64,000 nucleotides of DNA from Aeromicrobium chenweiae (lineage in GTDB: Bacteria; Actinomycetota; Actinomycetes; Propionibacteriales; Nocardioidaceae): assembly GCF_003065605.1 (NCBI RefSeq), contig NZ_CP026952.1, positions 868,001 through 932,000 of the forward strand, written 5' to 3'. The position numbers were made by a program, and so were the translations under genes. Shown in pieces: positions 1 to 64,000 of this stretch. The notes under the pieces were generated by a model that worked only from the letters and a program-made list of their open reading frames with translations, was not told where the DNA came from and made no database searches. The first letter of the stretch is position 1; each line of letters starts with the position of its first letter.

Positions 1-475
1 TGTCCCACATCGCCTGCACGGTGACGTCGTCGGCGATCGTCGGGTGCGACTCGGGATAGCCGGTCACCCCGACGTGATGGAACGGGCTGCCCATCGCGGT
101 CAGGTCCTGCAGCAGGTCGAGCGATCCCGCGTAGTCGCCGGCCGGGTCGGCGTCGCCGGCCGGGACGAAGACGCTGTCGATGCCGATCGCGCGGAGGCGG
201 TCCACGATCTCGGTGAGCTCGGCGCGACCGCTGATCATCCGCGCCGCGAGGTGTGGGACGGCCTGGTAGCCGTGGCCGACGAGCCGCTCGGCCAGGTCCA
301 GCGTCGCATCCATGCCCTTGCCGGGGGAGGCCGTGACGGTCAGGGTGTGCCCGCGCGGGAGGGACTCGAGGATCTTGTCCTCGATGGACGCCGTGGGCAG
401 GACCTCGTAGCGAGAGCTCTCGAGCAGCCTGCGCAGCTCGCGTGCCGTGGATTTGTTGCGCATGAGGCAACTCAT
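1..475 (-). CDS. Methylenetetrahydrofolate reductase-like protein, 3' end outside window
   Basis: My own reverse-strand translation gives an open frame of about 158 residues that runs off the left edge. It contains a beta-strand/helix pattern typical of the MTHFR TIM barrel: LTVTASPGKGMDATLDLAE, then VPHLAARMISGRAEL, then GIDSVFVPAGDADPAGDY and GVTGYPESHP. In MTHFRs these correspond to the segments carrying the PHLxAR and GDxxxP signatures. Family role: NAD(P)H-dependent reduction of 5,10-methylene- to 5-methyl-tetrahydrofolate. The start may be ATG 475 or the in-frame ATG 463; no clear Shine-Dalgarno decides. The N-terminus lacks the classical ExxPP opening of MetF, so a paralogue with another one-carbon role is possible. 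Confidence 0.75.
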   Translation of the reverse strand, partial: MSCLMRNKSTARELRRLLESSRYEVLPTASIEDKILESLPRGHTLTVTASPGKGMDATLDLAERLVGHGYQAVPHLAARMISGRAELTEIVDRLRAIGIDSVFVPAGDADPAGDYAGSLDLLQDLTAMGSPFHHVGVTGYPESHPTIADDVTVQAMWD

Positions 476-572
476 TTCGTGATACGCACCGGAACTCCAG
501 CGTATCCCGGGTGGGCGGGGCGCGGAAGGGTTCCGGCAGGGCGAACCGCGGCCGCCGCTAGGCTGGCGACCG

Positions 573-646
573 GCTCCCGTAGCCCAACTGGCAGAGGCAG
601 ATGGCTTAAACCCGTCACAGTGTGGGTTCGAATCCCACCGGGAGCA
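573..646 (+). tRNA. tRNA with anticodon UAA (tRNA-Leu by anticodon), short variable loop
   Basis: The cloverleaf closes well. The acceptor stem is 573-579 with 639-645 (7 bp). The anticodon stem is 600-604 with 612-616 around loop CTTAAAC (605-611), giving anticodon TAA at 607-609. The T arm is GTGGG-TTCGAAT-CCCAC at 622-638, and the discriminator is A646. CC follows at 647-648 but the final A of CCA is not encoded. The variable loop is only 5 nt (617-621), whereas bacterial tRNA-Leu normally has a long variable arm. The D stem has only three good pairs (582-584 with 596-598). It would decode UUA, a rare codon at this GC content. Confidence 0.85.
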
Positions 647-664
647 CCGTGCGCGGGCCGGCGA

Positions 665-1360
665 TCAGGCGAGCAGGTCCGGCCGCAGCCCGTTCTCGAC
701 GATGTCTCCGGCCACGAGGTGGAGCTTGCGGTTGCGAGCCTGGGACAGGCGGACGAGCGCGGCGAACGCCTGGTCGGCCGTGATCCCGAGCCGCTGCATG
801 AGCATGCCCTCGGCCTGTCCGATGATCGTCCGGGTGACGAGGGCGGACTCCAGTGCCTGCTGCTCCTGGGCGCCGGCGACCGCCATGGCGACGTGGGAGG
901 CCAACACCTGGGCGGTCGCGCGCTGGACGGGGGTGAACGCACCCGGGGTCCGCGAGTAGAGGCTGAGGCTGCCGATCTCGCGGGGCCCGACGAACAGCTG
1001 CAGGGCCAGGACGCTCCGGATGCCGAGGCCGTCCGCGGCCTGCTTGGACCACTGCGGCCACCTGTCGTCGACCAGCAGGTCGTCGGCGTGGACGGTCTCG
1101 TGCTCGCCGATGCTCTGCCGGCTCGGTCCCTCGCCGACCTCCTGCTGGAGCAGGTCCGCACGGGACGCCGTGTCGTCGGTCGGCGCGACCGTCTGGATGC
1201 GCCGCCCCTTCCTCACCAGCGTGATGCCGGCATGGTCACAGCCCTCGACCACGGCCACGGCGGTCGCGGTCGCGCTCTCGTAGGTGGCGGTGGGGCCCGG
1301 CTCGGTGGTGAGCTCCCGAGCGATGCGGGAGAATGGGTCCCCGGCCGGATCGTTGAACAT
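665..1360 (-). CDS. GAF and ANTAR domain RNA-binding antiterminator
   Basis: 231 aa. Residues about 25-155 form a GAF sensor domain (PSRQSIGEHETVHADDL, then FVGPREIGSLSLYSR). The C-terminal 55 residues are an ANTAR domain (RTIIGQAEGMLMQRLGITAD, then AFAALVRLSQARNRKL). ANTAR proteins bind paired hexaloop RNA stems and prevent transcription termination; GAF-ANTAR proteins are abundant in actinobacteria. I chose ATG 1360 because the upstream extension lacks family features and the GAF starts soon after. The gene stands alone between the tRNA gene and a divergent aldo-keto reductase. Its RNA targets cannot be told from this window. Confidence 0.88.
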   Translation of the reverse strand: MFNDPAGDPFSRIARELTTEPGPTATYESATATAVAVVEGCDHAGITLVRKGRRIQTVAPTDDTASRADLLQQEVGEGPSRQSIGEHETVHADDLLVDDRWPQWSKQAADGLGIRSVLALQLFVGPREIGSLSLYSRTPGAFTPVQRATAQVLASHVAMAVAGAQEQQALESALVTRTIIGQAEGMLMQRLGITADQAFAALVRLSQARNRKLHLVAGDIVENGLRPDLLA

Positions 1361-1558
1361 GTTCTGATTCTCACCAACGATCCGCTGCTGCGCCACACGG
1401 ATTTGCACGTCCTCAACGGGGTAGAGGACGTGCAGGGCCCTGACACCGCGCCGCGGTCGGTTCATGTCCCGAGGCGCCGCCGGGTTCAGCACATGAGACG
1501 GCGGCGCCGCCCTCTTTCTCGACCAGCCCGTCTGGTCGCCGACACAAGGAGCACAGCC

Positions 1559-2539
1559 ATGGAGACACGCACACTCGGCCGCACGGGACGGGACGTCTCG
1601 GTCGTCGGGCTCGGCACCTGGCAGCTGGGCGCCGACTGGGGAGACGTCGACCACGACGAGGCGCTCGCGGTCCTCGACGGAGCGGTCGGGAGCGGGGTCA
1701 CCTTCTTCGACACCGCGGACGTGTACGGCGACGGGCGCAGCGAGCAGCTCATCGGGGAGTACCTGCGCTCGCAGGCCGCAGCGGACATCTTCGTGGCCAC
1801 GAAGATGGGTCGTCGCGCCGAGCAGGACCCGAAGAACTTCACGCTGGACGCGTTCCGGGCCTGGACCGAGCGCTCACGTCGCAACCTCGGCGTCGACACC
1901 CTCGATCTCGTGCAGCTGCACTGCCCGCCCAGCGCGGTGTTCTCCGACGACCAGGTCTTCGACGACCTGGACACGCTGGTCGCGGAGAACGTCATCGCGG
2001 CGTACGGCGTGAGCGTGGAGACCGTGGAGGAGGCACTCATCGCGATCCGCCGCCCACATGTGGCCTCGGTCCAGATCATCTTCAACGCGTTCCGGCTCAA
2101 GCCGCTGGACGAGGTGCTGCCCGCTGCGCGCGCCGCTGGTGTCGGGATCATCGCCCGCGTGCCGCTGGCGTCCGGCCTGCTGTCGGGGCGCTACACGGCC
2201 GACACCACCTTCGCCGCCGACGACCATCGCACGTACAACCGCACGGGCGACGCGTTCGACGTCGGCGAGACGTTCTCCGGTGTCGACTTCGAGACGGGCG
2301 TGAAGGCGGCCCGCGAGTTCGCGGACCTCGTGCCCGAGGGGGTCGAGCCGGCCCAGGCGGCCATCGCGTGGATCCTCGCCCAGGACGGCGTGACGGCAGC
2401 CATCCCCGGTGCCCGCAACGTCCAGCAGGCGCGCGGCAACGCCGCGGCGGCCGGGGTCGTGCTGCCGGCCGACTTCGACGCCGGCGTCCGTGACATCTAC
2501 GACCGCCTGCTGCGCGACGCGGTGCACCCGCGCTGGTAG
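1559..2539 (+). CDS. Aldo/keto reductase
   Basis: 326 aa, a full-length (beta/alpha)8 aldo-keto reductase: NADPH-dependent reduction of aldehydes or ketones in the cytoplasm. The catalytic tetrad is visible as Asp and Tyr in FFDTADVYGDGRSE, Lys in VATKMGRR and His in LVQLHCPP. The C-terminal cofactor loop PGARNVQQARGNAAA is also present. Start ATG 1559 is preceded by AAGGAG (1546-1551) at good spacing. The frame stays open upstream to position 44, but that extension antisenses the GAF-ANTAR gene and crosses the tRNA, so it is not coding. Substrate unknown; it is transcribed away from the ANTAR gene and towards a TetR gene. Confidence 0.92.
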   Translation: METRTLGRTGRDVSVVGLGTWQLGADWGDVDHDEALAVLDGAVGSGVTFFDTADVYGDGRSEQLIGEYLRSQAAADIFVATKMGRRAEQDPKNFTLDAFRAWTERSRRNLGVDTLDLVQLHCPPSAVFSDDQVFDDLDTLVAENVIAAYGVSVETVEEALIAIRRPHVASVQIIFNAFRLKPLDEVLPAARAAGVGIIARVPLASGLLSGRYTADTTFAADDHRTYNRTGDAFDVGETFSGVDFETGVKAAREFADLVPEGVEPAQAAIAWILAQDGVTAAIPGARNVQQARGNAAAAGVVLPADFDAGVRDIYDRLLRDAVHPRW

Positions 2540-2540
2540 G

Positions 2541-3134
2541 TCAGGAGTCGGCGGCGGCGAGCACGAAGTCGACGAGGGACGCGGCGAGCTCGTCGATGCC
2601 GTCGGCGTCCATCACCGCCGGCGCCACCAGTGCGTGCATGAGCGCTCCGCCGAGCAGGGTGTCCAGCAGCAGCGTGACCGAGGTGCCGGGCCGCAGCTCG
2701 CCGCGGTCGATCCCGCGCCGCACCGTCGAGCGGGCCGCGTGCACCTGCGACGCCCGCCAGGTGTCCCAGGTCTCGCGCAGCTCGGGCGTCATGGACGCCT
2801 CGGTCGCCATGCGGAACGCGGCCGCCTTGAGGTCGCCGAAGTAGTAGCGCATGTGGTGGGTGACGATCTCGCGCAGGTCGCCGGGCAGCGAGCCGGTGTC
2901 GACGTCCTCGACCGTGACCAGCGTCGTGACGAGGGAGTCGATCAGCAGGGTCCTCCGGTCGGGCCAGCGCAGGTAGATCGACGCCTTGCCGACGCCGGCC
3001 TCGCGGGCCACCGCGTCGATGCTGAAGCCCGACCAGCCGTGGCGGCCGTAGACCCGGCACGCCGCGTGACGGACCCGCTGCCCCATCGCGGGATCGCGGG
3101 GACGACCCGGGCTCCGTGTTGTGATGGTCGTCAC
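2541..3134 (-). CDS. TetR family transcriptional repressor
   Basis: 197 aa from GTG 3134. The N-terminal HTH reads FSIDAVAREAGVGKASIYLR. The rest is an all-helical ligand-binding domain with the C-terminal helix DGIDELAASLVDFVLAA. It is divergent from the thiolase/hydratase fusion, with only 41 bp between the starts, and an inverted repeat lies in that gap. It therefore probably represses that gene and itself, with an acyl-CoA or related substrate as inducer (inference). The start is uncertain: AGGAG abuts the GTG directly, too close for a normal ribosome site, so a leaderless GTG start is as likely. Confidence 0.88.
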   Translation of the reverse strand: MTTITTRSPGRPRDPAMGQRVRHAACRVYGRHGWSGFSIDAVAREAGVGKASIYLRWPDRRTLLIDSLVTTLVTVEDVDTGSLPGDLREIVTHHMRYYFGDLKAAAFRMATEASMTPELRETWDTWRASQVHAARSTVRRGIDRGELRPGTSVTLLLDTLLGGALMHALVAPAVMDADGIDELAASLVDFVLAAADS

Positions 3135-3138
3135 CTCC

Positions 3139-3169
3139 TTGATTACTGAACGACAATCGTCAGTATCAT
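3139..3169 (+). promoter_or_regulatory. Leaderless promoter with TetR-type operator
   Basis: TTGATT (3139-3144) and TATCAT (3164-3169) make a -35/-10 pair for the fusion gene whose ATG is at 3176, six nt beyond the -10 and without a Shine-Dalgarno. Between them TACTGAACGA (3144-3153) and TCGTCAGTA (3157-3165) form a nearly perfect inverted repeat, the expected operator of the divergent TetR protein. Confidence 0.6.
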
Positions 3170-3175
3170 CATCGC

Positions 3176-5533
3176 ATGAACGCACCCCTGGATCCGCGAA
3201 CTCCGATTCTCGTCGGGGTGGGTCAGCACGCCGAACGAGTCGACGAGCCCGACTACCGAGGGCTCTCCGCGGTCGGGCTGGCCGCCGAGGCGGCACGCAA
3301 CGCCCTGGCCGATGCGGGCAGCGCGGACCTCGCGGCGTCGATCGACACCCTCGCGGCGATCCGTCAGTTCGAGATCTCGACCCCCATCGGCTTCGCGCCG
3401 CTCGGCCGCTCCACCAACGTGGCGCGCTCGATCGCGAACGAGATCGGGGCCGATCCGGGGCGCGCGATCCTCGAGGTCGCGGGAGGCCAGGGCCCGCAGC
3501 ACCTGGTGTCCGAGCTGGGCGACACGATCGCCCGCGGTGACGCGGACGTGGTGCTGCTCGTGGGCTCCGAGGCGATCTCGACGGCCCGCCACCTCGCCCA
3601 CGCCGAGGACAAGCCGGACTTCAGCGACGACCCCGGGGGCTCGGTCGAGGACCGCGGCTACGGCCTGCGCGGCGTCGTCACGGTCTCGCAGGTCCGGCAC
3701 GGGCTGACGGACACCCCGAGCCAGTACGCGCTGCTCGAGCACGCGCGCCGCGCCCGGCTCAAGGTCGACCGCGAGACGTACGCCCGGTCGATGGGTGAGC
3801 TGTTCGCACCGTTCACGCGGGTCGCCGCCGCGAACCCCCTCTCGGCCGCCCCGACCGAGCGTTCCGCGGAGGAGCTCGTCACCGTCACCGAGCGCAACCG
3901 CATGGTCGCCGACCCCTACCCGAAGTTCGTGGTCGCTCGCGACCAGGTCAACCAGGCCGCTGCGGTGCTGATGATGTCGGTCGAGGCCGCGCGCCGCCTG
4001 GGCGTCCCGGAGGACCGCTGGGTGTTCGTCCACGGCCACGCCGACACCGCGGAGCGCTCGATCATCGATCGTCCTGATCTCGGCGCCAGCCCGGCCGCCG
4101 TGCTGGCCGTGACGCACGCGCTCGCCGTCGCCGGCATCGGCGTCGACGACCTCGCGCACCTGGACCTGTACAGCTGCTACCCGATCGCGGTCTCGGCCGT
4201 CTGCGACGGTGTCGGTCTCGCGGCCGACGACCCGCGCGGCCTCTCGGTCACCGGCGGGCTGCCGTTCTTCGGGGGAGCGGGCAACAACTACTCGATGCAC
4301 GCGATCGCCGAGATCGTCGCCCGGGTTCGCGCGACCCCCGGCGCGTACGGGATGGTCGCCGCCAACGGCGGCATCCTGTCCAAGTACTCGGTGGGCGTGT
4401 ACGCGACCACCCCGCGTCCGTGGACGGTCGTCGACAACGACGCGCTGCAGGAGGAGCTGGACGCCGAGCCGCCCGCCCCCACGACGTCGACGCCCAGCGG
4501 CTGGGCCACGATCGAGACGTACACCGTCAAGCACGAGCGCAGCGGACCCACGGGCATCGTCGTGGGCCGGCTCGAGTCCGACGGCAGCCGGTTCCTCGCC
4601 ACGACGGTCAGGGGCGACCAGGACGTCGTCGACCTCCTGATGGGCGACGCGGAACCCCTCGGCTCGCGCGTCTTCGTCCGCTCGTTCGGCTACGGCAACC
4701 GGGTCACCCTGACCCGTGACCGGGCCGACGAGCTCCTCCCCGTGCCCCGCGTGGGCCTGCGCGACGACTACGAGCACGTCGCCGTGCGCCGCGACGAGCA
4801 CGTCCTGGAGGTCACGATCGACCGACCCGACGTGCGCAACGCGCTGCACTCGGCCGCCCATGTCGAGCTCGAGCAGGTCTTCGACGCCTTCGAGGCCGAT
4901 CCCGAGCTGTGGGTCGCGATCATCACCGGCGCCGGCAAGGACGCGTTCTGCGCCGGCAACGACCTGGCCGCCACCGCGGGCGACCTGCCGTGGTTCCCCG
5001 ACAGCGGCTTCGGTGGCCTGACGTCCCGTCACCTGCGCAAGCCGGTCATCGCGGCCGTCAACGGTGCGGCGATGGGTGGAGGCTTCGAGATCGTGCTGGC
5101 CTGCCAGCTCGCGGTCGCGGACGAGTCGGCGAAGTTCGCGCTCCCCGAGGTCAAGGTGGGGCTGTTCGCCGCGGCCGGTGGCGTCGTGCGGCTGCCGCGG
5201 GCGATCCCGGAGAAGATCGCCCACGAGATGATCCTGACCGGCCGGTCGATCAGCGCCGAGGAGGCGCTCGAGCTCGGCCTGGTCAGCCGCATCGTCCCGA
5301 AGGGGGACGTGCTGGCGGCCGCCCGCCGGCTGGCGGCCGAGATCGTCGCCGTCTCACCGACGTCCGTGCGCCTGTCGCTGGAGGCGATGGAGCAGACCCG
5401 CGGCATAGCCGACCCGGTCGAGGCCGCCCGTCACGAGACCGACGCGATGGACCAGCTGCTCATCAGCGAGGACACGCTCGAGGGGGTCATGGCGTTCGCC
5501 GAGAAGCGCACGCCGCAGTGGCGGAACCGCTGA
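3176..5533 (+). CDS. Thiolase-like protein fused to enoyl-CoA hydratase/isomerase
   Basis: 785 aa in one uninterrupted frame. Residues 1 to about 400 are a thiolase-like fold (TPILVGVGQHAER; ADVVLLVGSEAISTARHL; LDLYSCYPIAVSAVCDGVG; GGAGNNYSMHA). A small beta domain follows at about 440-515 (ERSGPTGIVVGRLESDG). Residues about 525-785 are a crotonase: EVTIDRPDVRNAL, the oxyanion-hole segment AFCAGNDLA, AAVNGAAMGGGFEI and LPEVKVGLFAAAGG. The thiolase part has GGQGP where classical thiolases carry the nucleophilic Cys, as in the SCP2-thiolase-like group, so it may be non-thiolytic. Likely role: CoA-ester metabolism (beta-oxidation or steroid-type side chain). Regulated by the divergent TetR gene. 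Confidence 0.88.
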   Translation: MNAPLDPRTPILVGVGQHAERVDEPDYRGLSAVGLAAEAARNALADAGSADLAASIDTLAAIRQFEISTPIGFAPLGRSTNVARSIANEIGADPGRAILEVAGGQGPQHLVSELGDTIARGDADVVLLVGSEAISTARHLAHAEDKPDFSDDPGGSVEDRGYGLRGVVTVSQVRHGLTDTPSQYALLEHARRARLKVDRETYARSMGELFAPFTRVAAANPLSAAPTERSAEELVTVTERNRMVADPYPKFVVARDQVNQAAAVLMMSVEAARRLGVPEDRWVFVHGHADTAERSIIDRPDLGASPAAVLAVTHALAVAGIGVDDLAHLDLYSCYPIAVSAVCDGVGLAADDPRGLSVTGGLPFFGGAGNNYSMHAIAEIVARVRATPGAYGMVAANGGILSKYSVGVYATTPRPWTVVDNDALQEELDAEPPAPTTSTPSGWATIETYTVKHERSGPTGIVVGRLESDGSRFLATTVRGDQDVVDLLMGDAEPLGSRVFVRSFGYGNRVTLTRDRADELLPVPRVGLRDDYEHVAVRRDEHVLEVTIDRPDVRNALHSAAHVELEQVFDAFEADPELWVAIITGAGKDAFCAGNDLAATAGDLPWFPDSGFGGLTSRHLRKPVIAAVNGAAMGGGFEIVLACQLAVADESAKFALPEVKVGLFAAAGGVVRLPRAIPEKIAHEMILTGRSISAEEALELGLVSRIVPKGDVLAAARRLAAEIVAVSPTSVRLSLEAMEQTRGIADPVEAARHETDAMDQLLISEDTLEGVMAFAEKRTPQWRNR

Positions 5534-5534
5534 C

Positions 5535-5921
5535 CTACGACTGCTCGATGCGCAGCGCGGCCCAGGTGTCGTCGAGGAGCACGGACTCCTCGGCGTACCA
5601 GCCGTAGTCGGCGACGAGCTCCTGGATCGAGTCCTCGTCGATGTCGGTGTTGTCGTCGGCCGGGTAGCAGACCCAGACCACCGGGATCGAGCCGATCCGG
5701 GGGAGGACCTCGTCGAACTGGTCGGCCAGCACGAGCCGGTCGTCGGCCACCAGGATCGCGGCGTCGACCGACTCCGGGTCGTCCTCGTCGCGGACCTCGA
5801 TCATCTCGGCGCCCTCGGGCATCGGGTCCAGGAGGGTCGTCTCCTCGACCGACGTGCCGATGACCCAGACGACGAACCCGTCGGAGATCCGTAGCTTCTC
5901 GGCGTTGCTCGGCTCGCTCAT
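5535..5921 (-). CDS. Small acidic protein, DUF3052-like
   Basis: 128 aa and strongly acidic (DEDDPESVDAAILVADDRL). The layout, with opening AEKLRISDGFVVWVIG, a central SIPVVWVCYPADDN and closing LLDDTWAALRIEQS, resembles actinobacterial DUF3052-type proteins; I assign it only at that level. No catalytic motif or membrane segment is visible. ATG 5921 has TAGGAT (5928-5933) six nt upstream, so it may be leaderless although it begins only 9 nt after the trmB stop. It converges on the thiolase/hydratase gene with 1 nt between the two stops. Function unknown. Confidence 0.7.
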   Translation of the reverse strand: MSEPSNAEKLRISDGFVVWVIGTSVEETTLLDPMPEGAEMIEVRDEDDPESVDAAILVADDRLVLADQFDEVLPRIGSIPVVWVCYPADDNTDIDEDSIQELVADYGWYAEESVLLDDTWAALRIEQS

Positions 5922-5930
5922 GCGGTCATC

Positions 5931-6644
5931 CTAGGGCGTCCGACGGACTGCGCGGAGGTCCCGGATGTCGCGGTCGACGGCCAGTCCCTTGCCCTCGAAC
6001 CGGGTCTGCGGGCGCCCCTCGAAGCGCTCGGACCAGTCGCCGGTGAACTCGAAGTCCGGCGAGCCGGCCAGCACCTCGAGCATCTGGTCCGCGTAGTCCT
6101 GCCAGTCCGTCGCGAGGCGCCACACGCCGCCCGGCTCGAGCACCCGCGCCGCCAGGGCCGCGAACTCGGGCGTGACGAGTCGTCGCTTCTGGTGACGCTT
6201 CTTGTGCCAGGGGTCGGGGAACCAGATGCGCAGCTCGTGCACCGATCCCTCGGGCAGCATCGTCGTCAGGACCTCGGCGGCGTTGACGATCGCGAGCCGC
6301 ACGTTGGTGACGCCCTCGTGCCGCATCGTGACGAGGGTCTGCGCGACACCCGGGACGTAGACCTCGAGGCCGAGGAAGTCGAGCTCCGGGTGCTGCTGCG
6401 CGGCGTGCACGATGGCCTCGCCCCGGCCGCTGCCGATCTCCACGACCAGTGGCGCCCGGCGGCCGAAGACGGCCTCCTGGTCCAGCACGTACGACGGGTC
6501 GACCGACGTGTTGGGGCCGTGCCGCGGCACGTCGAGGACGTACGTCTCGGCCAGCGCGTCCCACGCGGCCTGCTGGCGCTCGGTCAGGCGTCCTCCGCGG
6601 CGGGTGAACGAGACGGGCTGCGAGCGATACGGCGACGGTTCCAC
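5931..6644 (-). CDS. trmB: tRNA (guanine-N7-)-methyltransferase
   Basis: 237 aa from GTG 6644. It methylates G46 in the variable loop of tRNAs using S-adenosylmethionine. Family signatures are the SAM loop VVEIGSGRGEAIVHAA, LDFLGLEVYVPGV, and the substrate motif IWFPDPWHKKRHQKRRLV, which is diagnostic of TrmB. The C-terminus carries the DWQDYADQM segment. An in-frame ATG lies at 6671, but GTG 6644 has TACGCT 7 nt upstream (6652-6657), the pattern seen at many leaderless starts here, so I prefer it. The DUF3052-like gene follows after 9 nt and may be cotranscribed. Confidence 0.93.
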   Translation of the reverse strand: MEPSPYRSQPVSFTRRGGRLTERQQAAWDALAETYVLDVPRHGPNTSVDPSYVLDQEAVFGRRAPLVVEIGSGRGEAIVHAAQQHPELDFLGLEVYVPGVAQTLVTMRHEGVTNVRLAIVNAAEVLTTMLPEGSVHELRIWFPDPWHKKRHQKRRLVTPEFAALAARVLEPGGVWRLATDWQDYADQMLEVLAGSPDFEFTGDWSERFEGRPQTRFEGKGLAVDRDIRDLRAVRRTP

Positions 6645-6832
6645 TCGGGCTAGCGTAGACGCCGTGGACATCAGCCCAGCGTGCCGCGTCGGCCACCTCC
6701 CAGAGGTCCGGGGCTGAGCCCCGGAACGTTGCGCAGGACAACGACAAATTCGGGATCAAACAACCTGTCGACGGCGTTGGATACAGTGGAAGCAACGACT
6801 CCATCTTTCGGAGCCATCCCACGGAGGGAAAC

Positions 6833-7675
6833 ATGAAGAGCAGCAACCCTGTCTTCGCCCGCAGCGCCGAGTTCAACGGCCGCGGCGGCGCGATCGCCAA
6901 CGACCCGTCCCAGTGGCAGGTCGACCTCAACGGCTCACCGACGCACACCGAGCGCGGCACCGGCACCGGCCGGATGACCATCGACTCGGTCGTCGAGAAG
7001 ACCGCCATCACGCTGGGCGTCCTGACGCTCGCCGCAGCCGTCACCTGGTTCGCGATCGGCGACTTCGTCGACCCGACCACCGGTGAGGCCGCCTACGGCA
7101 AGGCCGCCACGTTCGCCACCCTCGGTGCCATCGTCGGCTTCGTCCTGGCGATGGTCAACTCGTTCAAGAAGGTCATCAGCCCCGCGCTGGTCCTGGCCTA
7201 CGCGGCCTTCGAAGGTGTCTTCATCGGCGCCTTCTCCAAGGTCATCGCGGCCTACGTCGACGCCCCGTCGATCGTGTTCCAGGCGGTGCTCGGAACGGTC
7301 ATCGCCTTCGGTGGCACGCTCGCGGCGTACAAGTTCTTCAACATCCAGGTCACCGACCGGTTCCGCAAGGTCGTCACGATCGCGATGTTCAGCGTCGTCG
7401 GCGTCCTGCTGGTCAACCTGCTGCTGAGCGTGACCGGTGTCCTCGACAACGGCGGCCTGCGCGGCTTCAACACGCTGGGCCTGCTGGTCTCCTGCGTGCT
7501 GGTCGTGCTCGCGGTCTTCATGCTGATCATGGACTTCGACTACGTCGAGAAGGGCGTCGCGGCGGGCATCCCCGAGCGCGAGGCCTGGCGCGCGGCGTTC
7601 GGCCTGACGGTCACCCTCGTCTGGCTGTACATCGAGCTCCTGCGCATCCTCGCGATCCTTCGCGGCGACAACTGA
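6833..7675 (+). CDS. Bax inhibitor-1/YccA family membrane protein
   Basis: 280 aa with about 60 hydrophilic N-terminal residues and seven predicted membrane segments (for example LGVLTLAAAVTWFAIG, AFEGVFIGAFSKVIAAYV, FMLIMDFDYVEKG). The GAFSK segment and the acidic FDYVEKGV region near the C-terminus are hallmarks of the actinobacterial YccA/Bax inhibitor-1 group, linked in other systems to cation leak and membrane-protease interactions. GGAGGG at 6823-6828 precedes ATG 6833. A TACAGT at 6783-6788 is a reasonable -10. Monocistronic, ending at a strong hairpin. Confidence 0.9.
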   Translation: MKSSNPVFARSAEFNGRGGAIANDPSQWQVDLNGSPTHTERGTGTGRMTIDSVVEKTAITLGVLTLAAAVTWFAIGDFVDPTTGEAAYGKAATFATLGAIVGFVLAMVNSFKKVISPALVLAYAAFEGVFIGAFSKVIAAYVDAPSIVFQAVLGTVIAFGGTLAAYKFFNIQVTDRFRKVVTIAMFSVVGVLLVNLLLSVTGVLDNGGLRGFNTLGLLVSCVLVVLAVFMLIMDFDYVEKGVAAGIPEREAWRAAFGLTVTLVWLYIELLRILAILRGDN

Positions 7676-7700
7676 TCACCTGCACGCAGCCCTGAGCTGA

Positions 7701-7732
7701 CGATGGCCGGTCCCCTCGGGGGCCGGCCATCG
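7701..7732 (+). terminator. Hairpin terminator after Bax inhibitor-1 gene
   Basis: CGATGGCCGG (7701-7710) pairs perfectly with CCGGCCATCG (7723-7732). The inner TCCCC/GGGGG pairs lengthen the stem to about 14 bp with a tetraloop. It is followed by GTCTGTTC, a weak U tract, so the stem does most of the work. It lies 25 nt past the stop codon. Confidence 0.75.
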
Positions 7733-7743
7733 GTCTGTTCCGG

Positions 7744-7791
7744 GGACGTCATCCCGCGCGAGGCGCAGGCGCCCCGCCGGGGATGACGTCC
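7744..7791. terminator. 12-bp inverted repeat between convergent genes
   Basis: GGACGTCATCCC (7744-7755) and GGGATGACGTCC (7780-7791) are perfect reverse complements around a 24-nt GC-rich loop that can itself fold (GGCGC repeats). It sits 2 nt past the stop of the minus-strand SGNH hydrolase gene and so could end transcription from that side. Confidence 0.5.
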
Positions 7792-7793
7792 GC

Positions 7794-8738
7794 TCAGCCG
7801 GCGCGGCGGCGACGCAGCACGGTGGCCCACCGGCCACCACCGTGGGTGCCGTCCTGGACGACCTGGGTGCCGGGGTTCTGGGACGCCTCGGCCGCCGCGT
7901 CGCGCACCGACATGAGGTCGCGGGGACGCTGCGAGGGGCTGAACTCGGGGTACGCCGACGACCGGGCCTTCTGCCGCAGCGACGCGGCGACGGCCGGGAT
8001 GAGGACCGAGACCATGTTCGCGTAGCCGGTCTCGGACGGGTGGAACCGGTCGGCGCCGAACATGACGTCACGGTTCTCGGTGAACAGGTCGCCCAGCAGC
8101 CCGCCGAGCGACACCGCACGTCCGCCGGCCTCGACCAGGGCGATCGTCTGGCGACGGGCCAGGTCACGGCTCCACTGGCGGGCGACCGCCCGCAGGGGCT
8201 GCATGATCGGGCGGATGCTGCCGAGGTCCGGAGTGGTGCCGACGACGACGGCGCAGTCGGCCGCGACCAAGCGGCGCACCGCGTCGGCGAGCAGCGCGGC
8301 GGACGTGCGCGGCGGGACCCGGTGCGTCACGTCGTTGGTGCCGACGACGATGACCGCGACGTGCGGCTCCCAGCCGTCGACCGAGTCGATCTGCTCCATG
8401 AGGTCGGAGGTCTGCGCGCCGACGACGGCACGGCAGCGGATCTCCACCGGTGCGTCCATGACGTGCGCCAGGCCGATGCCGAGCATCGCCGGCGGGGTGG
8501 CATCGGCGCGGGTCATGCCGTAGCCGACCGCGGCGGAGTCGCCGATCACCAGCACGCGGATCGTCGCGCCCGGCAGGTCGTCGCCGTAGACGCCGTCGGG
8601 CGTCGGCGGGCGGTCGTCGGTCACGCCGATCGTCCGGCGGGCCAGGATCGCCTCGCCGATGAGGAAGCCGTAGAACCCGGAGATGGTCGCTCCGCCGCCG
8701 ATCAGGGCGGTGGCGGCGATTCTGCTGGGACGAGGCAC
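7794..8738 (-). CDS. SGNH/GDSL-family hydrolase
   Basis: 314 aa. An N-terminal hydrophobic segment (IAATALIGGGATISGFYGFL) acts as a signal or anchor. The SGNH blocks follow: block I VLVIGDSAAVGYG (nucleophile Ser), a Gly in AVVGAQTSDL, block III VGTNDVTHR (Asn) and block V DRFHPSETGYANM (Asp and His). These are serine esterases or lipases, here probably acting on the outer face of the membrane. GTG 8738 has TAAAAT (8745-8750) six nt upstream and no Shine-Dalgarno. The C-terminal 60 residues are polar and likely disordered. It shares its upstream region with a divergent tyrosine phosphatase gene. Confidence 0.87.
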   Translation of the reverse strand: MPRPSRIAATALIGGGATISGFYGFLIGEAILARRTIGVTDDRPPTPDGVYGDDLPGATIRVLVIGDSAAVGYGMTRADATPPAMLGIGLAHVMDAPVEIRCRAVVGAQTSDLMEQIDSVDGWEPHVAVIVVGTNDVTHRVPPRTSAALLADAVRRLVAADCAVVVGTTPDLGSIRPIMQPLRAVARQWSRDLARRQTIALVEAGGRAVSLGGLLGDLFTENRDVMFGADRFHPSETGYANMVSVLIPAVAASLRQKARSSAYPEFSPSQRPRDLMSVRDAAAEASQNPGTQVVQDGTHGGGRWATVLRRRRAG

Positions 8739-8751
8739 GGATCGATTTTAC

Positions 8752-8768
8752 GGTGTCACCCTGACACC
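8752..8768. promoter_or_regulatory. Perfect palindrome in divergent promoter region
   Basis: GGTGTCA-CCC-TGACACC, a 7-bp perfect inverted repeat, lies just upstream of the SGNH gene's -10. It is 43 bp upstream of the phosphatase gene's -10 (TAGGGT, 8812-8817). It looks like a repressor or activator site; the cognate regulator is not adjacent. Confidence 0.45.
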
Positions 8769-8823
8769 GAGGCCTCCGGCCGTCCGAACGGGGCGTGACG
8801 TTCACTACCCCTAGGGTGGGGCG

Positions 8824-9510
8824 GTGCCCGAGACCACCCCGAATCTGCGCGACGTCGGCGGTCTGGTCACCGCGGACGGGCGTCCCTTGGCCACTGGCCG
8901 GGTGCTGCGCAGCGCCGTTCCCTCCGCGCGGGACGTGGGACCCGACGGGATCACCTGGCCGCCGCCGGTGGTCATCGACCTGCGGTCACCGGGGGAGTCC
9001 GAGCCGATCCACCCCCTGGCCCAGACCGGCGTGCGCGTGGTGAACCTCCCGTTGCTGGCAGCGCTGCGGCCCGGCGCGCGACCGATCGACAGCCTGCAGG
9101 GCCTCTACCTCTTGATGCTCGAGCAGTCGTCGATGTACCTGGTCGAGCTCGTCCGCGAGATCGGGCGGGCTCCCGGGGCGACGCTGATCCACTGCGCGGC
9201 GGGCAAGGACCGCACGGGCGTGTCGATCGCCCTCCTGCTGCGGCTGGTCGGCGTCTCGCGCGAGACCGTGCTCGACGACTACCTGCTGACCGCCGACGCC
9301 GAGGCGGCGATCATGGGGCGGCTGCGCAAGGGGGCCGGCCATCGCCACCGCAGCACGCTCCCGCCGTCGTTCGCGGGCGTCTCTCCCGAGGCGATCACCG
9401 CGGTGCTCGACCACTGGGACGCCCACCCCGAGGGCGTCGAGGGCTGGTTCCTCGAGATCGGTGGGACGACGGACCTGCTCGACCGGTTGCGACGTACGCT
9501 GCTGTCATGA
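8824..9510 (+). CDS. Tyrosine-protein phosphatase (Y_phosphatase3 type)
   Basis: 228 aa from GTG 8824. The P-loop HCAAGKDRTG places the catalytic Cys at 124 and Arg at 130. It matches the PtpB/Y_phosphatase3 family, which dephosphorylates phosphotyrosine or phosphoinositides. The opening NLRDVGGL and the acid-containing loop VIDLRSPGE are also typical. TAGGGT (8812-8817) lies 6 nt before the GTG, indicating a leaderless start. Its stop overlaps the ATG of the pirin gene (ATGA), so the two are translationally coupled. No signal peptide, so probably cytoplasmic. Confidence 0.9.
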   Translation: MPETTPNLRDVGGLVTADGRPLATGRVLRSAVPSARDVGPDGITWPPPVVIDLRSPGESEPIHPLAQTGVRVVNLPLLAALRPGARPIDSLQGLYLLMLEQSSMYLVELVREIGRAPGATLIHCAAGKDRTGVSIALLLRLVGVSRETVLDDYLLTADAEAAIMGRLRKGAGHRHRSTLPPSFAGVSPEAITAVLDHWDAHPEGVEGWFLEIGGTTDLLDRLRRTLLS

Positions 9511-10403
9511 CCGATCTGACCCTCGGTGCGCGGGAGGTGCCGCTGGGGGGTCTGCGCGGCCTCACGGTGCACCGCACACTGCCGCAGCGCGGGTTCCCCA
9601 CCGTGGGCGCCTGGTGCTTCGTCGACCACTTCGGGCCGTCGAGCGACCCGATGATCGTGCTGCCGCACCCGCACACGGGCCTGCAGACCGTCACCTGGCC
9701 GCTGGCGGGGGAGATCCGCCACCGCGACAGCCTGGGCAGCGAGGTCGTCCTGCGTCCGGGCGAGCTCAACCTCATGACGTCCGGGGACGGGGTGTCCCAC
9801 TCGGAGTTCTCCGTCGGCGACCCCGACGTCCCCATGCACGGGCTCCAGCTGTGGGTCGCCCTGCCGGCGGACGCCAGACGGGGACCGGCCGAGTTCGAGC
9901 ACCACCCGGACCTCCCGGTGGTGACCGGGGAGGGCTGGAGTGCGACGATCCTGCTGGGCGAGGTGGCCGGCGCGGTGTCGCCGGCCACGACCTACACGCC
10001 GATCGTGGGCGCCGAGATGCGCGTGCGGCCGGGATTCGTGCAGGTCCCGCTGCGCGAGGGCTTCGAGCACGCGATCCTCGCGGTCGACGGCCCGGTCACG
10101 GTGGACGGCGAGGACATCGCGCACCGCGAGATGCGCTACCTCGGGCCGGGACGCACCGAGGTCGGGCTGCAGGTCCGGGACGAGACGACGCTGCTGCTCA
10201 TCGGCGGTGAGCCGTTCGACGAGGAGCTCGTGATGTGGTGGAACTTCGTGGGGCGGTCCCACGAGGACATCGCCGACGCCCGCGCGGACTGGGAAGCCGG
10301 GTCGGCGCGCTTCGGGCACGTCGACGGCCACGGGACGCAGGTCATCCCGGCGCCGCCGCTCCCGGACGTGCGCCTGAGCCCGCGTCGACGCTCTGTCACC
10401 TGA
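9507..10403 (+). CDS. Pirin family protein
   Basis: 298 aa bicupin. The N-terminal cupin has the metal-binding pattern LPHPHTGLQTVTW (two His) and GDGVSHSEFS (His and Glu). The central linker and C-terminal cupin include YLGPGRTEVGLQV and the terminal FVGRSHEDIADARADW. Pirins are iron-dependent proteins, some with quercetin dioxygenase activity and some redox-sensing regulators; the substrate here is unknown. The ATG overlaps the stop of the tyrosine phosphatase gene, so expression is probably coupled. Confidence 0.92.
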   Translation: MTDLTLGAREVPLGGLRGLTVHRTLPQRGFPTVGAWCFVDHFGPSSDPMIVLPHPHTGLQTVTWPLAGEIRHRDSLGSEVVLRPGELNLMTSGDGVSHSEFSVGDPDVPMHGLQLWVALPADARRGPAEFEHHPDLPVVTGEGWSATILLGEVAGAVSPATTYTPIVGAEMRVRPGFVQVPLREGFEHAILAVDGPVTVDGEDIAHREMRYLGPGRTEVGLQVRDETTLLLIGGEPFDEELVMWWNFVGRSHEDIADARADWEAGSARFGHVDGHGTQVIPAPPLPDVRLSPRRRSVT

Positions 10404-10422
10404 CCGGGCCATCTGCTAGCGT

Positions 10423-10443
10423 CCGGATACTGACAGTATCTGG
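10423..10443. promoter_or_regulatory. Candidate operator upstream of SDR-P450 operon
   Basis: CCGGATACT-GAC-AGTATCTGG is an inverted repeat with one mismatch in 9 bp per arm. It lies 17 nt before the ATG of the SDR gene. The form fits a TetR-type site; no regulator gene is adjacent. Confidence 0.5.
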
Positions 10444-10459
10444 AATCGGGGGACCGGGC

Positions 10460-11278
10460 ATGACCCACTTCACCGGCAAGGTCGCCGTCGTCACCGGCGC
10501 AGCCTCCGGCATCGGCCGTGCGCTCGCGGTCGAGCTGGCCCGTCGAGGAGCGCGACTCGCGATCTGCGACGTCGACCTCTCGGGCCTCGCCGAGACCGAG
10601 GAGCTCGTGCGGACGCTCGGCGCCGAGGTGCGCGCGGACCGGCTCGACGTCTCCGAGCGGGAGAGCGTCCTCGCGTACGCCGACGCCGTGGCCGAGCACT
10701 TCGGCGTCGTGCACCTGGTCGTCAACAATGCCGGCATCGCCTTCACCGGCAGCGTCGAGCAGATGTCGTTCAAGGACATCGAGCGGGTCATGGACGTGGA
10801 CTTCTGGGGCGTCGTCAACGGCACGAAGGCGTTCCTGCCCCACCTCGTGGCGTCCGGGGACGGGCACGTGGTCAACGTCTCGAGTGTCTTCGGGCTGTTC
10901 TCCGTGCCGTCGCAGAGCGCGTACAACGCCGCCAAGTTCGCCGTGCGCGGCTTCACCGAGGCGTTGCGACAGGAGATGATCAACGACCGCCGGCCGGTGA
11001 AGGTGACCTGCGTGCACCCCGGAGGCATCCGGACGAACATCGTCCGCAACGGTGCCGAGGTCGACGGGGTCGACCACGACGACCTCGCGTCGTCGTTCGA
11101 CCGGCTCGCGCGGACCTCGCCCGCGAAGGCCGCCGACGTCATCCTCGCCGGCGTGGAGAAGGACAAGGCCCGCGTCCTGATCGGCGCCGACGCGCGGGTG
11201 CTCGACGCGTTCGTCCGCATCACCGGGTCGGGCTACCAACGCATCGTCCGCGCCGCCAGCCCGCGCAGCGGGCTCTGA
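10460..11278 (+). CDS. Short-chain dehydrogenase/reductase
   Basis: 272 aa classical SDR. Cofactor motif VVTGAASGIGRALA is followed by CDVDLSG, an NADP/NAD discriminator region, then NNAGIA, catalytic Ser in VNVSSVFGLF and the YNAAK active-site motif. The C-terminal HPGGIRTNIVRNG matches SDRs that commonly sit beside cytochrome P450 genes in actinobacteria. The P450 gene begins 7 nt downstream, so the pair forms an operon; a hydroxylation followed by alcohol oxidation on a hydrophobic substrate is plausible. ATG 10460 was chosen because the fold begins right there. An operator-like repeat precedes it. Confidence 0.92.
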   Translation: MTHFTGKVAVVTGAASGIGRALAVELARRGARLAICDVDLSGLAETEELVRTLGAEVRADRLDVSERESVLAYADAVAEHFGVVHLVVNNAGIAFTGSVEQMSFKDIERVMDVDFWGVVNGTKAFLPHLVASGDGHVVNVSSVFGLFSVPSQSAYNAAKFAVRGFTEALRQEMINDRRPVKVTCVHPGGIRTNIVRNGAEVDGVDHDDLASSFDRLARTSPAKAADVILAGVEKDKARVLIGADARVLDAFVRITGSGYQRIVRAASPRSGL

Positions 11279-11285
11279 TCGGCCC

Positions 11286-12710
11286 GTGGTGCGCAACGAC
11301 TGGTCAGGACAGACCTTTCCCCACCCTCCCGGCCGCCGCCCGGTGGTGGGCGACGTCCTCGGGACCGACCCCGCGACCCCGCTGCAGAGCACGATGCGGC
11401 GGGGTGCCGATCTGGGGCCGATCTTCGAGCTGAAGATCTTCGACCAGAAGTTCGTGATCGTCGCCGGTGCCGAGATCGCGGCCGAGCTCGCGGACGAGGC
11501 GCGGTTCGAGAAGGCGTTGCCGCCGGCGCTCGTCGCGCTGCGCGAGTTCGCCGGCGAGGGGCTCTTCACGGCGTACAACGACGAGACCAACTGGGCCCTG
11601 GCCCACGACCTGCTGCGGCCGGCGTTCACCCGCGACGCGATGCGGCGCTACCACCCGATCATGCTCGCCGCGGCGCAGGAGCTGTTCGACACCTGGGACG
11701 CCCGCCCGGGCCCGGTCGACGTCTCGGCCGACATGACCCGGCTGACCCTGGAGACGATCAGCCGGACGGCGTTCAGCCAGGACTTCGGCTCGTTCACCCG
11801 CGAGGACCAGCACCCGTTCATCCCGGCGATGATCGCCGCGCTCAAGGCCGGCCAGCGCAAGGGCACGCTGGACTCGATGCCCGGCTCGGCACTCATGGCC
11901 CGGCGGATCGACAAGCGCAACGCTCCCCACCAGGCGTACGTCGACGGGCTGCTCGACGACCTGATCGCCGCTCGGCGGGCCAGCGGCCAGGACGACGTCG
12001 ACGACCTGTTGGGCATCATGCTGCACTCGCCGCACCCCGAGACCGGGCAGCGGCTCGACGACCTGAACATCCGGCACCAGATCCTCACGTTCCTCGTCGC
12101 GGGGCACGAGACCACGTCCGGTGCGCTGTCGTTCGCGCTGCACCACCTCAGCCGGGACGCCGAGGCTGTGCGGAGGGCGCAGGCCGAGGTCGACCGGGTG
12201 CTCGGACCCGACCGGGACGTCGAGCCGACCTTCGAGCAGGTGCCGAAGATGCGCTTCGTCCGCCGCGTGCTCGACGAGGCGCTGCGGCTGTGGCCGACCG
12301 CTCCCGCGTTCGGCCGCAGCCCCCGGCAGACGACCACGCTCAGCACGGGGCACGTCATGCGGCCGCAGGACTGGGCGCTCGTGCTGCTGCCGCTGGTGCA
12401 CCGCGATCCCGCGGTGTGGGGCGCGGACGCCGACGAGTTCGACCCGGATCGCTTCCTGCCCGAACGCTCACACGGTCGTCCGCCCCACGTCTACAAGCCG
12501 TTCGGCACGGGGGAGCGGTCCTGCATCGGCCGGCAGTTCGCGCTGCACGAGGCGGTCCTCGTGCTTGCCCGGATCCTCCACCGCTACGACCTCGAGCCTG
12601 ATCCGACGTACGAGCTGCGGGTGTCGGAGCGGCTCACGCTGATGCCGGCCGGGTTCGAGCTGACGCTCACGCCGCGGTCGCCGTCCCCCGGCACGGCCCC
12701 CGCGGCGTAG
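11286..12710 (+). CDS. Cytochrome P450, CYP102-like haem domain without reductase
   Basis: 474 aa. The I-helix motif is VAGHETTSGALSFALHHL and the K-helix motif is DEALRLWP. The haem loop FGTGERSCIGRQFALHEA has the cysteine thiolate at residue 413. These segments are close to the haem domain of Bacillus P450 BM3 (CYP102), a fatty-acid hydroxylase, but the protein ends after the haem domain; no FAD/FMN reductase or ferredoxin gene lies nearby. It must take electrons from elsewhere. Cotranscribed with the SDR gene upstream. GTG 11286 or the next GTG could be the start. Confidence 0.93.
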   Translation: MVRNDWSGQTFPHPPGRRPVVGDVLGTDPATPLQSTMRRGADLGPIFELKIFDQKFVIVAGAEIAAELADEARFEKALPPALVALREFAGEGLFTAYNDETNWALAHDLLRPAFTRDAMRRYHPIMLAAAQELFDTWDARPGPVDVSADMTRLTLETISRTAFSQDFGSFTREDQHPFIPAMIAALKAGQRKGTLDSMPGSALMARRIDKRNAPHQAYVDGLLDDLIAARRASGQDDVDDLLGIMLHSPHPETGQRLDDLNIRHQILTFLVAGHETTSGALSFALHHLSRDAEAVRRAQAEVDRVLGPDRDVEPTFEQVPKMRFVRRVLDEALRLWPTAPAFGRSPRQTTTLSTGHVMRPQDWALVLLPLVHRDPAVWGADADEFDPDRFLPERSHGRPPHVYKPFGTGERSCIGRQFALHEAVLVLARILHRYDLEPDPTYELRVSERLTLMPAGFELTLTPRSPSPGTAPAA

Positions 12711-12715
12711 AGGCG

Positions 12716-13567
12716 TCAGAGCGCGGCGCGCAGGCTGTCCGCGAGCGGCGTCGTGGGACGGCCGATCAGCGTGCTGAGCTCGTGGCCGGGCACCTCGAGC
12801 TCGCCGTTGCTGATCGACGCGTCCGTGTCGACGCCGAACTGCACCCACACCGGCGGCACGCCTGCCTCGGTGAGGACCTTGGCCTGCTCCTCGGGCCCGA
12901 CCTGCGCGACGGAGATCGGGGAGCCCAGGAGGTCGGCGATCGTGGCCGCGAGCTCGTCCTGCGACCAGGAGACGTCGCCGCCGAGCTCGTAGACCGGCTT
13001 GACCGGCTCGTCCGTCGTCAGCACGACCGCAGCCGCCTCGGCGAAGTCGGCGCGGGCCGCGCTGGAGACGCGACCGTCACCCGCGGACGTGAGGACCACG
13101 CCCGTCTGGCGAGCGGCCTCCAGGGCCGGTGCGTAGTTCTCGTGGTACCAGCCGTTGCGCAGCAGGACGTGGTCCAGCCCGCTCTTGGCCAGGTACTGCT
13201 CGGTCGCGAAGTGGTCGGGAGCGACCGGGAGGGTGGACGTGTCCGCGCCCGGCGCGCTGGTGTACGCCACCAGGGAGACGCCGTTGCGGACCGCGGCATC
13301 GATGACGTTGACGTGGTGCTGGCGGCGCTGGTCGAAGTCGGTGCCGGAGATCAGCAGCAGCTTGTCGACGCCGGACAGGGCGCTCGCGAGGGCCTCGGGG
13401 TCGCCGTAGTCGGCGACCCGGACCTCGACGCCACGATCGGCGATGGGCTGTGCCTTCTCGCGGTCGCGCACGACGGCGACGACCTCGGAGGCCGCAACCC
13501 TCTCGAGCAGGGAATCGACGACCAGGGAACCCAGGTGTCCTGTGGCGGCGGTGACGGCAATGGTCAT
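12716..13567 (-). CDS. NmrA-like SDR, NAD(P)H:quinone oxidoreductase QorB type
   Basis: 283 aa atypical SDR. The nucleotide-binding opening is IAVTAATGHLGSLVVDSLL, followed by VVAVVRDREKA and LLLISGTDF. The substrate region LVAYTSAPGADTSTLPVAPD and LRNGWYHENY are characteristic of the QorB/YtfG group, which reduces quinones with NADPH. AAAGGA precedes ATG 13567. It is divergent from an HxlR regulator with several inverted repeats between them. That is the usual arrangement for HxlR control of quinone- or electrophile-responsive reductases. Substrate inferred from family only. Confidence 0.9.
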   Translation of the reverse strand: MTIAVTAATGHLGSLVVDSLLERVAASEVVAVVRDREKAQPIADRGVEVRVADYGDPEALASALSGVDKLLLISGTDFDQRRQHHVNVIDAAVRNGVSLVAYTSAPGADTSTLPVAPDHFATEQYLAKSGLDHVLLRNGWYHENYAPALEAARQTGVVLTSAGDGRVSSAARADFAEAAAVVLTTDEPVKPVYELGGDVSWSQDELAATIADLLGSPISVAQVGPEEQAKVLTEAGVPPVWVQFGVDTDASISNGELEVPGHELSTLIGRPTTPLADSLRAAL

Positions 13568-13622
13568 GGGGATGTCCTTTCAGGGGCGCGGCGGACGATC
13601 CGGGCGCTTCGAGAAACCGTAC

Positions 13623-13662
13623 ACTAACTCAGGGTTAGTACAAACTAGAAGTTAGCACTAAC
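13623..13662. promoter_or_regulatory. HxlR-type operator repeats
   Basis: Two inverted repeats share the same core: ACTAAC (13623-13628) with GTTAGT (13634-13639), and GTTAG (13651-13655) with CTAAC (13658-13662). They lie between the divergent quinone oxidoreductase-like and HxlR genes, where the HxlR protein should bind. Confidence 0.6.
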
Positions 13663-13695
13663 CGAGTGATAGCATGACGGGACAGGAGGTTCCCC

Positions 13696-14058
13696 GTGTC
13701 CCAGCAACAGCAGCCGCCGTTCGACGTCTTCAGCACCATGTGTCCGTCCCGTGAGGTGCTCGAGCACGTGACGAGCAGGTGGGGCGCGCTGACCCTCGCC
13801 GCCCTGTCGAGCGAGCCGGCGCGCTTCGGGGAGCTGCGCCGCTGCGTGGACGGCATCAGCGAGAAGATGCTGTCGCAGACCCTGAAGGGCCTCGAGGCCG
13901 ACGGGCTCGTCGACCGCCGGGTGCAGTCGACCCTGCCCCCGCACGTCGACTACGCGCTGACACCGGCGGGCGAGAAGGTCGCCGCTGCGGTGCAGGCGCT
14001 CATCGTCTCGCTCTACGACGTCATGCCCGACGTCATGGCCGTGCGCGAGGGTGCCTGA
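13696..14058 (+). CDS. HxlR family transcriptional regulator
   Basis: 120 aa winged-helix protein. The family pattern is complete: MCPSREVLEHVTSRWGALTL (with the Cys that can act as redox sensor in some members), RFGELRRCVDGISEKMLSQT, then the wing VDYALTPAGEKV. HxlR proteins sense aldehydes, quinones or diamide. GTG 13696 is preceded by AGGAGG (13684-13689). It probably controls the divergent NmrA-like gene and itself through the repeats at 13623-13662. Confidence 0.92.
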   Translation: MSQQQQPPFDVFSTMCPSREVLEHVTSRWGALTLAALSSEPARFGELRRCVDGISEKMLSQTLKGLEADGLVDRRVQSTLPPHVDYALTPAGEKVAAAVQALIVSLYDVMPDVMAVREGA

Positions 14059-14070
14059 GCGCAGCCGTCC

Positions 14071-14622
14071 TCAGACGACGGCCGCGGCCTCGGCCGCGGC
14101 GCGGTAGGCGACGGCCAGGGACTCCACCGTCTCGTGCGCGTTGAGGCCGCTGGGGTTGGGGACGACCCAGACGTCCGCCCCCGCGATCGCACGGTCCTGG
14201 CGGCCGGCCTTCGCCGACTTGTCGGCGAAGGCGATCCGGTACGTCGTGATGCCCGCGAACGCGACGACGCGCGGGCGGCGCTCGGCGACCAGCTCCTCGA
14301 GCCGGTGCCTCCCGTCGCGGATCTCCTCGTCCTCCAGCTCGTCCGCGCGGGCGGAGGATCGGGCCACCATGTTCGTGATGCCGACCCCCCGCGCCAGCAG
14401 GGCCGGGGCCGCGTCCTCCGGCGTCATCACGTCGGGAGGAAGGACCCCGGCCAGGCGCAGCGCGGGATAGAACCGGTTGCCCGGCCGGGCGAAGTGCAAG
14501 CCGGTCGCCGCGCTGACCAGGCCGGGGTTGATGCCGACCAGCAGCAGCCGGAGATCGTCAGGGACGAGGTCCGGGATCGTGCGGCCGGCGACCGCCTCCA
14601 GCTCGGCGCGGGTGAACCCCAC
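14071..14622 (-). CDS. Mismatch-specific uracil/thymine DNA glycosylase (Mug/TDG family)
   Basis: 183 aa. It has the Mug signature [20 protein letters not shown], with the NP pair that activates the catalytic water, then [14 protein letters not shown] and the second active-site segment [13 protein letters not shown]. It removes U or T from G mismatches and ethenocytosine in base-excision repair. GTG 14622 overlaps the last base of the msrA stop codon, so translation is coupled to msrA. It converges on the HxlR gene; a 9-bp hairpin at 14081-14100 lies inside its 3' end. Confidence 0.9.
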
Positions 14623-15257
14623 TACGCGTACGCGACGCCCGTGGCGTGCAGCGGGCAGTAGCCGAACGGGTTCTTGACGAGGTACTGCTGGTGGTACTCC
14701 TCGGCGTAGTAGTAGCGCTCGAGCGGCTGGATCGACGTGGTGATCTCGCCGTAGCCGGCCTCCGTCATGCGCTCCTGGTACCGCTCACGGGACTCCTCGG
14801 CCTCGCGCTGCTGCTCGGGCATCGTCGTCAGGATGATCGAGCGGTACTGCGTGCCGCGGTCGTTGCCCTGGCGCATGCCCTGCGTCGGGTCGTGGTTCTC
14901 CCAGAACACCTGGAGCAGCTGCGCGAACGAGAGCTTCGCGGGGTCCCAGATCACCCGGACGACCTCGGCGTGCCCGGTGCGACCCGTGCAGACCTCCTCG
15001 TACGTGGGGTTCGGGGTCTGTCCTCCGGCGTAGCCGACGGACGTGGACCAGACGCCCGGAATCTCCCAGAACGTCTTCTCCTCGCCCCAGAAGCAGCCGA
15101 GGCCGAACACTGCGGACTCGAAGCCCTCAGGGACCTGGGTCTCGACGGGGGTGCCGAGGACGAGGTGCGGGCCGCCGACCTGGAACTGTCGGCCCTCGCG
15201 GCCCGGCAGGGCGGCGTCGGGGGTCGGGAGCTCTGACTTGCTGCGACCAAACATCAT
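14622..15257 (-). CDS. msrA: Peptide-methionine (S)-S-oxide reductase
   Basis: 211 aa. The nucleophile is Cys55 in the [11 protein letters not shown] motif, followed by [28 protein letters not shown] and the C-terminal [12 protein letters not shown] with a resolving Cys. It repairs methionine-S-sulfoxide in proteins with thioredoxin. The start is ATG 15257 or the next codon ATG 15254; GGTGG at 15262-15266 serves either. Upstream in frame a GTG overlaps that ribosome site and is rejected. The Mug-type glycosylase gene follows with a one-base overlap, pairing protein and DNA oxidative repair. Confidence 0.95.
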
Positions 15258-15397
15258 GATTCCACCTTTCACGTGAAGTCTACGAAGGCGTGCTTCACGC
15301 TGTCATCAACACCGGACCCGCACCGCTCTGTTCCCGGCCGCACGGGCTGACGGCTCGCCGAGTGGCGGATAGTGTGACGCGCGAGGAGTGTGAGCGT

Positions 15398-16507
15398 GTG
15401 AGCGAGAGATATCAGGTCCCACCCGGCGTGGAGATCGCCACCCAGTGGGCGTGGCGTCTGCTCGTCATCGGGGCAGCGGGCCTGGCGGGCATCTGGCTGC
15501 TGCGCTACTTCTCCGAGATCTCGGTCCCCATCGCGGTCGCACTCCTCGGCACGGCCCTGACCGTGGACGCGGTCAACTGGCTGCAGGCGCGCGGCCTGCC
15601 GCGGCTGTTGTCGACGTTCATCGTCGTGATCTTCATGCTGGTCGCGTTCTTCGGCATGCTCGCCCTGGTCGGCCAGCAGCTGTCGACCCAGGCCACCGAG
15701 CTGCGCGGCAACGTGGTCGACGGCATCACGCAGGTGCAGGACTGGGCCGAGACCGGCCCGCTGGACCTCTCGGACTCCCAGATCAAGGACTGGGTGGACA
15801 GCGCCAAGGACTCGATCGCCTCCAGCGACACCACGCTGCTCTCACGAGCCGGTGCGGTCGGCACCACGGTGACGCACGTCGTCGCCGGGTTCTTCATCGC
15901 GCTCTTCGCCTCGTTCTTCTTCCTCTACGACGGCAACCGCATCTGGTCCTGGGTCGTCGCGCTGTTCCCGCGGGCCGCCCGCGACCAGGTCGACTCCTCC
16001 GGGCACACGGCCTGGATCTCGCTGACGGCCTTCGTGCGGGCCACGGTGCTGGTCGCGTTCACCGACGCGGTGGGCATCGCCGTCGGAGCCTGGCTCCTCG
16101 GCGTGCCGCTCACCTTCGCGATCGGCGTGCTGGTCTTCCTCGGCGCGTTCATCCCGATCATCGGGGCCCTGCTGTCGGGCATGGTCGCGGTCCTGGTGGC
16201 CCTCGTCGCGCAGGGGCCGTGGACCGCGCTGTTCATGCTGATCATCGTCGTGGCGGTCCAGCAGGTCGAGTCGCACGTGCTCCAGCCGTTCCTGATGGGC
16301 CGGCTCGTCAGGGTGCACCCGCTCGCGATCATCCTCGCGATCGGTGCGGGCGTGACCGTCGCGGGCATCGTGGGCGCCCTCATCGCGGTGCCGCTCGCCG
16401 CGTGCCTCAACGGTGTCGTGCGCCACCTGGTCTCGTCCGCTCGGGAGTACCAGGACGAGCCCGAGCCGGACACGCCGTTCGAGCCGCCGGAGCCGTTGGG
16501 GCGATGA
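15398..16507 (+). CDS. AI-2E family transporter (UPF0118)
   Basis: 369 aa polytopic membrane protein with about eight membrane segments, starting at LLVIGAAGLAGIWLL. The large extracytoplasmic loop is at residues about 100-165. The conserved C-terminal half has FLGAFIPIIGALLSG and HVLQPFLMGRLVRVHPLAI. Family members export AI-2 or act as Na+/H+ antiporters. GTG 15398 is chosen because GAGGAG (15383-15388) sits 9 nt before it and the hydrophobic core begins soon after; an open extension to 15290 looks non-coding. The stop overlaps the ATG of the YjbR gene. Confidence 0.9.
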   Translation: MSERYQVPPGVEIATQWAWRLLVIGAAGLAGIWLLRYFSEISVPIAVALLGTALTVDAVNWLQARGLPRLLSTFIVVIFMLVAFFGMLALVGQQLSTQATELRGNVVDGITQVQDWAETGPLDLSDSQIKDWVDSAKDSIASSDTTLLSRAGAVGTTVTHVVAGFFIALFASFFFLYDGNRIWSWVVALFPRAARDQVDSSGHTAWISLTAFVRATVLVAFTDAVGIAVGAWLLGVPLTFAIGVLVFLGAFIPIIGALLSGMVAVLVALVAQGPWTALFMLIIVVAVQQVESHVLQPFLMGRLVRVHPLAIILAIGAGVTVAGIVGALIAVPLAACLNGVVRHLVSSAREYQDEPEPDTPFEPPEPLGR

Positions 16508-16836
16508 CGGACGTCCACGCCTTCTGCGCCGGGCTGCCCGGGGCGGTGCTGACCTTCCCGTTCAACGAGGAGACGGCCGTCTACAAGGTCGGCGGCAGGA
16601 TCTTCGCGCAGACCGGCGTGGCGAGCCCCGACAGCATCAACCTCAAGGCCGAGCCTCCCGACGTCACGGGGCTCGTCGCGACGTACGACGCGGTCGAGCG
16701 TGGATTCCACATGAACAAGAAGCACTGGGTCACCGTCCGGCTGGACGGCACCCTGCCACCGGGGCTGCTCGAGGAGCTCATCGAGGACTCGTACGACCTG
16801 GTGGTCGACAAGCTGTCGGCGCGCGACCGGCCGTAG
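16504..16836 (+). CDS. MmcQ/YjbR family protein
   Basis: 110 aa, the usual size. Family landmarks are FCAGLPGAVLTFPFNEET, VYKVGGRIFA, INLKAEPPD, HMNKKHWVTV and the C-terminal LIEDSYDLVVDKL. The fold is CyaY-like and its DNA-binding role was proposed from structure; biological function is unclear. Translationally coupled to the AI-2E transporter by an ATGA overlap. Convergent with the MarR gene, 6 nt between the ends. Confidence 0.9.
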   Translation: MTDVHAFCAGLPGAVLTFPFNEETAVYKVGGRIFAQTGVASPDSINLKAEPPDVTGLVATYDAVERGFHMNKKHWVTVRLDGTLPPGLLEELIEDSYDLVVDKLSARDRP

Positions 16837-16842
16837 CGGGCA

Positions 16843-17277
16843 TCAGGCGGTGGCGCTGAGGGCAGCCGTGAGCCTCTCCAGGTCCTCGCGCAGGCGCCGG
16901 CGATCGGTGTCCGACCAGTCGTGGAGGGCGGCCGTGAGGAAGGTGCGTCGCTCGTCGAACGTCCTGGCGAGACTGGCGGCGCCCGCGTCGGACAGGGCGA
17001 TGATGCGCGCCCGGCCGTCCTCGGGGTCCGGCTCGCGGTCGATCATGCCGTGGTCGCCCAGCTGCTGCACGTGCCGGCTCACGGTCGAGGCATCCAGCTT
17101 CATCGCCTCGGCGAGGTCGCCGAGCCGCATCGCGCCGTGACACTTCAACGCGTAGAGCAACGTGGCCTGGGCCGGGTCGATCACGTCTCCGGCCGTGCGG
17201 GCGCGGAACCGCCGGCCCGCGACCATCATCAGGCGCATGAGGGCGTCCTCTGCGGTGCTCGACCCATCTGATTGCAT
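16843..17277 (-). CDS. MarR family transcriptional regulator
   Basis: 144 aa from ATG 17277. Winged helix: QATLLYALKCHGAMRLGDLA, recognition helix LDASTVSRHVQQLGDHG and wing DPEDGRARIIALSDAG. The start codon lies inside the perfect palindrome TTGCATGATGCAA, and TATGGT (17284-17289) is placed for a leaderless transcript. The protein could thus occlude its own start. It follows the MBL-fold hydrolase gene on the same strand after 43 bp but has its own promoter signal. Target genes other than itself are not evident. Confidence 0.88.
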   Translation of the reverse strand: MQSDGSSTAEDALMRLMMVAGRRFRARTAGDVIDPAQATLLYALKCHGAMRLGDLAEAMKLDASTVSRHVQQLGDHGMIDREPDPEDGRARIIALSDAGAASLARTFDERRTFLTAALHDWSDTDRRRLREDLERLTAALSATA

Positions 17278-17284
17278 GATGCAA
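17272..17284. promoter_or_regulatory. MarR autoregulatory palindrome over start codon
   Basis: TTGCAT-G-ATGCAA is a perfect 6-bp inverted repeat covering the ATG (17275-17277) of the MarR gene and abutting its -10. This is the expected place for autorepression. Confidence 0.6.
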
Positions 17285-17320
17285 CCATATGCCGGACGGG
17301 CCGTGGACCCAAGCACTCCC

Positions 17321-18037
17321 TCAGGCCGCGCGGGCCGCCTCGTAGGCCGCCAACAGCTCGGGCACCCCCGCGTGCCACGGCGTCCCGTGTCCCGGCAGGA
17401 CCCAGTCGACGTCGAGCCCCTCGAGGCGCGAGAGCGACTCGGTGGCCGCCTCCGGGTCGTCGGTGAACGGCGCGGGCTGGGGGCCGCGGCGGCCGGTCAG
17501 GACGTGGCGCGTGGTGAGCCCGTCACCGACGAACACCGCGGAGACGGCAGGCACGTAGACCGCGATGCTGCCGGGGGAGTGGCCCGGGAGGCCGATGATC
17601 CGGGGCGCTCCGGGGAGGTCGAGCACGTCCCCGTCGCAGATCTCGTGCACCTCCGTGAGGTGGTGGGTGCGGTAGCCGCCCTTGCTGATCGAGTAGCCCA
17701 GGAAGCGCAGCACGGGGCCGATCCGCATGCCGCCCATGCCGGGCTTGGTCGACGTCTCGCCGCGGGCGCGGGCGGCGTCCGCATGGTGCACGAACACGGG
17801 CACGCCGTGGTCGCGGCGCAGGCGCTCGGCGAAGCCGACGTGGTCGCTGTCGCCGTGCGTCAGGACGATGCCGCGGATGTCCGCGACGCTGCGGCCCATG
17901 GCCGCGAGCTCGCGGTCCAGGTCGCGCCAGTGGCCGGGCAGCCCGGCGTCGATGAGGGTGATGCCGTCATCCGTGACGACGAGGTAGGCAGCGACGGTGT
18001 CGTTGCCGATGCGGTGAAGCTGAGGTGTGAGTTCCAT
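17321..18037 (-). CDS. MBL-fold metallo-hydrolase
   Basis: 238 aa. The metal motif is LTHGDSDHVG, the HxDxDH variant of HxHxDH. Further ligands come from GLPGHSPGSIAV (His), VFVGDGL (Asp) and LPGHGTPW (His). The fold hydrolyses esters, thioesters or lactones; the substrate cannot be read from the sequence. ATG 18037 has TACCGT (18045-18050) 7 nt upstream, indicating a leaderless mRNA. A divergent TetR gene begins 53 bp away and two operator copies fill the gap, so this gene is almost certainly its target. Confidence 0.9.
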   Translation of the reverse strand: MELTPQLHRIGNDTVAAYLVVTDDGITLIDAGLPGHWRDLDRELAAMGRSVADIRGIVLTHGDSDHVGFAERLRRDHGVPVFVHHADAARARGETSTKPGMGGMRIGPVLRFLGYSISKGGYRTHHLTEVHEICDGDVLDLPGAPRIIGLPGHSPGSIAVYVPAVSAVFVGDGLTTRHVLTGRRGPQPAPFTDDPEAATESLSRLEGLDVDWVLPGHGTPWHAGVPELLAAYEAARAA

Positions 18038-18082
18038 GATGGCTACGGTACATAGCCATCATGGCTACGCACAATAGCTATG
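18038..18082. promoter_or_regulatory. Two tandem TetR-type operators in a divergent promoter
   Basis: Site 1 is GATGGCTA (18038-18045), 7 nt, TAGCCATC (18053-18060), perfect. Site 2 is CATGGCTA (18060-18067), 7 nt, TAGCTATG (18075-18082), one mismatch. Centres are 22 bp apart, two helical turns. Site 1 covers the -10 of the MBL gene and site 2 the -10 (TATGCT, 18079-18084) of the TetR gene. Confidence 0.75.
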
Positions 18083-18090
18083 CTGGGTTC

Positions 18091-18654
18091 ATGCCGACTC
18101 CCGACCGCACGTCCCTGCCCGCGATCGTCGCCGCCGCCGAGCACCTCCTCGACGGCGAGGGTCTCAGGGCCGTGACGATGGCCGCTGTCGCCGAGCGGGT
18201 GGGGGTCCGCCCGCCGTCGCTCTACAAGCGTGTGAGCAACCGCGGCGAGCTGATCCGCCTGCTGGCCGAGGCCGCGACCCGTGACCTCGGCGCGCGGATC
18301 GCCGCCGTGGAGCACGCCGCCGGCGATCCGCGGGCCAGGCTCGAGGGCATCGCGATCGCGGTCCGCACGTTCGCCCACGCGCGGCCCGCGGCGTACCAGC
18401 TGGTCTTCACCTCCGGCGCCGAGGAGGTGGGACTCTCCCGTGAACTGCTGCAGACGACCAGCGCGCCACTCCTCGCCGCGGTGGGCGAGCTCGCTGGCCC
18501 GGACCGCGCGCTCGAGGCGGCGCGCACCGTCACCGCGTGGCTCACCGGCTTGATCGCGATGGAGCTCGGCGGTGAGTTCCGTCTCGGCGGCGAGATCGGC
18601 GACGCGTTCGACTACGGGATCGACCGCCTGGCCGACGCGATCACCGCCGCCTGA
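18091..18654 (+). CDS. TetR family transcriptional regulator
   Basis: 187 aa from ATG 18091. HTH: LRAVTMAAVAERVGVRPPSL followed by YKRVSNRGELIRLLA. The C-terminal domain is of the WHG type (HARPAAYQLVFTSGAEE). An in-frame ATG at 18061 would put the operator inside the coding region; ATG 18091 lies 6 nt after the -10 TATGCT, fitting a leaderless start. It should bind the two repeats between itself and the MBL-fold hydrolase gene and so repress both. The inducer is probably a substrate of that hydrolase (inference). It converges on the PRISE reductase gene. Confidence 0.9.
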   Translation: MPTPDRTSLPAIVAAAEHLLDGEGLRAVTMAAVAERVGVRPPSLYKRVSNRGELIRLLAEAATRDLGARIAAVEHAAGDPRARLEGIAIAVRTFAHARPAAYQLVFTSGAEEVGLSRELLQTTSAPLLAAVGELAGPDRALEAARTVTAWLTGLIAMELGGEFRLGGEIGDAFDYGIDRLADAITAA

Positions 18655-18663
18655 GCCAGCGGC

Positions 18664-19740
18664 TCACGGGATGATGTGGGCCTCGCGGTACTTCCGGACG
18701 TGGTCGAAGAAGCTCTCCCGTGAGTCCCGGAACCCGAGGAACCCGGCGCGCCGGCTCTTGTTCATGTCCGTCAGGCTCTCGACGGTGCGGCCGAGGTCGC
18801 TGTCGGTGTGCCACCACGACGCGATCCGGGACAGATCGGGCTCGACGAGGTCGTGCTCCGAGGCGATGTCCCGCCACGTGTCCGCCATGCCGACCATGCT
18901 CTGCTCGAGGGGGCGCGGCTCGCCCTCGAAACCCTCCCACGGGACGCCGAAGTGCTCGGCGACCCGGGGCCACAGGGCCCGCCAGCGGAACACGTCGCCG
19001 TTCGCGATGTTGAACGCCTGGTCGCGGCCGGCCTCGTGGGTGCCGGCCCAGATGATCTGCTCCGCGAGCAGGTCCGCGTCCGTGACGTCGGTGAGGCCGT
19101 TCCACTGCAGCTCGGAGCCCGGGAAGACGAACGGACGGCCCAGCCGCCGGCAGATCGTCGCGTAGGCGGACAGCGTCAGCACCATGTTCATCGCGTTGCC
19201 CGTGGCGAAGCCGAAGACGGTGTGGGCGCGGTGCACGCTCCACGTGAACGCATTGCGCTCGGCGGAGGCGAACAGCTCGTCCTCCTGGGCGTAGTAGAAG
19301 TTCGGGTAGTCCAGACGGGGCTCCTCCTCGCGGAACGGGGTGTCCGGCACGTCCCCGGAGCCGTACGCCTCGAAGGGGCCGAGGTAGTGCTTGAGCCCGG
19401 TCACCAGGGCGACGTGCTGCACCGACCGGGCCGGCTCGAGTGCCGCGAGCACGTTGCGCACCGCCGCCCCGTTGACGGCGATGTTCTCCTCCTCGGTGTC
19501 CTGACGGGTCCACGCCGTGATCGCGACGAGCTGGGGAGCCACGTCCGCGAGGGCCGCCTGCAGGGCCTCGGGGTCGGCCAGGTCCGCTGCGACCGACGTG
19601 ACACCGGGCTGGGGGCGTCCGCTCCGGGAGAGGCCGAACGTCGTCCAGCCCCCCGCCACGAGCTGTGTGCTCAACGCCTGGCCGATGATGCCGGTCGCGC
19701 CGACCACGAGGGCGCGTCCGGGAGTGCTGCTGGGGGTCAT
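18664..19740 (-). CDS. PRISE-type SDR (progesterone 5-beta-reductase/iridoid synthase-like)
   Basis: 358 aa extended SDR. NADPH site: ALVVGATGIIGQALSTQLV. The PRISE signature motifs are clear: VALVTGLKHYLGPFEAYG with the catalytic Lys, and LDYPNFYYAQEDELF with the catalytic Tyr. Further on are VHRAHTVFGFATGNAMNM and FNIANGDVFRW. Plant members reduce enone double bonds of progesterone or 8-oxogeranial; bacterial members accept small enones. Start ATG 19740 follows AAGGA. The open frame upstream to 19866 lacks family features. It stands alone beside the rRNA operon. Confidence 0.88.
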   Translation of the reverse strand: MTPSSTPGRALVVGATGIIGQALSTQLVAGGWTTFGLSRSGRPQPGVTSVAADLADPEALQAALADVAPQLVAITAWTRQDTEEENIAVNGAAVRNVLAALEPARSVQHVALVTGLKHYLGPFEAYGSGDVPDTPFREEEPRLDYPNFYYAQEDELFASAERNAFTWSVHRAHTVFGFATGNAMNMVLTLSAYATICRRLGRPFVFPGSELQWNGLTDVTDADLLAEQIIWAGTHEAGRDQAFNIANGDVFRWRALWPRVAEHFGVPWEGFEGEPRPLEQSMVGMADTWRDIASEHDLVEPDLSRIASWWHTDSDLGRTVESLTDMNKSRRAGFLGFRDSRESFFDHVRKYREAHIIP

Positions 19741-19941
19741 GGGGAGTCCTTCGATCGGGGGAGCGGGCCCGCGTGACGGGCCCGGCATCCGGTGTACCCG
19801 CTGGGGCCGAATTGCCCCACTCCTGCAATACCGGGGAGCGCTGTTCGGGCCCGAAAAAAACTTCACAGCGACTTTTCCCCGAGATCACGCCGTGTACGTC
19901 GGAGACAGGTTCTCAAAAGGGCGAAAAGCGTCAATCTCGAT

Positions 19942-19971
19942 TTGGCGCTTCGGAAAGGTCCCGTGTAATGT
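19942..19971 (+). promoter_or_regulatory. Candidate upstream rrn promoter (P1)
   Basis: TTGGCG (19942-19947), an 18-nt spacer and TAATGT (19966-19971), about 415 nt before 16S. It lies in a stretch that is AT-richer than its surroundings. Confidence 0.45.
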
Positions 19972-20127
19972 TCTTCTTGTTGGACAGCACAGCGAAACGC
20001 AGCCGCGAGGCGCGGAACGCAGGGTGTCCGACCAGCTCAACCGAAACGATCAAGGCACGGAGTCCTTCACGGGGTTCCTGTCGCCGGGTCGCTGAGAACG
20101 GGAGCTGGCATGGTGACCGACCCGGGT

Positions 20128-20156
20128 TTGACCGGTGAAAACGAGCCGTGTAAGTT
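20128..20156 (+). promoter_or_regulatory. Candidate main rrn promoter (P2)
   Basis: TTGACC (20128-20133), exactly 17 nt, TAAGTT (20151-20156). This is the best consensus match upstream of the rRNA genes, about 230 nt before mature 16S. Confidence 0.65.
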
Positions 20157-20384
20157 GGACGAGTTGCCCTGAGGCGGACCGAGAGGTTTTAGCTGAGGTG
20201 AGCGTCTGATCCTTGAGAACTCAACAGTGTGCCAAAAGTCGACGAGATTAATTAGTAATACCCCGTCGAGACTTGCCAGATGACTTCGGTTGTTTGGTTG
20301 GCTTGATGGAATCAATTCCGACAATTTATTTGTCAGCAAATAGTTTGTCAGGTTGAACTGAAGTTTGGCAGCGCTTTAGCTGCT

Positions 20385-25369
<4,985 letters not shown>

Positions 25370-25370
25370 T

Positions 25371-25404
25371 TACAAAGATGTACACCGCGTCCACTGTGAG
25401 GTTC
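25371..25404 (+). other. 23S processing stem, 3' half
   Basis: TACAAAGATG (25371-25380) and CGCGTCCACTGTGAGGTTC (25386-25404) pair with 22234-22264, with one mismatch and a small internal loop. Confidence 0.8.
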
Positions 25405-25502
25405 CCGAGATACGTCCGGGAACCACCAAGACCCCTCCAACACACCCGATGGGTGTGACGGAGTCAAGGGGTTGCATGGTTTTGAGTTGATATCTCAATA
25501 GA

Positions 25503-25621
25503 GTTTCGGCGACCATGGCGAGAGGGAAATACCCGGCTACATTCCGAACCCGGAAGTCAAGCCTCTCAGCGCCGATGGTACTGCACGGGAGACTGTGTGG
25601 GAGAGTAGGACGTCGCCGGAC
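25503..25621 (+). rRNA. rrf: 5S ribosomal RNA
   Basis: About 119 nt. The terminal stem TTCGGCGAC (25504-25512) pairs with GTCGCCGGA (25612-25620). Internal landmarks ATTCCGAACCCGGAAGTC and GCCGATGGTACTGC are typical of bacterial 5S. Confidence 0.96.
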
Positions 25622-25631
25622 AATCATTAGC

Positions 25632-25660
25632 GCGAGGCCGCCCCTATGGGGCGGCCTCGC
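25632..25660 (+). terminator. rrn terminator T1
   Basis: GCGAGGCCGCCCC (25632-25644), loop TAT, GGGGCGGCCTCGC (25648-25660): a perfect 13-bp stem 10 nt after 5S, followed by TGCTGTTTGT. Confidence 0.9.
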
Positions 25661-25694
25661 TGCTGTTTGTGCACCAGAGTCGTGCACCCAAGCC

Positions 25695-25726
25695 AAAGGC
25701 CCCCACAGGTGACTGTGGGGGCCTTT
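25695..25726. terminator. rrn terminator T2, possibly bidirectional
   Basis: AAAGGCCCCCACAG, loop GTGA, CTGTGGGGGCCTTT: a perfect 14-bp stem with A's on one side and T's on the other. It can stop both rRNA transcription and the convergent coiled-coil operon, which ends at 25765. Confidence 0.88.
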
Positions 25727-25764
25727 GTGCGTCCTGGACCCAGGGGACCGTGACGCCGGATGGG

Positions 25765-26418
25765 TCAGTCCTTCTGGCGATCCTGCTTCTTCGCCTCGGT
25801 GAGGTCGCTGAGCGCCTCGGCGTCAGAACGCGCCTCGGCAGCGGACTGCTTGGACTCGCGAGCGTCGTCGAGCTCGGCCTTGGCCTCACGGCGTGCGGCC
25901 GCCTTCTTGGCCTCCGCCGCCTGCGCGACCCGCTTCTTGCGCTGCTCGACCGTTTCCGTGCGCTGCGCGGCGGTCCGGTCGGCAGCGGCCTTCTTCTTCG
26001 TCTCGGTGGCCGAAGCCCGAGCAGCTGCCTGTCGCTTGGACTTGTCCTCAGCCTTCTTGGCCTCAGTGGGAGCCGACGCGGCCTGCCTGGCGGCGGCCTG
26101 CCGCTCGCGGGCAGCCTGCCGGCGTCCGGTCTCGGCCACCACCTGTGCCTCGGCCCGGCGGGCCTCGGCCTGCTCGTCCAGGCGCTCGGCCTTCAGGAGC
26201 TTCTCGGTGCGGTCGATGCGGTCGGCACCGCGAGCGGCGATCTTGTCGTTGTGCAGCGCGGCACCCGCGATCTTGTCCGCGGTGCCGATCGCGCGGTCCA
26301 GCGTGGTGCGGGGCCGTGAGGTCTCCGGCAGCCGGCTGGACAGCCGGTGGTCGATCGTGGCGAGCGGCAGCCGGGCCAGCTCGTAGGGGAGGGCGATGAG
26401 TGTGCTGATGGCAGACAT
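25765..26418 (-). CDS. Basic Ala/Lys/Arg-rich coiled-coil protein
   Basis: 217 aa. The first 65 residues look ordered (MSAISTLIALPYELARLPL, then LDRAIGTADKIAGAAL). The remainder, about 150 residues, is almost only A, K, R, E and Q in heptad-like runs (DKSKRQAAARASATETKKK) and should form a long coiled coil or disordered basic rod. ATG 26418 has AGGAG upstream. It begins 4 nt after the CsbD-domain gene, so both form an operon. I do not recognise a named family; a structural, nucleoid or envelope-associated role in stress is only a guess. Confidence 0.8.
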   Translation of the reverse strand: MSAISTLIALPYELARLPLATIDHRLSSRLPETSRPRTTLDRAIGTADKIAGAALHNDKIAARGADRIDRTEKLLKAERLDEQAEARRAEAQVVAETGRRQAARERQAAARQAASAPTEAKKAEDKSKRQAAARASATETKKKAAADRTAAQRTETVEQRKKRVAQAAEAKKAAARREAKAELDDARESKQSAAEARSDAEALSDLTEAKKQDRQKD

Positions 26419-26422
26419 GTGG

Positions 26423-26962
26423 TCAACTCCTGTTCTCGTCGGCGCGCAGCTGCGCGGCCTGGTGCTCGGCGGCTGCGGCCTCGCGCTCGAGGCGTTCGCG
26501 GTCGGCGACCGCCTGCTGCTCGGTCCGTTCGGCGTTCTCGGCGAGGGCGACGGCCTCCCGCTCGCGCTCGCGCTCGACCTCCTCGGCCTGCTGCTCGGCG
26601 GAACGGCGTCCGATGGCCTCCTGCTGTGCGGCCACGCGTTCAGCCTCGGCGTGCTCCTCGGCCCGCTCGCGGTCGACGGCACGCTGGGCGACGTCGGCCC
26701 GGTCATGGGCGGCCTCCTTCTCGGCTGCCGCCTCGTGGTTGGTCTCGCGGAGCTCCTCGGCGGCTTCCTGACGCTTCGCGTCGGCGAGCGCCTCCTCGGC
26801 GACGGCGGACTTGCGGTGCTCCGCCGCTGCCTGCTGAAGCTGGCCCTCCTCCACGAGATCGTCCTTGCCGGTCACCGCTCCGGCGACTTCCTTGGCCTTG
26901 CCCGCGACGCTGTCGAACAGTCCCTCGCGGGCTCCTGCTGCTGTGTGCTTGTCATGGCTCAT
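26423..26962 (-). CDS. CsbD domain protein with long charged helical tail
   Basis: 179 aa. Residues about 14-45 match the CsbD/YjbJ stress-protein domain (FDSVAGKAKEVAGAVTGKDD). CsbD proteins are usually 60-70 aa; here about 130 residues of Glu/Ala/Arg-rich helix follow (VEREREREAVALAENAERTE). CsbD genes belong to the general stress regulon in Bacillus. First gene of a two-gene operon with the basic coiled-coil protein. No convincing Shine-Dalgarno precedes ATG 26962. Confidence 0.85.
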   Translation of the reverse strand: MSHDKHTAAGAREGLFDSVAGKAKEVAGAVTGKDDLVEEGQLQQAAAEHRKSAVAEEALADAKRQEAAEELRETNHEAAAEKEAAHDRADVAQRAVDRERAEEHAEAERVAAQQEAIGRRSAEQQAEEVEREREREAVALAENAERTEQQAVADRERLEREAAAAEHQAAQLRADENRS

Positions 26963-27000
26963 GAGTCAAAAGTGCCCGAATACCAGGGCCTGACACCCAT

Positions 27001-29460
27001 TCACTGATGTGACGTGGCACTCATCTCCCGCTCGACCGCGCGGCGCAGGTACGGGGCGGTGACGCTCTGCTCGACCTCCAGGAGGTCCGCCGGGGTGGCG
27101 GCGGCCACGACGGTGCCGCCGCGGTCCCCGCCGCCGGGGCCCAGCTCGATGACCCAGTCCGCTGCGGCGACGACCTGCATGTCGTGCTCCACCACGATGA
27201 CCGTGTCGCCCGCATCGGTGAGCCGACCGAGGACGCGCACGAGGTCGCGCACGTTGACCGGGTGGAGACCACCGGTCGGCTCGTCGAGCACGAAGATCGT
27301 GCCCTCCCGCCTCGGACGCTGCAGCTCGGTGGCCAGCTTGATGCGCTGGGCCTCGCCGCCCGAGAGCTCGGTCGCCGGCTGTCCGAGGGTCAGGTAACCC
27401 AGGCCGACGTCGAGCAGCGTCGCCAGCGACCGGTGCACGCCCGGTACGTCCTCGAAGAAGGTCGCGGCCTCCTGGACGGTCATCGCGAGCACCTGGCCGA
27501 TGTCTCGCTCGCGGTAGTGCACCTCCAGCGTCTCGGGGTTGTACCGCGAGCCGTTGCAGGTGGGGCACACCGAGTAGCTGGTCGGCAGGAAGACGAGCTC
27601 GATCGCGATGAATCCCTCGCCCTCGCACGTGGGGCAGCGGCCGGCGGCGACGTTGAACGAGAACCGTCCGGCCGCCCAGCCGCGGTCCTTCGCCGCCGGG
27701 GTCGCCGCGAACAGCCGTCGTACGGCGTCGAACAGTCCGGTGTAGGTCGCGAGATTCGACCGGGGGGACCGGCCGATCGGCCGTTGGTCGATCGAGATGA
27801 TCCGCTGCTGCTCGCCGTCGACGACCGGCTCGGCCTCCAGGCGCTCGAGCGTGGCTGCGAGCAGGGAGGACTTGCCGGACCCGGAGACGCCGGTGATCGC
27901 GGTCATCACCCCGATCGGGAGCCGGATGCTGACGTCCTGCAGGTTGTGCAACGACAGGTGGTCCAGCTCACGCCAGGCGACCGGCTCGCGGGCCGCCAGC
28001 GTCGGGGGAGGCGTGCGGTCGAACATGAACTCGGCGGTCACCGATTCGGCGACCGCCGCGAGTCCCTCAGGAGGCCCGCTGTGCACGACATGTCCACCGA
28101 GGACGCCGGCGCTCGGACCCACGTCGACCACCCAGTCGGCGTGCCGGGCGATCGCCAGATCGTGCTCGACCACGAACAGGGAGTTGCCGGCAGCGACGAG
28201 CTCCCGCAGCGCCGCGTACAGCGCCTCGGAGTCCGCGGGGTGAAGGCCCGCGGACGGCTCGTCCAGCACGTACAGGACGCCGAACAGGCCGGCGCGCAGC
28301 TGCCCCGCGAGGCGGACGCGCTGCAGCTCCCCGGGGGACAGGGCCGTGCTCGACCGGTCCATCGACAGGTAGCCCAGGCCCAGCCCGATGATGGCCTCGA
28401 CCCGCGACGCGAAGTCCTTCACCAGGGAGCGGGCCGCCGTGGCTGCTGCCGCTCCGTGCCGGTCGGTGCCGCGGGCCTGCTGCTCCAGACCGGTGTCCAG
28501 CAGCGCGCACACCTGGGACAGCGGCATCGCTGCCATCTCGGCGATGTCGACCCCCGCGAAGGTCACCGCCAAGGCGGCCGGGCGCAGGCGCTTGCCGTGG
28601 CAGGTGGGGCACGGCCCCTCGGCGCGGAACGCCTCGAGCTTCTCGCGCTGGCTCGCCGACTGCGTCTTCGCCAGGTTGCGCATCAGGTACTTCTCCGCGG
28701 ACGACCAGTGACCGTGGTATGCGCTCGCCTCTCCCTGCTTGTTGCCCTGCAGGAGCATCCGGGGCTCCTCGTCGGTGAAGAGCAGCCAGTCGCGCTGCTC
28801 CTGGGGCAGGGTGTGCCACGGCGCGTGGATGTCGATGCCGAGCTTGGTGACCATGCGCCGCACGTTGAGACCGACCCAGGCGCGGTTCGCCCAGACGCCG
28901 ATCGCGCCCTCGTCGATCGACAGGCTCGGATCGGGGACGAGGAGCTCCTCGGTCGTGCTGCGCGAGACCCCGCTGCCGTGGCACGTCGGGCACGCGCCGA
29001 TCGCGGTGTTGGGGGAGAACGCGGACGCCGGCAGGTGGTCGGCGCCCTCGGGGTAGGTGCCGGCCCGGCTGTACAGCAGGCGCAGCACGTCCGAGAGCGA
29101 GCTGAGGGTGCCGAGCGACGACCGGGAGCTCGTGGCTCCGCGCGCCTGCTGCAGCGCCACGGCCGGCGGCATCCCGTCGATCGTGTCGATGTCGGGCGCG
29201 CCCACCTGCGACAGGAGCCGCCGGGCGTACGGGGCGACGGACTCGAAGTAGCGACGTTGCGACTCGGCGAACACCGTTCCGAAGGCCAACGACGACTTGC
29301 CCGAGCCGGAGACCCCGGTGAAGACGACGAAGCAGTCGCGGGGCAGGTCGACGTCGACGTCGCGCAGGTTGTGCTCGCGCGCCCCCCGGACGCGGATCCA
29401 TCCGGACGAGCCGGTGGGCAGGTCGGTTCCGTTCAGGTCTGTCTCACGGTGCTCGGGCAT
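27001..29460 (-). CDS. Short UvrA-type excinuclease ABC ATPase (UvrA2-like)
   Basis: 819 aa, against about 950 for housekeeping UvrA. Two ABC modules each have a GVSGSGKSS Walker A, at residues about 49-57 and in the second half. Zinc-finger-like CPTC motifs are CPTCHGSG, CPTCHGKRLRP, CPTCEGEGF and CPTCNGSRY. The second signature is LSGGEAQRIKLA. The size suggests loss of the UvrB-binding region, as in class II UvrA proteins linked to resistance to DNA-intercalating antibiotics in producers. Neighbours are a MarR gene and an MMPL exporter, which supports a drug-tolerance role (inference). It is not expected to replace genomic UvrA. Confidence 0.9.
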   Translation of the reverse strand: MPEHRETDLNGTDLPTGSSGWIRVRGAREHNLRDVDVDLPRDCFVVFTGVSGSGKSSLAFGTVFAESQRRYFESVAPYARRLLSQVGAPDIDTIDGMPPAVALQQARGATSSRSSLGTLSSLSDVLRLLYSRAGTYPEGADHLPASAFSPNTAIGACPTCHGSGVSRSTTEELLVPDPSLSIDEGAIGVWANRAWVGLNVRRMVTKLGIDIHAPWHTLPQEQRDWLLFTDEEPRMLLQGNKQGEASAYHGHWSSAEKYLMRNLAKTQSASQREKLEAFRAEGPCPTCHGKRLRPAALAVTFAGVDIAEMAAMPLSQVCALLDTGLEQQARGTDRHGAAAATAARSLVKDFASRVEAIIGLGLGYLSMDRSSTALSPGELQRVRLAGQLRAGLFGVLYVLDEPSAGLHPADSEALYAALRELVAAGNSLFVVEHDLAIARHADWVVDVGPSAGVLGGHVVHSGPPEGLAAVAESVTAEFMFDRTPPPTLAAREPVAWRELDHLSLHNLQDVSIRLPIGVMTAITGVSGSGKSSLLAATLERLEAEPVVDGEQQRIISIDQRPIGRSPRSNLATYTGLFDAVRRLFAATPAAKDRGWAAGRFSFNVAAGRCPTCEGEGFIAIELVFLPTSYSVCPTCNGSRYNPETLEVHYRERDIGQVLAMTVQEAATFFEDVPGVHRSLATLLDVGLGYLTLGQPATELSGGEAQRIKLATELQRPRREGTIFVLDEPTGGLHPVNVRDLVRVLGRLTDAGDTVIVVEHDMQVVAAADWVIELGPGGGDRGGTVVAAATPADLLEVEQSVTAPYLRRAVEREMSATSHQ

Positions 29461-29508
29461 CCCGCCAACCTAGCCCGAGCCGCCACGTCGCGCGTGCCGG
29501 CGACCGCC

Positions 29509-29985
29509 TCAGGTGCCGGCGGCCTCGTCGCGGGCGGCACGGGCCGCGGCGGTGAGCTGATGCATCAGCGCCGCGGCGCGAGCGAGCTCCTGCTCGTCGT
29601 GCACGTCGAGCACCTGGCGCATGTGCTTGGCCAGGATCGCGAACATGGAGCCGCCGACCGCCAGTGCGTCCTCGGTGATCTCGACGCGCACCGACCGCCG
29701 ATCGGTCTCGACCCGCTCCCGTCGCACGTGCCCGGCCCGTTCGAGCCGGTCCAGCATCGCGCTGGTGGCCGAGGGGCTGAGCCCGAGGCCGTCGCTGATG
29801 TCCTTCGGCGAGGTGGCGTCGCGATCCATCACCAGGCCGATCGCGGCCAGGTCGGTGCGGTGCATCGCGTGCACGTGGCTCATCTGCAGCACGTACCGCT
29901 CGACCTCGGCGGTGAACGTGCGCAGCTCGCGGACGAGCTCGGTGGCAGCCGGCGATCCCGCACCGCGCCGATTGGCGGAGGTCAT
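29509..29985 (-). CDS. MarR family transcriptional regulator
   Basis: 158 aa. Winged helix: TDLAAIGLVMDRDATSPKDI, recognition segment GLGLSPSATSAMLDRLERAG, wing VETDRRSVRVEITEDA. Divergent from the MMPL transporter gene, with 23 bp between starts. An inverted repeat CAATCG-N8-CGATTG fills that gap and covers both -10 elements (TACGAT for this gene, 6 nt before its ATG). It should repress itself and the exporter until an exporter substrate binds. Confidence 0.92.
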   Translation of the reverse strand: MTSANRRGAGSPAATELVRELRTFTAEVERYVLQMSHVHAMHRTDLAAIGLVMDRDATSPKDISDGLGLSPSATSAMLDRLERAGHVRRERVETDRRSVRVEITEDALAVGGSMFAILAKHMRQVLDVHDEQELARAAALMHQLTAAARAARDEAAGT

Positions 29986-29989
29986 GGGC

Positions 29990-30009
29990 CAATCGTACTA
30001 TTTCGATTG
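29990..30009. promoter_or_regulatory. MarR operator between regulator and MMPL gene
   Basis: CAATCG (29990-29995) and CGATTG (30004-30009) form a perfect 6-bp inverted repeat with an 8-nt spacer. It contains the exporter's -10 TACTAT (29996-30001) and touches its GTG start. Confidence 0.65.
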
Positions 30010-32048
30010 TGGAATCATTCGATGACGGAAACAAAGACCTGACGCGTCGCCCGGGCCGCCGCGCGGCGATCCTCGTGACGTTGCTGTTCGTGCTGCTCTC
30101 CGGGGCGGTGTTCGCCCTGGCCCCCGAGGCCCGGGAGTCGAACGCCCCGACCGCGGGGCTGCCGGACTCCGCCGACTCCACGACCGTGGCACGGCTCCAG
30201 CAGACCCTGCCGTCGAGTGACGTGTCCCCGGCGATCGTCGTCGTCGACCGGGACGGTGGCAAGGCGCTGACCGGCGAGGACAAGAAGGCCGTCGAGGAGC
30301 TCGCGGCCACGCTCGGGTCCGCCTCCGTCACCGACGACGAGCTCAGGCCCGTGTTCTCCGAGGACGGCACCGTGGCGCTCGTCGCCGTGCCGCTGAAGGC
30401 CTCCACCGGTGCCGACAAGGTCGAGGCGCTGCGCTCGACCGTCGAGAAGTCCCTGCCCGACGGCGTGACCGCGGAGGTGACCGGCGGTCCCGCGTTCGAG
30501 GCCGATCTCCAGGACGTCTTCGCGGGCGCGGACGTCCGCCTCCTGATCTCCACCGCGCTCGTCGTGGCGCTCCTGCTGCTCGTCACCTACCGCAGCCCGT
30601 GGCTGTGGCTGGTGCCGTTGATCGTCGTGGCCCTCGGCGACCGCGTCGCCGCCCTGGCGGTCGCGACCGCGACGCAGGTCTTCGACTACGACGTGGACGG
30701 GTCCACGACGGGCATCACCTCCGTGCTCGTGTTCGGTGCGGGCACGAACTACGCCCTGCTGCTCATCGCGCGCTATCGCGAGGAGCTGCGACGGCACGAG
30801 GACCGTTTCGTCGCGATGCGGGCGGCCTGGCGTCAGGCAGCCCCGGCCATCCTGGCCAGCTCGGGCACCGTCGCGCTCGCACTCCTGACGCTCTCCTTCG
30901 CCGACACCCCCACGAACCGCGCACTCGGCTGGTCCGCGGCGATCGGGATCGCGGTCGCGGTGATCTTCGGCCTGATCGCGCTCCCGGCCGCCATGGTGCT
31001 GTTCGGGCGGGGCCTGTTCTGGCCGTTCGTGCCGCGCCTCGGTCAGAAGGACCCGGCCCGCAGCGGTGTGTGGGCCCGGGTCGGCGCGACCGTCGTCCGC
31101 CGCCCGCGGGCCTTCACCGCGGGATCGCTCGCCCTGCTCGCGCTGCTCGCCGTCGGGGGCTCCGGGCTGCAGGTCGGGCTGACCCAGAACGAGAGGTTCC
31201 GGGAGACCCCGGAGTCGGTCCTGGGCCAGGAGACGCTGGCGCAGGCGTTCCCCGCCGGGTTCGCCGAGCCGACGGTCGTCCTGGCGAAGCCCGACCGGGC
31301 CAAGGACGTCCTCGCGGACCTGAAGGACGTCGACGGCGTCTCGACCGTCCGGCCCGGCCCCGCCTCCGACGAGTGGGCCGAGCTGGACGTCGTGCTGGAC
31401 AGTGATCGCGGGTCCGACCGTGCCGCGGACACGATCGACCGGATGCGCGCAGCGGTCGACGACGGTGCGCTGGTCGGTGGCGGTGACGCGCAGGACCTGG
31501 ACGCGAGGGCAGCCGCCTCCCACGACCGGCTCCTGATCTTCCCGTTGGTCCTCGTGATCGTGCTGGTCATCCTGGTCGCGCTGCTCAGGTCGATCGTGGC
31601 CGCCGTCGTCCTGGTGCTGACCGTCGTCGCGACCTACGTGGCCGCGATGGGCGCCGGCTGGTTCGTGTTCACGCACTTCTTCGACTTCCCGGCGCTCGAC
31701 CTGCCGGTGCCGCTGTTCGCGTTCATCTTCCTCGTGGCGCTCGGCGTCGACTACAACATCTTCTTGGCGACCCGGGCGCGCGAGGAGGCGGCCGACAAGC
31801 CGATCGCGGGCGCGATGTCGACGGCACTGGCGGTGACCGGTGGCGTGATCACGAGCGCAGGCGTGGTGCTCGCGGCGGTCTTCGCGGTCCTCGGCGTGCT
31901 GCCGCTCGTCACGCTCACGCAGATCGGCGTCATCGTCGGCATCGGCGTGCTGCTCGACACCCTGGTGGTGCGCAGCCTCCTGGTCCCGGCGCTCGCGACG
32001 CTGGTCGGCGAGCGGTTCTGGTGGCCGAGCCACTCCGGGCGCGACTGA
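30009..32048 (+). CDS. MMPL/RND family exporter
   Basis: 679 aa, the short YdfJ-like type rather than a 950-aa mycobacterial MmpL. Two repeats of one plus five membrane helices flank two extracytoplasmic loops. First-half motif FGAGTNYALLLIARYREEL; second-half LGVDYNIFLATRAREEA. In RND proteins the Asp of the DY pair carries protons: Asp581 is present in the second half, but the first half has Asn247. Substrate unknown; lipids or drugs in the family. GTG 30009 is leaderless and overlaps the MarR operator. Confidence 0.92.
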   Translation: MESFDDGNKDLTRRPGRRAAILVTLLFVLLSGAVFALAPEARESNAPTAGLPDSADSTTVARLQQTLPSSDVSPAIVVVDRDGGKALTGEDKKAVEELAATLGSASVTDDELRPVFSEDGTVALVAVPLKASTGADKVEALRSTVEKSLPDGVTAEVTGGPAFEADLQDVFAGADVRLLISTALVVALLLLVTYRSPWLWLVPLIVVALGDRVAALAVATATQVFDYDVDGSTTGITSVLVFGAGTNYALLLIARYREELRRHEDRFVAMRAAWRQAAPAILASSGTVALALLTLSFADTPTNRALGWSAAIGIAVAVIFGLIALPAAMVLFGRGLFWPFVPRLGQKDPARSGVWARVGATVVRRPRAFTAGSLALLALLAVGGSGLQVGLTQNERFRETPESVLGQETLAQAFPAGFAEPTVVLAKPDRAKDVLADLKDVDGVSTVRPGPASDEWAELDVVLDSDRGSDRAADTIDRMRAAVDDGALVGGGDAQDLDARAAASHDRLLIFPLVLVIVLVILVALLRSIVAAVVLVLTVVATYVAAMGAGWFVFTHFFDFPALDLPVPLFAFIFLVALGVDYNIFLATRAREEAADKPIAGAMSTALAVTGGVITSAGVVLAAVFAVLGVLPLVTLTQIGVIVGIGVLLDTLVVRSLLVPALATLVGERFWWPSHSGRD

Positions 32049-32049
32049 C

Positions 32050-32146
32050 ATCCCGCGGGATTCGTCCGCTCCGACATGCCGGTGCCTGCGACCTCGTGGC
32101 AGCCGACGAACACGGAGCGTGACGCACGTCCTACGGTCGTGACGTG
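32050..32146 (+). promoter_or_regulatory. Promoter and operator candidates of the D-peptide operon
   Basis: Between the MMPL stop and GTG 32144 lie a perfect palindrome ATCCCGCGGGAT (32050-32061) and an inverted repeat CACGTC (32125-32130) with GACGTG (32141-32146). The latter brackets the -10 TACGGT (32132-32137), which is 6 nt before the GTG. Either could be the site of the PucR protein encoded at the end of the cluster. Confidence 0.5.
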
Positions 32147-33526
32147 ACCGACCTCAACGACACGAAGACCTGGCTCGACGAGCAGCTTCCTGCGCTCCTC
32201 GAGAAGCACGACGTCCCCGCAGCCGCGTGGGCCGTGCTCAAAGACGGCGCAGTCGTCGACGGAGCAGCGGGCGTGCTCAGCAAGGCGACCGGCGTGGAAG
32301 CCACCGCGGACTCGGTGTTCCAGATCGGATCCATCACCAAGCTCTGGACCAGCACCCTGGTCATGCAGCTGGTCGACGAGGGACTCGTCGACCTCGACGA
32401 GCCGGTGCGCACGTACCTCCCGGAGTTCCGGATCGTCGACGAGGCCGCGGCAGCGGTCATCACGACGCGCCAGCTCCTCAACCACACCGCCGGTTTCGAG
32501 GGCGACATCTTCACGGACACCGGGACGGGCGACGACGCGCTCGAGAAGTTCGTGGCGCTGCTCGCGGACGTGCCGCAGCTGTTCGAGCCGGGGGAGCAGT
32601 TCTCCTACAACAACGCCGGGTTCTGCGTGCTCGGGCGCCTGGTCGAGGTGGTGCGCAGCACGACGTACGACGCCGCGCTGCGCGAGCACGTCGTCGCCCC
32701 GCTCGGACTGACCCACGTGGCCACCGGACCGTACGAGGCGATCATGTTCCGCGCGGCCGTGGGGCACATCCAGAGCGAGCCGGACTCGGGCTACGAGCCC
32801 GCCCCGATCTGGGCGATGGCCCGCTCGAACGCTCCCGCCGGCTCGATGCTCGCGATGCGTCCCCGTGACCTGCTGGCGTTCGCCCGCATGCACCTCGAGG
32901 ACGGCCGCGCGCAGGACGGCACCCAGGTGCTCGCCCCGGGCACGGCAGCCGCCATGCAGGCGCGGGCGGTCGACGTGCCGTACACGGGCATCATGGGATC
33001 CTCCTGGGGCCTCGGGTTCGAGCGTTTCGACGTCGCCGAGGGCGACATCGTCGGGCACGACGGCAGCACCCTCGGCCAGAACGGGTTCCTGCGGATGGTG
33101 CCGGAGGCGGGCCTGGCGGTCGCGCTGCTGGTCAACGGCGGAGACGTCGTCTCGCTGTACCACGAGCTCGTGGGACGCGTCGTCGACGAGCTGTCGGACA
33201 CCCAGCTGCCGGAGCTGCCCACCCCGCCCGCGGACCCCGAGCGCGTCGACGCCGGCCGGTACGTCGGCACCTACTCCGCGGACGTCGTGGACCTCGTGGT
33301 GACGCAGGACGACGACGGGCGCATCTGGATGGACACCATCTACAAGGGCATGTTCGCCGACCTCGAGGAGCACCAGCCGCCGCAGGAGCTCGTGCACTTC
33401 CGGGACGACAGCCTCATCCCGCTGCAGGGCGAGCACGGCATGCACATGCCGCACTGGTTCCTCGGCGACGACGGCGAGGGCCACGCCCAGTACCTCCACA
33501 TCGGTCGCGCCATCCGGCGCGCCTGA
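32144..33526 (+). CDS. Beta-lactamase-fold serine hydrolase (class C/PBP4*-like)
   Basis: 460 aa. Active-site motifs of the penicilloyl-serine transferase fold: S63-x-x-K66 in FQIGSITKLW, Y155-N-N in FSYNNAG, and H305-D-G replacing the KTG box. Residues about 360-460 are a lipocalin-like beta domain (YVGTYSADVVDL). Such proteins are esterases, D-aminopeptidases or DD-peptidases rather than true beta-lactamases. No signal peptide, so it is cytoplasmic. First gene of the peptide transporter/racemase operon and closely similar to the C-terminal half of the large protein at 38785. It probably acts on imported D-residue peptides or amides (inference). Confidence 0.9.
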   Translation: MTDLNDTKTWLDEQLPALLEKHDVPAAAWAVLKDGAVVDGAAGVLSKATGVEATADSVFQIGSITKLWTSTLVMQLVDEGLVDLDEPVRTYLPEFRIVDEAAAAVITTRQLLNHTAGFEGDIFTDTGTGDDALEKFVALLADVPQLFEPGEQFSYNNAGFCVLGRLVEVVRSTTYDAALREHVVAPLGLTHVATGPYEAIMFRAAVGHIQSEPDSGYEPAPIWAMARSNAPAGSMLAMRPRDLLAFARMHLEDGRAQDGTQVLAPGTAAAMQARAVDVPYTGIMGSSWGLGFERFDVAEGDIVGHDGSTLGQNGFLRMVPEAGLAVALLVNGGDVVSLYHELVGRVVDELSDTQLPELPTPPADPERVDAGRYVGTYSADVVDLVVTQDDDGRIWMDTIYKGMFADLEEHQPPQELVHFRDDSLIPLQGEHGMHMPHWFLGDDGEGHAQYLHIGRAIRRA

Positions 33527-33553
33527 CCCCCTGCGCGAGACGAAGGAACCCCG

Positions 33554-35104
33554 ATGAAACTGATCCCGACAACCGTGGGCCTGTGCCTCACCGCGTCCGT
33601 CCTGGCGGCGTGCGGAGGCGGAGGGTCCGGCAGCAAGGACGGTGACGCCAAGATCGTCGACGGCGGCACCTTCAGCATGGCGCTGAACGCCGACCCGGGG
33701 AACCTCGACCCGCACTCGGGGGTGTCGAGCGCGCTGTTCAGCATCAGCCAGCTCTCGTACGACCACCTGTTCAACACCAACTTCGACGACGGGTCGATCG
33801 AGTCGGGCCTCGCCTCGAAGTGGGACGTCAAGGGCAACACGGTGACCGCGACGCTCACCGACGGCGTCACCTGCTCGGACGGCACCAAGCTCACGGCGTC
33901 GGACGTCGTGGCGAACCTCGACTACATCGCGGACCCGAAGAACGAGAGCCCGTTGCTGGGAGCCTTCCTCCCCGTCGGCGCCACCTCCAAGGCCGACGAC
34001 GCCGCGGGCACCGTGACGGTCACGCTGGCCGCGCCGGCACCGTTCGTGCTGCAGGGCCTGGCGAACATCCCCATCGTGTGTCCCGCGGGCATGAAGGACC
34101 GCGCGGCACTCGCCAAGACCTCGAGCGGCACCGGCCCCTACGAGCTGACCGAGGCCGCTCCCGGCAACCAGTACACGTACAAGATCCGCGACGGCTACAC
34201 GTGGGGCCCGGACGGCGCGACGACGGCGACCAAGGGCATGCCCGACACGATCATCATGAAGATCGTCGAGAACGAGTCGACCGCGGCGAACCTCCTGCTG
34301 TCGGGCGGTCTCAACGGCGCGATCGTCAGCGGCTCGGACAGCAAGCGGCTCGAGAAGTCGAAGCTGACGACGTACGACACCGCGAACCTGTCCGGCGAGC
34401 AGTGGTACAACCAGACCAAGGGCCGTCCCACGGTCGACCCGAAGGTCCGTCTCGCGCTGACGCAGGCGCTCGACCTCGCGGAGCTGCAGAAGGTGCTGAC
34501 CGCCGGGAACGGCAAGCCCGCGACGACCTTCGCGGCGCTGGACCCGGTCGCGTGCCCCGGGGACTCGGTCTCCGACGCGCTTCCGAAGCAGGACGTCGAC
34601 GCGGCCAAGGCCGTCCTGGCGGCCGCGAACCTGCCTGAGCTCACGTTCGTCTACAACCCCTCCAGTGGCGGTGGCGTGAGCGCGGCCGCCGAGCTCGCGG
34701 TGCAGCAGTGGAAGGCCGCCGGCGTCACGGTCAAGGCGAAGGCCCAGAACGTGACCGCGATCCAGGAGACGGTCTTCGGGACCGGGAACTGGGACATCGC
34801 CTGGCTGCCGGTGAACGTCAGCAGCCCGGACCAGCTGGTCCCGTTCCTGTCCGGACCCGCGACGCCCGAGGGCACGAACTTCGCCAACATCGCGAACGAC
34901 GACTACGAGGCGGGGGTCAAGAAGGCCAGCACGATGAACGGCCAGGAGGGCTGCGCGACCTGGCTCGACGCCGAGTCGGCGCTCGTCGAGGCCGCGGACG
35001 TCATCCCGTTCGCCAACTCGATCGGCAAGACGTACCGCGCCAAGGCGACGTTCGACTACCCCGGCCAGATGGTTCCCACGAGCATCCGGATGCTGGCGAA
35101 CTGA
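33554..35104 (+). CDS. Oligopeptide ABC transporter substrate-binding lipoprotein
   Basis: 516 aa SBP_bac_5 family protein. Signal peptide with lipobox LAAC, Cys20 being the lipidated residue. The mature part opens with GGTFSMALNADPGNLDPHSG, the usual start of DppA/OppA-type binding proteins, and contains VTATLTDGVTCSDGTKLTAS. It captures peptides outside the membrane and hands them to the permeases encoded next. Located 27 nt after the serine hydrolase gene and 3 nt before the first permease gene. Confidence 0.93.
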   Translation: MKLIPTTVGLCLTASVLAACGGGGSGSKDGDAKIVDGGTFSMALNADPGNLDPHSGVSSALFSISQLSYDHLFNTNFDDGSIESGLASKWDVKGNTVTATLTDGVTCSDGTKLTASDVVANLDYIADPKNESPLLGAFLPVGATSKADDAAGTVTVTLAAPAPFVLQGLANIPIVCPAGMKDRAALAKTSSGTGPYELTEAAPGNQYTYKIRDGYTWGPDGATTATKGMPDTIIMKIVENESTAANLLLSGGLNGAIVSGSDSKRLEKSKLTTYDTANLSGEQWYNQTKGRPTVDPKVRLALTQALDLAELQKVLTAGNGKPATTFAALDPVACPGDSVSDALPKQDVDAAKAVLAAANLPELTFVYNPSSGGGVSAAAELAVQQWKAAGVTVKAKAQNVTAIQETVFGTGNWDIAWLPVNVSSPDQLVPFLSGPATPEGTNFANIANDDYEAGVKKASTMNGQEGCATWLDAESALVEAADVIPFANSIGKTYRAKATFDYPGQMVPTSIRMLAN

Positions 35105-35107
35105 CCC

Positions 35108-36109
35108 ATGGCCGTGGCAGAGACCCCAGCGGTCGTCCCGGTCCCACGGGTGGCGAGGTCTGCCAGCCCGTGGGGCCGGTTCGCCCTGCGCCGCCTCGGG
35201 CGGCTCGTGATCTCGCTGTGGGTCCTGGTCACCGCGGCGTTCCTGATGATCCACCTGATCCCGGGCGACCCGGTGCGAGGCGCTCTCGGCTCGACCGCGA
35301 CGCCCGAGCTGGTGGCGTCGAAGCGCGCGTCGCTGGGCCTGGACGACCCGCTCCTGACGCAGTACCTGCACTACCTGAAGGGGCTGTTCACCGGTGACTT
35401 CGGGACCTCCCTGATCTCGCAGACACCGACGGCGGACGTCATCGCGCAGCGGCTGCCCGCGACGCTGTGGCTGGCCGTGCTCGGCTTCCTGGCCGCGGTC
35501 GCGGTGGCCGTCCCGCTCGGTGTGGCGGCCGGGGTGCTCACCCGCCGGGGACACGGCCGGCGCACCGAGCTCGGGTTCACCACGACCAGCGTCATCCTCG
35601 GCACGATCCCGGACTTCATGGTCGGCGTCGCGCTCGTGTACGTCTTCGGTGTGCGCCTCGAGCTGCTGCCGGTCGCGGGGAACGACTCCGCGTCGGCGTA
35701 CGTGCTGCCGGTCCTCTCGCTCGCGATCGGACCGGCGGCGATCCTGGCCCGGATCATCCGCATCGAGATGGTGACCATCCTGCAGGCCGACTTCATCCGC
35801 ACCGCCCGCGCCAAGCGGCTCCCGGCCGCACGGATCTACCTGTCCCACGCCCTGCCCAACGCCCTCACGGCGGCGCTGACGCTGTCGGGCATCCTGCTCA
35901 GCGCGATGGTCGCCGGCACGGTGCTGGTCGAGAACGTCTTCGCCTGGCCGGGCCTCGGCAGCACGATCGTCTCGTCGATCCTCAACAAGGACTATCCCGT
36001 CGTGCAGGGAATCATCTTGATGTACGGCATCGGCGTGCTGCTCATCAACACCGTCGTCGACGTCGCCCTGGCGTTGCTCGATCCCCGTTCACTGATCAGG
36101 GAGGACTGA
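35108..36109 (+). CDS. Peptide ABC transporter permease, DppB type
   Basis: 333 aa with six membrane helices. The N-terminal helix is followed by LIPGDPVRGALGSTATPELV, characteristic of DppB/OppB. The EAA loop that contacts the ATPase is FIRTARAKRLPAARIYLSHA. The C-terminus has DVALALLDPRSLIRED, also standard. It forms the channel with the permease half of the following fusion gene. Spacing is 3 nt upstream and 4 nt downstream within the operon. Confidence 0.94.
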   Translation: MAVAETPAVVPVPRVARSASPWGRFALRRLGRLVISLWVLVTAAFLMIHLIPGDPVRGALGSTATPELVASKRASLGLDDPLLTQYLHYLKGLFTGDFGTSLISQTPTADVIAQRLPATLWLAVLGFLAAVAVAVPLGVAAGVLTRRGHGRRTELGFTTTSVILGTIPDFMVGVALVYVFGVRLELLPVAGNDSASAYVLPVLSLAIGPAAILARIIRIEMVTILQADFIRTARAKRLPAARIYLSHALPNALTAALTLSGILLSAMVAGTVLVENVFAWPGLGSTIVSSILNKDYPVVQGIILMYGIGVLLINTVVDVALALLDPRSLIRED

Positions 36110-36113
36110 GCCG

Positions 36114-38045
36114 ATGTCTGAGGGATCCCGCCGGCGCAACCGGTTCGGCGCCGTGCTGCGCACACCGCTCGGGCTCGCGGCCACGGTGCTGGCGGTGGGC
36201 ATGCTGGTGCTGGCCGTCGTGGCGCCGATCCTGTGGGCGGACTCCGCCCGTGCGGTCGACACCGACGACATCCTCGCCGGTCCGAGCGCCGAGCACTGGG
36301 CGGGCACCGACAACCTGGGTCGCGACATCATCTACCGGACGCTCGTGGCGACCCGGCTGTCCATCGAGCTGGCCCTCAGCGCGACCGCGATCGCCGTCGT
36401 GGTGGGTCTGGTCCTGGGCACCGCACCGCTGGTGCTGGGCCGCCGCGGCGGGCGCCTGGTCGTGGCCGGCGTCAACATCGCGGTCGCCTTCCCGGGCCTG
36501 CTGCTCGCCCTCTTCTTCGCGGTGGTCTTCGGCATCGGGGCCACCGGCGCGGTCCTGGCGATCGGCCTGGCCGGTGCGCCGTCGTTCGCGCGCCTGGTCC
36601 AGACGCTGGTCGCCGGTGTCGCCTCGCTCGACTACATCGCCGCGGCCCGGATCGCCGGGGTCGGCCGGTTCCGCGTGCTGCTGCGGCACGTGCTGCCCAA
36701 CGTCGCGGAGCCCTTGATCGTCAACGCCACGATCGGCGCGGGCAATGCACTGCTGGCCTTCGCCGGCCTGTCCTTCCTCGGCCTGGGCGTGCAGGCGCCC
36801 GCGTACGACTGGGGCCGGCTGCTGTTCGACGGCGTCGGCTCGCTGTACGTCAACCCGGGCGCGGCCCTCGCCCCCGGGCTGGCGGTGCTGATCGCGGGCC
36901 TGGGCTTCAACCTGTTCGGTGAGTCGCTCGCCAAGGTCGTGGGCGTCTCGACCGGCATCCCGCTCGGACGGGCCCGCCGGCCCGTGCCTGCGGCGCTCCA
37001 CGGCCCGTCCGGCCGCGACCCCGTCGACCAGTCGAGGAGCGAGGACGACCTGGTGCTCGACGTCCGGGGGCTGGAGGTCTCCTACCCGGGCCCCACCGGC
37101 CCGATCCGCCCGGTCCGCGGCCTGAGCTTCGGCGTGCGCCGGGGCGAGTCGGTCGGCATCGTGGGCGAGTCCGGGTCCGGCAAGTCGCTGACCGCGCTCG
37201 CGGTGTCCCGCCTGATCGACGACCCGGGACGGGTCGAGGCCGAGCGCATCCGCTTCCTCGGCGAGGATCTCCTGGCGCCCGACACCAAGGCCCAGCGCCA
37301 GGTGCTCGGGACGTCCATGGCCATGGTCTTCCAGGACCCCATGACGTCGTTCAACCCGACACGGCGCATCGGCGCCCAGCTGGCCGAGGTCTCGCGCCAC
37401 CACCACGGCATGGACAAGAAGCAGGCCCTGGCGCGTGCGGTCGATCGCCTCGGGGCGGTCCGCATCTCCGAGCCCGAGCGGCGTGCCCACCAGTACCCGC
37501 ACGAGTTCTCCGGTGGCATGCGTCAGCGCGCGATGATCGGGATGGGCGTGATGGGCAGCCCCGCGCTGATCATCGCCGACGAGCCGACCACCGCCCTCGA
37601 CGTCACGGTCCAGCAACAGGTCCTCGACCTGCTCGCGGCGATCCGCCGCGACGACGACGTCGCACTGGTCCTCATCAGCCACGACGTGACCGTGGTCGCC
37701 GACGTCTGCGACCGCGTCCTGGTGATGTACGCCGGGCAGATCGTCGAGGACCTGTCCGCATCGGACCTGACCACCGCGGCCCAGCACCCGTACACGCGGG
37801 CACTGGTCGCGGCGGTCCCCTCGATGGAGACGGACCTCGACGCGCCCCTGACGGTCATCCCCGGCCGTCCGGTGGACCCCTCGGACGTGCCGCAGGGATG
37901 CCCGTACTCCGCCCGGTGCCCGCTGGCGACCGAGCGGTGCTTCGTGGAGGACCCCCCGCTGCTGGCCCATGCCGCCGGCCGGGTCGCGTGCTGGCACGCC
38001 GGGGAGCCGATCGAGCTGGGACCGACCAGGGCAGGTGTGGTGTGA
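36114..38045 (+). CDS. Peptide ABC transporter permease (DppC) fused to ATPase (DppD)
   Basis: 643 aa. Residues 1-285 are a DppC-type permease: WAGTDNLGRDIIYRTLVATR, EAA loop IAAARIAGVGRFRVLLRHVL. After a 25-residue linker, residues about 310-643 are an ATPase with Walker A GESGSGKS at 351-358, signature FSGGMRQRAMIG, Walker B IIADEPTTAL and switch VLISHDVTVV. The OppD-type C-terminal cluster is present (GCPYSARCPLATERC). Normally these are two proteins; fusion fixes a permease:ATPase pair. The stop overlaps the GTG of the second ATPase gene (GTGA). Confidence 0.93.
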   Translation: MSEGSRRRNRFGAVLRTPLGLAATVLAVGMLVLAVVAPILWADSARAVDTDDILAGPSAEHWAGTDNLGRDIIYRTLVATRLSIELALSATAIAVVVGLVLGTAPLVLGRRGGRLVVAGVNIAVAFPGLLLALFFAVVFGIGATGAVLAIGLAGAPSFARLVQTLVAGVASLDYIAAARIAGVGRFRVLLRHVLPNVAEPLIVNATIGAGNALLAFAGLSFLGLGVQAPAYDWGRLLFDGVGSLYVNPGAALAPGLAVLIAGLGFNLFGESLAKVVGVSTGIPLGRARRPVPAALHGPSGRDPVDQSRSEDDLVLDVRGLEVSYPGPTGPIRPVRGLSFGVRRGESVGIVGESGSGKSLTALAVSRLIDDPGRVEAERIRFLGEDLLAPDTKAQRQVLGTSMAMVFQDPMTSFNPTRRIGAQLAEVSRHHHGMDKKQALARAVDRLGAVRISEPERRAHQYPHEFSGGMRQRAMIGMGVMGSPALIIADEPTTALDVTVQQQVLDLLAAIRRDDDVALVLISHDVTVVADVCDRVLVMYAGQIVEDLSASDLTTAAQHPYTRALVAAVPSMETDLDAPLTVIPGRPVDPSDVPQGCPYSARCPLATERCFVEDPPLLAHAAGRVACWHAGEPIELGPTRAGVV

Positions 38046-38788
38046 GCGAGCTGCGATTCGAGGACGTGACCGTCCGTTACGGCGGGACGACCGCCGTGGA
38101 CGGAGTGAGCCTGACGGTGCCCTCGGGCACGATCGTGGGGCTGGTGGGCGAGTCCGGGTCGGGCAAGTCGACCCTCGCCCGTGCGGCCGTCGGTCTCGCA
38201 CCGGTGGACAGCGGGCAGATCCTGCTCGACGGCGAGCCGGTGCCCGTCCGCGGCCGGCGCCGCCCGGTGCAGATGATCTTCCAGGACCCGTTCTCCTCCC
38301 TCGACCCCCGCATGAGCATCGGCGAGAGCGTCGCCGAGGCGGTGCCGCGCGGCATCGGCCGCAGCGAGCGCCGGACCGAGGTCGCCCGCCTGCTCGACCT
38401 GGTCCACATCGGCGCCGTCCGGTCCGACGCCAGGCCGTCGGAGATGTCCGGCGGGCAGCGCCAGCGGGTGGCCCTCGCCCGGGCGCTCGCGGCGCGTCCT
38501 GCCGTGATCGTGGCGGACGAGATCACGTCCGCGCTGGACGTCTCGATCCAGGGGACCGTCCTCAACCTGGTCCGCGAGCTCCAGGCCGAGCTCGGCCTGT
38601 CGATCCTGTTCATCTCCCACAACCTCGCGGTCGTGCGATACGTCGCCTCGGAGGTGGCGGTCATGCATCGCGGAGTGATCGTCGAGCAGGGCCCCACCGC
38701 GCAGGTGCTGGCGACACCCGCCCACGACTACACGCGCGACCTGCTGGCCGCCGTCCCCGGAAGAGCCCGACGAAGGAGTCCCCAATGA
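38042..38788 (+). CDS. Peptide ABC transporter ATP-binding protein, DppF type
   Basis: 248 aa. Walker A GESGSGKST, Q-loop MIFQDPFSSLDPRMS, signature MSGGQRQRVALA, Walker B VIVADEITSALD, switch LFISHNLAVV. It lacks the Cys-rich C-terminal extension seen in DppF/OppF and in the preceding fusion. It pairs with the ATPase half of that fusion. GTG 38042 overlaps the upstream stop, and its own stop overlaps the ATG of the S9/beta-lactamase fusion, so translation is coupled on both sides. Confidence 0.93.
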   Translation: MSELRFEDVTVRYGGTTAVDGVSLTVPSGTIVGLVGESGSGKSTLARAAVGLAPVDSGQILLDGEPVPVRGRRRPVQMIFQDPFSSLDPRMSIGESVAEAVPRGIGRSERRTEVARLLDLVHIGAVRSDARPSEMSGGQRQRVALARALAARPAVIVADEITSALDVSIQGTVLNLVRELQAELGLSILFISHNLAVVRYVASEVAVMHRGVIVEQGPTAQVLATPAHDYTRDLLAAVPGRARRRSPQ

Positions 38789-41700
38789 CCCGACGCATGC
38801 GCATCGACGACCTCACCGCGCTCGCGGTGCCGTCGCAACCGGCCCTGTCACCCGATGGTGCCCAGGTCGCGTACGTCCTGCGGACCCTCGACACCGAGCA
38901 CGACCGCAGCCACGACGAGCTGTGGCTCGTGCCGACGTCCGGCGGAAGCGCCCGTCGGCTGACCGCCGGTCCCGAGGACTCGGCACCCGTGTGGTCCCCG
39001 GACGGCTCCCGACTGGCGTTCCTGCGAGCCGGCCAGGTCCACCTGCTGACCACCGGCGGGGGAGAGCCCGAGCAGGTCACCCATCTGCCGGCCGGTGCCG
39101 GCGCGCCCGTGTGGAGCCCCGACGGGCAGCGCATCGCCTTCGCCGCGCCGGTCGACCCGACCGACGGCAAGGGCCCGCTCGTCTCGGCGCGCCTGGACTA
39201 CCAGACCGACGGAGCGGGGATGTTCGGCCCGGTCCGCCACCAGCTGCACGTGCTCGACCTGACCTCCGGCAGCTGCCGCCAGGTCACGGACGGTCCCGAG
39301 CACGCAGGCCAGCCCGCCTGGGCACCTGACGGGCGGACGGTCGCCTTCACCCGCCGCGTCGGCGCCGACAGCGACCTGACCTTCCGCACCGCCGTGCACC
39401 TGCTCGACGTGGACGACGTGCTGGCCAGGCCGCGCACGGTCACGTCCGTCGACGGCGTCGCGGCCACGGTGTCGTACGACAGCGACGGTGCGCACCTGCT
39501 CGTCGTGGGCCATCCCGGCGACCCGGTCGGGCACCAGCACCTGCTGCGCGTCGCCCTGGACGGCGGCGAGGCGGTCAGCCTCACCGCACACCTCGATCGC
39601 AACGTGATGCCGGGGGCGACGGCCTACCCGGGCGGTCGTCCGCAGCGCGACGACGCGGGGCGGATCCTGTTCTGCCTGCGCAACCGGGGCTGCACGCACG
39701 TGTGGGCCCTGGAGGACCCGACTGTGCCGGAGGGCCGCCCGGTCCTGGCCGGGCAGGACCGGGTCGTCTCGGGTCTCTCGGTGGTCGGCGGCACCGCGGT
39801 CGTCGCGCTGACCACTGCGACGTCGTACGGCGAGATCGTCGCGCTCGACCTCGCGACCGGCGCCGAGTCGGTGCTCACCGACCACGGCGCGTCTGTCGCC
39901 GGGATCGAGCTGTTCCGGCCCGAGTCGCGGACGTTCACGATCAGCGACGGCACGCAGGTGCAGGCGTGGCTGCTGCGTGACCCGGAGCGACCGGGTCCCC
40001 GTCCTCTGCTGCTCGACGTGCACGGCGGCCCCCACAACGCCTGGAACGGGACCGCCGACGAGATGCACGGCTACCACCAGGAGCTGGTGTCGCGCGGGTG
40101 GGCGGTCCTGTTGGTCAACCCGCGCGGCAGCGACGGGTACGGCGAGGCGTTCTTCGACGGCGTCAACGGCGCCTGGGGCGTCGCCGACGCGGCGGACTTC
40201 CTCGAGCCCATCGACGCGCTGGTGGCCGAGGGCGTGGCGGACCCGGACCGGCTCGCCGTCACCGGCTACAGCTACGGCGGCTTCATGACCGCGTGGCTCA
40301 CCGGACACGACGACCGGTTCAAGGCCGGCGTCGCGGGGGGCATCGTCAGCGACCTCGTGAGCGAGTTCGGCACCGCCGACGACGGTGTCTTCCTCAGCAC
40401 GTACGAGCTCGGCGGCTCCCCCTGGGACGATCCGGAGCGCTACGCGGCGATGTCGCCCCTCAGCCACGTCACGCAGGTGACCACGCCGACGCTGGTGCTG
40501 CACGGCCTCGCCGATCTCACGTGCCCCGTCGGGCAGGCCCAGCAGTGGCACAGCGCCCTGCGTTCCCAGGGCGTGCCGACCGAGCTCGTCCTGTACCCCG
40601 GCGCCTCCCACGCGTTCATCCTCGTCGGGCCCCCGTCGCAGCGTCTCGACTACGCCACCCGGGTCGTCGACTGGGTCGAGCAGCACACCGTGCGGGCCGG
40701 CCGGTCGCGGATCGACGTCGCGCACTGGGAGCGTCGCCTCGGGCAGCTCGCCGAGCGATACGGCGTCCCCGGCGCACAGCTCGGCATCCTGCGCCTCGGC
40801 GAGGACGGGCAGGACGAGGTCGCGGTCGCGTCGCACGGACTGCTCAACATCGACACCTCCGCCCCGGTGACCGAGGACTCGATCTTCCAGATCGGCTCGA
40901 TCACCAAGGTGTGGACCGCGACGGTCGTCATGCAGCTGGTCGACGAGGGTCTTGCGGACCTCGACGCGCCGGTCGTCGAGATCATCCCCGACCTGCGGCT
41001 GTCCGATCCCGACGTGACCAAGCGCATCACGCTGCGCCACCTGCTGAACCACACCAGCGGGATCGACGGCGACGTCTTCACCGACACCGGCCGCGGCGAC
41101 GACTGCCTCGAGAAGTACGTCGCCCTGCTCGGTGACGAAGCCCAGAACCATCCGCTCGGCGCCACCTGGTCGTACTGCAACTCCGGCTTCTCGGTGCTCG
41201 GCCTGGTCATCGAGCGGCTCACGGGCACGACCTGGGACCAGGCGCTGCGCGACCGGCTGTTCACGCCGCTCGGGATGCAGCACGCGATCACGCTGCCCGA
41301 GGAGGCGCTGCTCCACGCGGCCGCCGTCGGCCACGTCACGACGGACGGTCACAAGCAGGTCGCCCCGGCCTGGCAGCTGCCGCGCTCGATCGGTCCCGCG
41401 GGCCTGGTGACGGCGAGCGCCGCCGACGTCCTCGCGTTCGCCCGCATGCACCTCGAGAGCGGGCTGGCGCCGGACGGCAGCCGGATCCTCAGCGAGGAGT
41501 CGGCCGCCGCGATGGCCGCCCACCAGGCGGACCTGCCGGACAAGCACTCGCTCGGCGACTCGTGGGGCCTGGGCTGGATCCGGTTCGGCTGGGACGGTCA
41601 GCGGCTCTACGGCCACGACGGCAACACGATCGGCCAGTCCGCGTTCCTGCGCGTGCTGCCCGACGCGGGCCTCGCCGTGACGCTGCTGACCAACAGCGAC

Positions 41701-42084
41701 GGCGCTCGTGACCTCTACGAGGCCCTGTACCGCGAGATCCTGGCCGAGCTGGCGGGCGTGGAGATGCCGCGCCCGATCGCACCGCCCGAGCCGCCCGTCG
41801 AGCACGACATCACGCCGTACGTCGGTCGCTACGAGCGCTCGTCGGTGATCATGGAGGTGCTCGTCGCCGACGGCGAGCCGCGTCTGCGGACCACGCTCGT
41901 CGGACCGCTCGCGGAGCTCATCCCGGACCCGGTCGACGAGCACGCGCTCGTGCCGTACGCCGAGAACATCTTCCTCACCAAGCCGCCCGAGGCCGAGACC
42001 TGGTTCCCGGTGACGTTCTTCGAGCTGCCGACCGGCGAGCGCTACCTCCACTTCGGCGTCCGCGCGACGCCGCGGGTGAGCTGA
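38785..42084 (+). CDS. S9 prolyl-oligopeptidase fused to beta-lactamase-fold hydrolase
   Basis: 1099 aa in one frame. Residues about 1-390 are a WD40-like beta-propeller (PVWSPDGSRLAFL, PAWAPDGRTVAFT). Residues 390-640 are an S9 alpha/beta-hydrolase with Ser496 in GYSYGGFM, Asp577 in HGLADLTCP and His609 in GASHAF. Residues 645-1099 are a class C-type domain with S705-x-x-K708 in IGSITK, Y797-x-N799 and H944-D-G, plus a lipocalin-like tail. Both active sites look intact. No signal peptide. AAGGAG precedes ATG 38785. Likely a cytoplasmic peptidase that handles imported peptides at two sites, possibly with opposite stereochemistry (inference). Confidence 0.92.
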   Translation: MTRRMRIDDLTALAVPSQPALSPDGAQVAYVLRTLDTEHDRSHDELWLVPTSGGSARRLTAGPEDSAPVWSPDGSRLAFLRAGQVHLLTTGGGEPEQVTHLPAGAGAPVWSPDGQRIAFAAPVDPTDGKGPLVSARLDYQTDGAGMFGPVRHQLHVLDLTSGSCRQVTDGPEHAGQPAWAPDGRTVAFTRRVGADSDLTFRTAVHLLDVDDVLARPRTVTSVDGVAATVSYDSDGAHLLVVGHPGDPVGHQHLLRVALDGGEAVSLTAHLDRNVMPGATAYPGGRPQRDDAGRILFCLRNRGCTHVWALEDPTVPEGRPVLAGQDRVVSGLSVVGGTAVVALTTATSYGEIVALDLATGAESVLTDHGASVAGIELFRPESRTFTISDGTQVQAWLLRDPERPGPRPLLLDVHGGPHNAWNGTADEMHGYHQELVSRGWAVLLVNPRGSDGYGEAFFDGVNGAWGVADAADFLEPIDALVAEGVADPDRLAVTGYSYGGFMTAWLTGHDDRFKAGVAGGIVSDLVSEFGTADDGVFLSTYELGGSPWDDPERYAAMSPLSHVTQVTTPTLVLHGLADLTCPVGQAQQWHSALRSQGVPTELVLYPGASHAFILVGPPSQRLDYATRVVDWVEQHTVRAGRSRIDVAHWERRLGQLAERYGVPGAQLGILRLGEDGQDEVAVASHGLLNIDTSAPVTEDSIFQIGSITKVWTATVVMQLVDEGLADLDAPVVEIIPDLRLSDPDVTKRITLRHLLNHTSGIDGDVFTDTGRGDDCLEKYVALLGDEAQNHPLGATWSYCNSGFSVLGLVIERLTGTTWDQALRDRLFTPLGMQHAITLPEEALLHAAAVGHVTTDGHKQVAPAWQLPRSIGPAGLVTASAADVLAFARMHLESGLAPDGSRILSEESAAAMAAHQADLPDKHSLGDSWGLGWIRFGWDGQRLYGHDGNTIGQSAFLRVLPDAGLAVTLLTNSDGARDLYEALYREILAELAGVEMPRPIAPPEPPVEHDITPYVGRYERSSVIMEVLVADGEPRLRTTLVGPLAELIPDPVDEHALVPYAENIFLTKPPEAETWFPVTFFELPTGERYLHFGVRATPRVS

Positions 42085-43208
42085 TGGACCTCACCGAGAT
42101 CCTCGCCGACACCCGCGAGATGGTCGAGTGCGAGTCGCCGTCGACCGACCTCGCCGCGGTCGCCCGGTCGGCCGAGGTCGTCGCGCGGGTGGGCGAGCGC
42201 CGGCTCGGGGTGGCGCCCGAGCGGATCGTGCTCGACGGGCGCACGCACCTGCGCTGGCGGCTCGGGCCGGGCCCCTCGCGAGTGCTCCTGGTCGGCCACC
42301 ACGACACGGTGTGGGCGCTCGGCTCCCTCGCGACCCACCCCTGCACGATCGAGGGCGACGTCCTGCGCGGCCCCGGCTGCTTCGACATGAAGACCGGGCT
42401 CGCGATGGCCTTCCAGGCCGCAGCCGGTCAGGACGGCGTCACGCTCCTGGTCACCGGTGACGAGGAGCTCGGCTCCCCGTCGTCGCGTGGACTCATCGAG
42501 GAGGAGGCGCGCCTGGCCGAGGCGGCACTCGTCCTCGAGGGGGCAGCGCCCGGCGGCGCGCTCAAGTCCGAGCGCAAGGGGGTCTCGCTCTACGACGTGA
42601 CGGTGCACGGACGTGCAGCCCATGCCGGGCTCGAGCCCGAGCGCGGCGTCAACGCCACGCTCGAGCTCGCGCACCAGGCGCTCGCCGTCGCGCTCCTCGG
42701 CGACGCTGCCACGGGCACCACGGTGACCCCCACGGCGGCCCGGGCCGGGCGCACGACCAACACGATCCCCGCCGAGGGCGTCTTCTCCGTCGACGCCCGC
42801 GTCCGCACGCTCGCGGAGCAGGACCGGGTCGACGCAGCCATGCGGTCGCTGTCGCCGGTGCTCGAGGGTGCGACCACCGTCGTGACCGGCGGCCCCAACC
42901 GGCCGCCGCTCGAGCGCGCCAGCTCCGCTGAGCTGCTCGAACGCGTCCAGGCGGTCGCCGACCGGCTGGGTCTGCCCGCGGTCCCGTCCGCCGCGGTCGG
43001 CGGAGCCTCGGACGGCAACTTCACCGCCGGCGTCGGCACGCCGACGCTCGACGGGCTGGGTGCCATCGGCGGCGGCGCCCACGCCGACGACGAGCACGTG
43101 CTCGTCGACCGCATCCTCGACCGGACCCGACTCGTCCGCGCCCTCGTCGCCGATCTTCTGGCGGCACCGACGAACCGCACCGACCTGACTCGTGCAGGCC
43201 GACCATGA
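42084..43208 (+). CDS. M20 family metallopeptidase (CPG2/desuccinylase-like)
   Basis: 374 aa. Di-zinc site: H72-x-D in GHHDTVW, bridging D101 in GCFDMKTG, E127-E128 in TGDEELGS and H333 in GGAHADDEH. The dimerisation domain is at about 175-285 (VHGRAAHAGLEPERGVNA). It resembles carboxypeptidase G2 and N-acyl amino acid amidohydrolases. Together with the GNAT and racemase genes next to it, the likely reaction is hydrolysis of N-succinyl-L-amino acid to L-amino acid (context inference); a peptidase role is the alternative. ATG 42084 shares its first base with the preceding stop. Confidence 0.9.
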   Translation: MDLTEILADTREMVECESPSTDLAAVARSAEVVARVGERRLGVAPERIVLDGRTHLRWRLGPGPSRVLLVGHHDTVWALGSLATHPCTIEGDVLRGPGCFDMKTGLAMAFQAAAGQDGVTLLVTGDEELGSPSSRGLIEEEARLAEAALVLEGAAPGGALKSERKGVSLYDVTVHGRAAHAGLEPERGVNATLELAHQALAVALLGDAATGTTVTPTAARAGRTTNTIPAEGVFSVDARVRTLAEQDRVDAAMRSLSPVLEGATTVVTGGPNRPPLERASSAELLERVQAVADRLGLPAVPSAAVGGASDGNFTAGVGTPTLDGLGAIGGGAHADDEHVLVDRILDRTRLVRALVADLLAAPTNRTDLTRAGRP

Positions 43209-44107
43209 CACCGCCGGAGAATCTCCGCAGGATGGATGACGTGACCAAAGTCGCCCTTGATCCCCAGCTGGACGCCGATCGCACCGCCGAGATGGCAGCG
43301 ACGGCGGCCGGCATCGTCGTCCGAGAGCTCACCGAGCTCGCCGAGCTCGAGCAGGTCCTCGACCTGTACGTCCGCATCTGGGGTCGGGAGGCCAACCCGC
43401 CGATGACCCTGGAGCTGCTTCGCGCGTTCACCAAGGCGGGCAACTACGTGGGTGGTGCCTTCGTGGACGACGGCCGCCTGGTCGGTGCGTGCGTCGGCTT
43501 CTTCCACGCCCCGGCCGACGACGCGCTGCACAGCCACATCGCCGGCGTCGACGCCACGATGGTCGACCGCCACGTCGGGTTCGCCCTCAAGCTGCACCAG
43601 CGCGCCTGGGCCCTGCAGCGAGGAGTGTCCGACATCGCCTGGACGTTCGACCCGCTGGTGAGCCGCAACGCGTACTTCAACCTGGTCAAGCTGGCCGCCC
43701 GCCCGGTCGAGTACCTGCCCAACTTCTACGGGGCGATGGTCGACTCGATCAACGGCTCCGACGAGACCGACCGGCTGCTCGTGCGCTGGAACCTGCTCGA
43801 CCCCGCGGTCGAGCTGGCCTGCTCGGGTGGCGGGGCGCCCGCCGTGGTCGCCGACGAGCTGGCCGCGGGTGCGGTGACGGCGGTCGGCATGGACGACGAC
43901 GGCGGTCCGGTGCGTGGACGCCTCGACGGTGAGACCTCCCTGGTCGCCGTCCCCCGCGACATCAGCGGGCTGCGGGCGACCGACGCCGCGCTGGCCAGGC
44001 GCTGGCGCGTCGAGGTGCGAGAGGTGCTGGGTGAGCTGCTCCGCGACGGGGCGCGCATCACCGGGTTCGACCGACAAGGCTGGTACGTCGTGAGGAGGGG
44101 GCTGTGA
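43205..44107 (+). CDS. GNAT superfamily N-acyltransferase, COG3375 type
   Basis: 300 aa. It opens with an acetyltransferase-like segment (VRELTELAELEQVLDLYVRI), then NYVGGAFVDDGRLVGACVGF, HSHIAGVDATMVDRHVGFAL and ISWTFDPLVSRNAYFNLVKL-like text (the sequence reads DIAWTFDPLVSRNAYFNLVK). That last segment is characteristic of COG3375. In Geobacillus a COG3375 protein next to an N-succinylamino acid racemase succinylates D-amino acids, so I expect the same role: succinyl-CoA plus D-amino acid to N-succinyl-D-amino acid. ATG 43205 and its stop both overlap neighbouring genes. Confidence 0.85.
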   Translation: MTPPENLRRMDDVTKVALDPQLDADRTAEMAATAAGIVVRELTELAELEQVLDLYVRIWGREANPPMTLELLRAFTKAGNYVGGAFVDDGRLVGACVGFFHAPADDALHSHIAGVDATMVDRHVGFALKLHQRAWALQRGVSDIAWTFDPLVSRNAYFNLVKLAARPVEYLPNFYGAMVDSINGSDETDRLLVRWNLLDPAVELACSGGGAPAVVADELAAGAVTAVGMDDDGGPVRGRLDGETSLVAVPRDISGLRATDAALARRWRVEVREVLGELLRDGARITGFDRQGWYVVRRGL

Positions 44108-45210
44108 AGCTCACCGGGGTCGAGCTGATCCACGTCTCGATGCCCCTCGTCTCCCCGTTCCGCACGTCGTTCGGCACCCAGGTCACCCGTGACCTGCTGC
44201 TCCTGCGCGTCGTCACCGACGAGGGGGAGGGGTGGGGCGAGTGCGTCACGATGCCCGACCCGGTCTACTCCTCGGAGTACGTCGCGGGGGCCGCGGACGT
44301 GCTGCGTCGCTTCCTCGTGCCCGCCCTCGCTGCCTCCGGACCGCTTGACGCGTCCCGCGTGGCGACCGTCCTGGCGCCGTTCAAGGGACACCGGATGGCC
44401 AAGGCGGCCCTCGAGATGGGCGTCCTCGACGCCGAGCTCCGGGCCGAGGGCAGGTCGTTCGCGCGCGAGCTCGGCGCGGTCCACGACCGGGTGCCGTGCG
44501 GTGTCTCGGTCGGCATCATGGACAGCATCCCGGCCCTGCTCGACGCGGTGGGTGGATACATCGACGAGGGCTACGTCCGGATCAAGCTGAAGATCGAGCC
44601 CGGCTGGGACGTCGCGCCGGTGCGTGCGGTGCGCGAGCGGTTCGGCGACGACGTGCTGCTGCAGGTCGACGCCAACACGGCCTACACGCTGGCGGACGCG
44701 CGGCACCTCGCCCGGCTCGACCCCTTCGAGCTGCTCCTGATCGAGCAGCCGCTCGAGGAGGAGGACATCCTCGGTCACGCCGACCTCGCACGGCAGATCA
44801 CCACCCCGATCTGCCTCGACGAGTCGATCACCTCGGCACAGTCCACCGCGGCCGCGATCCGGCTGGGCGCCTGCGAGGTGGTCAACATCAAGCCGGGCCG
44901 CGTCGGCGGGTACCTGGAGTCCCGGCGCATCCACGACGTGTGCGTCGCGAACGGCGTGCCGGTCTGGTGCGGAGGGATGCTCGAGACCGGGATCGGCCGG
45001 GCGGCGAACGTGGCCCTGGCCGCGCTCCCCGGCTTCACGATGCCCGGCGACACCTCGGCGTCGGACCGCTACTACCGCACCGACATCACCGAGCCGTTCG
45101 TCCTGGACGCCGGCACGCTGACCGTTCCCACGGGACCGGGCATCGGCGTGCTCCCGGTGCCCGAGCTCCTGGCGGAGGTGACGACCCACACCGAGTGGCT
45201 CACGGTCTGA
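44104..45210 (+). CDS. N-succinylamino acid racemase/o-succinylbenzoate synthase family
   Basis: 368 aa enolase-superfamily protein. Every catalytic position falls at the same number as in the Amycolatopsis racemase as I remember it: K163 (KLK), D189 (QVDANTAY), E214 (LIEQPLEEED), D239 (CLDESIT) and K263 (NIKPGRVGGY). The C-terminal CGGMLETGIGRAANVAL and PGDTSASDRYY are also diagnostic. It epimerises N-succinyl-D/L-amino acids; o-succinylbenzoate synthesis for menaquinone is the alternative activity of the family. The acyltransferase and M20 genes beside it, and the absence of men genes, favour the racemase. The GTG start overlaps the previous stop. Confidence 0.93.
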   Translation: MKLTGVELIHVSMPLVSPFRTSFGTQVTRDLLLLRVVTDEGEGWGECVTMPDPVYSSEYVAGAADVLRRFLVPALAASGPLDASRVATVLAPFKGHRMAKAALEMGVLDAELRAEGRSFARELGAVHDRVPCGVSVGIMDSIPALLDAVGGYIDEGYVRIKLKIEPGWDVAPVRAVRERFGDDVLLQVDANTAYTLADARHLARLDPFELLLIEQPLEEEDILGHADLARQITTPICLDESITSAQSTAAAIRLGACEVVNIKPGRVGGYLESRRIHDVCVANGVPVWCGGMLETGIGRAANVALAALPGFTMPGDTSASDRYYRTDITEPFVLDAGTLTVPTGPGIGVLPVPELLAEVTTHTEWLTV

Positions 45211-45294
45211 GTTCGTCGGCGCCGACAGCTCGGCGGTCACACATGGTGCGTTCGCACGACGTACGCTGGTCCCGACCCGCCTAGTGTCGAAAGC
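45211..45294. promoter_or_regulatory. PucR gene promoter with two inverted repeats
   Basis: A 12-bp palindrome GTCGGCGCCGAC (45215-45226) and GTGCG-TT-CGCAC (45246-45257) precede -10 TAGTGT (45282-45287), 7 nt before GTG 45295. The regulator thus has its own leaderless promoter. Confidence 0.5.
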
Positions 45295-46986
45295 GTGCCC
45301 CCCGCCATGACCGCTCCCAGCACCCGTCCGCGCGCGAGCCTCGCACGGGTCGTCGACGACCTCGGCGCCACCCTGCTCGAGCTCGTGCACGGCGACACGG
45401 GCCGCGCCGACGACATCGGCGGGGTGGTGATCCACGACCCGGTCGACGCCCCCGTCCTGCCGCCCCGCGCCCTCGTCCTCGGCGTGGCGCTGGACGACGC
45501 GGCGGAGGTGGCCGCGCTGCTGCTGGACCTGGGCCGCCAGGACGCCGCCGCGCTGGTCGTCCGGGCCCCGGTGCCGTTCACCGACGAGGTGCGCACGGCG
45601 GCCGACAGCTCGGGCGTGGCGCTGCTCGGGCTGAGCCGGGGCGCTCCCTGGGCCCACCTCGCGTCGATGCTGCGCTCGGTGCTCGCGGAGGGCGACGTCG
45701 GCGGGGCCACGCCCGAGACGCTCGGCGGCCTGCCGTCCGGTGACCTGTTCGCGGTCGCCAACGCCATCTCCTCGCTGCTCGACGCGCCGGTGACGATCGA
45801 GGACCGCAGCTCGCGCGTGCTCGCGTTCTCCGGCCGCCAGGACGAGGCCGATCCGTCCCGGGTCGAGACGATCCTCGGCCGCCAGGTGCCCGAGCGCTAC
45901 TCCAGGATCCTCAACGAGCGCGGCGTGTTCCGTGAGCTGCACCGCTCGGTGCAGCCGATCTACATGGAGGCGATGCCGGACGTCAACGAGGCCATCACGA
46001 TGGCCCGGGTCGCGGTGGCGGTACGCGCGGGCGACGAGGTCCTCGGGTCGATCTGGGCCGCGGTGCCGGGCCCGCTCAGCCCCGAGCGCACCGCCGCGCT
46101 CCGCGATGCCGCGCAGCTCGTCGCGCTCCACCTGCTGCGGGTGCGCGCGGGTGCCGACGTCGAGCGCCGGGTCCGCGCCGACCTGGTCGGCTCGGTGCTG
46201 GAGGGGGGAGCGGGTGCCCGCGACGCGCTCGAGCGCCTCGGCCTGGCCGACACCCAGCTGCTGGTGCTCGGCTTCACGGTCGCCGACGCCGGACCGCTCG
46301 ACCGGACCGATCCCTCGGCGGCCCACGAGCGCCAACGCCTCGGCGACGCGTTCGCGATGCACCTCAGCGCGGTCAACCCGCGCTCCGCGTCGGCTCTGTT
46401 CGACGGTGTCGCGTACGGGTTGGCGGCCGCGAGCGGCTCACCCGAGGAGGCAGAGGCGCGGGCGATGCGCATCGCCCACGACTTCCTGGGCCGGATCGGC
46501 GGGAAGCTGCGGCCCATCGTGGCGATCGGCCCGATGGCGACCAACCTCTCGGACATCGTCCGGGCCCGCGCCACGACCGACCGGATCCTGCGAGTGCTGC
46601 GCGAGGGCAACGGCAGCAGGCCGGTGGCGCGGCTGGTCGACGTCCAGACCGAGTCCCTGCTCATGGAGCTCCGCGACCGGACCATCGCCCGCGGCGAGCA
46701 GCTCACCGGCCCGCTGGCGCGCCTGGTCGCGTACGACCGGCAGCACGACGGCAGCCTCGTGGCCACCCTGCAGGCGTGGCTCGACGCCTTCGGCGACGTG
46801 ACGCGGGCGTCCGAGGCTCTGTTCGTGCACCCCAACACGTTTCGGTACCGGCTCCGCCGGGTCAAGGAGATCGGTGACGTCGACCTGGCGGACCCGGTGC
46901 AGCGGTTCGCGCTGACCCTGCAGCTGAGCCTGTGGCCCGGACTGGCAGGACGTCCCGGGTCGGACCAGCCGACCCGGGACGCCTGA
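45295..46986 (+). CDS. PucR/CdaR family transcriptional regulator
   Basis: 563 aa. N-terminal PucR-like sensor region (LHGDTGR-type segment, here LELVHGDTGRADDIGGVVI), a central GGDEF-like/CdaR domain (LGFTVADAGPLDRTD; MRIAHDFLGRIGGKLRPIVA) and a C-terminal PucR HTH (ASEALFVHPNTFRYRLRRV). Members typically activate catabolic genes for purines, amino acids or amides on binding a pathway metabolite. It lies 84 bp downstream of the racemase on the same strand and is the only regulator near the operon, so it is the best candidate for its control. Confidence 0.9.
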   Translation: MPPAMTAPSTRPRASLARVVDDLGATLLELVHGDTGRADDIGGVVIHDPVDAPVLPPRALVLGVALDDAAEVAALLLDLGRQDAAALVVRAPVPFTDEVRTAADSSGVALLGLSRGAPWAHLASMLRSVLAEGDVGGATPETLGGLPSGDLFAVANAISSLLDAPVTIEDRSSRVLAFSGRQDEADPSRVETILGRQVPERYSRILNERGVFRELHRSVQPIYMEAMPDVNEAITMARVAVAVRAGDEVLGSIWAAVPGPLSPERTAALRDAAQLVALHLLRVRAGADVERRVRADLVGSVLEGGAGARDALERLGLADTQLLVLGFTVADAGPLDRTDPSAAHERQRLGDAFAMHLSAVNPRSASALFDGVAYGLAAASGSPEEAEARAMRIAHDFLGRIGGKLRPIVAIGPMATNLSDIVRARATTDRILRVLREGNGSRPVARLVDVQTESLLMELRDRTIARGEQLTGPLARLVAYDRQHDGSLVATLQAWLDAFGDVTRASEALFVHPNTFRYRLRRVKEIGDVDLADPVQRFALTLQLSLWPGLAGRPGSDQPTRDA

Positions 46987-46998
46987 CGGCGCGGCTCG

Positions 46999-49521
46999 TC
47001 AGCCGCCCGGCGAGGTCGGCGACGACCGCAGGAGGTACCGGGTCGGCAGCTCCACCGAGACCACGATGAGGGCCACGACCAGGGCGGCGGTCCCGGGGAC
47101 CAGCCAGATCGGTGCCGACGGCCACGGGTAGCCCAGGAACCCGATGCCGAGGAACGCCAGCGGGAGTGCCGAGACCACGAGCGCCGCGCCCACGGAGACC
47201 GTGGCGGCGATCAGGGACTCGCGCCTCGTGGTGCCGAGGACCTGCGCACGGGTCGCGCCGGCCGTGCGCAGAGCGGCGATCTCACCGCGGCGTTGGGTCG
47301 TGACCGCCACGATCCGGTTGGAGATCGTCAGCGCGAGGTAGCCGAGCAGCACCGCGATCGTCGCGACGTTGAGCAGCATGCCCTGCGCCGCGACCGACGT
47401 GCTCGCGTCCGCCGTGGTCCGCTCGACGTCGAGCCCGGGGCGGGACGAGGCGAGCGACGAGAGGGCCGCGCTCGCCTCGGAGGTGTCGTCCGCCCGGACG
47501 AGCAGAGTCTGGTCGAGCCCGGACGTCGTGTGCTTCAGGGCCAGGTCCCGCGACAGCACGACCGAGCCGAGACCGAGCTCGCGGTCGTACACCGCCACGA
47601 CCTTCGGGCGGACCTTGGTGCCGTCGCCCAGGGTGAGCCGGACGGTCTTGCCGACCTCGGCGTCGCGCGAGGTGGCCGCGCCTGCGCCAACGGCGATCGT
47701 GTCGCCCTTCAGCCGGGCGAGGCTGCCGCTACGCACGTCGAGGTCGAGGACGCCCGGCGTGTCCGGACCGAGCACCATGGCGGGCTCCGCCTCGACCTCG
47801 GTGTCTCCCAGGACGCGGTGCGGCCAGACCACGGAGGTGGTCGACATCGGTGCGGCCGCGCGCACCCCGTCCAGCCGGCGCACCTGCTCGGCGAGATCGT
47901 CCGGCACGCCGCCGAGGCCGTCCGCGGTGACGCGGAGCTGGGCGGTCGTGGCGTCCTGCACGCTGTCGTCGCTCGCCTTCAGCAGCGTGGTCTGCGAGAT
48001 CGCGTACGTCAGCGTGAAGATCATGAGCATCGCCGAGGCCGTGATGACGCCCGCGAAACGGGTCGTGAAGACGCGCATGTTCGTCACCGCGAGCCACGTG
48101 GGCGCCGACACGCGGTCGGGGATGCGTCCGCCGAGGGCGTCGCTGGCGCGGCGCAGGAGGGCCGGCGCCGCCACCGCGAGCCCGATCGCCGCGACGATCC
48201 CCGCGGTCGACGTCATCGCGGCGCCGATGTCGGTGCGCACGAACAGGGGAGTCGTGGAGAGAGCCACGGCGGCCAGCAGGATGAGCAGGCCGATGCGCTC
48301 GCGGATGCGCGAGGGCACGCGCGCCTCGCTGGAGGACTCCACCATGGCGTCCACGGCCGGCATCCGGGAGGCGCGCCAGGAGGCCGCCCGGGCCGCGAGC
48401 TGGGCGACGGCTGCCATCGACGCGATGCCGACGAGCGCCGGCAGCGGGCCGTAGGTGAGCGGCAGCGACGGGGGCAGGATGTCTGTCGCCCGCAGCAGCG
48501 CACCGAGCTGGCCCGCGAGCAGGTAGCCCAGCACGATGCCGGGAACCGACGCGATCGCGGCCACCACGGTCGTCTCGGCCGCGATGAGGCTGCGGACCTG
48601 GCCCGGTGTCGCGCCGATCGATCGCATCAGGGCCAGTGCCCGGCGCTGTCCTGCGACGGACACGGTCACGGCGCCGGTGAGCACGAACCCGACGAGCAGC
48701 ACGACGATGCCGCCGAGCGATCCCGCGACCAGCAGCAGGGTGCCGCGGGCCGCCGTGACGTCGGGAGCTGCGGTGTCGCCGCGGTCGGCGCCCGTGGTGA
48801 CCTTCAGGCCCGATCCCCGCAGCTCGTCACGCACGGCGTCGGCGACGGTGTCGACCGACCCCGAGGCGACCGTCAGGCCGACGAGGTCCGCGCGGGTGCC
48901 CGCGCCGGTCGACTCGCGGAACGCGGTGGCCGCGGCGTCGCTGAAGTAGAGATTCTGCCCGCCGCCGCTGACGACGGCCGTCACCCGGTAGGTCCGAGCG
49001 TCACCGCCGGCGGCCGCGATCTGGATGTCGTCACCTGCGGACACGCGCGCCGCCTTCGCGGTGCTCGAGCCGAGCGCGATCTCGTCCGCGCCCACGGGAG
49101 CGGATCCGTCCGTGCTGTGACGCCCGAGCAGCTGGACGGACGACCAGCCGTGGCCCGCGGTCCGCGGGTCGTCGGTCGGGACGACCCGACCGTCGGCGTC
49201 GACCAAGGCGGCCGGGAACGAGACGTCGGCGACCGCGCTGTGCACCCCCGGGACCCTGACCAGGTCGGCCGCGACGTCCCCGGGGATGCGGTTGCGCTCC
49301 GGCAGCACGGCGGGGATGCTCTCGGGGGCACTGACGGACTGGGGTGCGGTCACCACGATGTCCGCGCCGGCCAGGCGGCCGACGGGAGCGTGCGACCTGA
49401 GCCCGGACTCGGTCAGCACACCGGTCGCGGTGACGAGGGCGGCGCCGCCGAGGGCGGCACACGCGATGGCGACCAGCGAGGTGAGGCGGTGGCGGGCCAT
49501 CCGGAGGGCGAGCTGGATCAT
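46999..49521 (-). CDS. FtsX-like ABC transporter permease (two-repeat type)
   Basis: 840 aa. N-terminal helix (LTSLVAIACAALGGAALVTA), a large extracytoplasmic domain, then two FtsX modules of three to four helices. The first is near GSLGGIVVLLVGFVLTGAVT and ALALMRSIGATPGQVRSLI; the second near the C-terminus has GEIAALRTAGATRAQVLGTT. The coupling motifs RSIGATPGQ and RTAGATRAQ mark the MacB/FtsX superfamily. It works with the ATPase encoded 3 nt upstream, moving lipids, peptides or antibiotics out or transducing force rather than importing. The adjacent two-component system suggests an envelope-stress or antimicrobial response. Confidence 0.92.
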   Translation of the reverse strand: MIQLALRMARHRLTSLVAIACAALGGAALVTATGVLTESGLRSHAPVGRLAGADIVVTAPQSVSAPESIPAVLPERNRIPGDVAADLVRVPGVHSAVADVSFPAALVDADGRVVPTDDPRTAGHGWSSVQLLGRHSTDGSAPVGADEIALGSSTAKAARVSAGDDIQIAAAGGDARTYRVTAVVSGGGQNLYFSDAAATAFRESTGAGTRADLVGLTVASGSVDTVADAVRDELRGSGLKVTTGADRGDTAAPDVTAARGTLLLVAGSLGGIVVLLVGFVLTGAVTVSVAGQRRALALMRSIGATPGQVRSLIAAETTVVAAIASVPGIVLGYLLAGQLGALLRATDILPPSLPLTYGPLPALVGIASMAAVAQLAARAASWRASRMPAVDAMVESSSEARVPSRIRERIGLLILLAAVALSTTPLFVRTDIGAAMTSTAGIVAAIGLAVAAPALLRRASDALGGRIPDRVSAPTWLAVTNMRVFTTRFAGVITASAMLMIFTLTYAISQTTLLKASDDSVQDATTAQLRVTADGLGGVPDDLAEQVRRLDGVRAAAPMSTTSVVWPHRVLGDTEVEAEPAMVLGPDTPGVLDLDVRSGSLARLKGDTIAVGAGAATSRDAEVGKTVRLTLGDGTKVRPKVVAVYDRELGLGSVVLSRDLALKHTTSGLDQTLLVRADDTSEASAALSSLASSRPGLDVERTTADASTSVAAQGMLLNVATIAVLLGYLALTISNRIVAVTTQRRGEIAALRTAGATRAQVLGTTRRESLIAATVSVGAALVVSALPLAFLGIGFLGYPWPSAPIWLVPGTAALVVALIVVSVELPTRYLLRSSPTSPGG

Positions 49522-49524
49522 GGC

Positions 49525-50286
49525 TCAGTCCTCGCTCATCGAGATCAGCCGGTTCGCCAGGTCAGCGGCGTCCGGCTCGGTCACGGTCTGCACGATGTGG
49601 CCGTCCGCCATGACGACGACGGTGTCCGCCTGGGCCGCGACCGCGGGGTCGTGCGTGACCATCACGATGGTCTGGCCCAGGTCCTCGGCGACCTCGCGGA
49701 ACAGCTTGAGCACCCCGCGGGCGGTCCGCAGGTCGAGGGCTCCGGTCGGCTCGTCGGCGAAGACCACCGAGGGGCGGGTCACGAGGGCGCGGGCGATCGC
49801 CGCGCGCTGCTGCTGGCCACCGGACAGCTCGGCCGGGCGGTGGTCGACCCGGCCGGCCAGCCCGACGCGCTCCACCAGCGAGTCCACCCAGGCGGGATCG
49901 GCCTCGCGACCGGCCAGCCGTAGGGGCAGCGTGATGTTGTCGGCGACGGACAGCGACGGCACCAGGTTGTAGGCCTGGAACACGAAGCCCACGAGGTCGC
50001 GGCGCATCTCGGTGCGCTTGGTCTCGTTGAGGGACCGGGTGTCGCGGCCGTCGATGAGGACCGTGCCGGAGGTGGGGACGTCGAGCGCCGCGGCGCAGTG
50101 CATCAGCGTCGACTTGCCCGACCCGGAGGGTCCCATGACGGCGAGGAAGGAGCCCCGCTCGACGGTCAGTGACACGTCGTCGAGCGCGTGGACACCGCCC
50201 TCGTACGTCTTGGAGACGTGGTCGAGCGTGATGACGGCGTCGCGGGCGGCCTCGGGTGGGACGGGGGCGAGCGCTGGGCTGCTCAT
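49525..50286 (-). CDS. ABC transporter ATP-binding protein, MacB/LolD type
   Basis: 253 aa. Walker A GPSGSGKST, Q-loop VFQAYNLVPSLSVADN, signature LSGGQQQRAAIA, Walker B VVFADEPTGALD and H-loop MVTHDPAVA. All are typical of ATPases partnering FtsX-like permeases. ATG 50286 overlaps the stop of the 66-aa membrane protein gene by 4 nt and the permease gene begins 3 nt after its stop. Confidence 0.94.
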   Translation of the reverse strand: MSSPALAPVPPEAARDAVITLDHVSKTYEGGVHALDDVSLTVERGSFLAVMGPSGSGKSTLMHCAAALDVPTSGTVLIDGRDTRSLNETKRTEMRRDLVGFVFQAYNLVPSLSVADNITLPLRLAGREADPAWVDSLVERVGLAGRVDHRPAELSGGQQQRAAIARALVTRPSVVFADEPTGALDLRTARGVLKLFREVAEDLGQTIVMVTHDPAVAAQADTVVVMADGHIVQTVTEPDAADLANRLISMSED

Positions 50287-50483
50287 GTGCGGTCCCTGGT
50301 CCAGAGCGCGACCAGACCGGCCAGCGCCACCGCGGTGACGACGCCGATCGTGATCTGGACGGTCAGGCTGGCGGCTGCGGCGGACGCGATGATGTTCGCG
50401 ACGGCACCGAGCACGAGGACGACCCACAGGAACGTGCGGAGGTGGGATCCGGCGGGGGAGACGGGGTGTGAGCGCTCGTTCAT
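50283..50483 (-). CDS. 66-aa two-helix membrane protein
   Basis: 66 aa with two membrane segments (FLWVVLVLGAVANIIASAAA and ITIGVVTAVALAGLVALW) and charged ends. GAAGGAG stands at good distance before ATG 50483, and the stop overlaps the ATPase start, so it is a real coupled gene. No family recognised. Its position at the head of the exporter operon suggests an accessory subunit or regulator of the transporter or of the histidine kinase. Confidence 0.75.
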   Translation of the reverse strand: MNERSHPVSPAGSHLRTFLWVVLVLGAVANIIASAAAASLTVQITIGVVTAVALAGLVALWTRDRT

Positions 50484-50599
50484 GACGGGCTCCTTCGAAT
50501 GGGGATCAGATGTCTCCTACGCTACGAATCCCCGGCGTTCCAGACCATCCCGTGGCCTGCACAATCGGTGGTACAGCCTGCACCACCCAGGCGTGGGGG

Positions 50600-51268
50600 T
50601 CAGCCCGCCACGGGGCGCCCCGGACCGGCCTCGAGATAGCGCAGCACCGCAGCGACGCGCCGGTCGGCGCGGTCGTCCGGGGCGAGGTCGAGCTTGGCGA
50701 AGATGTTCCGCACGTGCTTGTGGATCGCACCCTCGGTGACCACGAGCCGCTCCGCGATCGCGGTGTTGCCGAGCCCCTCGGCCATCAGTGCCAGCACCTC
50801 GTCCTCCCGCTCGGTGAGCCGGGAGAGCCGCGGGTCGGCCTGCTGGCGGGACAGCAGCTGGGACACCACGTCGGGGTCCAGCGCCGTGCCGCCGTCCGCG
50901 ACCCGGTGGAGCGCCTCGAGGAACTCCTCGACCCGTCCGACGCGCTCCTTGAGCAGGTAGCCGAGGCCCTGGACGCCCTGCGCCAGCAGGTCCGTCGCGA
51001 AGGCCTGCTCGACGTACGCCGACAGGACCAGGATGGCCAGGTCGGGCTGGCGGCGCTTGGCCTCCACGGCGGCGACGATGCCCTCGCTGGTGTGGGTCGG
51101 CGGCATGCGGACGTCGACCACGGCGACGTCCGGCCGGTGCTCGTCGACGGCCCGGAGGAACTCGTCGGCGTCGCCGGCGGTCGCCACGACGTCGATCGAC
51201 TCCGCACGCAACAAGCTGGCGAGGCCCTCGCGCAGCAGCGCGTCGTCCTCCGCGATCACGATCCGCAT
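50600..51268 (-). CDS. NarL/LuxR-type response regulator
   Basis: 222 aa. Receiver domain with acidic pocket AEDD and phospho-acceptor Asp52 (VAVVDVRMPP), switch residue in LVLSAY and Lys in YLLKERVG. LuxR-type HTH at about 155-210 (LTEREDEVLALMAEG, then AIAERLVVTEGAIHKHVRNI). ATG 51268 overlaps the end of the kinase gene by 13 nt. Probable target: the exporter operon 117 bp downstream. Confidence 0.94.
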   Translation of the reverse strand: MRIVIAEDDALLREGLASLLRAESIDVVATAGDADEFLRAVDEHRPDVAVVDVRMPPTHTSEGIVAAVEAKRRQPDLAILVLSAYVEQAFATDLLAQGVQGLGYLLKERVGRVEEFLEALHRVADGGTALDPDVVSQLLSRQQADPRLSRLTEREDEVLALMAEGLGNTAIAERLVVTEGAIHKHVRNIFAKLDLAPDDRADRRVAAVLRYLEAGPGRPVAG

Positions 51269-52497
51269 GGCAACCAAGCGTGCAACGTCGTCGGGCCGGC
51301 CGCCGGGCTGCTGACCTCGAAGCTGCCGTCGTGCGCCTCGATGCGCCGGCGGATGCCGGCCAGTCCGGATCCGGGTGTCTCGCTCGCGCCACCGTGGCCG
51401 TCGTCGGTGACCCGGACGTCCAGGTGCCCGTCGATGCTGCGGACGGTCACCGTCGCCTGCCGGGCGCCGCTGTGGCGCGAGACGTTGGTCAGTGCCTCGG
51501 CGACCATGTAGTAGGCGCTGGCCTCCACCGACGCGGGGCAACGGGTGGCGCTGACGTCGACCGCCGTGGGCACGCCGGAGGTGGCCGCCAGCCCCGCGAT
51601 CGCGCCCTCCAGCCCGCGGTCGGACAGCACCGGCGGCAGGATCCCCCGGATCGTGGTGCGCAGCTCGCCCAGCGCCCGCTCCACCGAGGTCTGGGCCTGC
51701 TCGAGCAGGTCGTCGGCAGCGGACCGGTCGTCGCCCAGCTGGCGGCGGGCCGCACCGATCAGGACGTTCGCCGCGACCAGCGGGTTCTGCGTGCCGTCGT
51801 GGAGCGAGCGCTCGATCCGGCGCAGCTCGGTCGCGTGCGCGTCGAGGGCGGCAGCACGGGTAGCGGTGAGCTCGGCGATCCGCAGGGGCAGGTCGGTCCC
51901 GGGCGGGGGCGGCAGGAGTGCGCGGCCGGGGCGGGACTGGAGGCGCGCCAGGGTCGGCGTGAGCAGGACGGTCAGGACGGCCCAGCCCACGGCCGAGAGC
52001 GCGACCAGCAGGGCCTCGCCCCACGACTCGATGACCCAGAACCAGAGCGCGGCGCTGGCCTCCCCCCGCGGGGCGAGCCACCACCACAGCGGGAAGGTGG
52101 CGTCTCGTACCGCGAAGAGCGGCAGCGCGACGCCGACGAGCCCGACCAGCAGCCCCCAGGTGGCGTGCACCACGAGCCATCGCACGTCCCGGCGCAGCGA
52201 CGCGTCGGCGAGGGCCGGCCGCAGTCCGGCGGGCAGCGGTCCCGGGCCCGGGACGTCCGTGCCCCACCGGGCGAGCCGGGTCCTCTCGCGGTCCGCGGTC
52301 CAGCGCACCACCCGCAGGACGGTCGGCGCGAGCAGCAGCCCCACGCCGACGACCGCGGTGACGGCGACCACGACGAGGAGGACCAGCGCGCCGAGCGCGA
52401 GCAACGAGGTGCCGAGCCCGCTGCCGAGCTCCGCGACCGATCGCAGCAGCTCGCGGGGACGCGTCGCCCACGACCGGCGGTCCGACAGCGCTCCCAT
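51256..52497 (-). CDS. Sensor histidine kinase (HisKA_3/NarX type)
   Basis: 413 aa. Membrane part at about 20-190 with paired helices near residues 35-60 and at 110-185, including an FxRD-like stretch. HisKA_3 segment with His233 in RRIERSLHDGTQN. The HATPase has VAEALTNVSRHSGA and DDGHGGASETPGSGLAGIRR. It phosphorylates the response regulator encoded downstream. I place the start at ATG 52497 because TAGGTT lies 7 nt upstream (52505-52510); in-frame GTG 52503 and TTG 52506 are possible. Confidence 0.9.
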   Translation of the reverse strand: MGALSDRRSWATRPRELLRSVAELGSGLGTSLLALGALVLLVVVAVTAVVGVGLLLAPTVLRVVRWTADRERTRLARWGTDVPGPGPLPAGLRPALADASLRRDVRWLVVHATWGLLVGLVGVALPLFAVRDATFPLWWWLAPRGEASAALWFWVIESWGEALLVALSAVGWAVLTVLLTPTLARLQSRPGRALLPPPPGTDLPLRIAELTATRAAALDAHATELRRIERSLHDGTQNPLVAANVLIGAARRQLGDDRSAADDLLEQAQTSVERALGELRTTIRGILPPVLSDRGLEGAIAGLAATSGVPTAVDVSATRCPASVEASAYYMVAEALTNVSRHSGARQATVTVRSIDGHLDVRVTDDGHGGASETPGSGLAGIRRRIEAHDGSFEVSSPAAGPTTLHAWLPCGS

Positions 52498-52540
52498 GGC
52501 CACCAACCTACCGTCGGGCAGCGGCTCGAACCGCCGGATC

Positions 52541-53047
52541 TCAGGTCGGGAGCGGCGTCGATCGTCCCCATCCGCTGCCCTCGGTGAGATGGTCGAGCAG
52601 CGGCTGCAGGCGGTAAGGGACCGGCGTGCCCACCGAGAAGGTTGACGTGGTCTTGCGGACGCCCTCGATGTCGACGATCGAGGCGGTCAGCGGCTGCAGC
52701 GCCTCCAACGACGCGATCGCGACGTGCACGAGCAGGTCCTCGCGTCCGGCCTGGAGCTTGACCTCGATGACCTCCGGCAGGGCGGCCAGCCCGCGGACGA
52801 CCTCGGCCATGCGGCGCTGGTCCAGCTCGAGGCTGATCAGGGCCTGGACGGGCATCCCCACGGCGCTGAGGTCGATGATCGGCCGGAACCCACGCAGGAT
52901 GCCGACGTCCTCGAGGCGGCGGATCCGCTGCTGGATCGTGTTGCGGCTGACGCCGAGGTCGGTCGCGAGCTCGGCGATGCCGACCCGGGCGTTCGCGGTG
53001 AGCCGGCCGAGGATCTCCGCGTCGAGCCGGTCGATGCTTGTCATCAT
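52541..53047 (-). CDS. Lrp/AsnC family transcriptional regulator
   Basis: 168 aa. N-terminal HTH (LDAEILGRLTANARVGIAEL, then LGVSRNTIQQRIRRLEDVG) and C-terminal RAM ligand domain (PVQALISLELDQRRMAEVV, then LPEVIEVKLQAGREDLLVHV). Such proteins sense amino acids and control amino acid metabolism or transport. ATG 53047 or 53044, with GAAGGG upstream. Divergent from the ACT-domain gene, which could be its target. Could also relate to the D-amino acid operon 6 kb away, but nothing in the sequence shows that. Confidence 0.92.
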   Translation of the reverse strand: MMTSIDRLDAEILGRLTANARVGIAELATDLGVSRNTIQQRIRRLEDVGILRGFRPIIDLSAVGMPVQALISLELDQRRMAEVVRGLAALPEVIEVKLQAGREDLLVHVAIASLEALQPLTASIVDIEGVRKTTSTFSVGTPVPYRLQPLLDHLTEGSGWGRSTPLPT

Positions 53048-53139
53048 GGGACCCTTCGTGTGGTCGCTGGTGGGCTGGAGTTGGCAGTCTGCCACGTTGT
53101 GCGGCGAACTGTTGACCAGCGTGCTCAGCGTCTGGAGGA

Positions 53140-53168
53140 TTGACCCATCACGGCGTCAACGATATCCG
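53140..53168 (+). promoter_or_regulatory. Promoter of ACT-domain gene
   Basis: TTGACC (53140-53145), 17 nt, TATCCG (53163-53168), 27 nt before ATG 53196 with AGGTGG-like ribosome site between. Confidence 0.5.
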
Positions 53169-53195
53169 CTGCGCCGGTCGGGACAGGTGGCATGC

Positions 53196-53513
53196 ATGGT
53201 GGGCAACGGGCGCGACACGGCAACCCGTCCGGTAGCCGTGGGCCCGCGCGCCTACGTCGTGACCGTGTCTCTCGCCGCGGACGACCGCGGTGCCGACCTC
53301 CTCACGATCGCCTCGGTGCTGCACCGCCGCGGCGTCCGAGTCGTGGAGGCGGACCTCGCGCGACCCGCGGACGGCCTGCGGACCTTCAGCGCCACGATCG
53401 TCACCGACGCCATGCGCGCCGCGACCGTCGTGCGGACGTTGCAGAACCGCATCGACGTCCTGGACGCCGATCTGTTCGAGGCACTCGACACCCGGGTGCG
53501 CATCGCGTCCTGA
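53196..53513 (+). CDS. Small ACT-like domain protein
   Basis: 105 aa. The pattern of strand, helix, strand with RPVAVGPRAYVVTVSLAADD, LLTIASVLHRRGVRVVEADL and FSATIVTDAMRAATVVRTLQ resembles ACT domains such as that of the acetolactate synthase small subunit. It has no second domain. Such stand-alone ACT proteins bind amino acids and regulate enzymes or transcription. The divergent Lrp gene supports an amino acid link. ATG 53196 is chosen for its ribosome site; the ATG at 53192 is out of frame. Confidence 0.75.
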   Translation: MVGNGRDTATRPVAVGPRAYVVTVSLAADDRGADLLTIASVLHRRGVRVVEADLARPADGLRTFSATIVTDAMRAATVVRTLQNRIDVLDADLFEALDTRVRIAS

Positions 53514-53608
53514 CCCCCGACCTGTGCCGGTCAGCTGGTCGTGCGCGCGGCCCGGCTCGTCACATCGTCGACTGAGCGGGGCGCGGACCGCGCGCCTAGA
53601 CTGGGTGG

Positions 53609-54517
53609 ATGAGTGCAGCCTCCGAGCGCACGACCATCCTCGTCACCGGCGCGGCCGGACCAGCGGGGCGCGCACTCGGCGTCCAGGTGCTGGAGCAGGC
53701 CGACAGGGGTGCGGGTCCGCGCCTGGTGGGCGTCGACCTCGCGCCGACCGACGTGCCCGGGTACGACGCGGTCCTGCCGGTGGTGGGCGCGCTCGATCCG
53801 GCGTACGACCAGGACATGCGCGACCTGGTGGCGCGGCTGCGTCCCGACCTCGTCGTCCCCACCGTCGCCGAGGAGCTGCCCCGGCTCGCCGTCCTCGGCC
53901 TGGCGACGGCGATGGGCGCGGGGCTGGTGCTCTCGGCGCCGGGCCCGGTCGCCGTCGCCGCCGACAAGCTGCTCACCATGTGGGCGCTGGCCGAGCGCGG
54001 AGTCGCGGTGCCGCCGCACGCGACGGTGGCGGAGGTGGGCTCGGCGGCCGACGCCGTGTCCTGGGGCGGCGGGCTCGTCGTGGTGAAGCCGCGGGTGAGC
54101 CGCGGCGGTCGCGGCGTGCACGTCGTCGAGGACGGGGGCGACCCGGTGTGGGACTCGCTCGACGCGACGTGGCTGGTCCAGGGCTATGCGCCGGGCGTCG
54201 AGTACAGCCCGCAGGTCTACCGCTCGCCGCACACCGGCAGGTGCCGGGTCGTGGTGCTGCGCAAGACCGAGCTCAAGCAGGGCCGGGTGGGCAACGCCGC
54301 GGCGGTCGAGCGCCTGCCCGACGGCGCCGAGCCCGACGTGGCCGCGCTGGCCGTTCGCACGGTGGAGGCGCTGGACCTGGTGGGTCCGGTCGACATGGAC
54401 GTGCGGAGGGCAGGCGACGGGACCCCCGTGGTGCTCGAGGTCAACAGCAGGTTCGGCGCGCTGTCCGCCCACGCCCCCGAGGTCCTCGAGGACGTGCTCG
54501 TCGAGTGGTCGGGCTGA
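53609..54517 (+). CDS. ATP-grasp protein, carbamoyl-phosphate synthase large-chain-like
   Basis: 302 aa. N-terminal Rossmann-like domain (TTILVTGAAGPAGRALGVQV), then ATP-grasp: central VVVKPRVSRGGRGVHVVED (lysine and Gly-rich loop), LVQGYAPGVEYSPQVY and the metal-binding DLVGPVDMDVRRAG and VVLEVNSRFGA (Glu and Asn). ATP-grasp enzymes ligate a carboxylate to an amine or thiol through acyl phosphate. It precedes a processive glycosyltransferase by 3 nt and may modify a sugar precursor or polymer with an acyl group (inference). TAGACT (53597-53602) lies 6 nt before ATG 53609: leaderless. Confidence 0.87.
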   Translation: MSAASERTTILVTGAAGPAGRALGVQVLEQADRGAGPRLVGVDLAPTDVPGYDAVLPVVGALDPAYDQDMRDLVARLRPDLVVPTVAEELPRLAVLGLATAMGAGLVLSAPGPVAVAADKLLTMWALAERGVAVPPHATVAEVGSAADAVSWGGGLVVVKPRVSRGGRGVHVVEDGGDPVWDSLDATWLVQGYAPGVEYSPQVYRSPHTGRCRVVVLRKTELKQGRVGNAAAVERLPDGAEPDVAALAVRTVEALDLVGPVDMDVRRAGDGTPVVLEVNSRFGALSAHAPEVLEDVLVEWSG

Positions 54518-54520
54518 TCC

Positions 54521-55798
54521 GTGATCGCCTTCGTGGCGGCACTGGTCCTCGTGCTGCTCGTGCCGCTCGCCGCCGCCGGGATCGTGCGTTTCGGGATGGT
54601 GCCGTTCGCCCTCGTCTTCGAGGCCCGCGCCCGGCGCAGCGGCCCCGGCCCGGCCGGCTACGGCCCGATGTTCACCGAGGCGCCGCGACTGAGCGTGGTG
54701 GTGCCGGCCTTCGAGGAGGCACGCGTCATCGACCAGTGCGTACGCTCCATCGCCCGCAGCGACTATCCGCACCTGGAGATCGTGTGCGTCGACGACGGCT
54801 CCACCGACGACACCTTCGCGCGGATGCAGCAGCTGGCCGCCGACCACCCGGGCGTCGTGCGGGCGCTGCGGCAGGCCAACGCAGGCAAGGGCGCAGCCCT
54901 CAACACCGGGATCGCTGCGGCCGCCGGCGAGGTCCTCGTTCTCGTCGACTCCGACGGTGTCTTCCGCCCCGACACCCTGACGATGCTGCTGCGCGGCTTC
55001 CGCAGCCCGCGCATCGGCGCGGTGTGCGGCAACGACAGGCCGGTGAACCTCGACCGGACGCTCACCCGCCTCCTCTCCCTCATCAGCCACGTCGGCACCG
55101 GGCTGATGCGTCGCGGCCTCGACGTGCTCGGCTGCCTGCCGGTCGTGTCCGGCAACATCGGCGCCTATCGTCGCGACGTGCTCGACCGGGTGGGGCCGCT
55201 GCGCACGGACACGCTGGGGGAGGACCTGGAGCTGACCTGGCGGGTCCACCGGGCGGGCTTCCAGGTGGCGTTCGCGCCGCAGGCCCTGGTGTACGCCGAG
55301 TCGCCCTCCACCCTGCGAGGGCTGTGGCGGCAGCGGGTGCGGTGGGCGCGGGGACTGCTGCAGACCATCGAGATGCACTGGCCGATGGTGGGCAACCCAC
55401 GGTACGGCGCCTTCGGCGTCTACCTGCTCTTCAACCTGGTCACCCAGGTGATCGCGCCCTTCCTGCAGCTGTCGGCCGCGGTGGGCGCGGGCTGGCTCCT
55501 CGCCGTGGACGGCACCGACTGGCTGCCACGGACGTGGTGGGCGTGGGTGCTGCTGCTGGGGGTGCCGACGTCGCTGGCGCTGCTGGCGCTCGCGCTGGCG
55601 CTCGACCGGGCCGTCGACGACCTGCGCCACCTTTGGACGGTCCCGCTGTGGCCGTTGTACTCGACCCTGATGACCTTCGTCGTGCTGGACGCCGTACGGC
55701 TCGAGCTCGGGAACGCGGAGAACCGATGGAACAAGCTGGAGCGGACCGGAACGGTCTCGGTGCGGGGACTGAGCGACGGCGATGGCCGTGGCTCCTGA
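54521..55798 (+). CDS. Processive family 2 glycosyltransferase (PgaC/hyaluronan synthase-like)
   Basis: 425 aa. N-terminal membrane helix, then the GT-A domain: LSVVVPAFEEARVIDQCV, VCVDDGSTDD, DSDGVF (DxD), LGEDLELTWRV and RQRVRWARG (QxxRW). The last two mark processive inverting synthases that polymerise N-acetylglucosamine or glucuronate chains. Three to four C-terminal helices form the pore (LFNLVTQVIAPFLQL, WWAWVLLLGVPTSLALLAL). GTG 54521, 3 nt after the ATP-grasp stop. The next gene begins inside its last 73 nt. Confidence 0.93.
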   Translation: MIAFVAALVLVLLVPLAAAGIVRFGMVPFALVFEARARRSGPGPAGYGPMFTEAPRLSVVVPAFEEARVIDQCVRSIARSDYPHLEIVCVDDGSTDDTFARMQQLAADHPGVVRALRQANAGKGAALNTGIAAAAGEVLVLVDSDGVFRPDTLTMLLRGFRSPRIGAVCGNDRPVNLDRTLTRLLSLISHVGTGLMRRGLDVLGCLPVVSGNIGAYRRDVLDRVGPLRTDTLGEDLELTWRVHRAGFQVAFAPQALVYAESPSTLRGLWRQRVRWARGLLQTIEMHWPMVGNPRYGAFGVYLLFNLVTQVIAPFLQLSAAVGAGWLLAVDGTDWLPRTWWAWVLLLGVPTSLALLALALALDRAVDDLRHLWTVPLWPLYSTLMTFVVLDAVRLELGNAENRWNKLERTGTVSVRGLSDGDGRGS

Positions 55799-56973
55799 TC
55801 GTCGTGGGCATCGTGACCACCTCGTTGGTCGCCGCCTTGGCGATCTCGCGGCCGTGGGAGACGGCCGGACCCGTGGCGTCGGGTGAGGACGCCCCGGTGG
55901 TGCCCCCGATGCGCCCCTCCCAGCTCCCCGACAAGACCCGGTCGGTGAGCGTCGACTTCGCGACCGTCGTCGACCCGGACACCGACTGGTCGAAGGTCGC
56001 TGTCCGGCTCGACGAGGCGGGCGCCAACGCGGTCGAGCTCAACGCCGGGCGGATCGAGTTCACCGCCTTCGACTGGGAGGCCCACCCCGCGGCGGCCGCG
56101 GAGCCCGGCACCGACCACCTGGCCGTGGCGGCCCGGGCCCTCCACCGGGCGGCGGACGGGTCGAACCGCCAGGTCGGCCTGGTCGTCGACACCATGGCAC
56201 CGAACTGGTTGGCGGACCACCCATCCGCCGCCGGGGTCTCCGTCGACGGACGCCGGTCGGTCTACCAGGCCTCGGCCAGCCAGCTCGTCGACGGCGAGGT
56301 CGGCCGACGCCTGGTCGACCTCGTCGGCGCGCTCTGCGAGCGCTACGACCCCGCCCAGATCTCGATCACCGAGCTCTTCCTCAGCGATTACACCTTCGGC
56401 AGCGACGACCGGCGACTCTTCGAGCGGATGACCGGCCGCAGCGACTGGCCGCGCACCAGCGACGGGTCGATCAACGAGGACGCGTCGAGCATCAAGGCGT
56501 GGCGCGCGGCGGTGATCGCCGAGCTGCTCGCGCGGATGCGGGAGCGGATGGACGCCACCCGGGACGGTGCGGGGTCGCGGATCGGCCTCGCGATGGACGT
56601 CCGGATCGACTGGAAGAACCCGGCCCGCGGAAACCTGATCAGCGGCCACGACTACGCCGTCCTGCTCACCCGGGTCGAGCGCCTGATCCTGTGGGCCTAC
56701 CTCTACCGCACCCGTCGCCCGGAGGACCTCGACCGGGTGCTCGACCGGCTGAGGCGGACCGGGCTCGACATGTCGCGGCTGACGGTGTCGGTCGGGCTCT
56801 GGGAGCGACCGCCCAGTCGGCAGGTCGGGCCGATCGGCACGTCGCAGTTCCTCGCCGCGCTGCGGGCCGCGGAGAGCCACGGGATCACCTCGGTCAACGT
56901 GACACCGCTGTCGCTGATGTCGGATCCCTACTGGAAGGCGCTCGCCTCGGTGTGGAACCCCGACGGCGCCTAG
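55726..56973 (+). CDS. Membrane-anchored protein, probable TIM-barrel glycosidase
   Basis: 415 aa. One N-terminal membrane helix at about residues 20-41 (WPWLLIVVGIVTTSLVAALA) leaves the rest outside. The body looks like a TIM barrel: VSVDFATVVDPDTDWSKVAV, ANAVELNAGRIEFTAFDW, VGLVVDTMAPNWLADHP, ISITELFLSDYTFG, GLAMDVRIDWKN, LILWAYLYRT. The order is reminiscent of the C-terminal glycosidase domain of PgaB, but I cannot confirm homology. ATG 55726 has GGAG upstream and overlaps the synthase gene by 73 nt in another frame. Likely trims or binds the polymer made by that synthase (inference). Confidence 0.75.
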   Translation: MEQAGADRNGLGAGTERRRWPWLLIVVGIVTTSLVAALAISRPWETAGPVASGEDAPVVPPMRPSQLPDKTRSVSVDFATVVDPDTDWSKVAVRLDEAGANAVELNAGRIEFTAFDWEAHPAAAAEPGTDHLAVAARALHRAADGSNRQVGLVVDTMAPNWLADHPSAAGVSVDGRRSVYQASASQLVDGEVGRRLVDLVGALCERYDPAQISITELFLSDYTFGSDDRRLFERMTGRSDWPRTSDGSINEDASSIKAWRAAVIAELLARMRERMDATRDGAGSRIGLAMDVRIDWKNPARGNLISGHDYAVLLTRVERLILWAYLYRTRRPEDLDRVLDRLRRTGLDMSRLTVSVGLWERPPSRQVGPIGTSQFLAALRAAESHGITSVNVTPLSLMSDPYWKALASVWNPDGA

Positions 56974-58640
56974 TCCTGGTGGTCGCCGGGGCCCGCGGCG
57001 TCGGGCAGCCGGACGACGACCTCCGTGCCGCGTCCGGGCTCGCTGTCGATCGTGAGCGTGCCTCTGTGCTCCGACACGAGCGCCTGGACGAGCGTGAGGC
57101 CGAGCCCGACGCCCGCGATCCGGCGACGGCGGCTCTCGCGCGAGCGGTAGAAGGGCTCGGTGATGCGGCGCAGCTCGTCCGGTTCGATCCCGGTGCCGTC
57201 GTCGGCGACCCGGATCCGTGCGCCGCGGCTGCCGTCGGGCGCGGGCTCGGCCACCACCTCGACCCGGACCTGCCCGCCGGCGTGGCTGTACTTGACGGCG
57301 TTCGTGAGGAGGTTGTCGACGACCTGGCCGAGCCGCTGCGGGTCCGAGACGAGCGGCACGCGGTCGTCGCCGGACAGCTCCAGCGCCACGGCGGCGGCGT
57401 CCGCGATCGGCCGGACGCTGGCGAGCGCGGCCCGCACGACCTCGACGGCGTCGACCTCCTCGTGGGCCATCTGCTCGCCGGCGGCCAGGCGGGCGCTGAG
57501 GAGCAGGTCGTCGACGAGGCCGCGGAGGCGGCGGGCGTTGCGGGCCAGCACCTCGACGTACTCGCGCTGCTCCGTCGTGAGCCCCGCGGGGTCGAGCCGC
57601 AGCAGGTCGACGTAGCCGAGGATCGAGACCAGCGGGGTGCGCAGCTCGTGGGTGACCAGTCCGATGAACTGCTCCTGCCGCTCCTCCTCCTCCTCGCGCG
57701 CGGTCACGTCGGTCGCGACGACGAGGTAGCCCTCCGGCGAGGCCGGCCCCAGCCCCGAGCCCGGCTCCGACGCAGGCTCCGCCGCGTTGCCCGGTCGGGG
57801 CGTCACGACGTACTCCACGACGCGCGGGGAACCGCCGATCGACCGTCGCCACAGCGAGACGTGCGAGCCGCCGTCGGCCGCCGCCCCGACGAGCCCGGCC
57901 AGCGATGCGCCGTCCTCGCCCATCAGCCGGGTCAGGTCGGTGCCCACCAGGCGGTCGGCGGGAGCCTCGAAGAGTCGCTCGGCGCCACGGCTCGCCGCCA
58001 CCAGGCGGCCGGTCGCGTCGGTCGCCATGATCGCCTGCTCGGACGCGGCGGACATGATGCTGCGCATCAGGTTCTCGGCCGCCGCCAGGCTGCGCTCGTG
58101 CCGGCGGACGGTGGAGATCATCGCGTGGGTGTGGACCATCAGGGCGCAGATCATCAGCGCGGTGACCGCGCCGTGCAGCACGGGGTAGAACCGGTCGTCG
58201 TCGGTGAGGAACACCGGGGCGAAGCAGGCGAGGGTGACGGCGAGGAGTCCCGCGAGGAGCGGGAGGAGGCCGGGGACCAGCGCGAGAGCGATGCCGGGGA
58301 TGAAGAGCAGCACGGCGACCGAGCCGCTTCGGTCCCCGCTGCCGAGGTCGAGCAGGGACACGGCGAGGATCTGGCCGAGGGGGAGCAGCAGCATCCACCC
58401 GCCCGGCAAGCGCGCCGGCCGCGCCAGGATCGCCAGCGCCTGGACCGTGAGGCTCACCGCGACCGCGGCGACGACGAGCGGGTCGCGAGTGGGCAAGGGG
58501 ATCTTGGAGACGATCAGGGCCACCAGGACGACCAGCAGGGTGAACGGCAGGTGGCGCCAGCCCGACGCGTCCGGCGTCGGCCACGCGTCAGCGACCCGGC
58601 GGGTCAGTCCGCGCACGCGCGTGCCGGCCACCGTGGTCAT
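56970..58640 (-). CDS. PAS-domain sensor histidine kinase
   Basis: 556 aa. Six or seven membrane helices in the first 190 residues (LPFTLLVVLVALIVSKI, SVAVLLFIPGIALALVPGLL). A PAS domain at about 190-310 (AIMATDATGRLVAASRGAER). HisKA has His331 in IGLVTHELRTPLVSILGYVD, and the HATPase has LGQVVDNLLTNAVKYSH, VADDGTGI and GVGLGLTLVQAL. Its ATG shares a base with the stop of the REC-PIG-L gene, so the two are coupled and are presumably partners. Its 3' end overlaps that of the convergent glycosidase-like gene by 4 nt. Confidence 0.93.
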   Translation of the reverse strand: MTTVAGTRVRGLTRRVADAWPTPDASGWRHLPFTLLVVLVALIVSKIPLPTRDPLVVAAVAVSLTVQALAILARPARLPGGWMLLLPLGQILAVSLLDLGSGDRSGSVAVLLFIPGIALALVPGLLPLLAGLLAVTLACFAPVFLTDDDRFYPVLHGAVTALMICALMVHTHAMISTVRRHERSLAAAENLMRSIMSAASEQAIMATDATGRLVAASRGAERLFEAPADRLVGTDLTRLMGEDGASLAGLVGAAADGGSHVSLWRRSIGGSPRVVEYVVTPRPGNAAEPASEPGSGLGPASPEGYLVVATDVTAREEEEERQEQFIGLVTHELRTPLVSILGYVDLLRLDPAGLTTEQREYVEVLARNARRLRGLVDDLLLSARLAAGEQMAHEEVDAVEVVRAALASVRPIADAAAVALELSGDDRVPLVSDPQRLGQVVDNLLTNAVKYSHAGGQVRVEVVAEPAPDGSRGARIRVADDGTGIEPDELRRITEPFYRSRESRRRRIAGVGLGLTLVQALVSEHRGTLTIDSEPGRGTEVVVRLPDAAGPGDHQD

Positions 58641-59716
58641 CAGCCGCCGCCGCCGTGCGCGGTGTCCGCCGCGGAGTCGTCCACGGCCTGCGTCGTCCGC
58701 ACCGTGGTCGTGGCGCGCACCGTCTGGGTCACCCGGACGGTCTCGAGCGGCTCGGCCTCCAGGGCTCTGCTGAAGCGGGCCCAGTAGCGCGCGGTCGCGC
58801 GGACCACGTCGGGCTGGATGTAGTCGCGATGCCTCTGCGAGACGAAGGCGGCGAGCATCTCGAGCTTGGTGTCGATGAACCCGTCGACGGTGACGAAGCG
58901 GTTGGGCCGGAAGTCGACGGTGGACGACGGGCTCTGGAAGCACCACAGGTCGGCCACCGACCGCGCGCCGACCTCCACGGCGTCGTGCACGGCGCGGTGG
59001 TCCTGGTGGCGGTCGTGGATGCCGTGGGTGTAGATGCGGTCGGGGTCGACCTCCGCGACGGCCCGCTCGACGGCCCCGATGAGGCCGTCCGCGGGTGACA
59101 TCCGGGTGTCGGCGAAGTCCAGGTGGATCAGCCGGGCACCGACCACGGCGGCCGCGTGCATTGCCTCCTGATGGCGGAGGTCGGTGCTCCCGCCGACCGC
59201 GCCGCCGGACAGGATGAGCGTGGTGAGCTCGTCGCCGGCCGCCGCGTGGGCCGCGAGGGTCGCACCGACCCCGAGCTCGACGTCGTCGGGGTGTGCGCCG
59301 ATCGCCAGCACCCGCAGCCGGGACGGGGCGCGGCGGCTGCGGGCCAGCTGCGCCAGCTCGCGGACCCGCCTGAGCAGGTCCTCGGCCCCGATCGGCTTGG
59401 CGATGAAGTCATCGGCGTCCTCGCGGAGCGCCTCGACAGCGTGGTCGAAGGTCGGGTAGGCGGTGAGGATCAGGATCGCGACGCTCGGGTTGATCGTGCG
59501 GAACTCCGGCAGCGCCTGCAGCCCCGAGCGGCCCGGGAGCCGGATGTCGGCCACGAGCACGTCGTAGCCCTGCCGCCGCATCGCCGCGAGGGCCTCGTCG
59601 GCGGTGCCCGCCAGGTCGACCTCCATCCCGCCGAGTCGCTGGAGAGTGGCACGCATGAAGTTGGCCGCGTCCCGGTCGTCCTCGAGCACGAGCACCCGGA
59701 TCGCGGCCTCGGCCAT
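58640..59716 (-). CDS. Response regulator receiver fused to PIG-L deacetylase
   Basis: 358 aa. Residues 6-120 are a CheY-like receiver: E12/D13 pocket, phospho-acceptor D57 (VADIRLPG), T85 and K107 (FIAKPIG). Residues 134 to about 320 are a PIG-L/LmbE zinc deacetylase: IGAHPDDVELGVG with H142, D144, D145, and the HDRHQDHRAVH motif at 234-244. The tail is Thr/Val-rich. PIG-L enzymes remove acetyl groups from GlcNAc-containing molecules. An enzymatic output under phosphorelay control is rare, and the kinase gene follows directly. GAGGGGG precedes ATG 59716. Cytoplasmic, so its substrate should be a precursor or nucleotide-linked or lipid-linked sugar. Confidence 0.92.
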   Translation of the reverse strand: MAEAAIRVLVLEDDRDAANFMRATLQRLGGMEVDLAGTADEALAAMRRQGYDVLVADIRLPGRSGLQALPEFRTINPSVAILILTAYPTFDHAVEALREDADDFIAKPIGAEDLLRRVRELAQLARSRRAPSRLRVLAIGAHPDDVELGVGATLAAHAAAGDELTTLILSGGAVGGSTDLRHQEAMHAAAVVGARLIHLDFADTRMSPADGLIGAVERAVAEVDPDRIYTHGIHDRHQDHRAVHDAVEVGARSVADLWCFQSPSSTVDFRPNRFVTVDGFIDTKLEMLAAFVSQRHRDYIQPDVVRATARYWARFSRALEAEPLETVRVTQTVRATTTVRTTQAVDDSAADTAHGGGG

Positions 59717-59787
59717 GGTTCCCCCTCGCGGACGACGTACATCCACGGTACGGCTCGGGGGGGCCCCTCGCCCGGCAGGCGAGCGAC

Positions 59788-60864
59788 CTAGGCCTGGTCG
59801 AGGGTGGGGTAGTCGGTGTAGCCCTCGGCGCCGCCACCGTAGAACGTGTCGGGGTTCGGCTCGTTGAGCTCCGCACCGGTGCGCCAGCGGGTCGCCAGGT
59901 CGGGGTTCGCGAGGAACGGCCGGCCGACCGCGACGAGGTCGGCCAGCCCGCCGTCGATGATCTGCTCGACCTGCTCGAGATCGGTCACGTACGCGAACCC
60001 GGTGTTGGCGATGAACGTCCCACCGAAGCGGCTGCGCAGGTCCTGCGTGAGCTCGGCGGTCGGGTCGGCGAGCACGCTGAGGTACGTCAGCCCCATGGGC
60101 GCGAGCCCGTCGACCAGGTGGGTGTACGTCGCCCGGACGTCGGCCGGGTCCTCCTCGACGGCGCCCTGGATGTTGTGGGCGGGGGAGATGCGGATGCCCA
60201 CCCGGTCGGCGCCGATCGCGTCGGCGACGGCAGCGGTGACCTCGAGCGTCAGGCGGGCGCGGTTGTCGGGGGACCCGCCGTACTGGTCGGTGCGCTCGTT
60301 CGAGGACGGCGCGAGGAACTGGTGCAGCAGGTAGCCGTTGGCGGAGTGGATCTCGACGCCGTCGAGACCTGCCTCGACCGCACAGCGCGCCGCGTGGACG
60401 AACTCCTCGACGACGCCGGGGATCTCGTCGGTCTCGAGGGCGCGGGGGACGACGTGGTCGACGGATCCGTCCGCGGTGACCATCCTGCCTGGTGCGGGGA
60501 TCGCGCTCGGGGCGACGGTCTCGAGGCCGTGCTTGTTGTCGGGGTGGGCGATGCGTCCGACGTGCATGAGCTGCACCACGATGCGACCGCCGCGGGCGTG
60601 GACCGCGTCGGCGACGGCGCGCCAGCCCTCGACGTGCTCCGGCGTGTGGATGCCGGGGGTGTCGAGATAGCCCTGGCCGACGGCACTCGGCTGCGTGCCC
60701 TCGGTGATGATGAGGCCGGCGCCCGCCCGCTGGGCGTAGTACGTCACCGCGATGTCGCGCGGCACCTGGTGCTCACCGGCCCGGTTGCGGGTCAGGGGCG
60801 CCATGACGAAGCGCTGCGGAAGGTCCCACGTGCCGACCTTGATGGGCTCGAAGACGTCAGTCAT
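59788..60864 (-). CDS. Old yellow enzyme family alkene reductase
   Basis: 358 aa, NemA-like FMN barrel. FMN site FVMAPLTRNRAGEHQVP. Substrate His/Asn pair in VEIHSANGYLLHQFLAPSSN, followed by ERTDQYGGSPDNRAR. The phosphate-binding region ends with VAVGRPFLANPDL. It reduces activated C=C bonds of enones, maleimides or nitro-esters with NAD(P)H. GGAG (CTGGAG) lies upstream of ATG 60864. Monocistronic, with nothing linking it to the neighbouring kinase genes. Confidence 0.94.
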   Translation of the reverse strand: MTDVFEPIKVGTWDLPQRFVMAPLTRNRAGEHQVPRDIAVTYYAQRAGAGLIITEGTQPSAVGQGYLDTPGIHTPEHVEGWRAVADAVHARGGRIVVQLMHVGRIAHPDNKHGLETVAPSAIPAPGRMVTADGSVDHVVPRALETDEIPGVVEEFVHAARCAVEAGLDGVEIHSANGYLLHQFLAPSSNERTDQYGGSPDNRARLTLEVTAAVADAIGADRVGIRISPAHNIQGAVEEDPADVRATYTHLVDGLAPMGLTYLSVLADPTAELTQDLRSRFGGTFIANTGFAYVTDLEQVEQIIDGGLADLVAVGRPFLANPDLATRWRTGAELNEPNPDTFYGGGAEGYTDYPTLDQA

Positions 60865-61003
60865 GCGTGCTCCAGGAGTTGAGGAAGACGCGATCGATGG
60901 ACACGCGTCACGGTGGTCAACGCCGTCACAGGCGGCACATTCCGGGCGGACCCTGTGGCAAACCGGACACCGTCTCGGGATGCGAGCGACTGTCGTTCGT
61001 GCC

Positions 61004-61831
61004 TCAGGCCTGGTAGCCCTCGCGGTAGGTGGGGTGCTCGGGGACCCACCCGGTGGAGCGGAGCCGGGCGTTGGACAGGCGCCTCCCGTGCCCCAGCGCA
61101 GGATCGGCGGCCGGCGGTTCCGGGACGTCGAGGCCCGTCGCGAGGTGCGCGGCGACGTCGCCCAGCAGCGCCGGCTCGTCGTCCGTGCCGATGTAGAGAC
61201 CGGCGGGCGTCCCGTCGAGGGTCAGCAGGTGCACGGCCGCGCCCGCGGCGTCGTCGCGGTGGATGCGGTTGGTCCAGCGGTTCGGGTCGGTGACCTCGCC
61301 CGCCCGTACCTGTTGGAGGAGCCGCGGCTCGCTGTGGCCGTACAGCCCCGAGAGCCGCAGGACGGTGCCGGTCGGCACGCGGCGGGTGAACACCCGCTCG
61401 GCCTCCAGGAGCATCCGCGCGGGACCGTCGGACGGCAGCGGCGTCGTCGTCTCGTCCAGCGGTGCGTCGGAGGTGGCGTCGCCGTAGACCCCGGTCGAGG
61501 AGATCAGGACGGCACGACGTGGCACCTGCCCCGCGGAGTCCAAGGCGTCCAGTGCGCGGGCCATGCCGTCGACGTACGTCGCGCGGTAGCTCTCCTCGGT
61601 GCGGGGACGTGCCGTGAGCGTCACGACCAGCAGGCCCAGCGCGAGCGGAGGCAGGACCGGGACCTCTCGGCTGAGGTCGGCGGAGACCCCCACCAGGGGT
61701 GGGGGCACCAGGTCGGCGCGCCGTCGGATGGCCACGACGCCGTGCCCGCGGGCCGCGAGTCGCAGGCCGATGTCCGCGCCCAGGTCGCCGCAGCCGACCA
61801 TCAGGACGTCCGGCAGGCTCTCGTCGTCCAT
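61004..61831 (-). CDS. NAD-dependent epimerase/dehydratase-like protein
   Basis: 275 aa. Rossmann opening VLMVGCGDLGADIGLRLAAR (GxGxxG type rather than the GATG of most SDRs), then VLISSTGVYGDATSDAPLDE and LRLSGLYG. That is the layout of YeeZ/SDR-like atypical epimerases that keep the fold without a full YxxxK triad. The ATG shares a base with the stop of the SCO1664 family gene, so it is the last gene of that operon. Function not known. Confidence 0.85.
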   Translation of the reverse strand: MDDESLPDVLMVGCGDLGADIGLRLAARGHGVVAIRRRADLVPPPLVGVSADLSREVPVLPPLALGLLVVTLTARPRTEESYRATYVDGMARALDALDSAGQVPRRAVLISSTGVYGDATSDAPLDETTTPLPSDGPARMLLEAERVFTRRVPTGTVLRLSGLYGHSEPRLLQQVRAGEVTDPNRWTNRIHRDDAAGAAVHLLTLDGTPAGLYIGTDDEPALLGDVAAHLATGLDVPEPPAADPALGHGRRLSNARLRSTGWVPEHPTYREGYQA

Positions 61832-62598
61832 CAGAACGGGGGCCACGGGATCGGGGGCATCTCGCCCCGCGGCGCCGGGAAGCGGGCGGTGCGGAGCAGC
61901 CGCTCGCAGCGTCCGATGAGGGCGGCGATCTCGAACGGCTCGACCAGTGGCGCCAGCACGGCCGCCAGCTCCTCGTCGAGGGCCCGGCGCACGCGCTCGA
62001 CGCCGGCCAGCTCGTCCTCGGACAGGTCCTCGCCGATCCACCCCCACAGGACGGTGCGCAGCTTGTGCTCGGCGTGGAAGGTCAGGCCGTGGTCGATGCC
62101 GTGCCGGTGACCGCTCACCATCTCCAGGACGTGCCCGCCCTTGCGGTCGGCGTTGTTGACGACGATGTCGAAGACCGCCATGCGTCGCAGCTCGGGGGAG
62201 TCCTCGTGGATCAACGACACCGGACGGTCGTGGGCGTCGAAGCCGTCGAAGACGTGGCGCCAGCCCTGCTCGGGCACCGCGTCGCTCGGGACGAGGTCGA
62301 CGGCGTCCTGCGTCGGGTCGACGTCCTGCCAGAGCTGGACCATGCCGGGGCCGAGGGGGCCGTCCCGGAGCCAGGTGCGGGGCACGACGTCCCAGCCGAG
62401 CACCTCGGACACGAGGTACGCGGCGACCTCGCGGTGCGCGAGGCAGCCGTCGGGGAAGTCCCAGAGCGGACGCTCGCCCGAGATGGGCTTGTACGCGACG
62501 GCCACCTCGCCGATGCGTCCGACGAAGGTCGCGTTCGAGGCCGGCATGACCCGGCTGGTGACCTCGAGATCGCCGTCGAGGTCGAGGTCGGTCGTCAC
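61831..62598 (-). CDS. SCO1664 family protein (PI3/4-kinase-like fold)
   Basis: 255 aa from GTG 62598. Family landmarks: VAVAYKPISGERPLWDFPDG, EVAAYLVSEVLGWDVVPRTW, GMVQLWQDVD, FDIVVNNADRKGGHVL and GIDHGLTFHAEHKLRTVLWG. The ND and IDHG segments correspond to kinase-like catalytic and metal-binding loops, but substrate and activity are unknown. The gene sits in the order histidine phosphatase, DUF3090, SCO1664, widely conserved in actinobacteria and often near mshC. GTG overlaps the upstream stop. Confidence 0.93.
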   Translation of the reverse strand: MTTDLDLDGDLEVTSRVMPASNATFVGRIGEVAVAYKPISGERPLWDFPDGCLAHREVAAYLVSEVLGWDVVPRTWLRDGPLGPGMVQLWQDVDPTQDAVDLVPSDAVPEQGWRHVFDGFDAHDRPVSLIHEDSPELRRMAVFDIVVNNADRKGGHVLEMVSGHRHGIDHGLTFHAEHKLRTVLWGWIGEDLSEDELAGVERVRRALDEELAAVLAPLVEPFEIAALIGRCERLLRTARFPAPRGEMPPIPWPPF

Positions 62599-63164
62599 CG
62601 GAACCCTTCGGGCAGCTCGCAGACGTGCTCGTCCGAGTCCATCGGCAGGCTGCACAGCGGGCAGATCGGCCGACCCGCCCCGACCACCTCGCGCGTCCGC
62701 TTGGAGAACGCGCGGGCGCTGCCGACGGGGATGCGCACGACCAGGACCTCGTCGGGCTCGACCTCGTCCAGGTCGATGGTCTCGAGCTCCTCGGCCTCGA
62801 CCACGAGGATCGGGAACGCCTCGATGACCATCTGGGCCGTCGTCGGGTCCCAGCCGAGGCTCATGGCGCCCGCGCGGAACTCCTCCTCGACGGGCTGGTC
62901 GAGCGGCGCGTTGTCGACGAGCGGGGCGGGGGGGAGGGCGGGGACGCTGAACGGGTTGCCGTCCTCGGCCATCAGTCCGTCGAGGACCTCCTCGATCTTC
63001 TCGGCCAGGGCCGCGGCCTGCTCCTTCTCGATCGCGACGCTCACGATCTTCTTGCCGGCGCGAGCCTGCAGGAAGAACGTCCGGGCGCCGGGTTCACCGA
63101 CGGTTCCGACGACGAAGCGGTCCGGCCAGTCGAATCCGTGGACGAGGGGTGGCATGCGGTCCAT
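62595..63164 (-). CDS. DUF3090 family protein
   Basis: 189 aa. It shows the family opening FDWPDRFVVGTVGEPGARTF, a central Pro-rich spacer and a C-terminal zinc-ribbon-like element RPICPLCSLPMDSDEHVC with three Cys and a His. Function unknown; always linked to the histidine phosphatase and SCO1664 genes. ATG 63164 is one nt after the phosphatase stop; ATG 63155 is an alternative. Confidence 0.93.
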   Translation of the reverse strand: MDRMPPLVHGFDWPDRFVVGTVGEPGARTFFLQARAGKKIVSVAIEKEQAAALAEKIEEVLDGLMAEDGNPFSVPALPPAPLVDNAPLDQPVEEEFRAGAMSLGWDPTTAQMVIEAFPILVVEAEELETIDLDEVEPDEVLVVRIPVGSARAFSKRTREVVGAGRPICPLCSLPMDSDEHVCELPEGFR

Positions 63165-63165
63165 G

Positions 63166-63861
63166 TTAGGCGGGCCCGCCCGGGCCCGCGCCGCCGCCGA
63201 CCTGGGCGTCCGGCGCCGGCGGTGCCGCACGGAGCCAGGACAGGTCGCCGGCATCGGTGTTCGTCGCGACGACGTCGGGACGCGCCGCGCCGTACCGCAC
63301 GATCGAGACCGACGCCGGATTGACGTTGATGCGCTGGAACAGGTCGAGGTGCATGCCCAGGGCATCGGCCAGGATCGACTTGATGATGTCCCCGTGGCTG
63401 ACCGCGACCCAGACGGCGCCGGGCCCGTGCTCGGCCTCGAACGCGGCGTCGTGCCGGCGGATCGCCGCGACGGACCGGGCCTGCATGGCCTGGAGCGACT
63501 CCCCGCCGGGGAACACGGCCGCCGACGGCTGGCCCTGCACGACCTTCCAGAGGTCCTCCTTGGCGAGCTCGCTGAGCTTGCGGCCCTGCCACTCGCCGTA
63601 GTCGCACTCGGTGATGCCGCGCTCGGCGACCGTCGCGGGTGGGTCGGCCTGGTGGTGCAGGATCGCCCGGGCGGTCTGGCGGCAGCGCTCGAGCGGGCTG
63701 GTGACCACGCCCGCGACCGGCACGACGGCGAGGCGCTCGCCCGTCCGCGCGGCCTGCGTGCGTCCGGTCTCGTCGAGCCGGATGCCGGCAGTCCGTCCGG
63801 CGAGGACGCCGCTCGCATTCGCGGTGGTGCGTCCGTGCCGGACGAGGATGACGGTGGCCAT
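63166..63861 (-). CDS. Histidine phosphatase (MSMEG_4193 type)
   Basis: 231 aa. Catalytic VILVRHGRTTANASGVLAGR with the phospho-His, SPLERCRQTA, ECDYGEWQGR and the second His in WVAVSHGDIIK. Broad-specificity phosphomonoesterase fold; the conserved operon suggests a specific but unknown substrate. ATG 63861 has TACGAT (63869-63874) 7 nt upstream, so transcripts are likely leaderless. First gene of the four-gene operon ending at 61004. Confidence 0.94.
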   Translation of the reverse strand: MATVILVRHGRTTANASGVLAGRTAGIRLDETGRTQAARTGERLAVVPVAGVVTSPLERCRQTARAILHHQADPPATVAERGITECDYGEWQGRKLSELAKEDLWKVVQGQPSAAVFPGGESLQAMQARSVAAIRRHDAAFEAEHGPGAVWVAVSHGDIIKSILADALGMHLDLFQRINVNPASVSIVRYGAARPDVVATNTDAGDLSWLRAAPPAPDAQVGGGAGPGGPA

Positions 63862-63904
63862 GCGGCTGATCGTAGACGGGGACCGAAGCCGCTAGGTTGG
63901 TGGC

Positions 63905-64000
63905 GTGTCAGCCCTGGAGGTCGTCCTGGCAGCGTCGACCGCTGTGCTCGCGGCGGCGCTCGTGGTCACGTTCGTCCGTCTGCGTGTCGCCCGCCGCCAG
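63905..64000 (+). CDS. Unknown membrane protein, 5' end only
   Basis: The first 32 codons from GTG 63905 read as a short N-terminus and one membrane helix (LAASTAVLAAALVVTFVRL) followed by basic residues. TAGGTT (63893-63898) is 6 nt upstream, so this looks like a leaderless gene divergent from the histidine phosphatase operon. Too little is present to identify it. Confidence 0.6.
   Translation, partial: MSALEVVLAASTAVLAAALVVTFVRLRVARRQ

Follow-up and report, generated by a model that had tools for sequence, protein, structure and literature searches.

A response regulator with a PIG-L (LmbE) output domain is encoded at 58640..59716 on the minus strand of the window, a stretch of 64,000 nucleotides from Aeromicrobium chenweiae (NZ_CP026952.1, positions 868,001 to 932,000). 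The gene has an ATG start and specifies 358 aa, and we refer to its product as REC-PIG-L. Our preferred reading, which we put at a probability of roughly 0.55, is that this response regulator acts by N-deacetylating an amino-sugar intermediate on the route to a surface glycan.

Both domains are matched well above the Pfam gathering cut-offs. The receiver (residues ~5-128; 59333..59704, minus strand) matches Response_reg (PF00072) over residues 8-118 with E 3.1e-24 (85.7 against 30.2 bits), and the PIG-L domain (residues ~132-330; 58727..59323, minus strand) matches PF02585 over residues 137-248 with E 1.5e-22 (80.9 against 28.2 bits); the domain coordinates are derived from the residue numbers. 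An earlier note on this DNA had described both domains as complete, and the matches and motifs bear this out, including its residue numbers for the receiver: the receiver pocket has the acids D13/D14 together with D57, T85 and K107, and the PIG-L motifs are GAHPDDVE at 140-147 (AHPDD at 141-145) and HDRHQDHRAVH at 234-244 (H237/H240), which are kept in relatives. Third-position GC is 96% in the coding frame, and a scan of the protein for hydrophobic segments found none. The AlphaFold model has two well-folded domains (mean pLDDT 91.6) and a low-confidence tail starting at residue 332; its pTM is 0.72 and the relative orientation of the two domains is therefore left uninterpreted. In Foldseek and VIA comparisons the structure matches BshB and receivers, the PIG-L half being nearest to BshB and diacetylchitobiose deacetylases (VIA Z 27.6 to 6p2t).

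A search for this architecture, proposed in the earlier note, reveals that the fusion recurs, with at least 43 relatives of the same layout found by genome scan in the Actinomycetota, Pseudomonadota and Myxococcota. The matches listed comprise 80 loci, 43 in which the N-terminal part resembles a receiver (decayed in two, L039 and L040) and 37 PIG-L-only controls, which are mostly Bacteroidota and include only four Actinomycetota (L042, L043, L047 and L050). When the window protein is aligned with the 43 relatives among the matches listed, AHPDD and H240 are unchanged in all 44 rows, D57 is present in 42/44, T or S at position 85 in 41/44, and K107 in 38/44. Judged from these alignments, the fusion is not a product of chance, and residues of both domains are conserved among the relatives. 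In a PIG-L tree, one branch (support 99/86) parts 60 rows with a REC or decayed REC from 40 others, and REC-PIG-L is a single fusion lineage in the sample. This tree omits L109 (a duplicate of L041) and OWN_L083; of the host genome's own PIG-L rows, OWN_L084 gave no domain match and a fifth, L087, was left out. Genes in the loci of relatives were called with a codon-score script, and some per-genome scans scored 5 or 10 candidates each, such that absence there is weak evidence. A search for plasmid copies of REC-PIG-L gave no match at E 1e-40.

The gene for a membrane histidine kinase (56970..58640, minus strand, 556 aa) overlaps that of REC-PIG-L by a single base, its start falling on the final base of the REC-PIG-L stop codon. 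It encodes PAS_4, HisKA (with a THELRTP H-box) and HATPase_c domains and about five hydrophobic segments. The proposal that this coupled PAS kinase is the obvious phosphodonor is supported at the sequence level, since its gene adjoins that of REC-PIG-L and is conserved together with it. Of 60 rows, 49 have a complete receiver and 11 an incomplete one. A kinase lies within 6 kb at 42 of the 49 intact-receiver loci, in 40 cases on the same strand, compared with 2 of the other 11 (Fisher p 3e-5, computed ignoring kinship). These counts exclude L109, as well as L110 and L111, which have no REC; L022 and L032, whose loci end within ~0.6 kb of the gene on one side, are both scored as intact receiver without kinase. 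Kinase presence tracks receiver integrity. Of the genomes sampled from the window's family, the 12 whose receiver is intact all have a same-strand kinase match no more than 70 bases away, although that in L122 is weak (60.8 bits), and none of the four with a decayed receiver has one so placed; in L125 the kinase is 656 bases off and on the opposite strand. With the window's own kinase as query, 30/43 REC-PIG-L loci are matched versus 0/37 PIG-L-only loci, among the matches listed. Co-conservation with the kinase, the lack of which would by the earlier note have refuted the idea, thus holds in these counts but not in some proteobacterial relatives: there is no kinase near REC-PIG-L in four alphaproteobacterial rows (L034-L037) and two Legionella rows. 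Most receivers in these six rows deviate at the pocket, with K changed to R in L035-L037 and DD changed to SD, VD, PN or PD. At most actinobacterial loci of the PHP type the kinase is 2.4-4 kb distant and is often flanked by its own single-domain receiver.

Three plus-strand genes complete the neighbourhood. The first (53609..54517) encodes a 302 aa ATP-grasp protein (PF02655) in which a K and the LEvNpRfG positions are conserved across a 54-row alignment; a literature search found no paper linking the ATP-grasp Pfam PF15632 to Ter operons. The second (54521..55798) encodes a 425 aa membrane GT2 glycosyltransferase (PF13641) that is PgaC/NodC-like, with DxD and QxxRW motifs present in 49/49 GT2 rows (one being the duplicate L109). 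Its best-scoring NCBIfam family is TIGR03937 (PgaC) at 185.9 bits, below the cut-off of 422.3, and it is 33% identical to E. coli K-12 PgaC over 294 columns. The third (55726..56973) encodes a membrane-anchored barrel protein of at most 415 aa, with an uncertain start at either ATG 55726 or GTG 55804. Its AlphaFold model (pLDDT 79.8) has a fold like the C-terminal glycoside hydrolase domain of PgaB, which scores above other barrels in VIA (4p7q/4p7n, Z 27.1, rmsd 3.1, 320 aligned residues); by Foldseek E-value, beta-amylase, Cwp19 and beta-galactosidase rank above PgaB. No Pfam family matches this protein, PDB sequences yield three weak matches with the single protein (E 0.2-0.7) and none with a profile, and its profile found nothing in the C-terminal part of E. 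coli PgaB. The modelled fold is a hint toward PNAG-type chemistry.

The same gene types recur beside the fusion. Among the matches listed, ATP-grasp genes lie within 6 kb of 39/43 REC-PIG-L genes versus 3/37 PIG-L genes without REC, PgaC-like GT2 genes within 6 kb of 34/43 versus 5/37, and PHP phosphoesterase genes within 6 kb of 27/43 versus 0/37; His-phosphatase genes occur at 7/43 REC-PIG-L loci. This broader count also used queries from test loci L001, L004, L029 and L036, and the contrast is favoured because the controls are mostly Bacteroidota and some queries come from test loci; with the window proteins as sole queries the figures, again among the matches listed, are 35/43 versus 2/37 for ATP-grasp and 33/43 versus 5/37 for GT2. 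In the window's family, ATP-grasp, GT2, barrel protein, kinase and REC-PIG-L occur together in 11/12 of the intact-receiver genomes sampled, the exception being L122, which has REC-PIG-L and a kinase match, yet lacks the three biosynthetic genes in the stretch examined. The next-best relatives without REC (L042, L043, L047, L110 and L111) are also near GT2 and ATP-grasp genes, and the role of the enzyme may therefore predate the receiver. L050, which lacks REC and is on a long branch, is placed nearest the REC group, and its short locus shows neither ATP-grasp nor GT2.

The earlier note had offered glycan and mycothiol-like chemistry among the possible roles of the PIG-L domain. The glycan option is favoured because of the PgaC-like GT2, PgaB-hydrolase-like barrel and ATP-grasp neighbours, and the mycothiol-like option is disfavoured because the genome holds its own MshB and Mca, encoded by separate genes that exceed their NCBIfam cut-offs (340 against 224 bits and 464 against 277 bits, respectively). 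The top NCBIfam hit of REC-PIG-L scores just 67.4 bits, the score to BshB1 (TIGR04001), for which the equivalog cut-off is 182.5; MshB (TIGR03445, cut-off 224.35 bits) is absent from its best 25 of 89 hits. These cut-offs, together with the genome's MshB and Mca, dismiss membership of a mycothiol or bacillithiol pathway as the main reading. Membership of a pga/ica (PNAG) operon is not assigned, given the unreached PgaC cut-off and the lack of a CE4 deacetylase in the operon: there is no CE4 polysaccharide deacetylase near the locus, and the single PF01522 match in the genome is at 1.74 Mb (the window spans 868-932 kb). PgaB-type systems deacetylate outside the membrane, whereas REC-PIG-L showed no hydrophobic segment, and this speaks against the preferred reading.

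Several other explanations deserve weighing, and their likelihoods are not mutually exclusive. It is possible, if on balance unlikely, that the receiver does not control catalysis and serves instead in dimerisation, in stability, in docking to a partner such as the membrane GT2, or in draining phosphate from the kinase as a sink, with PIG-L constitutively active. The PIG-L motif is whole in all six rows with a decayed receiver, so the enzyme can do without a working receiver; many loci also have a second, single-domain receiver beside the kinase, and the domain orientation in the model is uncertain at pTM 0.72. However, the phospho-residues are complete in most of the 60 rows and kinase linkage follows them, and the inter-domain spacer is short, with little variation in length across most rows (34-36 residues from P108 to H142 in 46/60).

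The chemistry itself could also be read differently. An improbable scenario is that the locus makes a small molecule, thiol or antibiotic-like, in which an aminoacylated amino-sugar metabolite is built by mycothiol or bacillithiol logic and is not a polymer. Mycothiol synthesis proceeds through a GT, a phosphoesterase, a PIG-L enzyme and a ligase, and the locus enzymes parallel these steps, with the phosphoesterase provided by the PHP or His-phosphatase genes counted above; the nearest PIG-L structures are moreover those of BshB. Against this, the GT2 is a membrane PgaC/NodC-like enzyme with QxxRW, which MshA does not resemble, the genome encodes separate MshB and Mca proteins, the window version of the locus includes the membrane-anchored PgaB-hydrolase-like protein, and two TPR proteins of the Gram-negative loci match PrsT best and the exporter PgaA more weakly, all below cut-offs. 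Very improbable is that the PIG-L domain is no deacetylase here but a GalB-like hydratase or a non-catalytic binding domain, in a protein that regulates something else. The hydratase GalB does share the fold (5cgz, Foldseek rank 25, VIA rank 5), but H142, D144, D145, D239, H240 and R241 are invariant in 60/60 REC-PIG-L rows and H237 is present in 59/60, and the surrounding genes are of glycan type.

If REC-PIG-L does act in N-deacetylation for a surface glycan, the membrane kinase would sense a signal and phosphorylate D57, and the receiver, via its last helix and the short linker, would raise or lower the catalytic rate of PIG-L. The presumed zinc domain would then take the acetyl group off an N-acetyl-amino-sugar. 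This substrate would most likely be an intermediate in the cytoplasm on the way to a cell-surface amino-sugar glycan; candidates are a nucleotide sugar and the non-reducing terminus of a chain, short or still growing, made by the PgaC/NodC-like GT2. The amine so exposed could receive an amide-linked group from the ATP-grasp enzyme, and on the outer side of the membrane the PgaB-hydrolase-like barrel might trim or release the final product. We offer only tentatively the full scheme of a two-component switch, in which phospho-REC-PIG-L would decide intracellular de-N-acetylation of the amino sugar, followed by ATP-grasp amide tagging before or during chain building by GT2.

Comparison with known systems provides some context for this arrangement. 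CheB joins a receiver to a methylesterase and thus has a hydrolase output, as does REC-PIG-L, although its output fold and substrate are unrelated to PIG-L and it acts on chemoreceptors. The low-molecular-weight thiol deacetylases BshB and MshB have the fold and motif in common with REC-PIG-L, and unlike it have no receiver. The archaeal N,N'-diacetylchitobiose deacetylase (Dac) of the PIG-L family also has the same fold (VIA Z ~25; 8bgo holds diacetylchitobiose as substrate) and lacks a receiver, with 16-24% identity to REC-PIG-L in structural alignments. The pgaABCD/icaADBC systems for poly-beta-1,6-GlcNAc resemble the window locus in PgaC and, judging by the modelled fold, perhaps in the PgaB hydrolase domain. 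In the window, however, the putative deacetylase is a receiver-bearing PIG-L that lacks hydrophobic segments, and there is an extra ATP-grasp. In the NodC-NodB-NodA pathway a GT2 chain synthase is followed by a non-reducing-end deacetylase and then by N-substitution of the freed amine. The REC-PIG-L locus may follow this logic, with PIG-L in place of the CE4 deacetylase, ATP-grasp in place of the acyltransferase, and a kinase in control.

Regulation of surface polysaccharides is commonly attributed to transcription or c-di-GMP. Some bacteria may instead switch a glycan-modifying enzyme directly by phosphorylation; if true, one chemical step of glycan assembly would be directly under a sensor kinase, and matrix charge or capping could be switched quickly, independently of transcription, in an as yet undescribed glycan. 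The shared set of neighbouring GT2, ATP-grasp, PHP or His-phosphatase and PIG-L genes suggests that actinobacteria and several proteobacteria have an amino-sugar glycan pathway that is still uncharacterised. As REC-PIG-L is a short protein with no predicted membrane segment and its gene lies beside that of its kinase, the proposal is testable with purified parts. The premise of the earlier note, that transcription or second messengers are what response regulators normally control, is too narrow: the main text of PMC5847659 records receivers joined to metabolic enzymes, among them a BcsA-like glycosyltransferase. In the MTH_548-type enzymes of the Methanobacteriaceae described there, the receiver is directly on a glycan enzyme, as here, and that enzyme shares its GT2 Pfam (PF13641) with the product of the gene near REC-PIG-L; according to that text they are restricted to three archaeal genera and carry the receiver on the glycosyltransferase, whereas in REC-PIG-L it is on PIG-L and spans three bacterial phyla. 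The terms 'PIG-L', 'LmbE' and 'deacetylase' occur 0 times in that main text, and the REC-PIG-L architecture was not found in those parts of the literature that our search covered, although an earlier mention may exist.

A different relationship is seen for the partners of the window gene. The window-type PIG-L nests beside Cellulomonas (100/100), and the ATP-grasp and GT2 of window type are placed outside a group that holds every other REC-PIG-L partner sampled (support 0.91 and 0.75, in FastTree trees of modest support). These trees suggest that the receiver-deacetylase came together with distantly related ATP-grasp and GT2 partners on two occasions.

The ORF at 58640-59716 (minus strand) encodes a 358-residue protein, REC-PIG-L, with Pfam matches to a receiver (residues 8-118) and a PIG-L domain (137-248), each over cut-off and with motif residues in place. 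The fusion described in an earlier note is thus borne out, and the residues named there are present and correctly numbered in the translated ORF and in a 44-row alignment with relatives. AHPDD and H240 do not vary across the 44 rows, of which 42 have D57, 41 have T or S at position 85 and 38 have K107; across 60 rows the PIG-L motif is intact save for one Ala141 and one His237 exception. An AlphaFold model computed from the 44-row alignment has a mean pLDDT of 91.6, with low confidence confined to the tail from residue 332, and a pTM of 0.72, and the domain orientation is therefore left uninterpreted. VIA matches the first half to receivers (3crn, Z 22.2) and the second to BshB (6p2t, Z 27.6 over 199 aligned residues) and, at Z about 25, to diacetylchitobiose deacetylases, with Foldseek concordant for each half. 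In the model the receiver's last helix (111-129) lies near the strand that opens the PIG-L domain (135-140), and a sequence scan finds no hydrophobic segments in the protein.

A genome scan recovered at least 80 related loci. Among the 80 matches listed, 43 have a receiver-like part ahead of PIG-L and 37 are PIG-L only, so that at least 43 relatives share the layout across three phyla: Actinomycetota (Cellulomonas, Promicromonospora, Blastococcus, Microbacterium, Leifsonia, Thermoleophilia and others), Pseudomonadota (Comamonas, Legionella rowbothamii, L. drozanskii, Alphaproteobacteria, Burkholderiales and Marinicella) and Myxococcota (one Myxococcales genome). Strong matches occur in 16/197 genomes of the window's family, its own included, and in 5/396 of a phylum sample, two of these being PIG-L without a receiver. 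In one protein (locus L038, 7019-8482) an additional receiver precedes REC-PIG-L. Fusion of receivers to metabolic enzymes is already recognised: section 14 of PMC5847659 says so, gives a REC-BcsA-like glycosyltransferase as a case and describes archaeal fusions of this sort as phyletically narrow. No published account of REC-PIG-L was found in the literature searched, and what appears to be new is an enzymatic-output response regulator with a PIG-L output, its broad spread and its glycan-type cassette.

A PIG-L domain tree was built from 100 rows; one of its branches (99/86) sets off 54 receiver-bearing rows and six with decayed receivers (L123-L126 from the window's family, L039 and L040), the latter a single inner clade (100/98) in which the N-terminal domain has lost its phospho-residues and the PIG-L motif is retained. 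Among eight proteins scanned, the four belonging to these six (L123, L124, L039, L040) and a further one, L074, have no Pfam receiver match, and the receiver of L036 scores below cut-off. PHP, ATP-grasp and GT2 neighbours are retained at L039 and L040 and not at L123-L126. Five receiver-less loci (L042, L043, L047, L110, L111), the next-best scorers with the family profile, group together (96/92) and lie near GT2 and ATP-grasp genes; L050, the row branching nearest the REC group, has a long branch, and its short locus contains neither gene. The simplest reading of the tree is a single fusion followed by a single loss of receiver function, the nearby branch order being weakly supported, and the fusion perhaps arose inside a pre-existing biosynthetic neighbourhood.

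Within 6 kb (thresholds 40-60 bits), the 43 listed REC-PIG-L loci have ATP-grasp in 39, GT2 in 34, the kinase in 30, a PHP phosphoesterase in 27, a TPR protein in 10, a histidine phosphatase in 7 and a PgaB-like barrel in 1. Near the 37 receiver-less genes, mostly from Bacteroidota, ATP-grasp occurs at 3, GT2 at 5 and each of the others at none. Some of the queries were taken from the test loci, which, like the make-up of the control set, works in favour of the contrast; queried with the window's proteins alone, the counts are 35/43 against 2/37 for ATP-grasp, 33/43 against 5/37 for GT2 and 30/43 against 0/37 for the kinase. The common actinobacterial order is REC-PIG-L, ATP-grasp, PHP, GT2, (REC), kinase, and the alphaproteobacterial order GT2, TPR, REC-PIG-L, ATP-grasp, histidine phosphatase. 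Twelve sampled genomes of the window's family have an intact receiver, and in 11, the window among them, ATP-grasp (in the window 53609-54517), GT2 (in the window 54521-55798) and the barrel gene (all plus strand there) converge with the kinase and REC-PIG-L, in varying surroundings; Promicromonospora (L004) has the same convergent set. The twelfth (L122) has REC-PIG-L with an adjoining weak kinase match and no other members, and ATP-grasp, GT2 and barrel were not found in the stretches fetched for L123-L126. At L018 (9993-13014) the GT2 genes are doubled in tandem.

Window-type rows adjoin Cellulomonas in the PIG-L tree (18 rows, 100/100). Trees built for ATP-grasp and for GT2 place the 12 rows of the window type outside all other REC-PIG-L partners, beside those of L110 and L111, with support for the remaining partner group of 0.91 (39 rows) and 0.75 (34 rows), respectively. 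This suggests that REC-PIG-L became paired with a second, distantly related ATP-grasp/GT2 pair; alternatively, fast evolution of the window-type genes could mimic such a pairing.

A receiver was counted as complete when it has D57, K107, T/S85 and an acid at position 13 or 14. By this count, 42 of 49 loci with a complete receiver have a kinase match scoring 60 bits or more inside a 6 kb distance (same strand in 40), against 2 of 11 loci with an incomplete one; the kinase partnership put forward in the earlier note is supported to the extent of this co-conservation. Against the pairing, most PHP-type kinases are 2.4-4 kb off, often next to a second small receiver. The window kinase (56970-58640, minus strand) has an HELRT H-box. 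Also against the pairing, no kinase was found within 6 kb of the alphaproteobacterial (L034-L037) or Legionella (L025, L033) loci, which have a related cassette with TPR proteins, a histidine phosphatase (L025 excepted) and partly degenerate receiver pockets; in these loci the receiver may function independently of phosphorylation. By eye, 50600-52497 in the window holds another kinase, paired with a LuxR/NarL-type response regulator, about 4.5 kb from the REC-PIG-L kinase; this pair is a possible cross-talk partner.

DxD and QxxRW, hallmarks of processive synthases, occur in 49/49 GT2 rows. The window GT2 scores best in NCBIfam against PgaC/IcaA (185.9 bits, under the cut-off of 422.3); aligned with E. 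coli K-12 PgaC, it shows 33% identity across 294 columns. The K and LEvNpRfG positions of ATP-grasp and the His and Asp positions of PHP are conserved in their alignments. The membrane-anchored barrel protein (55726-56973, plus strand; 12 loci) has no Pfam match and a model pLDDT of 79.8. The top five VIA rows are all the PgaB C-terminal hydrolase domain (Z 25.7-27.1), followed by beta-galactosidase barrels and Cwp19 (Z about 24-25). Because Foldseek by E-value ranks beta-amylase, Cwp19 and beta-galactosidase first, and single-sequence, profile and E. coli PgaB profile comparisons do not confirm the identity, the modelled likeness to PgaB is taken as a fold hint; the protein may found a new glycoside hydrolase family. 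The stretch coding for its conserved MEQA-like N-terminus (55726-55804) shares bases with the 3' end of the GT2 gene, which is read in a different frame; this conservation may therefore derive from GT2, and the start is unsure.

From the domains, residues, lineage and neighbourhood observed, together with general knowledge of these families, we infer a mechanism in which the kinase would phosphorylate D57, the receiver, with its last helix near the first PIG-L strand, would alter PIG-L catalysis, the PIG-L domain would take acetate off an N-acetyl-amino-sugar, and ATP-grasp would amidate the freed amine. As REC-PIG-L lacks a hydrophobic segment, its substrate should be cytoplasmic, whereas the PgaB and IcaB deacetylases are extracytoplasmic. 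PgaC-class synthases hold the non-reducing end of the nascent chain inside the cell, and that end, or a nucleotide sugar, would fit as substrate. The mycothiol-like role also raised in the earlier note is disfavoured by dedicated MshB and Mca genes elsewhere in the genome, two of its five PIG-L matches and both over NCBIfam cut-offs; only REC-PIG-L among the five has a co-located receiver match.

Among other features of the window, we note one long ORF at 37969-42084, which by eye we take to be an S9-type peptidase joined to a beta-lactamase-like serine hydrolase.
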